Assembly: GCA_024742835.1 (NCBI GenBank)
Contig: JANSXS010000022.1
Coordinates: 1 to 47,927, forward strand
Direction: 5' to 3'
Length of the DNA stretch: 47,927 bases
Source: Paracoccaceae bacterium
GTDB taxonomy: Bacteria > Pseudomonadota > Alphaproteobacteria > Rhodobacterales > Rhodobacteraceae
Shown: piece after piece, positions 1 to 47,927 of the stretch
Position numbering within the stretch: position 1 is the stretch's first letter
How the letters are laid out: every line of letters begins with the position of its first letter
Made by a program: the position numbers and the translations under genes
Notes under the pieces: generated by a model
The model's input: only the letters and a program-made list of their open reading frames with translations
What the model was told of the DNA's origin: nothing
Databases searched by the model: none

Positions 1-1
1 A

Positions 2-87
2 TGGTGCCCAGGAGAGGACTCGAACCTCCACGTCCATACGGACACTAGCACCTGAAGCTAGCGCGTCTACCATTCCGCCACCTGGGC
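2..87 (-). tRNA. tRNA-Leu (anticodon CAG)
   Basis: On the minus strand this folds as a class II tRNA. The 7-bp acceptor stem is GCCCAGG/CCTGGGC, followed by discriminator A and an encoded CCA. The D-arm contains the usual GGTAGACGCG run, and the anticodon arm CTAGC-TTCAGGT-GCTAG presents CAG. A variable arm follows, then the T-arm GGTTCGAGTCC. The long variable arm and the anticodon identify leucine. The window begins one base past its 3' end. Confidence 0.95.
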
Positions 88-238
88 AGGTGTCGTGGAG
101 CGCCGTTTAGACTGCGCCTGACGAACTGTCAACGCGGATTTGGTCAACTTCGTCCCATCGGCCAAATCGCCTTGTCCAACCGTAACCGGGACGTTAGGTA
201 ATATCCTGTGACGTCATTGCCTAAGGGGGCGCGTTTTC

Positions 239-1219
239 ATGCCGAAACTTGTGACTATCTTTGGCGGATCCGGTTTCGTGGGGCGCTATATCGCGTGGCG
301 CATGGCCAAGGCCGGCTGGCGTGTGCGAGTGGCCGTTCGCAGGCCGAACGAGGCGATGTTCGTGCGGCCCTACGGCGATGTCGGGCAGGTCGAGCCTGTC
401 TTTTGCAATATCAGGAATGATGACAGTGTCCGTGCGGTGCTTGAGGGCGCGGATGTGGCTGTGAACTGTGTGGGCACGTTCGATCTGCGGGGCAAGAACA
501 GCTTTGACGCGATTCAGGCCGAAGGTGCGGAGCGCGTTGCACGCCTGGCCTCCGATGCGGGCGTGGGCCAGATGGTCCAGATCTCTGCCATCGGGGCGGA
601 TTGCGAATCTGACAGCATCTATGCACAGACCAAGGCAAGGGGCGAGGCGGCTGTGCTTGAACACATGCCTGAAGCTATGATCCTGCGACCGTCGGTCGTT
701 TTCGGCCCGGAGGACGCGTTTTTTAACCGTTTCGCGGCCATGAGCCGTCTGGGGCCGATTTTACCGGTGGTTGGTGACGAGACCCGGTTTCAGCCTGTTT
801 ATGTCGATAATGTCGCCGAAGCCGCCGAAAAGGCCATCACCGGCGAGGCGAAGCCGGGCATCTATGAGCTTGGTGGGCCGGATGTGAACACGTTCCGTGA
901 GCTGATGGAACATATGCTGCACGTCATCGGCCGCCGTCGGTTGATCGTCAATATTCCCTTCTGGGCGGCGACGGCCATGGCATCCGGGATGGAGGCGCTT
1001 CAAATCCTGACGCTGGGTTTGTTCAAGCCCCAGATCACCCGCGATCAGGTGCGCAGCCTGCGCCGTGACAATATCGTTGCACAGGATGCAAAAGGACTGA
1101 CGGATCTTGGGATCAAGCCGGTGGCGATCGAGGCGGTGTTGCCCGATTACCTGTGGCGGTTCCGCCCCGGCGGTCAGTACGATTCCATCCGGGACTCCGC
1201 ACGCAATCTGCGTTTGTGA
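239..1219 (+). CDS. Complex I NDUFA9-like NAD(P)-binding protein
   Basis: The 326-residue product has a Rossmann nucleotide-binding motif at its start (GGSGFVGRYI, residues 9-18). It follows the atypical short-chain dehydrogenase / NmrA-like pattern of the family annotated as complex I NDUFA9 subunit in alphaproteobacteria. By homology it is an accessory, nucleotide-binding protein of NADH:quinone oxidoreductase or of quinone metabolism. No Tyr-x-x-x-Lys catalytic pair stands out, which fits a structural or binding role. The ATG is preceded by a GGGGG run about 9 bases upstream. It is monocistronic and converges on uppP with a 43-base gap. Family assignment is firm; function in this organism is inferred. 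Confidence 0.85.
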   Translation: MPKLVTIFGGSGFVGRYIAWRMAKAGWRVRVAVRRPNEAMFVRPYGDVGQVEPVFCNIRNDDSVRAVLEGADVAVNCVGTFDLRGKNSFDAIQAEGAERVARLASDAGVGQMVQISAIGADCESDSIYAQTKARGEAAVLEHMPEAMILRPSVVFGPEDAFFNRFAAMSRLGPILPVVGDETRFQPVYVDNVAEAAEKAITGEAKPGIYELGGPDVNTFRELMEHMLHVIGRRRLIVNIPFWAATAMASGMEALQILTLGLFKPQITRDQVRSLRRDNIVAQDAKGLTDLGIKPVAIEAVLPDYLWRFRPGGQYDSIRDSARNLRL

Positions 1220-1262
1220 CGCGGGTGCACAGGCGGCAACTCGCGCCTGTCATAGCAGGGGC

Positions 1263-2066
1263 TTAACTATAGGCATAGGCAAGCAGGCCGATCCCGAACA
1301 TCACGCGGTAGATCACGTAGGGCGTGAAGCTGACAGTGCGTAGCAGGCGCATCATCACGCTTAGGGACAACAGCGCGGCAATAAAGGCGAAGAAGGCCGC
1401 AATCGCGCCATCTTTCAGCAAGGCCATATCCGCCTGCGCCAAGGTCTCTCCGCCAAGGTATACCCCGCTGGCCACGATGGTGGGCACCGACATCATCATT
1501 GCGAGTTTTGCCGCGTCATGGCGCGTGTAGCCCAAAAACCGCGCTCCAGTGATGGTGATGCCTGACCGGGACGTGCCAGGGATCAGTGCGACGGCCTGCC
1601 AGACACCGATGACCATGGCATCCTGAATTGAAAAATCCCGCTGCGTTCGGGTGGTTTCTCCGATCTGGTCGGACCAGTAAAGGAAGGCCGCAAAGATAAG
1701 CATTGACCAACCGATCACCGTGATCGAGCGCAGATAGGCATCAAGCCCGGTAAGTTCTAGGATCAAGCCGAACGCCACCACCGGCACCGATGATAAAAGC
1801 AACAACAGCGCCAGCCGCGCGCCTTCGGTGTCAGCGCGCCCGACAAACAGGCGGGGCAGGCCACCAAAGGCCAGTTTCATGTCGGACCAGAAATAGAGGA
1901 TAACGGCAAGCAACGTGCCCACATGCACCGCCACGTCGATCGCCTGTCCCTGATCCTTCAGTCCCGTGAAGCTTGGTATCAGGATCAGGTGCCCTGAAGA
2001 GGACACCGGCAGGAACTCTGTCACGCCCTGAACGACGGCAACAAGAATCAAATGGTAAAGCAGCAT
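1263..2066 (-). CDS. uppP: Undecaprenyl-diphosphate phosphatase
   Basis: UppP (BacA) removes a phosphate from undecaprenyl pyrophosphate to recycle the lipid carrier of cell-wall synthesis. The 267-residue protein is very hydrophobic, with about eight membrane segments. It shows both family signatures: the GVTEFLPVSSSGHL block (Glu17, Ser22-24, His26) and PGTSRSGIT with the conserved Arg167. Length and motifs match the family well. It is divergent from gltD, with about 220 bases between the two starts that must hold both promoters. Overexpression of this family gives bacitracin resistance, which is family knowledge and not seen here. Confidence 0.95.
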   Translation of the reverse strand: MLLYHLILVAVVQGVTEFLPVSSSGHLILIPSFTGLKDQGQAIDVAVHVGTLLAVILYFWSDMKLAFGGLPRLFVGRADTEGARLALLLLLSSVPVVAFGLILELTGLDAYLRSITVIGWSMLIFAAFLYWSDQIGETTRTQRDFSIQDAMVIGVWQAVALIPGTSRSGITITGARFLGYTRHDAAKLAMMMSVPTIVASGVYLGGETLAQADMALLKDGAIAAFFAFIAALLSLSVMMRLLRTVSFTPYVIYRVMFGIGLLAYAYS

Positions 2067-2287
2067 CGGCGCGCGCCTCTCTGGAAAACCTGGAAAGGCT
2101 ATACCCCACGCTGCCGAGGGCGAAAGCAGCTATTTAATTCCGCATCGGACCTAAAATTAACATAAATCACACCAAAGCCTTGCGGTGTTCCCGCATAAAA
2201 TGGATTTACGTCAGTAGTCATGACTTTAATTCGCCCTATCTTTGCGATACACAGCGCCAAAAGCTGATCATGACCGGAGAATGTGCC

Positions 2288-3724
2288 GTGGCTAAGACAC
2301 CGATGTTGAAATTTGTGACTGTGGAACGCGACATGCCGGAAAAGCGTGGAGCAGACTCGCGCCGGGAAGATTTCCACGAGATCTACGCCGAATACGCGGG
2401 CGCGAAGGCAGCGGAACAATCGGCGCGGTGCAGCCAGTGTGGCGTGCCCTACTGCCAGAACCATTGCCCGTTGCACAACAACATCCCCGATTGGCTGCGC
2501 CTTACCGCTGAGGGTCGTCTGAAAGAGGCGTATGAAGTCAGCCAGGCCACCAACACCTTCCCCGAGATCTGTGGCCGCATCTGCCCCCAGGACCGGCTGT
2601 GCGAAGGCAATTGCGTGATCGAGCAATCGGGCCATGGCACCGTTACCATCGGCGCGGTCGAGAAATACATCACCGACACCGCTTGGGACGAAGGCTGGGT
2701 CACGCCGGTGCAGCCCACGCAGGAACGCGCCGAATCTGTTGGCATCATCGGGTCCGGTCCAGGCGGGCTTGCCGCCGCGGACATGCTGCGTCAGGCCGGG
2801 GTGCAGGTCACTGTCTATGACCGCTATGATCGCGCCGGTGGGCTGATGACCTACGGCATTCCCGGCTTCAAGCTGGAAAAGCCGGTTGTCATGCGCCGGA
2901 TCGACCAGCTTGAGCAGGGTGGGGTCAAGTTTGTGCTGAACTGCACTGTTGGCGACGATATCAGCTTTGACGAGATCCGCGAAAAGCATGACGCGGTTCT
3001 GATCGCCACGGGCGTTTACAAAAGCCGCGAATTGCCTGGCCCAGGTGCCGGGGCCAAGGGGATTGTGCGTGCCATCGACTTTCTGACCGCCAGCAACCGC
3101 AAAAGCTTTGGCGATGAGGTGCCAGAGTTCGAGTCTGGTGAACTCAACGCCGAAGGCAAGCGCGTGGTTGTCATCGGCGGTGGCGATACCGCGATGGATT
3201 GCGTGCGCACGGCGATCCGGCAGGGGGCGACATCGGTCAAGTGCCTGTATCGTCGCGACCGCGAGAACATGCCCGGCAGCCAGCGCGAGGTTGCCAATGC
3301 CGAGGAAGAAGGCGTGGAGTTCTTGTGGCTCAGCACGCCAAAGGCGTTTCACGGTGATCCCGTCTCCTCGGTCAAGGTGCAGCAGATGCGCCTTGGCGCG
3401 CCCGATGCCACGGGCCGTCAATCGCCCGAAGAGGTCGAGGGTGCCGAAACCGACGAACCCGCTGATCTGGTGATCAAGGCGCTTGGCTTCGAGGCAGAGG
3501 ATCTGCCGACCCTTTGGGGGCAGGAAGAACTGCAAGTCACCCGCTGGGGCACCATCAAGGCAGAGTTCACCACCGGCAAGACCAGCCTCGACGGTGTTTA
3601 TGCCGTGGGCGACATCGTGCGCGGTGCGTCGCTTGTGGTCTGGGCGATCCGCGACGGGCGCGATGCGGCAGAGGCGATCCTGGAACAGTTTTACAGCGGC
3701 GCAAAGGCTGTTGCGGCGGAATGA
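2288..3724 (+). CDS. gltD: Glutamate synthase (NADPH) small subunit
   Basis: GltD takes electrons from NADPH through FAD and Fe-S clusters to the large subunit, GltB, which makes two glutamates from glutamine and 2-oxoglutarate. The N-terminal ferredoxin-like region has CSQCGVPYCQNHCP and CGRICPQDRLCEGNC, which supply the [4Fe-4S] cysteines. A dinucleotide fold GIIGSGPGG binds FAD, and VVVIGGGDTAMD is the NADPH site. I chose the GTG at 2288, giving 478 residues. GGAGA lies about 8 bases upstream, and homologues begin near AKTPMLKF. An upstream ATG at 2270 is possible but would add an unusual extension. It precedes gltB by 95 bases on the same strand and is probably co-transcribed. Confidence 0.95.
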   Translation: MAKTPMLKFVTVERDMPEKRGADSRREDFHEIYAEYAGAKAAEQSARCSQCGVPYCQNHCPLHNNIPDWLRLTAEGRLKEAYEVSQATNTFPEICGRICPQDRLCEGNCVIEQSGHGTVTIGAVEKYITDTAWDEGWVTPVQPTQERAESVGIIGSGPGGLAAADMLRQAGVQVTVYDRYDRAGGLMTYGIPGFKLEKPVVMRRIDQLEQGGVKFVLNCTVGDDISFDEIREKHDAVLIATGVYKSRELPGPGAGAKGIVRAIDFLTASNRKSFGDEVPEFESGELNAEGKRVVVIGGGDTAMDCVRTAIRQGATSVKCLYRRDRENMPGSQREVANAEEEGVEFLWLSTPKAFHGDPVSSVKVQQMRLGAPDATGRQSPEEVEGAETDEPADLVIKALGFEAEDLPTLWGQEELQVTRWGTIKAEFTTGKTSLDGVYAVGDIVRGASLVVWAIRDGRDAAEAILEQFYSGAKAVAAE

Positions 3725-3819
3725 ACGCCGAATGAACGCCGACATCCGTCAAGGCGGGCTGGAATTAAAGTGTGACGGGGCAAAGACCCCGACCCACCCA
3801 TCGAAGGAAGGGTATGACG

Positions 3820-6800
3820 ATGAGCGAATTTGATCTCGACTGGGCCGAACGCGAAGAAGCCAAGCGCAAGTGGCTGGCCGAAAACGGCATGTATTCCGAA
3901 GAAGAAGAGCATTCCTCTTGCGGGGTGGGGCTTGTCGTGTCGATCAATGGCAAGGCCAGCCGCAAGGTGGTCGAATCCGGCATCAGCGCGCTCAAGGCGA
4001 TCTGGCACCGTGGCGCTGTCGATGCCGATGGCAAGACCGGCGATGGCGCGGGTATCCATATCCAGATCCCCGTGCCCTTCTTTTACGATCAGGTGCGCCG
4101 CACCGGCCATGAGCCGAAGGAAAATCAGCTTCTGGCCGTTGGTCAGGTCTTTCTGCCGCGCACCGATTTCGGCGCGCAGGAAACCTGCCGGACCATCGTG
4201 GAAACCGAAGTGCTGCGCATGGGCCATTATATCTACGGCTGGCGTCATGTGCCGGTGGATATCAGCGTGCTGGGTGACAAGGCTAACGCGACCCGCCCCG
4301 AGATCGAGCAGATCCTGATCTCCAACGCCAAGGGCGTGGACGAGGAAACCTTCGAGCGCGAGCTTTACGTGATCCGCCGCCGGATCGAGAAAGCCGCCGC
4401 CGCCGCAAGCATCAACGGGCTTTATATCGCCAGCCTGTCGTGCCGCAGCATCATCTACAAGGGCATGATGCTGGCCGAGCAGGTGGCAGAGTTCTATCCC
4501 GATCTCAAGGATGAGCGGTTCGTTTCCAACTTCGCGATCTATCACCAGCGTTATTCCACCAACACTTTCCCGCAATGGTGGTTGGCGCAGCCGTTCCGCA
4601 TGCTGGCTCATAACGGCGAGATCAACACGCTGCGCGGCAACATCAACTGGATGAAAAGCCACGAGATTCGCATGGCAAGCGCCTCCTTCGGTGACCATGC
4701 AGAGGACATCAAGCCGATCATCGCGCAAGGCTCGTCCGACTCCGCCGCGCTTGATTCCGTGTTCGAGGTGCTGGTCCGCGCCGGGCGCAGCGCGCCGATG
4801 GCCAAGACCATGCTGGTGCCCGAAAGCTGGTCAAAGCAGGCAGAGGAGCTGCCCGAAGCGTGGCGCGACATGTATTCCTACTGCAATTCGGTGATGGAGC
4901 CGTGGGACGGCCCCGCCGCCCTTGCCATGACCGATGGCCGCTGGGTCTGTGCGGGTCTTGACCGTAACGGCCTGCGCCCGATGCGCTATGTCGTCACCGG
5001 CGACGGGCTGGTGATTGCCGGGTCCGAGGCGGGCATGGTCCCGATCGACGAAGGCACCGTGCGCGAAAAAGGCGCGCTTGGCCCCGGTCAGATGCTGGCG
5101 GTGGATACGCAAAAGGGCGTTCTCTACCACGACACAGAGATCAAGGATAAGATGGCCCGCGCGCTGCCCTTTGGCGAATGGGTCGGCAAGATCAAGGATC
5201 TTGACGAAAAGCTTGCTGGCGTGACCGAGGCCGCGATCCATTCCGGCGACGAATTGCGTCGCCGCCAGATCGCCGCCGGGTATTCGGTGGAAGAGATCGA
5301 AAGCATCCTGTCGCCGATGGCCGAGGATGGCAAGGAATCCATCGCCAGCATGGGCGACGACACGCCCTCTGCCGTGTTGTCGAAAAAGTATCGCCCGCTC
5401 AGCCACTATTTCCGCCAGAGCTTTAGCCAGGTCACCAACCCGCCCATCGACTCCTTGCGCGAATTCCGGGTCATGAGCCTGAAGACGCGGTTCGGCAATC
5501 TCAAGAACGTGCTGGATGAAAGCGGCGCGCAGACCGAAATCATCGTGCTGGAAAGCCCCTTTGTGGGCAATGCGCAATGGGCGGAACTGACCCGGCATTT
5601 CAACGCTGGCGTGACAGAGATCGACTGTAGCTTTACCCCCGGCAAGAACGCCCTGCACGAGGCGCTGGAACGTATCCGCGCCGAGGCGGAGGATGCCGTG
5701 CGTTCGGGCACCGGGCATATCGTCCTGACGGATCAGGCGGTAAGCGCCACGCGCATCGGGATGCCGATGATCCTGGCCACCAGCGCGGTACACAGTCACC
5801 TGACGCGCAAGGGTCTGCGCACCTTCACCAGCCTGAATGTGCGGTCCGCCGAATGCATCGACCCGCATTATTTTGCCGTGCTGATCGGCGCGGGCGCGAC
5901 CGTGGTCAACGCCTATCTGGCCGAAGACACCATTGCCGACCGGATTGAGCGCGGCCTTGTCGATGGCCCGCTCACCGAGGCGATGGCGCGCTACCGTGTT
6001 GCGGTGGATCAGGGTCTGCTCAAGATCATGTCGAAGATGGGAATCAGCGTGATCTCGTCCTATCGCGGCGGCCTGAATTTCGAGGCGATTGGCCTGAGCC
6101 GCGCCATGTGCGCCGAATATTTCCCGGGCCTTGTCAGCCGCATTTCCGGTATCGGCGTGTCGGGCGTTCAGGCCAAGCTGGAAGAAGTCCACGCGCAGGC
6201 CTTCGGAGGCGCGCGCAACGTGTTGCCCATCGGTGGCTTTTACAAGGCGCGCAAATCTGGCGAAACCCATGCCTGGGGCGCGCAATCCATGCACATGATG
6301 CAGATGGCGTGCAACAAGGCGTCGTTCGAGTTGTGGAAACGCTACAGTCAGGCGATGCAGGCCAACCCGCCCATTCACCTGCGTGATTTGATGGCGATCA
6401 AGCCGATGGGCGGGCCGATTCCGCTGGAAGAGGTGGAAAGCGTCACCGCGATCCGCAAGCGCTTCGTGACGCCGGGCATGAGCCTTGGCGCGCTGTCGCC
6501 CGAGGCGCACAAGACCCTGAACGTGGCGATGAACCGCATTGGCGCACGCTCGGATTCGGGCGAGGGTGGCGAAGATCCGGCGCATTTCGTGCCAGAGCCG
6601 AACGGCGACAACCCGTCTGCCAAGATCAAGCAGGTGGCCTCTGGCCGCTTCGGCGTGACGGCGGACTACCTTAACCAGTGCGAAGAGCTTGAGATCAAGG
6701 TCGCGCAGGGCGCCAAGCCCGGCGAGGGCGGCCAGCTTCCCGGCATGAAGGTGACCAAGCTGATCGCGCGGCTTCGGCATTCGACACCGGGTGTCACGCT

Positions 6801-8352
6801 TATCTCGCCGCCGCCGCATCATGACATCTACTCGATCGAGGATCTGGCGCAGCTGATCTACGACCTCAAGCAGATCAACCCGACCGTGAAGGTCTGCGTA
6901 AAGCTGGTATCGCAATCCGGTGTCGGCACCATTGCCGCCGGTGTGGCCAAGGCGAAGGCGGACGTGATCTTGATTTCCGGCCATAACGGCGGCACGGGCG
7001 CGTCACCCGCGACGTCGATCAAATATGCCGGCCTGCCGTGGGAAATGGGCCTCACGGAGGCGCATCAGGTTCTGTCGATGAACAACCTGCGCTCGCGCAT
7101 CACGCTGCGCACGGATGGCGGGCTGCGCACCGGCCGTGACATCGTCATGGCCGCGATGATGGGGGCAGAGGAATACGGCATCGGCACCGCAGCCCTGATC
7201 GCGATGGGTTGCATCATGGTGCGCCAGTGCCAGTCCAACACCTGCCCGGTGGGCGTGTGTACGCAGGATGAAAGCCTGCGCGCCAAGTTCACCGGCAATG
7301 CGGACAAGGTCGTGAACCTTATCACCTTCTACGCGCAGGAAGTGCGGGAAATTCTGGCAAGCATCGGGGCGCGAAGCCTTGATGACGTGATCGGGCGCGC
7401 GGATCTGCTGACACAGGTCAGCCGTGGTTCGGCGCATCTGGATGATCTGGATCTCAATCCGATGCTGATCACCGTCGATGGGGCCAGCCACATTACCTAT
7501 GACCGTAACAAACCGCGCAACGAGGTGCCCGATACGCTGGACGCCGAAATCGTGCGCGATGCGCAGCGATTCCTGAACGACGGCGAAAAGATGCAACTGC
7601 ACTATGCGGTACAGAACACCGACCGCACCGTGGGCACCCGCGTGTCCAGCCATATCGTGCGCAATTTCGGGATGCGCAACGGGCTGCAACCCAATCACCT
7701 GACGGTCAAGCTGACGGGTAGTGCGGGGCAAAGCCTTGGGGCGTTTGGCGCACCGGGGCTGAAGATCGAGGTGTCCGGTGATGCCAACGATTACGTGGGC
7801 AAGGGCCTGTCGGGAGCGACCATCGTCGTGCGCCCGCCAATGATGAGCCCGCTTGACGCGGCCGAGAATACGATCATCGGCAATACCGTGCTTTATGGCG
7901 CGACCGATGGGTATCTCTTTGCCTCGGGCCGTGCAGGTGAACGCTTTGCCGTGCGCAACTCGGGCGCCAAGGTGGTGGTCGAGGGCTGCGGCTCCAACGG
8001 GTGCGAATACATGACCGGCGGTGTTGCGGTGATCCTTGGCGCAATCGGCGCGAATTTCGCGGCGGGCATGACCGGGGGCATGGCCTATCTTTACGATCCG
8101 AAGGGACTGACCGGAAAGCTGATCAACCGCGAATCCGTAGTGACCTGCCCCGTGACCGTCGAGCATTGGGAGAACGAGCTGAAAGGGCTTGTCACGCGTC
8201 ACGCAGAGGAAACCGGCAGCCGCAAGGCCAAGGAGATCCTGCAATACTGGGCGCAGGAAAAAGACAAGTTCGTGCAGATCTGCCCGTTGGAAATGCTGAA
8301 CAAGCTGGAGCATCCAATCGATGTCGAGGGCACATCGGTTCCGGCGGAATAG
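3820..8352 (+). CDS. gltB: Glutamate synthase large subunit
   Basis: GltB holds the glutaminase and synthase sites of GOGAT and partners with the adjacent GltD. The product is about 1510 residues. An N-terminal Ntn-hydrolase glutaminase domain has the catalytic cysteine in HSSCGVGLVV (Cys34), so a 33-residue propeptide should be removed. The central FMN (beta/alpha)8 domain is followed by the [3Fe-4S] motif CIMVRQCQSNTCPVG near residue 1130. A C-terminal glycine-rich beta-helix covers roughly residues 1250-1480. The start at 3820 is favoured because AAGGAAGGG ends 7 bases upstream; an in-frame ATG two codons earlier (3814) is nearly on top of that site. No frameshift or missing motif was seen. 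Confidence 0.96.
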   Translation: MSEFDLDWAEREEAKRKWLAENGMYSEEEEHSSCGVGLVVSINGKASRKVVESGISALKAIWHRGAVDADGKTGDGAGIHIQIPVPFFYDQVRRTGHEPKENQLLAVGQVFLPRTDFGAQETCRTIVETEVLRMGHYIYGWRHVPVDISVLGDKANATRPEIEQILISNAKGVDEETFERELYVIRRRIEKAAAAASINGLYIASLSCRSIIYKGMMLAEQVAEFYPDLKDERFVSNFAIYHQRYSTNTFPQWWLAQPFRMLAHNGEINTLRGNINWMKSHEIRMASASFGDHAEDIKPIIAQGSSDSAALDSVFEVLVRAGRSAPMAKTMLVPESWSKQAEELPEAWRDMYSYCNSVMEPWDGPAALAMTDGRWVCAGLDRNGLRPMRYVVTGDGLVIAGSEAGMVPIDEGTVREKGALGPGQMLAVDTQKGVLYHDTEIKDKMARALPFGEWVGKIKDLDEKLAGVTEAAIHSGDELRRRQIAAGYSVEEIESILSPMAEDGKESIASMGDDTPSAVLSKKYRPLSHYFRQSFSQVTNPPIDSLREFRVMSLKTRFGNLKNVLDESGAQTEIIVLESPFVGNAQWAELTRHFNAGVTEIDCSFTPGKNALHEALERIRAEAEDAVRSGTGHIVLTDQAVSATRIGMPMILATSAVHSHLTRKGLRTFTSLNVRSAECIDPHYFAVLIGAGATVVNAYLAEDTIADRIERGLVDGPLTEAMARYRVAVDQGLLKIMSKMGISVISSYRGGLNFEAIGLSRAMCAEYFPGLVSRISGIGVSGVQAKLEEVHAQAFGGARNVLPIGGFYKARKSGETHAWGAQSMHMMQMACNKASFELWKRYSQAMQANPPIHLRDLMAIKPMGGPIPLEEVESVTAIRKRFVTPGMSLGALSPEAHKTLNVAMNRIGARSDSGEGGEDPAHFVPEPNGDNPSAKIKQVASGRFGVTADYLNQCEELEIKVAQGAKPGEGGQLPGMKVTKLIARLRHSTPGVTLISPPPHHDIYSIEDLAQLIYDLKQINPTVKVCVKLVSQSGVGTIAAGVAKAKADVILISGHNGGTGASPATSIKYAGLPWEMGLTEAHQVLSMNNLRSRITLRTDGGLRTGRDIVMAAMMGAEEYGIGTAALIAMGCIMVRQCQSNTCPVGVCTQDESLRAKFTGNADKVVNLITFYAQEVREILASIGARSLDDVIGRADLLTQVSRGSAHLDDLDLNPMLITVDGASHITYDRNKPRNEVPDTLDAEIVRDAQRFLNDGEKMQLHYAVQNTDRTVGTRVSSHIVRNFGMRNGLQPNHLTVKLTGSAGQSLGAFGAPGLKIEVSGDANDYVGKGLSGATIVVRPPMMSPLDAAENTIIGNTVLYGATDGYLFASGRAGERFAVRNSGAKVVVEGCGSNGCEYMTGGVAVILGAIGANFAAGMTGGMAYLYDPKGLTGKLINRESVVTCPVTVEHWENELKGLVTRHAEETGSRKAKEILQYWAQEKDKFVQICPLEMLNKLEHPIDVEGTSVPAE

Positions 8353-8364
8353 GATCTGCTGCTT

Positions 8365-8394
8365 CGCCGCGGGCGTGTCTGATCGCCCGCGGCG
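8365..8394. terminator. Hairpin after gltB
   Basis: A perfect 11-bp inverted repeat CGCCGCGGGCG / CGCCCGCGGCG with an 8-base loop begins 13 bases past the gltB stop. No T-run follows, so this may act as a weak or Rho-assisted terminator or as an mRNA 3' stabiliser. Confidence 0.6.
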
Positions 8395-8452
8395 ACGTGC
8401 GTTGAAAAGTTTGCGCTTTTGACAGGTCGGGCGCATCGGTATAGCTGCACCC

Positions 8453-9178
8453 ATGGCCAAAAAGACCAAATCCAAGCCCGCCCCGACGTTGGCAGACAGG
8501 ATTGTTGCGCCGATCCTGTGGGTTCGGCGATGGCTTCTGCGCGCCGTGCTGCTGGCCGTGCTGATCGCGTTGGGTATCGTGGGCGCGCATCGCGTCTTCA
8601 ATCCGCCGGACACGCTTTACATGAGGCAGGAGGCCGCGAGACTTGGCGCGCTTGATCATCAATGGGTGCCGATGAAAGGTATCGCGCCGGTCATGGCGCG
8701 GTCTGTCGTGGCGGCCGAGGATGCGAATTTCTGCCTGCATTGGGGCTTTGACATGGGGGCCATTCGCGCGGCGATCGAGGATGGCGCGGGGCGCGGGGCC
8801 TCTACCCTGAGCCAGCAGGTGGTAAAGAACGTCTATCTGTGGCATGGGCGGTCATGGCCGCGCAAAGCGCTGGAGGCGACGATCACGCCGGTGGTCGAAA
8901 TGTTCTGGCCCAAGCGTCGTATACTTGAAGTTTACCTCAACGTCGCCGAGTTCGACACGGGCGTCTTTGGTATAGAAGCCGCGTCTCGCCACTATTTCGG
9001 TATCGGTTCCAAAGATTTGTCCCCCGTTCAGGCCGCGCGGCTGGCCGCGATCCTGCCTGCTCCGAAAGATCGCTCTGCCAGCCAGCCGAGCGGATTCACG
9101 CGCAAGCGGGCGGCACAGATCCTTGATGGTGCGGCCACGATCCGCCGTGACGGGCGCGCCGCCTGTTTCGAGGATTGA
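8453..9178 (+). CDS. mtgA: Monofunctional peptidoglycan transglycosylase
   Basis: MtgA polymerises lipid II into glycan strands at the outer face of the inner membrane. The 241-residue protein has one N-terminal membrane anchor (about residues 28-46) and then a GT51 domain. The catalytic glutamate lies in AAEDANF (Glu89). Other GT51 motifs are GASTLSQQVVKN, then KRRILEVYLNVAEFDTGVFG. No transpeptidase domain follows, which separates it from bifunctional PBPs. A short gap of about 70 bases leads to the glutathione transferase on the same strand. Confidence 0.94.
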   Translation: MAKKTKSKPAPTLADRIVAPILWVRRWLLRAVLLAVLIALGIVGAHRVFNPPDTLYMRQEAARLGALDHQWVPMKGIAPVMARSVVAAEDANFCLHWGFDMGAIRAAIEDGAGRGASTLSQQVVKNVYLWHGRSWPRKALEATITPVVEMFWPKRRILEVYLNVAEFDTGVFGIEAASRHYFGIGSKDLSPVQAARLAAILPAPKDRSASQPSGFTRKRAAQILDGAATIRRDGRAACFED

Positions 9179-9248
9179 AATATGTCCGCATTCCGGGCAT
9201 GGAGAAGGGCACGTTTCCCAGAAGCAGAAAAGGTTCGAACATTTCGCA

Positions 9249-9914
9249 ATGGCAAGGCTCTATCACGTTCCGCTGTCCCCGTTCTGCCGCAAGGTGCGGC
9301 TTGTTCTGGCTGAAAAGCGGATCGAATGCGAACTGGTCGAGGAACGCTACTGGGAAAAAGACCCTGATTTCATGCGTCGCAACCCCGCCGGCAAGGTGCC
9401 GGTTCTGCGTATTGACGGCAAGACGCTTTCCGAAAGCACACCGATTTGCGAATATCTGGAAGAACGCTATCCCGAACCGGCCTTGCTTCCAAAGGGGCAT
9501 GAGGGCCGATACGAGGTGCGGCGACTCGTGGCATGGTTCGATGACAAGTTTCATAGCGAAGTGACATCGAAACTGCTTTACGAACGGGTGAACAAAAAGG
9601 TCATGGGGCTGGGCTTTCCCGATAGCGGCAATGTCAAGTCGGGTGCCAAGGCGGTCAAGTTCCATCTTGATTACCTTGCCTGGCTTCTGGATCGGCGCCG
9701 GTGGCTTGCTGGAGACGTGATGACGCTGGCGGATTTCGCGGCTGCCGCGCATCTGTCCAGCCTCGATTACATTTCGGATGTGGATTGGCACCGCAGCGAG
9801 GCCGTGAAGGACTGGTACGCCAAGATCAAGTCACGCCCGGCCTTTCGCGGCATCCTTGCCGATCAGGTGCCGGGCTTTCCACAGCCTGCGCATTATGCGG
9901 ATCTTGATTTTTAA
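9249..9914 (+). CDS. Glutathione S-transferase family protein
   Basis: A 221-residue cytosolic GST-fold protein. The thioredoxin-like N-terminal domain has the start [20 protein letters not shown], so the active-site region carries Ser and Cys near residues 10-13, and the glutathione-binding NPAGKVPVL and [12 protein letters not shown] blocks. The all-helical C-terminal domain includes the conserved [17 protein letters not shown] motif. I chose the ATG at 9249 over the longer frame that overlaps mtgA because the fold begins at MARLYHV. The substrate cannot be inferred. It sits directly before queG, 53 bases away. Confidence 0.88.
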
Positions 9915-9967
9915 TCAGTCCGCGCGCCCTTGCGCATAAGCCACCCCACCCCGGAGGTCGTGCCGGT

Positions 9968-11017
9968 ATGATGCAGGACTCGCTAAAGAAAAGACTGGTC
10001 GAACAGGCATTGACCGAAGGGTTCGACGCCTGCCGCATCTGTCGCCCGTGGGATGTGGCGCATGTGCCCGAACGGCTGGCCACGTTTCTGGAACGCGGCT
10101 ATCACGGGCAGATGGATTGGCTTGCAGATCGGGCCAATTGGCGCGGTGCGCCGCATGTGCTTTGGCCCGAGGCACGATCTGTCATCATGCTGGCCGAGAA
10201 TTACGGCCCGGACCGTGATCCGCTGGACATTCTGCAACATCCCGATCGCGGGCTTGTATCCGTTTACGCGCAGAACCGTGATTACCACGATGTCGTCAAG
10301 AAGCGCCTGAAGCGGCTTGCGCGCTGGCTGATCGCCGAGGCGGGGGGCGAGGTGAAGGTGTTTGTCGACACTGCGCCGGTGCCGGAAAAACCGCTGGCAG
10401 AGGCCGCCGGGCTGGGCTGGCAGGGCAAGCATACCAATCTTGTCAGCCGGGATCTTGGCAGTTGGTTCTTTCTTGGCTCTGTGTTTACCACGCTGGAATT
10501 TGACACTGATCCGGCTGAAATCGATCATTGTGGTTCCTGCCGGGCCTGTCTGGACATTTGCCCGACAGATGCCTTTCCCGCGCCCTACCAGCTTGATGCG
10601 CGGCGGTGTATTTCCTACCTCACGATCGAGCATCGCGGACCCGTGGACAAAGATCTGCGCGCCCTGATGGGCAACCGGATCTATGGCTGCGACGATTGCC
10701 TTGCCGTCTGCCCGTGGAACAAGTTCGCGCAGCGCGCAAGCGAGGTGAAATATCACGCCCGCGCCGATCTGGAAGCACCGGAACTGGCCGACCTTGCCGC
10801 GCTGGACGATGCCGGGTTTCGCGCGCGGTTTTCGGGAAGTCCGATCAAACGGATCGGGCGCGACAGGTTCGTGCGCAACGTGGCTTATGCCATCGGAAAT
10901 TCCGGGCAGCCCCGGCTTTTACCGGCGGTACAGGCCCTATGTGATGATGCGGATGCTACCGTGGCAGATGCCGCACGCTGGGCCGTGATGCGACTTCGTA
11001 CTGACGCTAACGGATAG
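9968..11017 (+). CDS. queG: Epoxyqueuosine reductase
   Basis: QueG reduces epoxyqueuosine to queuosine in the wobble base of tRNAs with GUN anticodons, using cobalamin and two [4Fe-4S] clusters. The 349-residue protein has an N-terminal cobalamin-binding reductase domain with [19 protein letters not shown]; Asp134 matches the position described as the proton donor. Two ferredoxin motifs follow, [12 protein letters not shown] near residues 188-198 and CDDCLAVCP near 241-248. The C-terminal tail is HEAT-repeat-like. GGAGG lies 10 bases before the ATG at 9968. All key residues are present. Confidence 0.95.
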
Positions 11018-11074
11018 GCATGGCCGCAGACATGCCGATACCTACGATATGGAAGTTTTGGAAAGGCCGGTTGA

Positions 11075-13075
11075 ATGGCAGTTTTACTGGGCGTGGATAC
11101 CGGCGGGACGTATACCGATGCCGTTCTGATCCGTGACGACCAAGAGGTTATCGCAAGCGCCAAGGCGCTGACCACAAGACAGGATCTGGCCATTGGCATC
11201 GGCGAGGCGGTGCGTGCGGTGCTTGATGCCAGCGGGGTCGCGCCGGGGGCGGTCGGGCTTGCATCACTGTCGACCACGCTTGCCACCAATGCGCTGGTCG
11301 AGGGGCAGGGCGGGCGTGTCGGGCTGGTCTATGTCGGCTTTCGCGAAACGGATCTGGAGAGTCACGGCCTGCAAGAGGCGCTTGGCCCCGATCCCGCGCT
11401 GGTGCTGGCCGGTGGCCATGGCCACGCGGGAACAGAGGCCGCACCACTGGACGAAGCCGCCCTTTCGGCATGGTTAGAGAGTATCGAGCCTGCCTCGGCC
11501 TATGCGGTTGCCGCACAATTCGCGACCCGCAACCCGGCGCATGAGCTGCGCGCAGCGCAGATCATTCGCGCGGCCACGGGGCGGCCTGTCTCGATGTCGC
11601 ATGAGCTGTCGGCAAGGCTTAACGGCCCGAAACGGGCGTTGACCGCGCTTTTGAATGCGCGGCTCATTGGCATGATCGCGGCGCTGATCGCGCGTGCCCA
11701 ACACACGCTTGTCGATTTGGGCGTGACCGCGCCTTTGATGGTGGTGCGCGGCGATGGTGCGCTGATTTCCGCGGAACAGGCCTGTGCCCGCCCTATCGAG
11801 ACGATCCTGAGCGGCCCGGCGGCAAGCATCGTTGGAGCAAGATGGCTGACCGGGGCCGAAACCGCGCTGGTATCCGATATCGGTGGGACAACCACGGATG
11901 TCGCCGTCTTGCGCGATGGCAAGCCGATGATCGACCCGGCGGGCGCGCGCGTCGGGTCATGGCGCACCATGGTCGAGGCCGTTGCGATGCGCACCACCGG
12001 GCTGGGTGGTGACAGCGAGGTTCACGTGCAAGAGACCGGTTTGCAGGGCGGTGTCACGCTTGGCCCGCGCCGTGTGATCCCGATCAGTCTTCTGGCGCAT
12101 GAGATGGGGGGCTTGGTTCATAACGCGCTTGATGAGCAGTTGCGACGTGAAACGCCCAACGAGCAGGACGCGGTATTCGTCAGGGCTGTTGCAGGTGTGG
12201 ATGCCAGCGGTCTGAGCACGAAAGAAGCGGATCTTCTGGCGCGGGTCGCAGAAGACGTGCAACCCTTGTCGCGAATACTCAAGGCGCGCTTGGACCGTGC
12301 CGGGTTACGGCGTCTGGTTGCGCGTGGGCTGGTTCAGTTGGCCGGACCGACGCCCTCTGATGCGGCGCATGTGCTGGGGAGTCTGACCGTGTGGGATGCA
12401 CAGGCCGCAACAAAGGCGATGCGCATTCTGGGGCGGCGGCGCATCGGCACCGGCGGGCGGCTTTGTTCCGATCCGCATGGCATGGCGCAGAAGATTGTCG
12501 ATCAACTGACCCGGCAAACGGGCCTTGCCCTGCTTGAAACGGCCTTTGCCGAGGAAGACCCCGGTTTCCATCTGCCGGCAGCGGAGCTTGCCGCGCATGA
12601 GATAATGCAGGCCGGGCTGACACCTCATCAAGGGTTGCTGCGCATCGACACGGGGCTGAACGTACCCGTGGTGGGCCTTGGCGCGTCGGCGGCCGGCTAT
12701 TACCCGGCGGTCGGTGAAAAGTTGCGATGCCGGATGATCCTGCCCGCGCATGGCGGGGTGGCCAATGCGATCGGTGCCGTTGTCGGCCGAATTTCGGTGC
12801 GCAAGAGTGGCACGATCAGTTGCCCGTCAGAAGGGCTTTACCGGGTGCATGGGCCGCATGGGCCGCAGGATTTCAGCGATCCGCAAACGGGTCTAGCCGA
12901 ATTGCGCGACCTGCTCGAACAAAGCGCAACAGAGGCCGCGATCAAGGCCGGTGCGCTGGATCTTCACATCGCTGTGCAAGAGGACAGCAAGACGGTCACG
13001 GTCGAAGCCCGAGAGGTGTTTATCGAGGCGCATGTGACAGTCGAGGTGAGCGGACGGCCGCGCATTGCGGAATAG
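11075..13075 (+). CDS. Hydantoinase/oxoprolinase subunit A family protein
   Basis: A 666-residue member of the HyuA / 5-oxoprolinase N-terminal family. These are ASKHA-fold, ATP-dependent enzymes that open hydantoin, 5-oxoproline or related amide rings. The N-terminus carries the phosphate-loop-like GVDTGGTYTDAVL, then STTLATNALVEGQGG. A second nucleotide-binding block, DIGGTTTDVAVL, lies in the middle. HyuA normally works with a HyuB subunit, usually adjacent, but none is present on either side. The substrate is unknown. GGAAAGG lies upstream of the ATG. It converges on the glutathione peroxidase gene across two stacked palindromes. Confidence 0.85.
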   Translation: MAVLLGVDTGGTYTDAVLIRDDQEVIASAKALTTRQDLAIGIGEAVRAVLDASGVAPGAVGLASLSTTLATNALVEGQGGRVGLVYVGFRETDLESHGLQEALGPDPALVLAGGHGHAGTEAAPLDEAALSAWLESIEPASAYAVAAQFATRNPAHELRAAQIIRAATGRPVSMSHELSARLNGPKRALTALLNARLIGMIAALIARAQHTLVDLGVTAPLMVVRGDGALISAEQACARPIETILSGPAASIVGARWLTGAETALVSDIGGTTTDVAVLRDGKPMIDPAGARVGSWRTMVEAVAMRTTGLGGDSEVHVQETGLQGGVTLGPRRVIPISLLAHEMGGLVHNALDEQLRRETPNEQDAVFVRAVAGVDASGLSTKEADLLARVAEDVQPLSRILKARLDRAGLRRLVARGLVQLAGPTPSDAAHVLGSLTVWDAQAATKAMRILGRRRIGTGGRLCSDPHGMAQKIVDQLTRQTGLALLETAFAEEDPGFHLPAAELAAHEIMQAGLTPHQGLLRIDTGLNVPVVGLGASAAGYYPAVGEKLRCRMILPAHGGVANAIGAVVGRISVRKSGTISCPSEGLYRVHGPHGPQDFSDPQTGLAELRDLLEQSATEAAIKAGALDLHIAVQEDSKTVTVEAREVFIEAHVTVEVSGRPRIAE

Positions 13076-13094
13076 CCGATGCGCGGGCGCTCAA

Positions 13095-13140
13095 TAAAGC
13101 GTTTCGCGAAAAACCTGAATCACGGATTTTCGCGAAACGC
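13095..13140. repeat. Palindromic element, copy A
   Basis: The outer sequence TAAAGCGTTTCGCG begins an inverted repeat: GCGTTTCGCGAAAA (13099-13112) pairs perfectly with TTTTCGCGAAACGC (13127-13140). The 14-base loop contains CCTGAATCA. It lies 20 bases past the hyuA-type stop. It shares the arm and loop words with copies B, C and D and could terminate transcription in either direction. Confidence 0.75.
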
Positions 13141-13163
13141 AGTACTCCGTTTAGTCGTTGCAC

Positions 13164-13210
13164 GCGTTCCGCCTTTCGCTGATGTCTCAGGTTAAAGGCG
13201 GAACGCTTTA
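13164..13210. repeat. Palindromic element, copy B
   Basis: A perfect 13-bp inverted repeat GCGTTCCGCCTTT (13164-13176) / AAAGGCGGAACGC (13194-13206) with a 17-base loop holding TGATGTCTCAGG, then TTTA. It lies immediately downstream of the glutathione peroxidase stop (minus strand). It aligns without gaps to copy D at 34 of 43 positions by hand count. Confidence 0.75.
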
Positions 13211-13214
13211 GCGT

Positions 13215-13733
13215 TTACTTGAGCAGCTTTTCGATATCTCCGGTCATGCGGCCCGACATCGGCCGAACCGGAGATCCGTAGGTGCCCGCCACCCTGCCAT
13301 CCGGGCCGAGCAGAACCTTGTTGAAGTTCCAGGAAGGCTCGAACCCGGCCTCGGACGCAAGAGAACGAAAGAACGGGTGCGCTGTCTTTCCGCGAATATT
13401 CGTGATGCCGGTCATCGGCATGTCGATGCCATATTGCAACTCGCAGAATTCCTTTACCTCTTCATTGCTCGACAATTCCTGTTTGAAATCGTCCGAGGGC
13501 ACGGCCAGCACGACAAGCCCGCGATCGCGGTACGTGTCATATAGCTCTTGCAGAGCAGAGAACTGTTTCGTGTAGCCGCAGCGCGAGGCGGTATTGACCA
13601 CAAGAACCGGTTGACCGCGCCAATCAGACAGCTTGATCGTGCCACCGTCGATATTGTCAAACGGCGCGTCAAGATCCAGCGCCAGGGCAGGAAGCGCAAG
13701 AACACAGGCAATGATAGTGGCGAGAAAACGCAT
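13215..13733 (-). CDS. Exported glutathione peroxidase-like protein
   Basis: This 172-residue thiol peroxidase reduces hydroperoxides, probably in the periplasm. Residues 1-19 form a signal peptide (MRFLATIIACVLALPALALD). The peroxidatic cysteine is Cys52 in NTASRCGYT, with the Gln of FKQEL and the Trp and Asn of WNFNK completing the family tetrad. The usual FPCNQF block reads VPSDDFKQE, so the second cysteine of that block is absent; the reductant may differ from classical glutathione. The start is set by GGAGGTCCAG directly before the ATG at 13733. It is divergent from the EamA gene. Confidence 0.88.
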   Translation of the reverse strand: MRFLATIIACVLALPALALDLDAPFDNIDGGTIKLSDWRGQPVLVVNTASRCGYTKQFSALQELYDTYRDRGLVVLAVPSDDFKQELSSNEEVKEFCELQYGIDMPMTGITNIRGKTAHPFFRSLASEAGFEPSWNFNKVLLGPDGRVAGTYGSPVRPMSGRMTGDIEKLLK

Positions 13734-13865
13734 CTGGACCTCCATGGGGTTGTTCTTGGTACGTAGCAGGTGGCGAAATGGATCAAGGTTTGCGGCCATC
13801 GCATGACGGGTTTTCTTTGCCATCGCGCGGTGTTTGCGCCACTGCACGACCATGGAGAAACGCAT

Positions 13866-14789
13866 ATGAGCCCGCTCAAGGGGATCGCGCTAAAGCTGGT
13901 GGCGGTGGTTTTGTTCATCGTCATGTCATCGCTGATCAAGGCCGCGTCCGAACAGGTGCCGCCCGGTCAGGCGGTGTTCTTTCGGTCCTTTTTCGCGCTT
14001 CCGGTGATCCTGGCATGGTTGGCCCTGCGTGGGGATCTGCGCACGGGGCTGCGCGTGACGTCCCGCATGGGGCATTTCTGGCGCGGGGTTGTGGGCACGA
14101 CAGCGATGGGGTTGATGTTCGCCGGTCTTGGCCTTTTGCCTCTGCCAGAGGTGACGGCGCTGGGCTATGCGGCGCCGTTGCTGGTGGTCGTGTTCGCGGC
14201 GATGTTTCTGGATGAAAAGGTGGGGGTGTTCCGGCTTGGCGCGGTGGCGCTGGGCCTTGTCGGTGTTCTGATCGTGCTGGCCCCACGTCTGACCACGCTC
14301 AGCGATGACACGGTGGAAATGACACAGGCTATCGGCGCGGTTCTGGTGCTGCTTGGCGCGGTCTGCGCGGCGCTGGCGCAGATCTATATTCGCAAGCTTG
14401 TCCGAACCGAGCAGACCAGCGCGATCGTATTTTATTTCTCGCTCACCTCCAGCCTTCTCAGTCTTCTGACGATACCGTTTGGATGGGTTCTTCCCGGCGG
14501 AACAGAGACGATTTTCTTGATCCTTGCAGGCATTCTCGGCGGCACTGCGCAGATCTTCCTGACCTCCAGCTATCGCTTTGCCGATGCCAGCGTGATCGCG
14601 CCGTTCGATTATGCGTCGATGCTTTTCGCCATCGTGATCGGCTATGTCTTTTTTGACGAGGTGCCCACGGGCCAGATGCTGTTTGGGGCCTCGCTAGTGA
14701 TCCTTGCGGGGATCATCATCATCCTGCGCGAACGGCAATTGGGGCTGCGGCGGGGTCGTGCGCGGGCTGTCAAAACCCCTCAGGGCTAA
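13866..14789 (+). CDS. EamA/DMT-family exporter
   Basis: A 307-residue membrane protein with about ten transmembrane helices arranged as two EamA repeats, typical of RhaT/YdcZ-like drug/metabolite transporters that export amino acids, nucleosides or other small molecules. The first repeat starts GIALKLVAVVLFIVMSSLIK. The second half contains FLTSSYRFADASVIAPFDY, a conserved DMT feature. The start at 13866 is supported by GGAGAAA upstream; the longer frame adds non-homologous polar residues. The substrate is unknown. Its stop is 4 bases from the end of the convergent FAD oxidase gene. Confidence 0.87.
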   Translation: MSPLKGIALKLVAVVLFIVMSSLIKAASEQVPPGQAVFFRSFFALPVILAWLALRGDLRTGLRVTSRMGHFWRGVVGTTAMGLMFAGLGLLPLPEVTALGYAAPLLVVVFAAMFLDEKVGVFRLGAVALGLVGVLIVLAPRLTTLSDDTVEMTQAIGAVLVLLGAVCAALAQIYIRKLVRTEQTSAIVFYFSLTSSLLSLLTIPFGWVLPGGTETIFLILAGILGGTAQIFLTSSYRFADASVIAPFDYASMLFAIVIGYVFFDEVPTGQMLFGASLVILAGIIIILRERQLGLRRGRARAVKTPQG

Positions 14790-14793
14790 GGCA

Positions 14794-16119
14794 TTACTTG
14801 CCGGTCAATGCGGCCATTGCATAAAGCGGGGCGAGCGTGGCACGGCGGAAACGCCCTAGCGGAAAGCGTTCCGGCGGGGCTTGCATGACAGCGGGATACC
14901 GCCGGTTTGGCTGCCGCCCAAGGGCCAGATCCGCAAGGATCGCCCCGGAGTAAGAGGCCATGGCAACCCCGTTTCCGTGATAGGACAGCGCGGCAAACGC
15001 GCCGGGCATGTCCGGGATCGGCCCGGCAAAGGGCGTCAGTCCGGGGGAAAAGGATAATAGCCCGGTCCACTGAAACTCAGTCTCTACATTGGCCCAGCGG
15101 GGAAACATCCGGTCGAAATGGGCACGCAGACGGCGGGTCATCCTCGCATCGGCAGCGGGCGAACTTTGCAGCCCCCCGCGCATCCCGAACAGCATACGGC
15201 GGTCCGGCATAAGGCGAAAATAGTGCAGGAAGACGCGGTCATCAAAACACATCTGCGCGGTGCTCCAGCCTTGCGCGGCGATCTCGGCCTCGCTGAGCGG
15301 ACGGGTGACGATCACGTTGGATTGCACCGGCAGGTAGCGCGCCGACAGCCAATCCGGCAGATCATCAGAGGAATAGCCGTTCGTCGCCACGATCAGCTTG
15401 TCGGCGGTGACGCTGCCATTGTCGGTGCGAAGGTGATAGCAGGCGTTCCGCTTGATCTGGTCAACCGGGCTTTGTCCGAAAATCCGCGCGCCTGCCTGCT
15501 TGGCGGCGCGTGCCAGACCCTGTGCGTATTTCATCGGGTTAAGGGCAAAGCCGACCGGGTTCGTCAACGCGCCGTGGAAGGGGCCGGTCATACCGTTTTG
15601 CGCCAGTTCAGGGCCGGGTATGATGCTTGGCGTCACACCAAGATCGGCCTCTATCCGGCGGGCCTCTGCCTCGAACCCGGCAAAGGCGCGGGGGCTGTGT
15701 GCCATAAGCGTCTCGCCGTTGGAATGTGTGTCGCAGGCGATGTCGTGGCTGTCGATCAGGTGGCGCGCGAACTGCACCGCGTCCGCCTCGGTGCGGCGCC
15801 AATCGCGGCGGCCATCTTCGCCGAAACGTCGTGTCAGGCTACGGTCACTGGCTTTTGCCCCGCCGCAACAGCAGAATCCGCCATTGCGCCCCGACGCGCC
15901 CCAGCCGGGCATCTGCGCCTCGATCACCATCACATCCGCGCCGCCCTGGGCCAGGTGCAGCGCCGCCGACAGCCCGGTGAACCCGCCACCGATCACTGCT
16001 ACGTCGCAGGTCTGCGCGCCGCGCAGCGTGGGCCATCCCTGACCGTCAACCGTGGTGGGCCAATAGCAACGCTCGCGCGGTCCTTCGCCGTAGGCGTAGG
16101 CGGGAAAGAGCCGTTTCAT
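14794..16119 (-). CDS. puuB: FAD oxidoreductase, gamma-glutamylputrescine oxidase-like
   Basis: A 441-residue DAO-superfamily flavoenzyme with a Rossmann FAD site, VAVIGGGFTGLSAALHLAQGG (residues about 39-59), then GASGRNGGFC, the family block near the flavin. The C-terminal part has LSYHGNGVAMASYSG, again FAD-binding. The PuuB assignment rests on similarity to PuuB/OrdL-type oxidases and on context: it is the last gene of the potFGHI operon, with an ATGA overlap with potI. The likely role is oxidation of putrescine or a glutamylated derivative to the aldehyde. A gamma-glutamylputrescine synthetase (puuA) is not in the window, so the exact amine substrate is open. Confidence 0.8.
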   Translation of the reverse strand: MKRLFPAYAYGEGPRERCYWPTTVDGQGWPTLRGAQTCDVAVIGGGFTGLSAALHLAQGGADVMVIEAQMPGWGASGRNGGFCCCGGAKASDRSLTRRFGEDGRRDWRRTEADAVQFARHLIDSHDIACDTHSNGETLMAHSPRAFAGFEAEARRIEADLGVTPSIIPGPELAQNGMTGPFHGALTNPVGFALNPMKYAQGLARAAKQAGARIFGQSPVDQIKRNACYHLRTDNGSVTADKLIVATNGYSSDDLPDWLSARYLPVQSNVIVTRPLSEAEIAAQGWSTAQMCFDDRVFLHYFRLMPDRRMLFGMRGGLQSSPAADARMTRRLRAHFDRMFPRWANVETEFQWTGLLSFSPGLTPFAGPIPDMPGAFAALSYHGNGVAMASYSGAILADLALGRQPNRRYPAVMQAPPERFPLGRFRRATLAPLYAMAALTGK

Positions 16120-16931
16120 CCGCGTTTCGCCGCGTTTTCATCAGCGAGCTGGCGCAACATCGTATGTTTGGAAATCAACGATGCCACGATTACCCCAACT
16201 GCGACGATGCCGATCAGGATCGTGGACAGCGCGTTGATTTCGGGGCTGACACCCAGCCGGATCGACGACCAGACCTTTATTGGCAACGTGGTGGCCGATG
16301 GGCCTGCGGTGAAGGAGGCGATGACCAGATCATCAAGCGACAGGGTGAAGGCCAGCAACCACCCGGAAATGACCGAAGGTGCGATGATCGGCAGGGTGAC
16401 AAGCCGAAACGCCTGAAGGGGCGAACACCCGAGGTCGAGCGCGGCTTCCTCCAGCGACTTGTCAAAACTCATCAGCCGCGCCGAAACAACGACGGACACG
16501 TAGCACATTGAAAAGGTCGTATGCGCGAGGATGATCGTGAACACGCCCCGGTCCAGCCCGATCCCGATGAACAGCAGCAGCAGCGACAGGCCCGTGATCA
16601 CCTCTGGCATTACCAGCGGCGCATAGATCATGCCGGAGAAAAGCGTTCGGCCCAGGAAGCGTCCCGCGCGGATCAGAACAAGCGCCGCCATTGTCCCCAG
16701 CACCGTGGCAATGGTGGAACTGATCACCGCGACCTGAATTGTGACCCAGGCCGCATCAAGATACGCGTCGTTGGTCAACAGTTCGCCGTACCATTTCGTC
16801 GAAAACCCGGCCCAGACCGTGACCAGCTTGGATTCGTTGAAGCTGTAGACGATCAGCAGCAGCATTGGCAGATAGAGGAACGCGAAGCCCAGCGTCAGCG
16901 ACGTGACATTGAACCATGATAGCCGGATCAT
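16116..16931 (-). CDS. potI: Putrescine ABC transporter permease
   Basis: A 271-residue inner-membrane permease with about six helices and the BPD_transp_1 EAA loop EEAALDLGCSPLQAFRLVTLP, which contacts the ATPase. Length and operon position match PotI/PotC. The start overlaps the potH stop by four bases (ATGA), and its own stop overlaps the puuB-like start in the same way, so the genes are translationally coupled. It pairs with PotH to form the channel. Confidence 0.9.
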   Translation of the reverse strand: MIRLSWFNVTSLTLGFAFLYLPMLLLIVYSFNESKLVTVWAGFSTKWYGELLTNDAYLDAAWVTIQVAVISSTIATVLGTMAALVLIRAGRFLGRTLFSGMIYAPLVMPEVITGLSLLLLFIGIGLDRGVFTIILAHTTFSMCYVSVVVSARLMSFDKSLEEAALDLGCSPLQAFRLVTLPIIAPSVISGWLLAFTLSLDDLVIASFTAGPSATTLPIKVWSSIRLGVSPEINALSTILIGIVAVGVIVASLISKHTMLRQLADENAAKRG

Positions 16932-17818
16932 CCGTCAAGCTCCCGTTGCTTTTGCTGGTTGCGCTGGAACAGCACGATGGGAATAACAAGGATCAGCAGC
17001 AGGATAACCGCCACGGCGGAGGCAACGGGCCAGTCACGGTTGTTGAAGAACTCTTCATAAAGCACCTTGCCGATCATAAGCGTGTCTGATCCGCCCAAGA
17101 GCGCGGGAATCACGAATTCACCCACCGCCGGGATGAAGACAAGGAAAGAGCCTGCGATGATGCCGTTGCGTGACAAGGGCACGGTGACAAGCCAGAAGGC
17201 CGACAGGCGCGAACACCCCAGATCTTCGGCGGCTTCCAGCAGTGAGCCATCCATCTTGTCGAGCGCGGCATAGATCGGCAGGATCATGAACGGCAGGTAG
17301 GTGTATACGATGCCGATATAGACCGCGGTATCGGTGTTCAGGATCGTCAGGGGCTGTTCGATCGCGCCAAGGCCGAGCAGCAACTGGTTCAGATAGCCCT
17401 CGGTCGACAGGATGCCTTTCCACGCATAGACGCGGATCAGAAAGCTGGTCCAGAAAGGCAGGATCACCAGCATCATCAGCGTGGGCCGCCATTGTTCCGG
17501 CGCGCGGGCCATCGCATAGGCGATCGGATAGCCGACGAGAAGCGAGAGCAGTGTCGAAATCAGCGCGATTTGCAGCGAAGACAGATATGCCTTCCAGTAA
17601 AGATCATCTTCGGTCAGGAAGACGAAATTCTCGAAATCGAAGGCCGCGAACATGTCGCGAAGACCCTGCCAGCCGCTGCTTGGATCATATTGTGGGCTGT
17701 AGGGTGGGATCGACAGGTTGTAATCGCTCAGCGCGATTTTCAACACGATCACGAATGGCACAAGGAAGAGCGCCAAAAGCCACAGGTAGGGAACAACGAT
17801 AAGAAGCGCACGGCGCAT
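16928..17818 (-). CDS. potH: Putrescine ABC transporter permease
   Basis: A 296-residue permease with about six transmembrane helices and the EAA motif EAAEDLGCSRLSAFWLVTVP. The segment after helix 1 is short and typical for PotH/PotB, unlike the expanded permease of the second ABC system at 32.6 kb. It starts 3 bases after the potG stop. It forms the heterodimeric channel with PotI. The partner binding protein is PotF-like, so putrescine is the most likely substrate. Confidence 0.9.
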   Translation of the reverse strand: MRRALLIVVPYLWLLALFLVPFVIVLKIALSDYNLSIPPYSPQYDPSSGWQGLRDMFAAFDFENFVFLTEDDLYWKAYLSSLQIALISTLLSLLVGYPIAYAMARAPEQWRPTLMMLVILPFWTSFLIRVYAWKGILSTEGYLNQLLLGLGAIEQPLTILNTDTAVYIGIVYTYLPFMILPIYAALDKMDGSLLEAAEDLGCSRLSAFWLVTVPLSRNGIIAGSFLVFIPAVGEFVIPALLGGSDTLMIGKVLYEEFFNNRDWPVASAVAVILLLILVIPIVLFQRNQQKQRELDG

Positions 17819-17821
17819 CCC

Positions 17822-18946
17822 TTAACGCTCCAGCAGGACGGCGGCGGTGTCTGTCCAGGATAGCCACACCTCGTCCTCCCACGTAAAGGGGCGGTTGGCC
17901 AGGCGCCGCGTGTTGGCTGTCTGCGCCTTGATGATCTGCCCACCGGGCAAGGCGACGTGATAGGTCGAGAGGTTCCCGAGATAGGCGATATCAAGGATCT
18001 TTCCCCGGATCACGTTGCGCCGATCCGCTGGCTTTTCCGGCGTGACAGAGACTTTTTCAGGCCGGATCGCGAGATAGGCAGTCTGCCCGCTGGCCAGGTG
18101 TTGCGAGGATTTAGCGTAGATCGCCGGCTGATCTTCGGCAAAGGCAAGATCAAAGCCACCATCGACCGGGGTCACGCGCCCCTCAAGGATGGTCACGTCG
18201 CCGATGAAATCCGCGACATAGGTGGAATTCGGGTTCTCATAGATCCGGTCCGGCGTGTCGACCTGCACGATACGCCCGTCATCCATCACGGCAACGCGGC
18301 TTGCCACGGTCATCGCCTCTTCCTGATCGTGGGTCACGATGACAAAGGTCGTGCCGGTCTTTTCCTGAATGTCCATCAACTCAAATTGCGTTTCCTGTCG
18401 CAGCTTGGCATCCAGTGCGCCAAGCGGTTCATCCAGCAACAACAGCTTGGGGGCCTTGGCAAGGCTTCGGGCAAGCGCCACACGCTGCCGCTGGCCACCG
18501 GAAATCTGGTGCGGCTTGCGCTGGCTGAACTTTTCAAGTCGCGTCAGCTTTAGCATCGCGTCCACGCGTGCCGCGATGGTTGCCTTGTCCTTGCCGTCGC
18601 GCTTGAGGCCAAAGGCGATGTTTTCCCAGACCGACAGATGCGGGAACAGCGCGTAGGACTGGAACATCATGTTCACCTGCCGCTTGTTGGGCGGGATCGG
18701 GGCCATGTCCTGACCACCCAGAAGGATATGGCCCTCTGTCGGGGCCTCGAACCCGGCCAGCATCCGCATCATCGTGGTCTTGCCGCAGCCGGACGGGCCC
18801 AGAAGCGCAAAGAACTCCTTGGCGTAGATGTCGAATGTCTGGTTGTCGATGGCGGTGAAACTGCCGAACCGCTTGGACACGCCCTTGAACTCGATCAGGG
18901 GTTTTTCGGTCGGATCGTTCCACGGCTCGAATGTCTTTTCGGGCAT
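17822..18946 (-). CDS. potG: Putrescine ABC transporter ATP-binding protein
   Basis: A 374-residue ATPase with Walker A GPSGCGKTT, a signature motif (QISGGQRQRVALARSL), Walker B LLLLDEPLGALD and the switch histidine in VTHDQEEA. A C-terminal TOBE-type domain (about residues 290-370) is typical of PotA/PotG. It powers PotHI. A hairpin with a T-run separates it from potF upstream, so it is probably expressed by read-through at a lower level than the binding protein. Confidence 0.92.
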   Translation of the reverse strand: MPEKTFEPWNDPTEKPLIEFKGVSKRFGSFTAIDNQTFDIYAKEFFALLGPSGCGKTTMMRMLAGFEAPTEGHILLGGQDMAPIPPNKRQVNMMFQSYALFPHLSVWENIAFGLKRDGKDKATIAARVDAMLKLTRLEKFSQRKPHQISGGQRQRVALARSLAKAPKLLLLDEPLGALDAKLRQETQFELMDIQEKTGTTFVIVTHDQEEAMTVASRVAVMDDGRIVQVDTPDRIYENPNSTYVADFIGDVTILEGRVTPVDGGFDLAFAEDQPAIYAKSSQHLASGQTAYLAIRPEKVSVTPEKPADRRNVIRGKILDIAYLGNLSTYHVALPGGQIIKAQTANTRRLANRPFTWEDEVWLSWTDTAAVLLER

Positions 18947-18963
18947 GATGCGTATCCCAGCAG

Positions 18964-18993
18964 AAAAAAGCCCGCGCGATTGCGCGCGCGGGC
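18964..18993 (-). terminator. Attenuating terminator between potF and potG
   Basis: On the minus strand GCCCGCGCG (18993-18985) pairs with CGCGCGGGC (18978-18970) over 9 bp with a 6-base loop, followed by six T. This is a canonical intrinsic terminator placed inside the operon just after potF. It would give more binding protein than membrane components. Confidence 0.85.
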
Positions 18994-19007
18994 CGGTAAG
19001 CAGGGTG

Positions 19008-20093
19008 TCAGGTGCCCGACTTGATCTTGGTCCAAAGGCGGGTCAGGTCACGCTGGTCACGTGCGCCCCACGGCGTCACGGTGTAGAGATTGTCCAGCGC
19101 GGCCTCGTCAGGATAGATCGCCGTATCGCCGATAACGTCGTCATTCAGGAATTCCTGCGCTGCCTTGTTGCCGTTGGCAAAATAGACGTAGTTCGACGCC
19201 GCGGCCATGTTCTCGGCGTCCATGATGAAGTTCAGGAACACATGCGCGCCTTCGGGGTTGGGCGCATCAACGGGGATCGCCATCTGGTCGAACCACATCA
19301 GCGCCCCCTCGGACGGGGCGTTGTAGGCAATCTCGACCCCGTTATCCGCCTCGGCAGCGCGGTCGCGCGCCTGAAGGATATCGCCCGACCAGCCGAAGGC
19401 GACGCAAATATCGCCGTTCGCCAGCGCGTTTATATATTCGGAACTGTGGAATTTCTGCACATAGGGGCGCACGGCCATCAGCACCTCTTCCGCCTTGGCC
19501 AGCGCCTCGTCGCTTTTGGAATCCGGGTCCATGCCCGCATAGGCCAGCGCGGCGGGGATCATCTCTGTGGGTGCGTCAAGGAAGTGTACGCCGCATGTTG
19601 CCAGCTTTTCCATATTGGCCGGGTCGAAGATCAGGTCGAGCGAACCGATGGCCGCGTCCTCGCCAAGGATCTCCTGCACCTTGGGCACATCGGCCCCGAT
19701 GCCGGTAGACCCCCACATGTAGTTGATCGAATAGGCGTTGCCCTCGTCATAGGTTTCGGTCCGCTTTTCGATCACGTCCCACATGTTGCCGAGGTTGGGC
19801 AGTTGCGATGTGTCGAGTTTTTGAAACGCGCCCGCACCGATCTGGCGTTGCAGGAAAGTGCCGGTGGGCACCACGACATCATAGCCAGACCCGCCGGCGA
19901 GCATCTTGGTTTCCAGCAATTCGTTGGAATCGAAAACGTCATACACAAGATCAAGCCCGGTCTCTTGCTCGAATTTCTCGATCAGCGAGTCGTCGATATA
20001 GTCGGACCAGTTGTAAACCCGCACTTCTTGGGCCAAAGCGGCGGAGGTGCCGAGCGCGAGAAGAGCGGCGGTGGTCAGGAAAGCGTGTTTCAT
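19008..20093 (-). CDS. potF: Putrescine-binding periplasmic protein
   Basis: A 361-residue type II periplasmic binding protein with a signal peptide ending at about residue 21 (ALGTSAALAQ). It follows E. coli PotF closely: VRVYNWSDYIDDSLIEKFEQ, YDVFDSNELLETKMLAGGSG, FHSSEYINALANGDICVAFG and the WSGD block, where PotF uses Trp and Asp to grip the ligand amines. The aromatic box residue before FD is Trp here where E. coli PotF has Phe, a small change in the ligand pocket. The start at 20093 has GGGAGA 6 bases upstream. It is first in the operon and divergent from the GntR gene. Confidence 0.92.
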   Translation of the reverse strand: MKHAFLTTAALLALGTSAALAQEVRVYNWSDYIDDSLIEKFEQETGLDLVYDVFDSNELLETKMLAGGSGYDVVVPTGTFLQRQIGAGAFQKLDTSQLPNLGNMWDVIEKRTETYDEGNAYSINYMWGSTGIGADVPKVQEILGEDAAIGSLDLIFDPANMEKLATCGVHFLDAPTEMIPAALAYAGMDPDSKSDEALAKAEEVLMAVRPYVQKFHSSEYINALANGDICVAFGWSGDILQARDRAAEADNGVEIAYNAPSEGALMWFDQMAIPVDAPNPEGAHVFLNFIMDAENMAAASNYVYFANGNKAAQEFLNDDVIGDTAIYPDEAALDNLYTVTPWGARDQRDLTRLWTKIKSGT

Positions 20094-20133
20094 CGTGGTC
20101 TCCCTTGAAGTGGCACTTTTTGTGCCTTGGCGG

Positions 20134-20153
20134 TGGATTTGATCAAAAATCCA
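20134..20153. promoter_or_regulatory. Candidate GntR operator between potF and regulator
   Basis: The 20-base palindrome TGGATTTGATCAAAAATCCA has 7-bp arms and contains the perfect 10-mer TTTGATCAAA. It sits in the 145-base divergent region between potF and the GntR gene. The word ATTTGATCA recurs inside the spuC-type promoter at 20953. Binding by the adjacent regulator is inferred. Confidence 0.5.
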
Positions 20154-20238
20154 TTTGCGGCGCAATATGGTAATGTTTTCATGCAGTCGTTAAACTGGCA
20201 AGCAGCGACAGGGGACACCGGTCAAGAGGCCCAGTGGA

Positions 20239-20913
20239 ATGACGAACGCCGCCCAGAAATTCGGCACGGATCCTGCCGAAGTGACCCGCCTGCCGGCGCA
20301 TGAGGTGATCTATCGCGAACTGCGCGATCTTGTCCTGTACGGGGATCTGGCCCCCGGTCAGGCGGTGACGATCAATGGGCTGGCGGAAAGGCTGGGGGCT
20401 GGTGTGACCCCCATCCGTGAAGCGATCCGGCGGCTGATCTCTGGCGGTGCGCTTGAATTTCAGGGCAACCGCCGGGTGAGCGTGCCGATCCTGTCGGCCG
20501 CCCATATCGGAGAGCTTATCGTTGCACGACAATGGCTTGACCCGCATTTGATGGCCAGGGCGACGCTACGCGCCTCTGCCGGGGACATTTGCACGCTGGA
20601 ACGTCTGGATGCGGATCTGGATGCGGCGATCACACTGGGCGATCTGCATGGCTATCTTCGTCTGAACTATCGCTTTCATAGCGAGATCTATAAATTGGCC
20701 GATGCGCCCATTCTGGCCGATCTGGCCGATGGTCTCTGGTTGCGTTTCGGACCGTCCCTGCGGGTCGTTTGCGGGCGCATGGGGACACAGAATTTACCCG
20801 ACAAGCATAAAGAGGCGCTTGTCGCAATGCGCGATGGCGATGCCGACGCGGCCGCGCGGGCGATTACAGAGGACGTGATTCAGGGCATGGAGCAGGTGCG
20901 CCAAGGTCTTTGA
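20239..20913 (+). CDS. GntR-family transcriptional regulator (FCD type)
   Basis: A 224-residue regulator. The N-terminal winged helix (residues 20-85) includes ELRDLVLYGDLAPGQ and TPIREAIRRLISGGALE, the classical GntR DNA-binding signature. A C-terminal helical FCD effector domain has LNYRFHSEIYKLA, with the metal/ligand-binding His of this class. It is divergent from potF and just upstream of the aminotransferase, so it most likely represses or activates the putrescine uptake and breakdown genes in response to a polyamine-pathway metabolite. Confidence 0.85.
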   Translation: MTNAAQKFGTDPAEVTRLPAHEVIYRELRDLVLYGDLAPGQAVTINGLAERLGAGVTPIREAIRRLISGGALEFQGNRRVSVPILSAAHIGELIVARQWLDPHLMARATLRASAGDICTLERLDADLDAAITLGDLHGYLRLNYRFHSEIYKLADAPILADLADGLWLRFGPSLRVVCGRMGTQNLPDKHKEALVAMRDGDADAAARAITEDVIQGMEQVRQGL

Positions 20914-20939
20914 GCATCAGGGCTGAACCGCCGATTCGA

Positions 20940-20967
20940 TTGACAGGGTATAATTTGATCATATTAT
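20940..20967 (+). promoter_or_regulatory. Strong sigma-70-like promoter with embedded operator word
   Basis: TTGACA (20940-20945), a 16-base spacer and TATTAT (20962-20967) make a near-consensus housekeeping promoter about 65 bases before the aminotransferase start. The spacer contains ATTTGATCA (20953-20961), the word also found in the potF operator candidate, so a bound regulator would block polymerase. Confidence 0.6.
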
Positions 20968-21030
20968 GCTGCGGACTTTGGGTGGCTGGCATGGCCTGTC
21001 AGCGCTTCTTGCCATGCGAAAGGGATCGCC

Positions 21031-22428
21031 ATGAACCTGATCACGAACCATATGCCAACCGCAGAGCTGCAAAGACTGGACGCGGCGCATCACCTGCATC
21101 CCTTCAGCCACGGACATGCGTTGAATGCCAAGGGCGCGCGCGTGATCACCCGTGCAAAGGGGGTGACGCTGACCGACAGCGACGGCAACGAGTATCTTGA
21201 CGGCATGGCCGGGCTTTGGTGCGTGAATATCGGCTATGGTCGCGAGGAACTTGCCGAGGCGGCGGCGCGTCAGATGAAGGAACTGCCCTATTACAATACG
21301 TTCTTCCAGACGACCCACGCCCCCGTGATCGCGCTGGCAGAGCGGATCGCCAACCTGACGCCATACGACCTGAACCACATCTTTTTCGCCAGTTCCGGGT
21401 CAGAGGCGAACGACACCAACATCCGCCTTGTCCGCACCTATTGGGAGGCAAAGGGCAAACCGTCCAAGCGCGCGATCATCAGCCGCAAGAACGCCTATCA
21501 CGGCTCCTCCATGGGCAGCGCCAGCCTTGGGGGTATGGCGGCGATGCACGCGCAAGGCGGGATGCCCATCCCCGACATCCATCATATCGACCAGCCCTAT
21601 TGGTACGGCGAGGGCGGCGATACCGACCCCGAGGAATTCGGCAAGGTGCGGGCGCGTCAACTGGAGCAAAAGATCCTTGAGCTGGGCGCGGACAATGTCG
21701 CCGCCTTTATAGGGGAGCCGATACAGGGTGCGGGCGGCGTGATCATTCCGCCCGCCAGCTACTGGCCCGAGATTCAGCGCATCTGCGACGAACATGACAT
21801 CCTGCTGATCGCCGACGAGGTGATCTGCGGTTTCGGACGCACTGGACAATGGTTCGGATCGCAAACGCTGGACATCCGCCCGCAGATCATGACCGTCGCC
21901 AAGGGGCTAAGCTCTGGCTACCAGCCGATTGGCGGTTCGATCGTCAATGACGAGGTGGCCGATGTGCTGAACTCTGTAGAATTCAGTCACGGTTACACCT
22001 ATTCGGGCCACCCGGTGGCCTGTGCCGTGGCGCTGGAAAACCTGCGCATCCTGGACGAAGAGGGGATCGTGACCCGCGCGGGTGCGGAAACCGCGCCTTA
22101 CCTGGCCGAGAAATGGGCGACGCTGGCCGACCATCCGCTGGTGGGCGAGGCCGTGACATGCGGCATGTTGGCGTCGCTTGCACTGACCCCGCACAAGGCC
22201 AGCCGTGCGAAATTCGCCGCCGAGAAGGGCACTGCCGGGCTGATCTGTCGTGACCGGTGCTTTGCCAACAACCTTGTAATGCGCCATGTTGGCGACCGGA
22301 TGGTGGTGTCTCCGCCGTTGATCATCACGAAGGCCGAAATCGACACGCTGGTCGAACGGGCGTGGACGGCGTTTGACGAGACACAGGCGCGGCTGGAGCA
22401 CGAGGGGTTGATGAAGGCGGCGGGTTGA
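21031..22428 (+). CDS. spuC: Putrescine-type class III aminotransferase
   Basis: A 465-residue PLP enzyme of fold type I, class III. It resembles SpuC-type aminotransferases that move the amino group of putrescine or another omega-amine to pyruvate. Visible motifs are SSGSEANDTNIRLVR, the Asp of IADEVICGFGRTG that holds the pyridine nitrogen, and the PLP lysine in TVAKGLSSGYQPIGG (about Lys291). Context with PotFGHI, the PuuB-like oxidase and the GntR regulator supports putrescine breakdown. Taurine or beta-alanine transamination cannot be excluded from sequence. It converges on doeA across a palindromic element. Confidence 0.82.
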   Translation: MNLITNHMPTAELQRLDAAHHLHPFSHGHALNAKGARVITRAKGVTLTDSDGNEYLDGMAGLWCVNIGYGREELAEAAARQMKELPYYNTFFQTTHAPVIALAERIANLTPYDLNHIFFASSGSEANDTNIRLVRTYWEAKGKPSKRAIISRKNAYHGSSMGSASLGGMAAMHAQGGMPIPDIHHIDQPYWYGEGGDTDPEEFGKVRARQLEQKILELGADNVAAFIGEPIQGAGGVIIPPASYWPEIQRICDEHDILLIADEVICGFGRTGQWFGSQTLDIRPQIMTVAKGLSSGYQPIGGSIVNDEVADVLNSVEFSHGYTYSGHPVACAVALENLRILDEEGIVTRAGAETAPYLAEKWATLADHPLVGEAVTCGMLASLALTPHKASRAKFAAEKGTAGLICRDRCFANNLVMRHVGDRMVVSPPLIITKAEIDTLVERAWTAFDETQARLEHEGLMKAAG

Positions 22429-22430
22429 GG

Positions 22431-22471
22431 CGTTGCACCTTTTGCCTGTGACATCGGCAAAAGGCGCAACG
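22431..22471. repeat. Palindromic element, copy D
   Basis: CGTTGCACCTTTTGCC (22431-22446) and GGCAAAAGGCGCAACG (22456-22471) pair over 16 positions with one A/C mismatch and a 9-base loop TGTGACATC. On the minus strand it aligns gap-free to copy B, including swapped but complementary stem bases. It lies between convergent spuC and doeA and is probably a bidirectional terminator. Confidence 0.75.
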
Positions 22472-22484
22472 TATTGGCCCTGTT

Positions 22485-23669
22485 TCAGTCCTTTACGAAC
22501 ATCTTGCGCGGCATGTTGCAAAGGGCCTCGGCGGGGCCGTCCTCGGTGATGAGGATGGTTTCGGTCGTCTCCAGGCCCCAGGAATCCATCCAAAGTGCGG
22601 GCATAAAATGAAACACCATGCCGGGTTCCAACAGCGTCTGGTCCTCTGTCCGGATGGAGGCCGTGCGTTCGCCCCAATCGGGGGGATAGCTTAGACCCAC
22701 GGAATAGCCGCAGCGCCCTTCGCGCTGAATCCCGTATTTTTCAAGCACGCTGTAAAAGGCGATGGCGATATCGCAGGTTCGGTTCCCGGCGCGCGCGGCC
22801 TCCAGCCCGGCTTCGATCCCCTCGATCTGGGCCTTCTCTGCTTCCAGCATTTCGCGCGGGGGCTGCCCCAGATAGACTGTCCGGCACAGCGGCGCGTGAT
22901 AGCGATGATAGCAGCCCGACAGCTCAAAGAAGGTGGCCTCGCCGGTGCGCATCGGATCGCCGTTCCATGTCAGATGCGCGGCGGTGGCATCCAGCCCCGA
23001 GGGCGTCAGCGGCACGATGGCGGGATAATCACCCCAGATATCATCCACGCCGGATATGCCCGCATGAACGATATCGGCTACCAGCCTGTTTTTGGGAACG
23101 CCCGGTTCGGCCCGGTCGATGGCCGTTTGCACGACCTTTTCGGAAATCCTTGCCGCCTTGCGGATAAACCCGATCTCTTCCTCGGATTTCACGATTCGCT
23201 GCCAGTTCACCAGCGCGGTCGCATCCATGAACGTGGCATCGGGCAATTCGCGTGTCAGAACCTCATGCGCCTTGGCGGAGTAATAATAATTCTCCATCTC
23301 CACCCCGATCTGGGCTTTTTCAAGACCCATCTCGTGGATGCGTTCGGCCAGATCCTGCATCGGGTGGCGGACGGTGGATTGCACGAAATGATCCGCGTAG
23401 CCCACGATATTCTCTTCACGCATCCAGCAGGTGCGTCGCCCGCCCAGCATGTCCATGTGCCGCCCCCACCAGACGGGATCACCGCTCAGCGGTAGCATCA
23501 CGCCCTGATGTACATAGAACGACCATCCGTCATAGCCGGTCAGCCAGTTCTGATTCGAGGGGTCGGTCACGAACAAAAGCTCGATCCCGGCCCTTTGCAT
23601 GGTAGAGCGGGTCAATGCGATGCGGCGTTCATACTCGGCATCGGAGAATGGCAGGTTCTTGAGGTTCAT
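22485..23669 (-). CDS. doeA: Ectoine hydrolase
   Basis: DoeA (EutD) opens the ectoine ring to N-acetyl-2,4-diaminobutyrate, the first step of ectoine use as carbon and nitrogen source. The 394-residue protein is an M24 (pita-bread) family member. It matches Halomonas DoeA in long blocks such as LTGYDGWSFYVHQGV, DATALVNWQR, SYPPDWGERT and the end MPRKMFVKD. It is oriented away from the rest of the cluster, sharing a divergent control region with eutB. The next enzyme, DoeB, is not in the window. Confidence 0.94.
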   Translation of the reverse strand: MNLKNLPFSDAEYERRIALTRSTMQRAGIELLFVTDPSNQNWLTGYDGWSFYVHQGVMLPLSGDPVWWGRHMDMLGGRRTCWMREENIVGYADHFVQSTVRHPMQDLAERIHEMGLEKAQIGVEMENYYYSAKAHEVLTRELPDATFMDATALVNWQRIVKSEEEIGFIRKAARISEKVVQTAIDRAEPGVPKNRLVADIVHAGISGVDDIWGDYPAIVPLTPSGLDATAAHLTWNGDPMRTGEATFFELSGCYHRYHAPLCRTVYLGQPPREMLEAEKAQIEGIEAGLEAARAGNRTCDIAIAFYSVLEKYGIQREGRCGYSVGLSYPPDWGERTASIRTEDQTLLEPGMVFHFMPALWMDSWGLETTETILITEDGPAEALCNMPRKMFVKD

Positions 23670-23821
23670 GGCGGCCCACTCCGGTTTGATTTTGTTCAGT
23701 TTCGCAACTGGTTCAAAGCATGACCGATCGTATGCGACAGTGCACGTCGTTTATGAAACGCAGTCTAAACTGTTGACGTTCCGGTTCAAAAAAACATCAT
23801 AGGCCCCAACGGGAGGACAGA

Positions 23822-24829
23822 ATGATACCGACGCTGGCCGATATATATGCGGCGGCACGGCGCATCCGTGGCGTGGCCGATGGCACGCCTCTGGTGCCGT
23901 CGCCGTTCATGCGCGGCCACACGGGGGCCGATTTCCTGCTCAAACTGGAAAATATGCAGCCCATCGGCGCGTTCAAACTGCGCGGTGCACTCAATGCCGT
24001 GGATGGGCTGGGCGATGTGGCGGGCGTGACCTGTTGTTCGACAGGCAATCACGGGCGCGGTGTGGCCTATGCGGCGCGCGCCAGTGGCCTGTCGGCAGTG
24101 ATCTGCATGTCCAGCCTGGTGCCAAGGGCCAAGGTGGACGGCATACGCGCTCTGGGCGCGGATGTGCGCATCGTTGGCCATAGTCAGGACGACGCGCAGG
24201 CAGAGGTAGAGCGCCTTGTCGCAGAGGAAGGCCTAGCCGAGATATCGCCCTTCGACGATGCGCGCGTGATTTGTGGACAGGGCACAATCGGGCTGGAAAT
24301 TCTGGCACAACGCCCTGACATAGAGACGATATTGGTGCCGCTTTCGGGCGGTGGTCTGGCGGCGGGGGTCGCGCTGGCCGCCAAGTCGATAAACCCGGCC
24401 ATCCGGGTGATCGGCATCTCGATGGACAGGGGCGCGGCCATGTATGAAAGCCTGCGCGCGGGCAGGCCTGTTGCGGCCGAAGAGCTGCCATCGCTGGCCG
24501 ATAGCCTGGGCGGCGGGATCGGGCTGGACAACCGGCTCAGCTTTCCGATGTGCCGCGATCTGCTTGACGAGACGATCCTTGTCACCGAGGAGCAGATCTA
24601 TCACGCCATGCAGGTTCTGTATTTCGAGGATCGTATCGTGGCCGAAGGCGCCTGCGTCGTCGGGATCGCGGCGGTTCTGGCGGGCAAGGTCACGCTTGAC
24701 GGGCCAGCCGCGACCATCGTGACCGGGCGCAATCTCGACATGGATTTATTCACACAGGTCATAACCGGCCAACCCGTGCAGCTTGGTGACAGGCTGGTGG
24801 CGGGTCAGCCATACAGGAGGACAGCATGA
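23822..24829 (+). CDS. eutB: Ectoine-utilisation threonine dehydratase-like protein
   Basis: A 335-residue fold type II PLP enzyme. The Schiff-base lysine is Lys52 in PIGAFKLRGA, and the phosphate-binding loop is STGNHGRG followed later by SGGGLAAG. It belongs to the serine/threonine dehydratase group; in ectoine clusters this member is called EutB. It has been proposed to act on hydroxyectoine-derived intermediates together with EutC. GGGAGGACAG precedes the ATG. Its stop overlaps the next gene by four bases (ATGA), so translation is coupled. Confidence 0.85.
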   Translation: MIPTLADIYAAARRIRGVADGTPLVPSPFMRGHTGADFLLKLENMQPIGAFKLRGALNAVDGLGDVAGVTCCSTGNHGRGVAYAARASGLSAVICMSSLVPRAKVDGIRALGADVRIVGHSQDDAQAEVERLVAEEGLAEISPFDDARVICGQGTIGLEILAQRPDIETILVPLSGGGLAAGVALAAKSINPAIRVIGISMDRGAAMYESLRAGRPVAAEELPSLADSLGGGIGLDNRLSFPMCRDLLDETILVTEEQIYHAMQVLYFEDRIVAEGACVVGIAAVLAGKVTLDGPAATIVTGRNLDMDLFTQVITGQPVQLGDRLVAGQPYRRTA

Positions 24830-25404
24830 CAAGGCTCGTTTGCCTTCTGGGCAGTCCGCGCAAGGACGGAAACAGCGATCTTCTGGCGCGGCGGTTCTGC
24901 AATACCGCCAAGGCCGAGGGGGCGGCGGTGCGCACGCATTCTTTGCGCGACCTGCGGTTTCAGGGCTGCATGAACGTGCTGTTCTGCAAGATCGGCGGAG
25001 AGCGCTGCGGCCTCGACGACGACATGCTGCCAGTTCTGGCGGACCTGTCGGAAGCCGATGTTCTGGTGATCGCCACCCCGGTATATTTCTGCAACATGAC
25101 CGGGCTGATGAAACAGGCGATGGACCGGTTCTTTTCCTTCCTGAAACCCGATTACATGACCGCCGAAGAGCCCTCGCGCCTTGGTCGGGGCAAACGTTTG
25201 ATCCTGTTGCAGACACAGGGCGAACCCGAAGACCATTGCAGGGATCTTTTGTCGACATACGGCCCGGCGCTGGATCAACTGGGGTTCGAGCGGCGCGATT
25301 GCCTGCGCGCCTGCGGGATGCGGGCGGCGGGTGATGTACTGCGCCAAAAGGCGCTGATGGAAGAAACAGACGCCCTCGCGCGGGAGGTGGCGCTTGGGCA
25401 ATGA
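24826..25404 (+). CDS. Flavodoxin-fold NAD(P)H-dependent FMN reductase-like protein
   Basis: A 192-residue flavodoxin-like protein with the FMN phosphate loop LLGSPRKDGNSDLLARRF at the N-terminus and the second flavin loop ATPVYFCNMTGLMKQAMDRF. It resembles NADPH-dependent FMN reductases and iron-sulfur flavoproteins. Cysteines at CMNVLFCKIGGERC suggest a possible cluster or redox-active site. It is locked between eutB (4-base overlap) and eutC (11-base overlap). It is not one of the described ectoine-degradation genes, so its role here is unknown; it may supply or remove electrons for a hydroxyectoine step. Confidence 0.8.
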   Translation: MTRLVCLLGSPRKDGNSDLLARRFCNTAKAEGAAVRTHSLRDLRFQGCMNVLFCKIGGERCGLDDDMLPVLADLSEADVLVIATPVYFCNMTGLMKQAMDRFFSFLKPDYMTAEEPSRLGRGKRLILLQTQGEPEDHCRDLLSTYGPALDQLGFERRDCLRACGMRAAGDVLRQKALMEETDALAREVALGQ

Positions 25405-26386
25405 TATCCGGATCCTGACCGAGGGCGAACTGCGCGAAATCGTGCAGCTTGATCCGGGGGCCGTCGATGTGATCGAAGCGGCCTTTGCGGCGCTTGCGGG
25501 CGGCGCTGTCGTGATGCCGCCCATTCTGTCGATGGATCTGCTGCACGCCAATGGAGAGGTCGACGTCAAGACCGCCTGTATTCCCGGATTTGATGGTTTC
25601 GCGATCAAGGTCAGTCCGGGTTTTTTCGACAACCCAAAGCTTGGCCTGCCGTCGCTGAACGGGCTTATGATCCTGTTTTCCGCGCAAACCGGGCTGGTGC
25701 AAGCGCTGTTTCTGGATAACGGCTATCTGACGGATATCCGCACCGCTGCTGCCGGGGCCGTGGCCGCCCGGCATCTTGCACCGCGGACCGTGGATGTGGC
25801 CGGTGTGATCGGCACTGGGGTTCAGGCACGGCTGCAAATGCGCGCGGCACATCTTGAGCGCCCCTTTGCCACCTGCCTTGTCTGGGGGCGCGATGCAGAC
25901 CGTGCGTCCGCCTGTGCCACCGATATCGCGGACGACCTTGGTATCGAGGTGAAAACCGTCTCTGATCCTGCCGAACTTGTGGCGCAAAGCCAGCTTGTGG
26001 TGACCACCACACCGGCCCGTGAACCTGTGCTGCGCGCCGAATGGCTGCATCCTGGCCTGCATATCACGGCGATGGGGTCGGATCAGGACGGCAAGAACGA
26101 GATCGATCCGGCCGCGCTGGCCCGCGCGGATCTGTATGTCGCCGACCGTGTCAGTCAGGCCGAAAAGCTGGGCGAATTGCGCAGCGCCATCGCGGCGGGT
26201 CTGTGGCAGGGCGGCATCCCGCCGGAACTGGGGCAGATCATCACCGGAGACGCGCCGGGCCGGCGCGATGACGCGGACATCACCATCGCGGATCTGACCG
26301 GTACGGGTGCGCAGGACACCGCGATTGCCACGCATGTATACCAACGGCTGCGTGGCAGCACCGCTGGCACGGTCATCACGGCATGA
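25394..26386 (+). CDS. eutC: Ectoine-utilisation ornithine cyclodeaminase-like protein
   Basis: A 330-residue member of the ornithine cyclodeaminase / mu-crystallin family. It has the substrate loop LTDIRTAAAGAVAARHLAPR and the NAD-binding GVIGTGVQARLQ. EutC is thought to act with EutB on hydroxyectoine-derived intermediates. The start is a TTG at 25394 behind GGAGG with 6-base spacing. No in-frame ATG or GTG lies nearby, and homologues begin at this point. It overlaps the flavodoxin-like gene by 11 bases. Confidence 0.85.
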   Translation: MGNDIRILTEGELREIVQLDPGAVDVIEAAFAALAGGAVVMPPILSMDLLHANGEVDVKTACIPGFDGFAIKVSPGFFDNPKLGLPSLNGLMILFSAQTGLVQALFLDNGYLTDIRTAAAGAVAARHLAPRTVDVAGVIGTGVQARLQMRAAHLERPFATCLVWGRDADRASACATDIADDLGIEVKTVSDPAELVAQSQLVVTTTPAREPVLRAEWLHPGLHITAMGSDQDGKNEIDPAALARADLYVADRVSQAEKLGELRSAIAAGLWQGGIPPELGQIITGDAPGRRDDADITIADLTGTGAQDTAIATHVYQRLRGSTAGTVITA

Positions 26387-26450
26387 GGCAGGGTATGGCT
26401 TTGCCCGTACCGTGTCCGCAAGGTCGCGCCTGCGCTAGAGGCTTTGGGCA

Positions 26451-26942
26451 ATGCTGAAACTGGATAATCGCGATATCAAGATCCTGCGCGTGCTTGCACA
26501 GGATGGCCGGATCACCAAGGCGCAACTGGCAGAGCGCGTGGGCCTGTCCGCAAGCCCCTGCTGGGAACGCCTGCGCCGTCTGGAAGAGGCCGGTGTTATC
26601 GAAGGCTACAAGGCGCAGATCAACCTGCGCAAGCTGGGGCCGAACGTCACCGTGTTTGTCGTGGCAGAGCTGGCCGACCACACGCCCGCCAGCTTTCAGG
26701 CGTTCGAGGCGCAGGTACAGCGCTTCGACGAGGTCACGGCCTGCTGGGCGCTGGGTGGCGGGTTCGATTATCTCATGCAGGTGGTCACCACCGATATCGA
26801 CGCCTATCAGCGGCTGATGGATGCCATGCTGGAGGCACGGATCGGGCTGGCGCGATATTTCACCTATATCGTGACCAAGCCGGTCAAACCTTTCGCGCTG
26901 CCTCCCTTGGGCCTTTTGCTGGGGCGCGAGGGCGAGGTCTGA
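26451..26942 (+). CDS. doeX: Lrp/AsnC-family regulator of ectoine breakdown
   Basis: A 163-residue Lrp/AsnC regulator. The N-terminal helix-turn-helix has NRDIKILRVLAQDGRITKAQ and SASPCWERLRRLEEAGVIEGY. The C-terminal RAM ligand-binding domain has WALGGGFDYLMQVVTTDIDAYQ. Its place between eutC and doeC matches DoeX/AsnC in known clusters, where it senses pathway intermediates such as DABA derivatives. A long AT-rich palindrome 27 bases past its stop, before doeC, is the likely operator. Confidence 0.87.
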   Translation: MLKLDNRDIKILRVLAQDGRITKAQLAERVGLSASPCWERLRRLEEAGVIEGYKAQINLRKLGPNVTVFVVAELADHTPASFQAFEAQVQRFDEVTACWALGGGFDYLMQVVTTDIDAYQRLMDAMLEARIGLARYFTYIVTKPVKPFALPPLGLLLGREGEV

Positions 26943-26968
26943 CAGGCTCTGCGCCATACCGCAGAGGA

Positions 26969-27000
26969 TTCTTCTGAAAATTTCTTATATTTCAGAAGAA
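26969..27000. promoter_or_regulatory. Candidate DoeX operator before doeC
   Basis: TTCTTCTGAAA (26969-26979) and TTTCAGAAGAA (26990-27000) form a perfect 11-bp inverted repeat around ATTTCTTATA. The strong AT-rich dyad in a GC-rich genome, directly between an Lrp-type regulator and its presumed target, fits an Lrp/AsnC binding site. It could overlap the doeC promoter. Confidence 0.6.
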
Positions 27001-27077
27001 ACACCTTTTACATAGGGCAAGAACAGCCGCCTTTTCTGTGCCGGTCAGGTAGGTTCGTCTGCGAAAGGAGACATTCC

Positions 27078-28553
27078 ATGCTGGATACCGCAATCATGAC
27101 GCGCCACGACATCAAGGACACACGCCTTGTCCGCAGTTTCGCCTATATCGGGGGCAAATGGTGCGCGTCGGCCTCTGGTGAGGTGATCAAGGTCACCAAT
27201 CCCGGCGATGGTGCGGTGATCGGCGAGGTCGCCAGCCTTGATGCCGACGAAAGCCGGGGCGCGGTTGATGCGGCGCAATCCGCGTTCGCCGATTGGTCGA
27301 TGACACTGCCACAGGCGCGGGCGGCAATCCTGCGCCGCTGGTTCGATCTGATGATTCTGCACAAAGAGGATCTGGCCCGGATCATGGTGCTGGAACAGGG
27401 CAAGCCGATCAGCGAGGCGCGGGGCGAAATCGACTATGCGGCAAGCTTTGTCGAGTATTATGCCGAGGAAACCAAGCGCCCGAATATCGAGGGCGTCACA
27501 AGCCACCTGCCTGATGCAGAGGTAGAGTTGTGGCTGGAACCTGTCGGCGTTGCCGCGTTGATCACGCCGTGGAACTTCCCCTCTGCCATGCTCACACGCA
27601 AGGCCGCCGCAGCCCTTGCCGCTGGCTGCACCGTGGTCGCGCATCCAAGCAAGGAAACACCGTTTTCCGCGCTGGCGCTTGCGGAACTGGCAGAGCGCGC
27701 GGGCCTGCCGCCGGGTGTTTTCAACGTGGTGACGGGCGATGCACCGCCTATCGTGGAGCCGTGGACGAAGGATAGCCGCGTGCGCGCACTGTCCTTTACC
27801 GGCTCCACCGAGGTGGGCCGGCTGCTTTATCGCCAATCCGCCGAGACCGTGAAGCGTCTCGTGATGGAACTTGGCGGGCATGCGCCGGTGATCGTGTTCA
27901 AGGGCGCGGATCTGGATTCGGCTGTAACAGAGACGATCAAGGCCAAATTCGCCACCTCCGGGCAGGATTGTCTGGGGGCCAACCGCATCTATGTAGAGCG
28001 TCCCGTTTACGATGCCTTCTGCGAGAAATTTACCGAAGCCGCGCGCGCTCTGACCATCGGGCACGGCATGGATGATCCCGATATCGGCCCGTTGATGACC
28101 GGTGGAGCCGTCGCCAAACAGGAAGAGCATGTTGCCGATGCCATCGCCAAGGGCGCCTCGCTAAGCCTTGGTGGCAAGCGGCACGCGCTTGGTCCGCTCT
28201 TTTACGAACCGACCGTGCTGATCGACGTGCCTGACGAGGCCACGATCATGCGCGAGGAAACCTTTGGCCCGGTCGCGGCGCTGACGCCGTTCGATACCGA
28301 GGAAGAGGTGGTAACCCGTGCCAACAACACCGAATTCGGCCTTGTTGCCTATATCCATAGCAATGATCCGCGGCGCATCTACCGTGTCACGCGGGCGCTG
28401 CAATTCGGCATGGTCGCGGTGAACCGGACCAAGGTCACCGGCGCGCCCATTCCCTTTGGCGGCGTCAAGCAATCGGGTCTGGGCCGCGAAGGTGCCCGAA
28501 AGGGCATGGAAGAATTCATGGAAATCAAATACGTCTGCCGCGATTGGGCCTAA
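27078..28553 (+). CDS. doeC: Aspartate-semialdehyde dehydrogenase of ectoine pathway
   Basis: A 491-residue NAD(P)-dependent aldehyde dehydrogenase of the succinate-semialdehyde group. The catalytic cysteine lies in SGQDCLGANR (about Cys297), the general base in MELGGHAP (about Glu264), and the cofactor loop in FTGSTEVGR. In doe clusters it oxidises L-aspartate semialdehyde to aspartate, the last step. AAGGAGA precedes the ATG. It is followed by doeD after 33 bases. By sequence alone it could also be annotated GabD; the context decides. Confidence 0.87.
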   Translation: MLDTAIMTRHDIKDTRLVRSFAYIGGKWCASASGEVIKVTNPGDGAVIGEVASLDADESRGAVDAAQSAFADWSMTLPQARAAILRRWFDLMILHKEDLARIMVLEQGKPISEARGEIDYAASFVEYYAEETKRPNIEGVTSHLPDAEVELWLEPVGVAALITPWNFPSAMLTRKAAAALAAGCTVVAHPSKETPFSALALAELAERAGLPPGVFNVVTGDAPPIVEPWTKDSRVRALSFTGSTEVGRLLYRQSAETVKRLVMELGGHAPVIVFKGADLDSAVTETIKAKFATSGQDCLGANRIYVERPVYDAFCEKFTEAARALTIGHGMDDPDIGPLMTGGAVAKQEEHVADAIAKGASLSLGGKRHALGPLFYEPTVLIDVPDEATIMREETFGPVAALTPFDTEEEVVTRANNTEFGLVAYIHSNDPRRIYRVTRALQFGMVAVNRTKVTGAPIPFGGVKQSGLGREGARKGMEEFMEIKYVCRDWA

Positions 28554-28586
28554 GGCTGCGCGTGGCACGCAAGGAAGGAAACGACG

Positions 28587-29957
28587 ATGCTGAAGAACGA
28601 CCAACTCGACCAGTGGGACCGCGAGAATTTTTTCCACCCCTCGACCCATCTGGCGCAATTCGCACGTGGCGAGGCCCCCAACCGCATAATCACGGGTGGC
28701 AAGGGGAGCCACATCACTGACCGTGACGGTAATCGCCTGCTGGATGCCTTCGCCGGACTTTATTGTGTCAATGTCGGCTATGGCCGCCCAGAGATCGCCG
28801 AGGCGATCGCGGATCAGGCGCGGGAACTGGCCTATTACCACGCCTATGTCGGCCACGGCACCGAGGCGTCGATCACGCTGGCCAAGATGGTGCTGGACCG
28901 TGCGCCCGATCACATGAGCAAGGTCTATTTCGGTCTGTCCGGCTCGGACGCGAACGAGACCAACGTCAAGCTGATCTGGTATTACAACAACATCCTTGGC
29001 CGTCCCGAGAAAAAGAAGATCATCTCGCGGTGGCGCGGCTATCACGGCTCTGGCCTGATGACCGGATCGCTGACCGGGCTTGACCTGTTTCACAAGAAGT
29101 TCGATCTGCCGTTGGCGCAGGTGCTGCATACCGAAGCGCCCTATTACTATCGCCGCGAGGACACGAACATGTCCGAGGCCGAGTTCGTGGCGCATTGCGT
29201 GTCCGAGCTGGAGGCCATGATCGACCGCGAAGGCGCTGACACGATCGCTGCCTTCATCGGCGAGCCTGCGCTTGGCACAGGCGGGCTTGTTCCACCGCCC
29301 GCCGGTTACTGGGAGGCGATTCAGGCCGTGCTTAACAAACACGACATCCTGCTGGTCGCCGATGAGGTCGTGACCGGATTTGGCCGTTTGGGCACCATGT
29401 TCGGGTCCGAGCATTACGGGCTGAAGCCCGATCTGATCACCATCGCAAAGGGTCTGACCAGCGCCTATGCGCCGCTGTCGGGGTCCATCGTGTCGGACAA
29501 GATGTGGAAGGTGCTGGAGCAGGGCACGGATGAGAACGGCCCCATCGGCCATGGCTGGACATATTCCGCGCATCCCATCGGGGCGGCGGCGGGCGTTGCG
29601 AACCTCAAACTGATTGACGAGTTGAACCTGATCCAGAACGCGGGCAAGGTCGGGGCCTATCTCAACAAGACCATGTCCGAGGCGCTGGCAGATCATCCGC
29701 ATGTCGGCGAGGTGCGAGGCGAGGGTCTTATGTGTGCGGTCGAGTTCGTGAAGGACCGCGAGACGCGGACTTTCTTTGACGTCGCGGACAAGATCGGTCC
29801 GCAAGTGGCCGCGGCGCTGGCTGCCGAACACGTCATCGCACGGGCCATGCCGCAGGGTGACATCCTTGGTTTTGCGCCGCCCTTCTGCCTGACGCATCAG
29901 GAGGTGGACGAAATCGTCGAAAAAACGGTTCGTGCAGCCAGGAGTGTGCTGGGCTGA
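28587..29957 (+). CDS. doeD: Diaminobutyrate transaminase of ectoine pathway
   Basis: A 456-residue class III PLP aminotransferase, separate from the spuC-like protein at 21 kb. Motifs are GLSGSDANETNVKLI, ADEVVTGFGRLG, and the PLP lysine in TIAKGLTSAYAPLSGS (about Lys288). In ectoine clusters this enzyme (Atf/DoeD) converts 2,4-diaminobutyrate to aspartate semialdehyde, feeding DoeC. GGAAGGAAAC precedes the start. A GC-rich hairpin with TTTT lies just downstream and should end the operon. Confidence 0.87.
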   Translation: MLKNDQLDQWDRENFFHPSTHLAQFARGEAPNRIITGGKGSHITDRDGNRLLDAFAGLYCVNVGYGRPEIAEAIADQARELAYYHAYVGHGTEASITLAKMVLDRAPDHMSKVYFGLSGSDANETNVKLIWYYNNILGRPEKKKIISRWRGYHGSGLMTGSLTGLDLFHKKFDLPLAQVLHTEAPYYYRREDTNMSEAEFVAHCVSELEAMIDREGADTIAAFIGEPALGTGGLVPPPAGYWEAIQAVLNKHDILLVADEVVTGFGRLGTMFGSEHYGLKPDLITIAKGLTSAYAPLSGSIVSDKMWKVLEQGTDENGPIGHGWTYSAHPIGAAAGVANLKLIDELNLIQNAGKVGAYLNKTMSEALADHPHVGEVRGEGLMCAVEFVKDRETRTFFDVADKIGPQVAAALAAEHVIARAMPQGDILGFAPPFCLTHQEVDEIVEKTVRAARSVLG

Positions 29958-29973
29958 AATTTCATCAATACGG

Positions 29974-30012
29974 CCGGCCCGTTCAGCAAATCAGGCGTAT
30001 CGGGCCGGTTTT
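29974..30012 (+). terminator. Terminator after doeD
   Basis: CCGGCCCG (29974-29981) and CGGGCCGG (30001-30008) form an 8-bp GC stem followed by TTTT. The 19-base loop is long, so efficiency is uncertain, but position and T-run fit an intrinsic terminator. Confidence 0.55.
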
Positions 30013-30039
30013 GACGAAAAAACCAGTGATTAATTATTC
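30011..30039 (+). promoter_or_regulatory. Promoter-like sequence for second ABC operon
   Basis: TTGACG (30011-30016), a 17-base spacer and TTATTC (30034-30039) resemble a sigma-70 promoter in an AT-rich patch between doeD and the ABC genes. It would leave a leader of about 125 bases. The -10 match is modest. Confidence 0.35.
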
Positions 30040-30173
30040 ACCATCAACGCGTTAACGCCCGGCACGCCGATCTTGTGTGTCAAAATCGTGTAAGTCGGCT
30101 TGCATCGCCCCGGGATTCTCGCTTTAGTCGGTCAAAACGTGGCATAGACCACGAAGCACATGGGGAGACACAT

Positions 30174-31277
30174 TTGACAGACTCGCAATCCAGCGATGCG
30201 TTTGTCGCATTTGAACGCGTCCAGAAAAGCTATGATGGCGAAAATCTGGTCGTCAAAGACCTGAACTTGTCCATCCCGAAAGGTGAATTCCTGACGATGT
30301 TGGGGCCGTCAGGATCGGGCAAGACAACTTGCCTGATGATGTTGGCGGGCTTCGAGACGGCGACGCATGGCAGTATCCTGCTTGACGGTGTGTCGATCAA
30401 CAACATCCCGCCGCATAAGCGCGGTATTGGCATGGTGTTTCAGAATTACGCCCTGTTCCCTCACATGACCGTTGCCGAAAACCTCAGCTTTCCGCTGGAG
30501 GTGCGCAAGATCGGCAAATCCGACCGCGAGGCCAAGGTGAAGCGCGCGCTTGACATGGTGCAGATGGGCGATTTCGGTGGGCGTCGTCCGGCGCAATTGT
30601 CTGGTGGACAGCAGCAGCGTATCGCGCTTGCCCGCGCTCTTGTGTTCGAGCCTGAACTGGTTCTGATGGATGAACCGCTTGGCGCGTTGGACAAGCAGCT
30701 GCGCGAACATATGCAGTTCGAGATCACCAAGCTGGCCCATGATCTGGGCATCACGACCGTCTACGTCACGCATGACCAGACAGAGGCGTTGACCATGTCT
30801 GATCGGGTTGCAGTGTTTGATGATGGCCGTATCCAGCAGATCGACGCGCCCGATACGCTGTATGAAAGCCCGAAAAACAGCTTTGTCGCGCAATTCATCG
30901 GCGAAAACAACACTTTGACGGGGGTGGTCAAGAAAATCTCTGACGGCCTGTGCGAAGTGGAACTGGACGACGGTGAGGTGATCGATTGCAAGGCGGTGAA
31001 CGTATCTGACGTGGGCGAGCGCACCCTTGTGTCGATCCGGCCGGAGCGGGTTGAATACGATCCTTCGCGTCTGAAGGAAGGCACACACACGATCAAGGCA
31101 GAAGTGTTGGATTTCGTCTATATGGGCGATATTTTCCGCACCAAGCTGCGTGTCGCGGGCAACGACGATTTCGTAATCAAGACCCGGAACGCGCCAGACC
31201 AACGGCGGCTCAAGCCGGGCGAGATGATCGAGATTGGTTGGCTGCCCGAAGATTGCCGCGCTCTCGAAGCGCGCTGA
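30174..31277 (+). CDS. Polyamine/opine-type ABC transporter ATP-binding protein
   Basis: A 367-residue PotA-like ATPase with Walker A GPSGSGKTT, signature LSGGQQQRIALARAL, Walker B LVLMDEPLGALD, switch VTHDQTEA and a C-terminal TOBE domain (about residues 280-360). The start is a TTG at 30174 behind GGGGAGA; upstream codons in the frame give no homologous residues. It begins an operon with a binding protein and two permeases. The family imports polyamines, opines or related amines. The neighbouring ectoine genes raise the chance of a related solute, but nothing in the sequence proves it. Confidence 0.87.
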   Translation: MTDSQSSDAFVAFERVQKSYDGENLVVKDLNLSIPKGEFLTMLGPSGSGKTTCLMMLAGFETATHGSILLDGVSINNIPPHKRGIGMVFQNYALFPHMTVAENLSFPLEVRKIGKSDREAKVKRALDMVQMGDFGGRRPAQLSGGQQQRIALARALVFEPELVLMDEPLGALDKQLREHMQFEITKLAHDLGITTVYVTHDQTEALTMSDRVAVFDDGRIQQIDAPDTLYESPKNSFVAQFIGENNTLTGVVKKISDGLCEVELDDGEVIDCKAVNVSDVGERTLVSIRPERVEYDPSRLKEGTHTIKAEVLDFVYMGDIFRTKLRVAGNDDFVIKTRNAPDQRRLKPGEMIEIGWLPEDCRALEAR

Positions 31278-31398
31278 GGTCTGTAACAGTTGCGTTTCGC
31301 GCTCGCGGGTTCCGCGGGTGTGAAACGAGGCCCTGTCCTTCCGCCCCGTGTTGCAGGGTCCATAAATCAAAAACGGGAAACGTACTTGGGAGTATGAT

Positions 31399-32511
31399 AT
31401 GAAACTGACAAAGACCCTTATGGCCACGACTGCTCTGACGGTCACTGCCGGTGCGGTCCTCGCACAGGATATGGCGGATTCCATGACACTTGTGTCGTGG
31501 GGCGGTGCCTACCAGAAAAGCCAGGTGAACGCTTACGCAGACCCTTACAAGGAAATGCATCCCGGTCTCGAAGTTGTCTGGGACGAAAGCTCCAACGAGG
31601 CTGTCGCCAAGCTGCGCGCCATGGACGAAGCCGGCAACGTGACATGGGATGTCGTCGACGTCGTGGCATCCGATGCTCTGCGTTTGTGCGATGAAGGCCT
31701 GGCGATGGAAATCGACCCTAACGAAATTCTTGCCGCTGCGCCGGATGGGACTTCGGCCGAGGATGATTTCGGTGATCTGCTTGTGGGTGACTGCTTCATC
31801 CCGCAGATCGTCTACTCGACCACATTCGGTTATCGTACCGACATGGTGCCCGATGGTGTGGAACCGCCGTCAGACATCTGCTCGGTGTTCGATCTGGAAA
31901 CCTATCCGGGCAAGCGCGCGCTGGAAAAGCGCCCGATCAACAACATGGAATGGGCCCTGCTTTGCGACGGTGTCGCCAAGGGCGACGTCTATGATGTGCT
32001 TGAAACACCGGAAGGTCAGCAGCAGGCGCTCGACAAGCTTGGTACCATCAAGGACAGTGTGATCTGGTGGTCCGCGGGTGCCGATACGCCGCAGCTTCTG
32101 GCGGATGGCGAAGTCTTTATGGGCTCGACCTATAACGGCCGTCTGTTCAGCGTGATCGAAGAGCAGGACCAGCCGGTTGCGATGATGTGGGACGCACAGG
32201 TTTTCGACCTGGACGGCTGGATCATCCCCGCCAACCTTCCCGAAGATCGTCTGGCCCGCGCACTTGATTTCATCATGTTCGCCACCGACACGCAGCGTTT
32301 GGCGGATCAGGCCAAGTGGATCTCCTACGGCCCCGCACGCAAGTCGTCTGCACCGCTGGTCGGCCAGCACGCCGAACTGGGCATCGACATGGCGCCGCAC
32401 ATGCCGACCGATCCGAACAACTCACAGAACACGTTCCTTTATAACTACGAGTTCTGGGCCGACTATCGCGACGATATCGACGCGAAATTCCAGTCGTGGC
32501 TGGCACAATAA
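31399..32511 (+). CDS. ABC transporter periplasmic solute-binding protein
   Basis: A 370-residue PotD/spermidine-putrescine-type binding protein. The signal peptide ends near residue 22 (TVTAGAVLAQ). The mature start, MTLVSWGGAYQKSQVNAYADP, is typical of opine/polyamine-group members rather than the YNWSDY start of PotF, so the ligand probably differs from that of the first system. Four cysteines in the mature protein (LRLCDEG, VGDCFI, DICSVF, LLCDGV) could form disulfides in the periplasm. It follows the ATPase after 121 bases, and a perfect hairpin follows it. Confidence 0.85.
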   Translation: MKLTKTLMATTALTVTAGAVLAQDMADSMTLVSWGGAYQKSQVNAYADPYKEMHPGLEVVWDESSNEAVAKLRAMDEAGNVTWDVVDVVASDALRLCDEGLAMEIDPNEILAAAPDGTSAEDDFGDLLVGDCFIPQIVYSTTFGYRTDMVPDGVEPPSDICSVFDLETYPGKRALEKRPINNMEWALLCDGVAKGDVYDVLETPEGQQQALDKLGTIKDSVIWWSAGADTPQLLADGEVFMGSTYNGRLFSVIEEQDQPVAMMWDAQVFDLDGWIIPANLPEDRLARALDFIMFATDTQRLADQAKWISYGPARKSSAPLVGQHAELGIDMAPHMPTDPNNSQNTFLYNYEFWADYRDDIDAKFQSWLAQ

Positions 32512-32534
32512 GCCGCTTGCGGTAAGCGCATAAA

Positions 32535-32558
32535 GGAAGGGCCGTGTGCGGCCCTTCC
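32535..32558 (+). other. Intercistronic hairpin after binding-protein gene
   Basis: GGAAGGGCCG (32535-32544) and CGGCCCTTCC (32549-32558) pair perfectly over 10 bp with a TGTG tetraloop. No T-run follows, so it more likely protects the 3' end of the binding-protein mRNA than stops transcription. This would raise binding protein over permease. Confidence 0.7.
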
Positions 32559-32608
32559 ACACCGACAAAAATAAATTCGACAAAAACAAAGATGCCAACG
32601 GGGACACC

Positions 32609-34339
32609 ATGAGCGATGTGACAGACGCCACGACCGCCAAAAACGCGCCCACACCGGATGATGCCCTGCGCATCTCGGACAGCAAGGCCAGCGGCCCGGT
32701 TCTCGCCGCCGATGGCACCCCGCTCAAGAAAAGTCTGAAACGTGCCCTTCGGGCACAAAAGCTGCGGGCGCTGGCGCTGATCGCGCCACTTTTGATTTTC
32801 ATACTCATAACCTTTATCGCGCCGATCGGTGATATGCTGTTCCGCTCGGTTGAGAACCAGATCGTTTCCAGCACGCTGCAAAACACCGTCGTCGAGTTGG
32901 AAGATTGGGATCCCGCCGGTGCAGATATCCCCGGTGAGCCGACATTCGAGGCGCTGTACTGGGATCTGTTTCTTGCCGCCGAAGCCAAGGAGCATACAAA
33001 GCTGGGTACGCGCCTGAACTATGAGGAAACGGGGGTTTCCTCGCTGTTTCGGGGTGTTGGCCGTGGCATAGATGATTTTGGCGAAGACCAGGTAGAGGCG
33101 CTAGAGGATTTCGATCCCGTCTGGGAAGACGAGATGTTCTGGTACACGCTCATGAGCGGCGGCGACGGTGCGGAACAGAACTCGCGCCACCTGAGCGCCG
33201 CGCGGGAGCGCCTGACGACGCTGACCACTGACGATTTCATCGGGAGTGCCGGTTTCGTGCCGGGGGCCGAAATTTCAGAGCTTCTTCCGCGCACGATTTC
33301 CGAATATTCCACCTTTGCTCTTTTCACCGTGTTCGCCGATGAGGATGTAGTCGCCGAGGAAGAGCCATGGGAGGCCGTGAAGGTCTCTCTTATTCAAGAG
33401 CTTACATCCGGTGTCGATCTTGCGGGCTATTCCGGACCCGGTGCCGCAGAATTGCGCGCCGCGCAAGACATGCTGGCCGATCAGCCGGCCATTGATTTCA
33501 AGCAGGCGTTTCTTGACGATGACGAGGATTGGGCCGATTCCGGCCTTTGGGAAACGATCAAACTTTACAGTCCGCCCTTTACGACAGGGTATTTCCTGAA
33601 GGCCGTCGATCTGCAAAAGACCGTCGGCGGTGTCGAGGCTGTGCCGGATGGTGAGAAGATATACGGCACGCTTTTCAAGCGTACCTTGTTCATGTCGATG
33701 GTCATCATGGGGTCGTGCATCCTGCTGGGCTATCCCATCGCGTGGATCCTTGCGAATCTGCCGGTCCGCACGGCGAACCTGTTACTGATCCTTGTGCTTT
33801 TGCCCTTCTGGACGTCGCTTTTGGTACGGACCTCTGCGTGGAAGGTGATGTTGCAGCAACAAGGCGTGATTAACGATATCCTCGTATGGCTGGGCATGAT
33901 CGCGGATGACAGTCGTCTTGTTATGATCAACAATCAGTTCGGCACGATCGTTGCGATGACGCATATCTTGCTGCCATTCATGATCCTGCCGATGTATTCG
34001 GTCATGCAGACAATCCCGCAAACCTACCTGCGCGCGGCGAAATCACTGGGTGCCACGAATTGGACGGCGTTCTGGAGGGTCTATTTCCCGCAGTCCATTC
34101 CGGGTATCGGGGCGGGTTCAATTCTCGTGTTCATCCTGTCAATCGGATACTACATCACCCCCGAGATCGTGGGCGGCACGACCGGTACATTCATCTCGAA
34201 CAGGATTGCCTATCACATCTCCAGTTCCCTGAACTGGGGTCTGGCTGCGGCCTTGGGTTCGATCCTGCTGGCGGCGGTCCTTATCCTGTACTGGGCCTAC
34301 GACAAGATCGTCGGCATCGACAACGTGAAGCTGGGGTAA
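32609..34339 (+). CDS. ABC transporter permease with large periplasmic insert
   Basis: A 576-residue permease, about twice the usual PotB length. Residues 1-50 are a polar cytosolic tail and the first helix is at about 53-75. About 270 acidic, soluble residues then follow (about 80-345) before the normal permease core resumes at LFKRTLFMSMVIMGSCILLGYPIAW. The EAA loop RAAKSLGATNWTAFWRVYFP is intact near residue 475. The topology places the insert outside the membrane, where it could meet the binding protein. The start at 32609 has GGGG 5 bases upstream. Confidence 0.85.
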   Translation: MSDVTDATTAKNAPTPDDALRISDSKASGPVLAADGTPLKKSLKRALRAQKLRALALIAPLLIFILITFIAPIGDMLFRSVENQIVSSTLQNTVVELEDWDPAGADIPGEPTFEALYWDLFLAAEAKEHTKLGTRLNYEETGVSSLFRGVGRGIDDFGEDQVEALEDFDPVWEDEMFWYTLMSGGDGAEQNSRHLSAARERLTTLTTDDFIGSAGFVPGAEISELLPRTISEYSTFALFTVFADEDVVAEEEPWEAVKVSLIQELTSGVDLAGYSGPGAAELRAAQDMLADQPAIDFKQAFLDDDEDWADSGLWETIKLYSPPFTTGYFLKAVDLQKTVGGVEAVPDGEKIYGTLFKRTLFMSMVIMGSCILLGYPIAWILANLPVRTANLLLILVLLPFWTSLLVRTSAWKVMLQQQGVINDILVWLGMIADDSRLVMINNQFGTIVAMTHILLPFMILPMYSVMQTIPQTYLRAAKSLGATNWTAFWRVYFPQSIPGIGAGSILVFILSIGYYITPEIVGGTTGTFISNRIAYHISSSLNWGLAAALGSILLAAVLILYWAYDKIVGIDNVKLG

Positions 34340-34345
34340 GACATC

Positions 34346-35536
34346 ATGGCGACTTATACTCTCACCCATGTCGAAAAGAAGCCTCTCAGCTTTTCTGTGC
34401 CGGTCCTTGCGGCGGCGGGCGCTTTCGCGGGCCTCTTTATTGGCACCGCGCAGGGATCGGGCCCGATTGGCTTTGTCGGCGGCGCGGTGATGCTTGCATT
34501 GCTGGGTCTTGTTTGTCTGACGGCGCTTTCCAACGACAAGGAAAAGATCGCGCGCTGGCTGATCCTGTTGGGAATGGCCGCCGCGGGCTATGCCTTTGGT
34601 GCGTTGCCGGGGCTTGTCGTGGGGGCCTTGTTCGGCTGGTTCTTCGGCTGGTTTATCTACTGGATCGGTGAAGGGCGGTACCGGGCCAACCTTGTGCCCT
34701 ATCTCACGCCCGGTCAGGTTTTGTGGCACTATTCGTTCCGGGTGATCTGCGGCATGATCTTTTTCTTCCTGATCACGCCCATCGTGGTGGTGATGCCGCT
34801 CAGCTTTAACGCCGAGAACTTTTTCACCTTTACCCCGGAAATGCTGCGCTTTGATCCGGCGGGCTACAGCCTCAAGCATTACAGGGACTTCTTCAACAGC
34901 CCCGACTGGCAGCAGGCCTTGTGGAACTCTGTCACCATCGCCCCGGTCGCCACGCTTTTGTCGGTGACATTCGGAACGCTGGCGGCGATCGGTCTTTCGT
35001 CGGAACACGTGCCGTTCAAGCGCGCGATCATGGCAATCCTGATCTCGCCCATGATTGTGCCTCTGATCATCTCGGCGGCGGGGATGTATTTCTTTTACTC
35101 GCGTCTTGGGCTGCAAGGCACCTATTGGGGGGTTGTTCTGGCTCACGCTGCGCTTGGCATTCCGTTCGTCATCATCACCGTGACCGCGACGCTGGTGGGC
35201 TTTGACCGCTCGCTGACCCGTGCGGCGGCCAATATGGGCGCGAACCCGGTCACAACCTTCTTCCGGGTCCAGATGCCACTGATCCTGCCAGGTGTGATTT
35301 CAGGCGGGCTGTTCGCATTCATCACGTCCTTCGACGAGGTGGTGGTGGTGCTGTTTGTCGGCTCGGCAGGGCAAAAGACGCTGCCATGGCAGATGTTCAT
35401 CGGTCTGCGGGAACAGATATCCCCGACGATCCTTGCAGTCGCGACGATCCTTGTTTCGCTGTCGATCCTGCTTTTGGCTACTGTCGAGGTTCTGCGCCGC
35501 CGCTCGGAACGGTTGCGCGGTATGTCGCCGGGCTAA
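34346..35536 (+). CDS. ABC transporter permease with N-terminal membrane extension
   Basis: A 396-residue PotC-type permease. An N-terminal block of about 110 residues with three or four extra hydrophobic helices, including LVVGALFGWFFGWFIYWIGEG, precedes the standard six-helix core that begins near VICGMIFFFLITPIVVVMP. The EAA loop RAAANMGANPVTTFFRVQMP is present. It follows the other permease after 6 bases. Its TAA stop is the first three bases of the inverted repeat at 35534. Confidence 0.87.
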   Translation: MATYTLTHVEKKPLSFSVPVLAAAGAFAGLFIGTAQGSGPIGFVGGAVMLALLGLVCLTALSNDKEKIARWLILLGMAAAGYAFGALPGLVVGALFGWFFGWFIYWIGEGRYRANLVPYLTPGQVLWHYSFRVICGMIFFFLITPIVVVMPLSFNAENFFTFTPEMLRFDPAGYSLKHYRDFFNSPDWQQALWNSVTIAPVATLLSVTFGTLAAIGLSSEHVPFKRAIMAILISPMIVPLIISAAGMYFFYSRLGLQGTYWGVVLAHAALGIPFVIITVTATLVGFDRSLTRAAANMGANPVTTFFRVQMPLILPGVISGGLFAFITSFDEVVVVLFVGSAGQKTLPWQMFIGLREQISPTILAVATILVSLSILLLATVEVLRRRSERLRGMSPG

Positions 35537-35615
35537 AGCGTTTCGCGAAGCGCCCTGAATACGCAAAAGGCCGGGCAAACAGCCCGGCCTTTTTCATGTC
35601 AGACGAAACGCTTTA
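35534..35615. repeat. Palindromic element, copy C, enclosing a terminator
   Basis: The perfect 12-bp inverted repeat TAAAGCGTTTCG (35534-35545) / CGAAACGCTTTA (35604-35615) frames the whole gap between two convergent genes. Its outer TAA on each strand is the stop codon of the permease (+) and of ilvE (-). A CCCTGAAT word follows the left arm, as in copy A. Confidence 0.8.
35565..35593. terminator. Bidirectional terminator between permease and ilvE
   Basis: AAAAGGCCGGGC (35565-35576) and GCCCGGCCTTTT (35582-35593) pair over 12 bp with a 5-base loop. A or T runs lie on both sides, so it works in both directions. It sits inside repeat copy C. Confidence 0.9.
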
Positions 35616-36479
35616 GCTGCGGACCAGCGTTTCGTAGCTTTCCGCGATATCACGCGCCAATGCGCCGACCTCGAAATTGTAATCACCGATCTGGCCAACA
35701 GGGGTAACTTCGGCGGCGGTGCCGGTCAGCCAGCATTGTTCGAAGCCTTCCAGCTCTTCGGGCATGATGTGGCGTTCGTGGACGGGCACCTTGCGATCCT
35801 GCAACATGGCGATCACGGTCTGGCGTGTGATTCCGTTCAGAAAGCAATCGGGCTTGGGCGTATGTACCTCGCCATCCTTGACAAAGAACATGTTCGCGCC
35901 GGTCGCCTCGGCCACGTAGCCGCGATAATCGAACATCAACGCGTCCGAACAGCCCTTTGCTTCGGCTGCATGCTTGCTGAGAGTGCAGATCATGTAAAGC
36001 CCGGCGGCCTTGGCATGGCAAGGGATGGTTTCGGGGCTGGGTCGCTTCCATTTGGAGATATCGAGCTTGGCGCCCTTCATCTTGGCGTCGCCGTAATAGG
36101 CTCCCCATTCCCAGGCGGCGATGGCAAGCCGCACCGGGTTGCGCGACGAGGCCACGCCCATGTCCTCGCCCGCGCCGCGCCATGCGATCGCACGCAGATA
36201 GGCATCGGTATAGCCGTTGGCCTGCATGACCTCGGCTTTGGCAGCCTCGATCTCGTCCACGGTGAAGGGAATTTCGAAATCAAGCTCGCCTGCGGAAAAA
36301 TGCAGCCGTTCCGAATGCTGGCGGCTTTTGAAGATCTTGCCGTTATAGGCGCGTTCGCCCTCGAATACCGACGAGGCATAATGCATTGCGTGGGTCAGGA
36401 TATGCACATTGGCGTCGCGCCAATCTATCATCTGCCCATCCATCCAGATCTTGCCATCGCGATCATCATACCCGGTCAT
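35613..36479 (-). CDS. ilvE: Branched-chain amino acid aminotransferase
   Basis: IlvE moves the amino group between glutamate and the keto acids of leucine, isoleucine and valine. The 288-residue protein is a fold type IV PLP enzyme. The PLP lysine is Lys157 in HAKAAGLYM; EGERAYNGKIF and the C-terminal LTGTAAEVTPV block are family marks. GGAGG precedes the ATG at 36479. It is near leuCDB, which fits leucine synthesis, and divergent from the MarR gene. Confidence 0.92.
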   Translation of the reverse strand: MTGYDDRDGKIWMDGQMIDWRDANVHILTHAMHYASSVFEGERAYNGKIFKSRQHSERLHFSAGELDFEIPFTVDEIEAAKAEVMQANGYTDAYLRAIAWRGAGEDMGVASSRNPVRLAIAAWEWGAYYGDAKMKGAKLDISKWKRPSPETIPCHAKAAGLYMICTLSKHAAEAKGCSDALMFDYRGYVAEATGANMFFVKDGEVHTPKPDCFLNGITRQTVIAMLQDRKVPVHERHIMPEELEGFEQCWLTGTAAEVTPVGQIGDYNFEVGALARDIAESYETLVRS

Positions 36480-36511
36480 AAAGCCGCCTCCTCAAGCCAT
36501 CTTTGCATTTG

Positions 36512-36551
36512 TTGCGTCAAATATGTCCGATGTGGACGTTTAGTTACGCAA
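36512..36551. promoter_or_regulatory. Possible operator in ilvE / MarR divergent region
   Basis: TTGCGT (36512-36517) and ACGCAA (36546-36551) are inverted copies 28 bases apart in the 165-base divergent region. The sequence between them is AT-richer and should hold the promoters. The assignment is weak; it is the only dyad I see there. Confidence 0.25.
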
Positions 36552-36644
36552 AAACTGCGATTCGCTACCAGTTTGGTCTTGGAATGTCAACAAGGCTGAC
36601 TTATTCTGATCAAGAAGCGGGCGATTTGTGAACAGGAGTCCCAG

Positions 36645-37142
36645 ATGGCAGAGGCGCAGAGTGGCGAAAGCCTTCTTTTTCTCACCGATGAACAGCTGCG
36701 ACAGGGCATCGAGGCGATGTTTTTCGCCTATCGAGGCTTCACCGCGGACCCTGACCGTATCCTTGCCTCCATGGCCTATGGGCGCGCCCATCACCGCGCG
36801 TTGCATTTCATCGCGCGCAGTCCGGGAACGACGGTGAACAATTTGCTCAACATCCTTGGCGTCACCAAGCAATCGCTGAACCGCGTGCTGCGCACCCTGA
36901 TCGAGGACGGGCTGGTTCAAAGTCGGCAGGGCACCACGGATCGGCGCGAAAGGCACCTGACGCTGACAGACGAGGGCGCGACGCTGGAACGCAAGCTGTC
37001 GGATGCACAGCGTGCGCGGATGCGCGCCGCCTACCGCGCTGCCGGCCCCGAGGCCGTCACAGGGTTTCGGCAGGTGCTCGAAGCGATGATGGACCCGGAG
37101 ATGCGTCGCAAGTATCATGCGATCAGGGAGAGCGATACATGA
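36645..37142 (+). CDS. petP: MarR-family regulator (PetP-like)
   Basis: A 165-residue winged-helix MarR protein: a dimerisation helix, then TVNNLLNILGVTKQSLNRVLRTLIEDGLVQ (recognition region) and the wing TTDRRERHLTLTDEG. It overlaps the response-regulator gene by four bases (ATGA). This MarR-OmpR pair resembles petP-petR of Rhodobacter capsulatus, where PetR is needed for photosynthetic and respiratory growth. The symbol is by analogy, not proven. It is divergent from ilvE. Confidence 0.75.
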   Translation: MAEAQSGESLLFLTDEQLRQGIEAMFFAYRGFTADPDRILASMAYGRAHHRALHFIARSPGTTVNNLLNILGVTKQSLNRVLRTLIEDGLVQSRQGTTDRRERHLTLTDEGATLERKLSDAQRARMRAAYRAAGPEAVTGFRQVLEAMMDPEMRRKYHAIRESDT

Positions 37143-37840
37143 GCGAACCGGCCCCGCATCTACTGATTGTCGACGACGATGAGCGGATACGTGACCTGTT
37201 GCGAAAATTTCTTGTCAGACAGGGATTTCTTGCATCCGCCGCGCGTGACGCGGCACATGCGCGCCGGGTTTTGTCTGGTCTGGAATTCGATCTGATCGTG
37301 ATGGATGTGATGATGCCGGGCGAAGACGGTGTCAGCCTGACCCGCGCGCTACGTGAGAAGCTGGCGACGCCAATCCTCTTGCTGACCGCAAAGGGCGAAA
37401 CTGAGGACAGGATCAAGGGGCTGGAAGCGGGCGCGGATGATTACCTTTCCAAGCCGTTCGAGCCAAAGGAATTGCTGCTGCGGATCAATGCGATCCTGCG
37501 CCGAATGCCGGACCCCGCGCCTGACGCAGCAGCCCCGAAAATGTTGACCATGGGTGCGGTGCGGTTCGACATCGACCGGGCGGAATTGATGCGCGGCACC
37601 GATCTGGTGCGATTGACCGCCACCGAGGTGCAGTTGATGAGGATTTTTGCCGAGCATCTGCGCCAGCCGGTCAGTCGCGCCAAGCTGGTCGAGGATCTGG
37701 GACGTGACGGAGGCCAGGCGCAGGAGCGCGCCGTTGACGTGCAGATCACACGTTTGCGGCGCAAGATCGAAAGCGATCCCAAGCAACCACGATACTTGCA
37801 GACGGTCCGCGGGGAAGGATACATGCTGGCCCCCGATTGA
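37139..37840 (+). CDS. petR: OmpR-family response regulator (PetR-like)
   Basis: A 233-residue two-domain regulator. The receiver domain has Asp12/13, the phosphoacceptor Asp56 in IVMDVMMPG, Thr83 and Lys105 in LSKPFEP. The C-terminal winged helix ends QITRLRRKIESDPKQPRYLQTVRGEGYML. No histidine kinase gene is next to it; the partner gene is MarR-like instead. It resembles PetR of Rhodobacter capsulatus, described as essential there. Genes it controls cannot be read from this window. Confidence 0.85.
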   Translation: MSEPAPHLLIVDDDERIRDLLRKFLVRQGFLASAARDAAHARRVLSGLEFDLIVMDVMMPGEDGVSLTRALREKLATPILLLTAKGETEDRIKGLEAGADDYLSKPFEPKELLLRINAILRRMPDPAPDAAAPKMLTMGAVRFDIDRAELMRGTDLVRLTATEVQLMRIFAEHLRQPVSRAKLVEDLGRDGGQAQERAVDVQITRLRRKIESDPKQPRYLQTVRGEGYMLAPD

Positions 37841-38139
37841 TTGCGGCAATCCGGAGGAGCGCCTGTGGCGCGCAGATTCGGTGATATAAGGGGCGCTGCC
37901 GCGCAATCCGGGGTATTTTCCCCAAGAAGACGCGCAAAGACCGGCAATGCGTGTTTTCCTTGATAGATCGGGGGCGGCCATGTATCTGAACCGCCATGAC
38001 ACGGATTTTCGACATCGACGACCGCGCGCGCCTGCCCTGGCGGTTTTTCGGTGCGTCCCTGACGGTGCTTGCGCGCCGGTGAGGCGCCGCACGCTGTATC
38101 GTGACATTTCGTTTCCACTGACATGACGGGAGAGGACCG
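37841..38139. other. 299-base gap before leuC
   Basis: No standard gene. It contains a GGGGTATTTTCCCC block near 37910-37925, of a sort common between Rhodobacteraceae genes. A 28-codon frame (37996-38082, MTRIFDIDDRARLPWRFFG...) could be a small protein or leader. It is not leucine-rich, so a classical leu attenuator peptide is unlikely. An overlapping 48-codon frame starts at about 37980. Confidence 0.4.
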
Positions 38140-39540
38140 ATGTCCCCCAAGACGCTTTACGACAAAATCTGGGATGCACACCTTGCGCATGAAGCCGAGG
38201 ACGGCACCAGCCTGCTGTATATTGATCGCCACCTTGTCCATGAGGTGACAAGCCCGCAGGCCTTTGAGGGTTTGCGGATGGCGGGGCGCACCGTGCGCGC
38301 GCCGGACAAGACCATCGCGGTGCCCGATCACAACGTGCCGACCACACCGGACCGGGTGGACGGGATCCAGAACGAGGAAAGCCGTATTCAGGTCGAGGCG
38401 CTGGACAGGAATGCGCGCGAAACCGGGATTCACTATTACCCCGTCTCGGACGTGCGTCAGGGGATCGTGCATATCATCGGGCCAGAACAGGGCTGGACCC
38501 TGCCGGGCATGACGATCGTTTGCGGTGACAGCCATACCGCCACGCACGGGGCATTCGGTGCGCTTGCCCATGGTATCGGCACATCAGAGGTCGAACATGT
38601 GCTGGCCACGCAGACCCTGATTCAGCGCAAGGCCAAGAACATGAAGGTCGAGATCACTGGCCAGCTTGCTCCGGGCGTGACAGCCAAGGACATAACGCTT
38701 TCGGTGATCGGCCATACCGGAACCGCCGGTGGCACCGGCTATGTGATCGAATATTGCGGCGAGGCGATCCGCAGCCTGTCGATGGAAGGTCGCATGACGG
38801 TTTGCAACATGGCCATCGAGGGTGGCGCGCGCGCCGGCCTGATCGCGCCCGACGAAACCACATTCGAGTATGTCAAAGGCCGCCCCCACGCGCCCAAGGG
38901 TGCCCAATGGGAAGCCGCGCTGACCTGGTGGAAGACACTTTATTCCGACGATGACGCGCATTGGGACAAGGTCGTGACTATCAAGGGCGAGGATATCGCC
39001 CCTGTCGTCACATGGGGCACCAGCCCCGAGGACGTGCTGCCGATCACCGCGGATGTGCCCGCGCCCGACAGCTTTCAGGGCGGCAAGACCGAGGCCGCCA
39101 AGCGTGCGCTCGACTATATGGGTCTGACACCCGGGCAGAAACTGTCGGATATCGAGATCGACACAGTTTTCATCGGGTCCTGTACCAATGGCCGAATCGA
39201 GGATCTGCGCGCTGCGGCAGAGATCCTGAAGGGCAAGAAGATCGCGGTGAAACGTGCCATGGTCGTGCCCGGATCGGGCCTTGTGCGGGCGCAAGCCGAA
39301 GAAGAGGGGCTGGCCGATATCTTCAAGGAAGCTGGCTTTGAGTGGCGGCTTGCGGGCTGTTCCATGTGCCTTGCCATGAACCCCGATCAGCTTGCGCCCG
39401 GCGAACGCTGTGCGGCGACGTCGAACCGCAATTTCGAAGGCCGCCAGGGGCGAGGCGGACGCACCCATCTGATGAGCCCCGCCATGGCGGCGGCGGCGGC
39501 CGTGACAGGACGGTTGACGGATGTACGGGAGATTATGTGA
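38140..39540 (+). CDS. leuC: 3-isopropylmalate dehydratase large subunit
   Basis: LeuC with LeuD isomerises 2-isopropylmalate to 3-isopropylmalate in leucine synthesis. The 466-residue aconitase-type protein has the three [4Fe-4S] ligands in GSCTNGR (about Cys347) and [11 protein letters not shown] (about Cys407 and Cys410). Other conserved blocks are [27 protein letters not shown] and the tail [31 protein letters not shown] precedes the ATG. Its stop overlaps the leuD start by one base. Confidence 0.96.
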
Positions 39541-40145
39541 TGGAAAAATTCAAGAAAATCACCGGGGTCGCGGCACCCTTGCCGCTGATCAATGTCGACA
39601 CGGACATGATCATTCCAAAGCAGTTCCTCAAGACGATCAAGCGGTCTGGTCTGGGTGTGAATCTGTTCGATGAGATGCGGTATGATGACGAGGGCAAAGA
39701 GATCCCGGATTTCGTGCTCAACAAGCCGCAATATCGTGAGGCGGAGATCCTGATCGGTGGCGACAATTTCGGCTGTGGCTCCAGCCGGGAACACGCGCCC
39801 TGGGCGATCAAGGATTTCGGCATCCGCTGTGTCGTCGCCCCCAGCTTTGCCGACATCTTTTACAACAATTGCTTCAAGAACGGGATCCTGCCGATCGCCT
39901 TGCCGCAAAAGCAGGTGGATATTCTGATGAAAGACGCCGAAAAAGGATCGAACGCGCGGATGATTGTCGATCTTGAGGCGCAGACCGTGACCACATCGGA
40001 TGGCGAAACATTCACCTTCGAGGTGGACCCGTTCAAGAAGCATTGCCTGATGGAGGGGCTCGACGATATCGGCCTCACACTGGAAAAGGCGTCTGCCATT
40101 GACGCGTTCGAAGGAAAGCTGGCCATGACCCGTCCCTGGGTCTGA
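39540..40145 (+). CDS. leuD: 3-isopropylmalate dehydratase small subunit
   Basis: The 201-residue swivel domain partner of LeuC. It has [15 protein letters not shown] at the N-terminus and [18 protein letters not shown], the substrate-binding loop. The start ATG shares its first base with the leuC TGA, so translation is coupled. Length matches LeuD type 1. A hairpin follows 21 bases after the stop. Confidence 0.95.
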
Positions 40146-40166
40146 GTGGATCCTGGCAGGCTATGA

Positions 40167-40192
40167 GGCGTCGCAGACCGTTCTGCGGCGCC
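40167..40192 (+). terminator. Hairpin after leuD
   Basis: GGCGTCGCAGA (40167-40177) and TCTGCGGCGCC (40182-40192) pair over 11 positions, including one G-T wobble, with a CCGT loop. Few T residues follow. It probably marks the end of leuCD transcripts or limits read-through. Confidence 0.6.
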
Positions 40193-40361
40193 TTCGCAGA
40201 CTGCGCAGAGCAAACAACACACTTTAAAGTTTAATCGTTTCTTGTGGTCAATTTCCGCGTCACCACAAGCTATGGTGGATACATCTAGCCGCGCCACATT
40301 TCGGTATAAAAAATGATGCAATACCGCACCACCAAGACCATGAATTTGCCGGAAATTCCAA

Positions 40362-40376
40362 GTGTAATCATTACAC
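40362..40376. promoter_or_regulatory. Perfect palindrome, probable operator
   Basis: GTGTAAT-C-ATTACAC has 7-bp arms around one base. It lies 133 bases before the chosen start of the membrane protein gene. The form is that of a dimeric repressor site; which regulator uses it is unknown. Confidence 0.5.
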
Positions 40377-40508
40377 GTCTTGAGCCGTATGACGAAACAA
40401 GGCAAAAATTGGGCAAGATTGAGGCAAACCGTCTTATGTGACGCACCCAAACTGGAAATAATGACGCGGCATTGTACCGGGTCGATCCATTTGGAAGGGA
40501 AACGAACA

Positions 40509-41348
40509 GTGGTTTCTCAGATTATCAGCGCGCTGACGCGTGCGATACTTGTGGCTTTGCTGGTGGCAACACCGGCGCTTGTGCTCCCATCAATTGCGGT
40601 GGACACGGCACAAATGGTCGTGGTTATCGCGATCCTGTTCTCTCTCCTGACCTTCATCGAATATTTCGGCCGCTATCCCAGCATCGTGGAATTCCGCTTT
40701 GCCCCCCCCTTCAACCGGCTGAAATTTCTGGCCTTATTGGCCGTTATTCTTTCGCTGTCGTTTATTTGCCGTGGGCTGACCGATCCTACGCCGCTGACGG
40801 TCATCATCACTCATGTCGGCAACCGGGTGGCGGATCTTCTGGATTTTCCCTTTTCCCCGGTACGGTTGATCGTGCTTATGCTGCCGGCGGACACCTCGGT
40901 GGGCGAGGTTGCGCTCGTCCGGGTCGCGGGTGCAGTTTCTTACTGTGTATCGCTTTTGATGGTTTTTGCGTTTGTCGTCATGGTGCGCCTGTTGGGCTGG
41001 CCCATGCGAAACGGCGCGTTCAATGTCTGGGTAAATCTGCCGCTTTTCGATCCGACGCGGGGCGGTGATATCGTTGAACGGCTCAAAAGGGATGCAGCCC
41101 TTAACATTGTATTAGGAATTTTGCTGCCATTCTTGATCCCGGCGGTCGTGAAGGCCGCATCGTTCGTGATCGATCCGGTCGCGTTCGACAGCCACCAAAC
41201 GTTGATCTGGACAATGACGGTATGGGCGCTTTTGCCAGCAAGCATATTGATGCGCGGGATTGCCTTGATGCGCGTCAGCGAATTGATAGAGGAAAAGCGC
41301 CGCCGTGTTTATGCCAAGGCAGAAGCAGAGGCGATGCAAAGGACCTGA
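40509..41348 (+). CDS. Multi-pass membrane protein of unknown function
   Basis: A 279-residue protein with about six hydrophobic segments, for example ILVALLVATPALVLPSIAVD, LLAVILSLSFICRGL and SYCVSLLMVFAFVVMV, and a basic, alanine-rich C-terminal tail ([19 protein letters not shown]). I prefer the GTG at 40509, which has AGGGA 8 bases upstream; the frame is open to 40380 but that part looks non-coding. It overlaps the next frame and is probably co-transcribed with it and leuB. I do not recognise the family. Confidence 0.65.
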   Translation: MVSQIISALTRAILVALLVATPALVLPSIAVDTAQMVVVIAILFSLLTFIEYFGRYPSIVEFRFAPPFNRLKFLALLAVILSLSFICRGLTDPTPLTVIITHVGNRVADLLDFPFSPVRLIVLMLPADTSVGEVALVRVAGAVSYCVSLLMVFAFVVMVRLLGWPMRNGAFNVWVNLPLFDPTRGGDIVERLKRDAALNIVLGILLPFLIPAVVKAASFVIDPVAFDSHQTLIWTMTVWALLPASILMRGIALMRVSELIEEKRRRVYAKAEAEAMQRT

Positions 41349-42424
41349 TCGTTTTTGTCCTTGTCCTGACGCAGTTGTGGCTTGCGTCGCCCTTGCTGGC
41401 GCAGGAAAAGATAAGGGTCGCCAGTTTTCACACCGAACTTGAACGCAAGGGTCCCGGTCTTTTGCTTCGGGATATCCTGCGCGGTGACCCGCAGGTGGAC
41501 GCGGTGGCAGGCATCATCGCCACAATTGCGCCCGATATCATCGTGCTTCAGGGGGTCGATTACGACATGGAGCTACGCGCCTTGCGCGTGTTGCGCGACC
41601 GCATCGACGCATCTGGGCACGATCTGCCCCATGTTTTCGCGCTGCCGCCGAATACAGGCGTGGCGACCGGATATGACATGGACGGCGACGGACGACGGGG
41701 CGGGCCGCGCGACGCGCAAGGCTACGGTGCCTTTGCGGGTCAGGGGGGAATGGCGATCTTGTCGCGCTATCGCGTGGATCATACCGGGCTGCGCGATTTC
41801 AGTCATCTCCTGTGGGCGGAACTGCCCTGGGCCCACCTGCCGAGAACAGAGGCGGGTGCCTTTCCATCACCTGATGCGCAGGCGCAACAGCGCCTTTCGA
41901 CGACAGGGCATTGGATGGTGCCGGTGCGGGTCGGTGACCGGCGCCTGAATGTGCTGAGCTTTCATGCCAGCCCGCCGGCGTTTGATGGTCCCGAAAACCG
42001 CAATGGTTTGCGCAACCACGATGAACTGTTGTTCTGGTCCAAGCTGCTTGACGGTGCTGTCGCACCGCCCCCAAAGGCGCCTTTCGTGCTTGCCGGGGTT
42101 GCGAACCTCGATCCAGTGGATGGCGACGGCGAGAAACCCGCGATCCACCGCCTGCTGTCAGATCCACGGCTCCTTGATCCACAGCCAATGCGGCCACACG
42201 CAGCCCCCCAGGCCGCGGGGCATGAAGGGGATCCGCGCCTTGATACCGCGATCTGGCCAGCCCCCGGGCCGGGGGCCTTGCGTGCCAGCTACATCCTGCC
42301 GTCTGCCGACCTGCGTGTCACCGCCAGTGGCATCCACTGGCCGCCAGACGGCACGGATGCTGCGCAGATGGCTGAAACGGCAAGCCGCCACAGGTTGATC
42401 TGGGTCGATCTTGTGCTGGAGTGA
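41222..42424 (+). CDS. Exported endonuclease/exonuclease/phosphatase-fold protein
   Basis: The C-terminal ~360 residues have the EEP fold: [12 protein letters not shown] at the start, [14 protein letters not shown], then LSFHASPP and [11 protein letters not shown] in the positions of the usual H and N-x-D motifs. The catalytic set is only partly conserved; the final S-D-H motif reads SGIHWP. A signal-like segment, [21 protein letters not shown], precedes the domain. The start is unclear: ATG 41222 gives a 41-residue tail before the signal, and no ATG, GTG or TTG lies between it and the signal core. A CTG at 41345 overlapping the previous stop is an alternative. Phosphatase or nuclease activity is uncertain. 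Confidence 0.7.
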
Positions 42425-42512
42425 GGCCGGTGGCACATCACGCGCTTTCTTGACGCTACTGGCGGTTCGGGCTAGGCGGTCCCGACTATATCTCCATCTG
42501 GAAGGACCCCCG

Positions 42513-43619
42513 ATGAGCAACCCCTCGCTTCTTATTCTGCCCGGTGATGGCATTGGCCCCGAGGTCATGGTCGAAGTCCGCAAGGTCATCGACTGGTACG
42601 GTGCCAAGCGCGGACTGGCCTTTGATGTCAGCGAGGATCTGGTGGGCGGCGCGGCCTATGACGCGCATGGCACTCCCTTGACCGATGAGACGATGGAAAA
42701 GGCACAGTCTGTCGATGCCGTTCTGCTTGGCGCGGTGGGCGGACCGAAATACGACGTGCTCGATTTCTCGGTCAAGCCAGAGCGCGGCCTGCTGCGTCTG
42801 CGCAAGGAGATGGATCTGTACGCCAACCTGCGTCCGGCGCAGTGCTTTGACGCGCTGGCCGATTTTTCGAGCCTGAAAAAGGACGTGGTCGCCGGTCTCG
42901 ACATCATGATCATCCGCGAACTGACCTCGGGCATATATTTCGGCGAACCGCGCGGCATCATTCAGGAAGGCAATGAACGCGTGGGTATCAACACTCAGCG
43001 TTACACCGAGTCCGAGATCGACCGCGTCGCGCGCTCCGCGTTCGAGCTTGCGCGCAAGCGCGGCAACAAGGTCTGTTCGATGGAAAAGGCCAATGTCATG
43101 GAATCCGGCGTGCTCTGGCGCGAGGTCGTGCAAAAGGTCCATGACGAGGATTACCCGGATGTGGAACTCAGCCACATGTACGCCGATGCGGGCGCCATGC
43201 AGCTTTGCCGCTGGCCCAAGCAGTTCGACGTCATCGTGACAGACAACCTGTTCGGAGACCTGTTGTCGGACGCCGCTGCGATGCTGACAGGCTCGCTTGG
43301 CATGCTGCCCTCTGCGAGCCTTGGCGCACCGATGGCCAACGGCCGCCCCAAGGCGCTTTACGAGCCGGTACACGGCTCCGCCCCCGATATCGCGGGTCAG
43401 GGCAAGGCGAACCCGATCGCCTGTATCCTAAGCTTTGCCATGGCGCTGCGCTATAGCTTTGATCACGGCGACGAGGCCACGCGCCTGGAGCAGGCGGTGG
43501 AAAAGGTGCTGGCAGACGGGCTGCGCACCGCTGATCTTCTGGGCGAAGAGGGGGTGCAGCCGGTCACCACAGCCGAGATGGGCGATGCAATAGTCGCGGC
43601 GCTGGATACGTCCGCCTGA
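42513..43619 (+). CDS. leuB: 3-isopropylmalate dehydrogenase
   Basis: LeuB oxidises and decarboxylates 3-isopropylmalate with NAD. The 368-residue protein has [10 protein letters not shown] at the start, the substrate motif with [20 protein letters not shown], the [14 protein letters not shown] metal site and the NAD region [27 protein letters not shown] lies 6 bases before the ATG at 42513. It completes the leu set but is separated from leuCD by two unrelated genes. Confidence 0.96.
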
Positions 43620-43655
43620 TCCGTCCGCCGCGGATTATTCCCCTCTTGCAAAACG

Positions 43656-43680
43656 CGCAGGCGAAGTATATCCGCCTGCG
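43656..43680. terminator. Hairpin between leuB and tRNA-Pro
   Basis: CGCAGGCG (43656-43663) and CGCCTGCG (43673-43680) form an 8-bp stem with a 9-base loop, 36 bases after leuB. No clear T-run. It may end leuB transcription just before the tRNA gene. Confidence 0.45.
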
Positions 43681-43686
43681 AACGGT

Positions 43687-43763
43687 CGGAGTGTAGCTCA
43701 GCCTGGTAGAGCACTGTCTTCGGGAGGCAGGGGCCGGAGGTTCGAATCCTCTCACTCCGACCA
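43687..43763 (+). tRNA. tRNA-Pro (anticodon CGG)
   Basis: A full cloverleaf: acceptor CGGAGTG/CACTCCG, discriminator A and encoded CCA. The D-arm is AGCTCAGCCTGGTAGAGC, and the anticodon arm CTGTC-TTCGGGA-GGCAG presents CGG. The T-arm is GGAGGTTCGAATCCTC. The accessory island begins directly downstream, so its 3' end is a likely integration target. Confidence 0.95.
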
Positions 43764-43876
43764 ATTTTTCAAAGACTTACAAGTCCTCTGGGAATGTGCT
43801 TACTGCTACGGTAAGCACGTAGTAAGCACGGCAGAGGTAAATCCGGGTCGTTTTGCGTCGAATCTGCCCCTATAGG
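43764..43876. other. Probable island boundary with short repeats
   Basis: Just past the tRNA CCA lies an AT-richer stretch with GTGCTTAC (43796-43803), GTAAGCAC (43811-43818) and GTAAGCAC again (43822-43829): one inverted and two direct copies, the direct ones 11 bases apart, about one DNA turn. This is the layout of integrase arm or excisionase sites beside a tRNA att core. No integrase gene is in the window. Confidence 0.5.
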
Positions 43877-44362
43877 CTACCGGTTCAGCATCATCGGCAA
43901 GATCGCCGTCATTGCTGCACGGAACTCACCCTGTCGCCCATTGCCCGGAAACGGCACGACTTCAATCTGACACGGTGTTCCCGACGCTGCAATCGCAGCT
44001 TTGACTGGTGCCGCGATACCTTTCATGAAGGCCACAACAAGCGGCGCGTCGTAGTCCCTTAGTCGCTTTGCCAGCGAGGCGATGCTAGCGGCATGGATCG
44101 CCTGTCGCTCTGACCGGGAGAGCCAGTTCACAGGTTCCAGCACCAGATCGTCCAGATAGAAGCCCGCTTGTTTGAATGCTTCTACAAAGGTTGGGGTGTC
44201 TCCGATGTGTGGCGCGAGGGCTTGGCGAAACTGCCCGTGAACCTGACCGGTCTGCTTGTAGAAGAACGCGCCCCCGGCGGGCGCGCTTTCTCCGACGAAA
44301 AGCGCCTTGATCTGCGCGGGCCGATAACTTGCCCTCAATGGCTCGACGTCTTCATAGGTCAT
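43877..44362 (-). CDS. Small protein with UDG-like N-terminal motif
   Basis: A 161-residue protein. KALFVGESAPAGGAFFYKQTG (starting near residue 19) resembles the GE-x-P loop at the start of uracil-DNA-glycosylase-superfamily proteins. Later parts, LDDLVLEPVNWLS and PLVVAFMKGIAAPVKAAI, are compatible with that alpha/beta fold, but no certain catalytic residue can be named. It could instead be an uncharacterised family. It is third in a minus-strand series after the R-M remnant and HNH gene, separated from the HNH gene by a long hairpin. Function not known. Confidence 0.6.
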   Translation of the reverse strand: MTYEDVEPLRASYRPAQIKALFVGESAPAGGAFFYKQTGQVHGQFRQALAPHIGDTPTFVEAFKQAGFYLDDLVLEPVNWLSRSERQAIHAASIASLAKRLRDYDAPLVVAFMKGIAAPVKAAIAASGTPCQIEVVPFPGNGRQGEFRAAMTAILPMMLNR

Positions 44363-44415
44363 CCGCCGCCGTTTCGCCCCCTAAGATAGATAGAGATAGG
44401 TATGCCTATAAGAGA

Positions 44416-44485
44416 GCTTGTTTTCCTCGGAGCCGCCTTCGCGCCCCTCACATGCGCGGCGGAGGCGGTTTCGAGGGAAACAAGC
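44416..44485. other. Long imperfect hairpin between two island genes
   Basis: Two 27-base arms (44416-44442 and 44459-44485) starting GCTTGTTT and ending AAACAAGC match at 23 positions, with a 16-base loop. It lies between the HNH gene and the UDG-like gene. There is no T-run on either strand. It may be a structured 3' end, a small RNA or a remnant of a mobile repeat. Confidence 0.6.
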
Positions 44486-44511
44486 GGGTTTTCCTTGGTG
44501 AGCAAGAGTGA

Positions 44512-45465
44512 TCATCCCTTTGCCGCGACCTTGATCCGCGCGTGTTCGACGCGGTGGCATGTCGGACACAGCATGGCGAAGTCCTTAATCGTTGTATACC
44601 TCGCACCCTCGTCCAACGGGTGCATGTGGTGGACGTCCAACAGGGAGCGGGGATTGATGCCTTCGATCCCGCTTACCGTCGACGGATCAAACTCGCAGGC
44701 GTCGCAATGCAGCGTCTTTTCGCGCCTTCTTCTTTTGACGAACTCCTGAGCGAGCCATGCCGCTCGTTTGCGAACTTTGACACGTCGCTCTACTTCGATT
44801 CCTTCCAACGCCCCGTCAGATAGGTCGCGCTCAATCGCTCTGCGGATGCGGTCGTCAATCTCGCTCGCCTCGGCCAAAACAAACTCGTCTTCAATCCCGA
44901 TCCATGCGTTGGCAGCGGGCCGTTGTTCGATCTCCAAATCTGCAAGTGCCGCGCGTTCTTCCTCGTTTAGAACCCCGAGTGTTGCAGACGATCTTTGGAA
45001 CAGCCGCCTGTAGCCAGTTTTTCCAAGGACATCCTTTGCTTTCGGGCGATCTGTAATGTCGTAGGTTTCGACAATTGGAAAAGCTACTGACCAGCGCCAC
45101 CGTTTTTCGCCCTGTGCCCACATATCTTGTAGCCGGGTGAATTCTTCTGGCCCGAGGATAGTCTCAAGTGGGCGTGCTGACGTCCTCAGCTTGTGAACGG
45201 CGATGAACCTGCCCGCCAGCTCTTTGTGTGCCTCCCGCTCTGCAAGATACTGTGGGTCTGTTTCGAAGCCCGGGTTGGGTTCACTGAATTGTTCGGTGAT
45301 GTACTCGATGACATAACCGCCTGCATACTGGCGCTGGATCGTGCCCTGGCATTGGCTTCGTGATTGCAGACTACCATTGGTAGGAGTGAAGCCAAGCCAA
45401 GTCGTTCCGGCAAGCCAGTCCGCTTTTGAGGCAGTGATGGGGCCGGGTAGGTCTGAAATCTTCAA
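44512..45465 (-). CDS. HNH endonuclease
   Basis: A 317-residue protein with a C-terminal HNH nuclease. A zinc ribbon is formed by Cys254/Cys257 (HCDAC) and Cys300/Cys303 (LCPTC). The catalytic His block is DVHHMHP (His279-280), and the last His is in HRVEH. The N-terminal 240 residues resemble no domain I can name; they may recognise DNA, as in McrA-like enzymes. The start is a TTG at 45465, since an upstream ATG meets a stop. It begins 13 bases after the stop of the mod-res remnant and was probably in the same operon. GC is visibly lower than in the core genes. Confidence 0.82.
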   Translation of the reverse strand: MKISDLPGPITASKADWLAGTTWLGFTPTNGSLQSRSQCQGTIQRQYAGGYVIEYITEQFSEPNPGFETDPQYLAEREAHKELAGRFIAVHKLRTSARPLETILGPEEFTRLQDMWAQGEKRWRWSVAFPIVETYDITDRPKAKDVLGKTGYRRLFQRSSATLGVLNEEERAALADLEIEQRPAANAWIGIEDEFVLAEASEIDDRIRRAIERDLSDGALEGIEVERRVKVRKRAAWLAQEFVKRRRREKTLHCDACEFDPSTVSGIEGINPRSLLDVHHMHPLDEGARYTTIKDFAMLCPTCHRVEHARIKVAAKG

Positions 45466-45478
45466 CCGCTACCCCATT

Positions 45479-47753
45479 TCACGCAACGTAGTCTTCTGCT
45501 GCTGTGCTTCCGTACAAGCCTTCTGCACTCGTTGCGGCCTTGACTGCCTTTTTCACATCCTCCTTCGTTAGGTCGAGCATCCTATAGGCTCCGGTCTTTT
45601 TCAGTTTGGTGATGGCCTCAATACGTCTGAAGGTCGCCAGATTCTCGGCAGCATATTTTGCCAGCCCTTTGAGCTTCGGCAATGCATCCGCGAGATGGTC
45701 CCCGTGTGGGTCGATCAGGTCGGCGGCGATACTGCCATCCTCTATCTGCACAAAGAAAACGAAGTCTGGGCGGACCATCCGGTTTCCCCCCGCCTCTTCA
45801 TAGGCAACCCCAAGGGAGTCTTGGCTTGCTCTTGCCGGGTTGGGCATCAGCGTGTAGGCTTCGTTTATCGCTTCTTCGATCTGGCGCTGCTCCAACCCGG
45901 CATGCTCGGGGCCGAAACTGACCACCACGCGCTCGCCTGTATTGGCGACGGACCCGCTGGCATGCAGGAAACGGGTGCCGGGGATGACTTCGAATTCGGC
46001 AAGGCGCATCATGTTGCCGCCCTTGCCGCGCACGCCGGTTTTCAGCAGCTCGTCGCGCCAGAGCGATTGGCGCGAGGTCTCGCCAGAGCGCGCGACGGTA
46101 CCATCGGCCTCTTCCGCGGGCAGGCTTTCGTCCAGCGAAAGCACAGTGGGCGCGGGAACGGCCTCGACGCTGAACGGGCCCGTGATGCGCAGCTTGTTGC
46201 GGTCGATGCGGGGCTTGTCGTAGAGCGTTTCCTGTTCGGCGTGATCACTGATTCTTTGATCCATGCGGCGTTGCATGGCCTGGCGGGCTGTGTGAAAGGC
46301 CTCGAACGGGGCCTTGGCCGCCTGGGGCCAACCCTCGGGCGGGTCAAAGGGCACCTCCCATTCCTCAAGGCTATCGCCATCGCGGAAGGAGGCCTGCTTG
46401 CCCTTGCGATAGCCTTGGGTGAGCTTGATCGGCAGCGGGGGTGCGGATTTTAGCCCGGCGTTCAGATCGACCAGCGCTGCCGCGATCTTGGGGTGATCCT
46501 CGTCATAAATCGTGTCGATGTCGGGGTTGTTGGCGATGCTTTTCAGCGTGATATGCGGCACGGTTTCATAGTCGAACCCGCCCTTCAGCCCCTCATGCGG
46601 ATAGCGCAGGGCGTAATAGTCGAAGCTGGCGGTCATCAGCCGCTGCTTGGCCAGCGTGATCGCCACGCGCGAGGTATCGCAGGTGATCCAGCGCCGCCCC
46701 CATTTCTCGGAGACGAAGGCGGTGGTTCCCCCTCCGCAGGTGGGGTCAACCACCAGATCGCCGGGATCGGTGGTCATCAGAAGGCAGCGTTCGACTACCC
46801 GGCTCGCTGTTTGAACCACGTAAGTTTTTGACGATTCACCAACGAAGCTCGACCAATTGTTGGAAATAGCCTGCACAGGATAGTCTCTCAAGTAGACCTT
46901 GTAACGCACACTTGCGCCAGACGGGTTCAAGCGGTTTGCCTTGGCAGCTCTTTCCATGCCAATCGCCTTGGTCTTCCAACCTTGAGTCGGCGGCGGCAGT
47001 TGCGCGCCCCGAAATTGGATCGGAAACATACATGAGGCATTGTACCCAGCCGCATGAAAGGGCTGAGTTGAGAATACCTTGTCGGGGTCTTTTCTTCCGT
47101 CACCTTCCTCTGCAACCGGTGGATATTCAGGATCGGTAAGTGAATAGGACGAGTCGTTCTCCAAATCGCGCTCATCGAAAATGGCGTGTATTTTCGCTTG
47201 TGATTTCGATTTGGCGTACCAAAGCAGATAATCATTGTTGTTTGAGATCGTCGCCGATGACAAGCTCATGCCTTTTCTGAAGGTTATGAGACTGATGAAG
47301 TTGTTGTAGCCAAATATCTCGTCGAGCAACTCGCGGACGTGGTGGATGTTCTCATCCGAAATCTGGACGAACACCGACCGGTCTCGGTCAGCAGTTCCCG
47401 CGCCAGCATCAGCCGGTCGCGCAGATAGGTGAGATAGGAGTGGATGCCGAGTTCCCAGGTATCGCGGAACGCCTTGATCATCTCGGGTTCCTGGGTGAGG
47501 TCGTCGTCCGAGCGGTCCTTCACGTCGCGCTTGTTCGTGAATAGCTGGAAGTTCGACCCGTATTTGATGCCACAGGGCGGGTCGATGTAGATCATCTGGA
47601 TGCGGCCAGCCATGCTCTGCTTGGTCAGAAGCGAGTTCATCACCAGCAGCGAATCCCCGGCCACCAGCCGGTTCGACCAGCCCTTTTCGTGGTGATAGAA
47701 ATCCAGCGCCTGGCGCAGCGGCAGGTTCTCGAACGGCGCCGCGAACAAATCTG
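45479..47753 (-). pseudogene. Decayed type III R-M locus: Mod fused to Res C-terminus
   Basis: The locus encodes a beta-class adenine methylase of type III systems but is broken. Its 5' end is missing; the frame begins near DLFAAPFEN, is closed upstream by TAG, and then comes [21 protein letters not shown] and [15 protein letters not shown] follow, with Cys in place of the motif IV Tyr (47572-47574). Near 47380 one base is missing (GGTCGGTG where GGCTCGGTG is expected), so the frame shifts. From there to 45479 it is open: target-recognition region, motif I DPTCGGGTT, then FGPEHAGLEQRQIEEA. From about 45841 the last 120 residues (NPARASQDSLGVAYEEAGGN..., DPHGDHLADALPKLKGLAKY) read like a Res subunit C-terminus. 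The DEAD helicase and nuclease parts of Res are gone. Confidence 0.8.
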
Positions 47754-47787
47754 GCTACCGCCATTGCGTCGCCGCATCCTGCCCCTT

Positions 47788-47927
47788 TGAACCGCCCCGG
47801 GTTTACCGGAGAGTAAAATACTCAAAGGATGAGCCCTATGACAAAGCAGAGATTCACCCCCGCCTATCCGGCCGAGCTTCGCGAACGCGGTGTTCGGATG
47901 TTTCGAGAGAACCGTGCCGATTATTCC
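47788..47927 (+). mobile_element. IS3-family-like element, left end (partial)
   Basis: TGAACCGCCCCGGG at 47788 looks like the terminal repeat of an IS3-type element, and a transposase frame starts 41 bases further in. It continues past the window edge. About 34 bases between the mod remnant (47753) and this end are of unknown origin. The insertion or associated rearrangement removed the methylase 5' end. Confidence 0.6.
47829..47927 (+). CDS. IS3-type transposase OrfA, N-terminal fragment
   Basis: Thirty-three codons to the window edge: MSPMTKQRFTPAYPAELRER and onwards, the start of the helix-turn-helix HTH_Tnp_1 domain found in OrfA of IS3 elements. The ATG at 47829 has AAAGG upstream; 47838 is an alternative start. 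The gene is cut only by the end of the sequence. Confidence 0.7.
   Translation, partial: MSPMTKQRFTPAYPAELRERGVRMFRENRADYS

Follow-up and report, generated by a model that had tools for sequence, protein, structure and literature searches.

The window, the whole stretch of 47,927 bp that was analysed, contains a double-hairpin repeat of 116 bp between the facing 3' ends of a hydantoinase/oxoprolinase gene and a glutathione peroxidase gene. The two palindromes that the initial annotation reported at this locus, A (13099-13140) and B (13164-13206), are present in the sequence. The features of the locus are as follows.

11075..13075, + strand: hydantoinase/oxoprolinase gene, 3' end toward the element (Pfam PF05378, PF01968)
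13095..13210, + strand: complete 116-bp double-hairpin element (A + B), very probably a MITE (genome copies; 105-copy alignment)
13095..13096, no strand: left TA, target duplication (empty-site comparison in relatives; flank statistics)
13097..13124, + strand: left terminal inverted repeat, resembling IS630 left ends (GCGTTTC...AACCTGAATC)
13099..13140, + strand: hairpin I (palindrome A), a 14-bp stem followed by inner pairs (folding, covariation)
13117..13121, + strand: GAATC, a GANTC (CcrM) site in the hairpin I loop, inside the left terminal repeat (sequence)
13141..13163, + strand: 23-bp linker, more variable than the arms (105-copy alignment)
13164..13206, + strand: hairpin II (palindrome B), a 13-bp stem followed by inner pairs (folding, covariation)
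13181..13208, - strand: right terminal inverted repeat, resembling IS630 right ends (TTTAACCTGAGRCAT)
13209..13210, no strand: right TA, target duplication (empty-site comparison; flank statistics)
13215..13865, - strand: glutathione peroxidase gene, 3' end toward the element after a 4-bp gap (Pfam PF00255)

The element runs in the order TA, hairpin I, 23-bp linker, hairpin II and TA, with TAAAGCG and CGCTTTA as its outer bounds. Each arm consists of a terminal repeat followed by an inverted copy of that repeat, and the consensus ends are TAAAGCGTTTCGCGAAAAACCTGAATCACAG (left) and TAAAGCGTTCCGCCTTTAACCTGAGACATCAG (right). Rather than being duplicate hairpins, A and B form the arms of a single unit and are joined by a conserved linker. 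At gathering cut-offs, Rfam identified two tRNAs in the window and nothing else.

We identified many further copies in the source genome (3.03 Mb, 76 contigs), as the initial annotation had expected. The pattern GCGTTNCGCN{10,40}GCGNAACGC occurred at 52 places, versus 1 for a backwards control, and BLAST of positions 13090-13215 gave alignments of 100 bases or more to 37 other places with 81-98% identity and to one more with 77%, besides shorter matches. A de-duplicated profile search gave 42 near-full copies (extending from model position 3 or lower to 114 or higher, at more than 50 bits), no two of which share a flank.

We investigated the target site in the flanks of 168 distinct near-full copies, 43 of them from the source genome and two of them sharing one 40-bp left flank. 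C or T precedes the left TA in 154 of the 168 copies and, reading inwards, a pyrimidine precedes the right TA in 151; with Y before TA on both flanks, the target is YTAR. IS630-type elements are described as inserting at TA and duplicating it (PMC2170065), and IS630 itself is reported to favour CTAG (Tenzen and Ohtsubo 1991, cited therein). Empty sites were searched for in two syntenic pairs of relatives of 88-89% identity. The copy at G074:C21:83003-83118 reads CTTACC-TG-AAGCG...CGCTT-TA-TTCCG, and the empty site in G052 reads CTTACC-TA-TGCCG; the empty partner has one TA, and the filled site has TG on its left, which is taken as a later change of TA, and TA on its right. In the second pair (G006:C73:214308-214396 versus G012) the right end of the copy is decayed, and the left flank is TAA where the empty site has TGA. 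In a third case, the genes adjoin directly in G071 where the source genome has the copy at C72:19261-19376; the match of this junction is only approximate, since the gene ends differ. One empty site alone (G074/G052) thus gives both junctions cleanly, and two are weaker. Other copies in the syntenic pairs are common to both genomes and therefore old, and the rest face unrelated or unaligned sequence. Opposite another element of G074 (C21:78931-79045), G052 carries a different stretch (L251-L252) with TATAGCGTTTAGACTTTT at one border and AAAAGTCGAAACGCTTTA at the other; this may be a further MITE that has related ends and occupies the corresponding position.

Transposases of the IS630 family are present in the genus, with DDE_3 (PF13358) identified at E<=1e-5 in 36 of 84 Roseovarius genomes. 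The source genome had no IS630 transposase match at 1e-5, and one 13.9-bit IS630 scrap that carries a stop; a helper is therefore assumed to lie elsewhere or to have been lost. We examined 30 Roseovarius IS630 loci with matrices built from the two ends of the MITE. Both IS ends were matched in eight loci (L279, L283, L292, L305, L280, L281, L290 and L299), 1,054-1,159 bp apart, in elements of about 1.06 kb. The matches were cleanly end-specific (left to left and right to right) in four of the 30, with right/left scores of 25.5/24.0 bits in L279, 31.2/22.3 in L283, 20.2/4.6 in L292 and 24.7/4.9 in L305. The left matrix scored equally or higher at the right end in L280, L281 and L299, and so did the right matrix at the left end in L290, so that end-specificity is not general. 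One end was matched in L277, L278, L296 and L301, and the remaining 18 loci had no match at the IS ends, weak or unrelated matches aside.

The left IS ends are TAGAGCGTTTCTATGAAAACCTGAATCG in L283 and TAAAGCGTCCTGCCGAAAACCTGAATCG in L279, and the right ends are TAAAGCGTTTCGGTTTTAACCTGCG and TAAAGCATCCGACTTTTAACCTGAGGCATATC, respectively. GANTC occurs in nine of the ten IS630 left ends compared, two of which are identical. L299 is located in R. litoreus, which also carries the 116-bp element. By eye, the L283-type ends contain no MITE-like hairpin, and the inner inverted copies appear to be peculiar to the MITE. The proteins of L283 and L279 belong to NCBIfam NF033545 (IS630 transposase; 133 and 135 bits), with the DDE half scoring above the NCBIfam cut-off and the HTH half falling short of it at 49-51 bits. 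In both loci the transposase is divided between two frames that overlap, as though frameshifting produced it.

We consider it about 90% probable that A and B together are one non-autonomous MITE of 116 bp with ends of the IS630/Tc1-mariner type, likely mobilised in trans by IS630 transposases of other Roseovarius. The properties of a MITE are present: a short, protein-free sequence in many copies with fixed ends (42 near-full copies of a 116-bp unit), a TA target duplication (one clean empty site and the flank statistics) and terminal repeats in common with an IS630 element (both ends in 8/30 loci). We infer mobilisation by an IS630-family transposase acting in trans, which would bind the outer terminal repeats, excise the element and insert it at TA.

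A REP, BIME or REPIN family mobilised by RAYT, a Y1 HUH transposase, would share several of these traits, since two inverted palindromes with a short linker, in high copy number, resemble a REPIN, and REPs are likewise extragenic. Such families need a RAYT, however, and PF01797 had no match at E<=1 in the source genome, while 10 of 14 control genomes were positive. The TA duplication and the terminal repeats in common with IS630 also speak against RAYT, and we regard this origin as extremely improbable. Rhodobacter, Roseobacter and Paracoccus are not mentioned in the accessible text of two REP surveys (PMC3733652, PMC12306157).

We next consider the hairpins of the MITE. Palindromes A, B and D and the outer arms of C fold better than shuffled sequences (z -4.6 to -7.5). 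In an alignment of 105 copies (the 107 distinct copies of 116 bp minus L192:672-787 and L151:2967-3082), 31 pairs hold in 94.9% of cells, with approximately 5% unpaired. Changes on both sides were identified in 12 of the 31 pairs, affecting 48 cells against 6.9 in shuffled data, and none of 500 shuffles reached as many. When the partners were slid, pairing fell to 31-48%, yet 9-14 pairs and 12-36 cells still appeared to be two-sided. The initial annotation had claimed that stem bases change on both arms and that the structure is under selection; the covariation is borne out across the 105 copies, but uncompensated changes occur as well, in the unpaired cells. The differences between A and B that it cited compare a left with a right arm, not one copy with another. 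Either selection or a copying process keeps the arms matched, and the data fit both.

We investigated gene context in the 155 of 168 copies that have 600 bp on both sides (13 were left out). Genes were called with a custom codon-usage script; because it failed to call the peroxidase gene next to the element in the window, the counts carry some error. By these calls, 68 of the 155 lie between convergent genes, 69 between tandem and 14 between divergent genes, with 1 inside a gene and 3 lacking a gene call. The preference for gene 3' ends that had been predicted is thus present. The stop codon falls exactly in the terminal TAA of the element at 67 of the 205 gene 3' ends that face a copy, and the element forms the stop of a neighbour in 58 copies (49 on one side and 9 on both; 97 on neither). 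YTAR control sites from the same loci, outside the elements, comprised 374 coding and 529 intergenic sites, 61 in one stop codon, 8 in two and 29 unassigned. Stop-forming copies (58/155) exceeded the non-coding controls (69/598; odds ratio 4.6, P 1.4e-12), and divergent copies were scarce (14/151 versus 173/598; odds ratio 0.25, P 1.0e-7).

This excess over the control led us to consider an active targeting of stop codons, which we rejected because survival suffices: stop codons make up 69 of the 145 control sites that lie at stops or in convergent gaps, if only those are harmless. Survival at harmless sites can explain both the convergent excess and the divergent scarcity. As the inserted ends begin TA-A on both strands, an insertion into a TAA or TAG stop codon, at its TA, would leave a TAA stop and the protein unchanged; copies would persist in convergent gaps and at stop codons, and those in promoters and reading frames would be eliminated. 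Regeneration of a stop on either strand offers a testable reason for the crowding of repeats at gene 3' ends.

Palindromes had been reported at all three convergent protein-gene junctions of the window that have room, which is correct for A/B, C and D; by eye, there is none in the 43-bp junction at 1220-1262. The features at D and C are as follows.

about 22428..22471, - strand: D, decayed solo arm II (nhmmer 25.2 bits, model positions 71-114)
35534..35615, + strand: C, ends resembling those of the MITE on both sides (9.3 bits against the full profile)
35565..35593, no strand: terminator-type hairpin inside C (by eye; a like hairpin in the 22 relatives aligned)

The initial annotation had taken C and D as related copies. 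For D this is right, as a decayed solo arm II, and D sits at the TGA stop (22426-22428) of an aminotransferase gene. At C, the outer arms are MITE-like and hold the stops of both convergent genes (35534-35536 and 35613-35615), and they enclose a hairpin of terminator type. Full-length alignments of this gene pair from 22 relatives show, by eye, such a hairpin between the two stops in every relative; G071, the closest at this site (84%), has the GGCCGGGC/GCCCGGCC core without the MITE-like ends. Because the 22 relatives also have such a hairpin between these stops, we rejected C as a single MITE with a terminator for its cargo, and the arrangement cannot come from one insertion. We also rejected C as a separate repeat family: among the matches listed, its whole sequence matches itself alone, and the others are to the inner hairpin or to pieces of the ends.

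Could selection instead maintain the elements where convergent genes end, as signals for transcription termination or 3' processing? The 68/155 convergent copies, the strong hairpins and the covarying arms agree with such a role, and SPRITE repeats of pneumococcus have been suggested to be co-opted in this way (PMC3049150). However, 69/155 copies are tandem, presence within the genus is patchy, and all 22 aligned relatives have an ordinary terminator-type hairpin at site C. Scanning 13000-13300 for terminators gave no site and no T-run terminator, although this is not strong evidence, since the same scan missed the inner hairpin of C, where the T-run lies in the stem. We therefore consider selection for termination or processing quite unlikely. 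Of the options offered by the initial annotation (terminators, a REP-like transposable family or processing signals), it is the transposable one that stands in kind, but not as REP/RAYT, no Y1 transposase being found in the source genome and the ends, target and duplication being of the IS630/Tc1-mariner kind, and the terminator scan was empty. Hairpins may covary and lie between convergent gene ends without being terminators. Once transcribed, the 3'-end hairpins of the MITE may have a putative role in shielding mRNA.

The GANTC site in the loop of hairpin I recalls the CIR repeats of Caulobacter and Brucella. As described in a 2007 review by Delihas (PMC2229807), CIR (CcrM-associated intergenic repeats; Chen and Shapiro 2003) are intergenic and abundant repeats of about 110 bp, with two long inverted-repeat arms, a linker, GANTC at one loop and TA termini. 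The 116-bp element is of the same length class and agrees in its two arms and linker, loop GANTC, TA termini, intergenic position and abundance. The review lists no terminal inverted repeats for CIR and states that their mobility needs more information, whereas for the Roseovarius element the ends, the target and a helper family have been identified. Compared by description, the element may be akin to CIR, which would give a concrete origin (IS630-type ends and a TA target) to a double-hairpin repeat type whose mobility is listed as open.

The original CIR idea, that such an element is maintained because its GANTC serves as a regulatory or chromosome signal linked to CcrM, appears very improbable here. 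Of the 112 copies of 116 bp, identical sequences included, 72 retain GANTC, and the site also occurs in 9/10 IS630 left ends. Against such a role, 40 of the 112 copies have lost the site, its columns 24-26 are more variable than columns 19-23 and 27, and the site belongs to a transposon end anyway. We put forward as a speculation, itself rather unlikely, that CIR, an orphan class since 2003, would be IS630-type MITEs, the CcrM site would be the GANTC of the left end, CcrM methylation would gate transposition to after passage of the replication fork, and the TAA-reading ends would provide a safe landing in stop codons. Dam gates the transposition of IS10 and IS50 to after replication-fork passage.

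Other known repeats were compared in the same way. RUP of Streptococcus pneumoniae is described as a 107-bp repeat with ends like those of IS630-Spn1 and TA targets, and has been proposed to be an IS630-mobilised MITE (PMC2229807); RUP and IS elements of pneumococcus are reportedly over-represented between convergent genes (PMC3049150). It resembles the Roseovarius element in size, TA targets, IS-like ends and convergent excess, but belongs to an unrelated host and forms one stem-loop by pairing of its 5' and 3' ends, as the repeats other than CIR are said to do (PMC2229807), whereas the Roseovarius element has a hairpin at each end. By analogy, RUP is the closest known relative in kind. Correia/NEMIS of Neisseria (107-bp and 155-bp MITEs) likewise have TA termini and RNA stem-loops, but form one stem-loop and are given no IS end match in the review's account (PMC2229807). 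A literature search, with most subscription journals outside it, found no report of a Roseovarius miniature inverted-repeat element.

The element was matched in 45 of 146 genomes, all 45 in Roseovarius (1 of 63 genera), and in about half of the 84 genomes of the genus examined, in a patchy distribution. Carrier loci identical to named records belong to Roseovarius, including Pelagivirga sediminicola. A pattern scan of genome contigs gave at least 103 stretches; among the matches listed, 72 were Roseovarius by record title, and others came from Celeribacter, Lentibacter, Brevirhabdus, Loktanella, Roseicyclus, one Verrucomicrobia MAG and one Actinomyces MAG. By eye, a similar arrangement with other stems is seen in the matches from Lentibacter, which has no profile score, from Celeribacter (50.1 bits) and from a Roseicyclus MAG (31.4 bits). 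The Actinomyces match does not resemble the element. Roseovarius-type elements occur on contigs L151 and L220, binned as a Verrucomicrobia MAG and an Alphaproteobacteria MAG from one GSL sample series; the L151 contig is probably mis-binned. A plasmid search matched two Roseovarius records, and a phage search gave no match.

The covariance-model search proposed by the initial annotation, run under stricter filters, identified further copies in the family (13 of 295 genomes and 12 of 294 genera); among 337 genomes of the class, under the same kind of filters, it matched the source genome and none of the other 336. Of 16 loci from the family search, 10 form both arms, only arm I remains in L359 and L368, and L370, L364, L367 and L369 fold end to end. 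TA stands at both ends in 12 of the 16, and across these other genera the length of 105-117 bp is kept while stem sequences differ widely. These related elements form a natural series on the role of the second, inner copy of the transposon end.

Partial forms were additionally identified. Besides full copies, the source genome contains solo hairpins. Arm I stands alone in L007, L068 and L077 and arm II in L003 and L069, and arm I is collapsed in L044 and L076. Perfect 24-bp palindromes, TAAAGCGTTTCGCGAAACGCTTTA, at G022:C1:1499465-1499488 and G011:C7:41495-41518 consist of the element ends with nothing between. The solo hairpins, collapsed-arm copies and 24-bp palindromes look like a series of deletion products; loss of an arm by slippage across the palindromes would yield the 50-bp solo hairpins and the 24-bp palindromes. 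Finally, L143 and L207 differ after a stop codon that they share: L207 has a single element there, and L143 (5184-5475) has a decayed left end of the element, additional sequence and a second, full copy.
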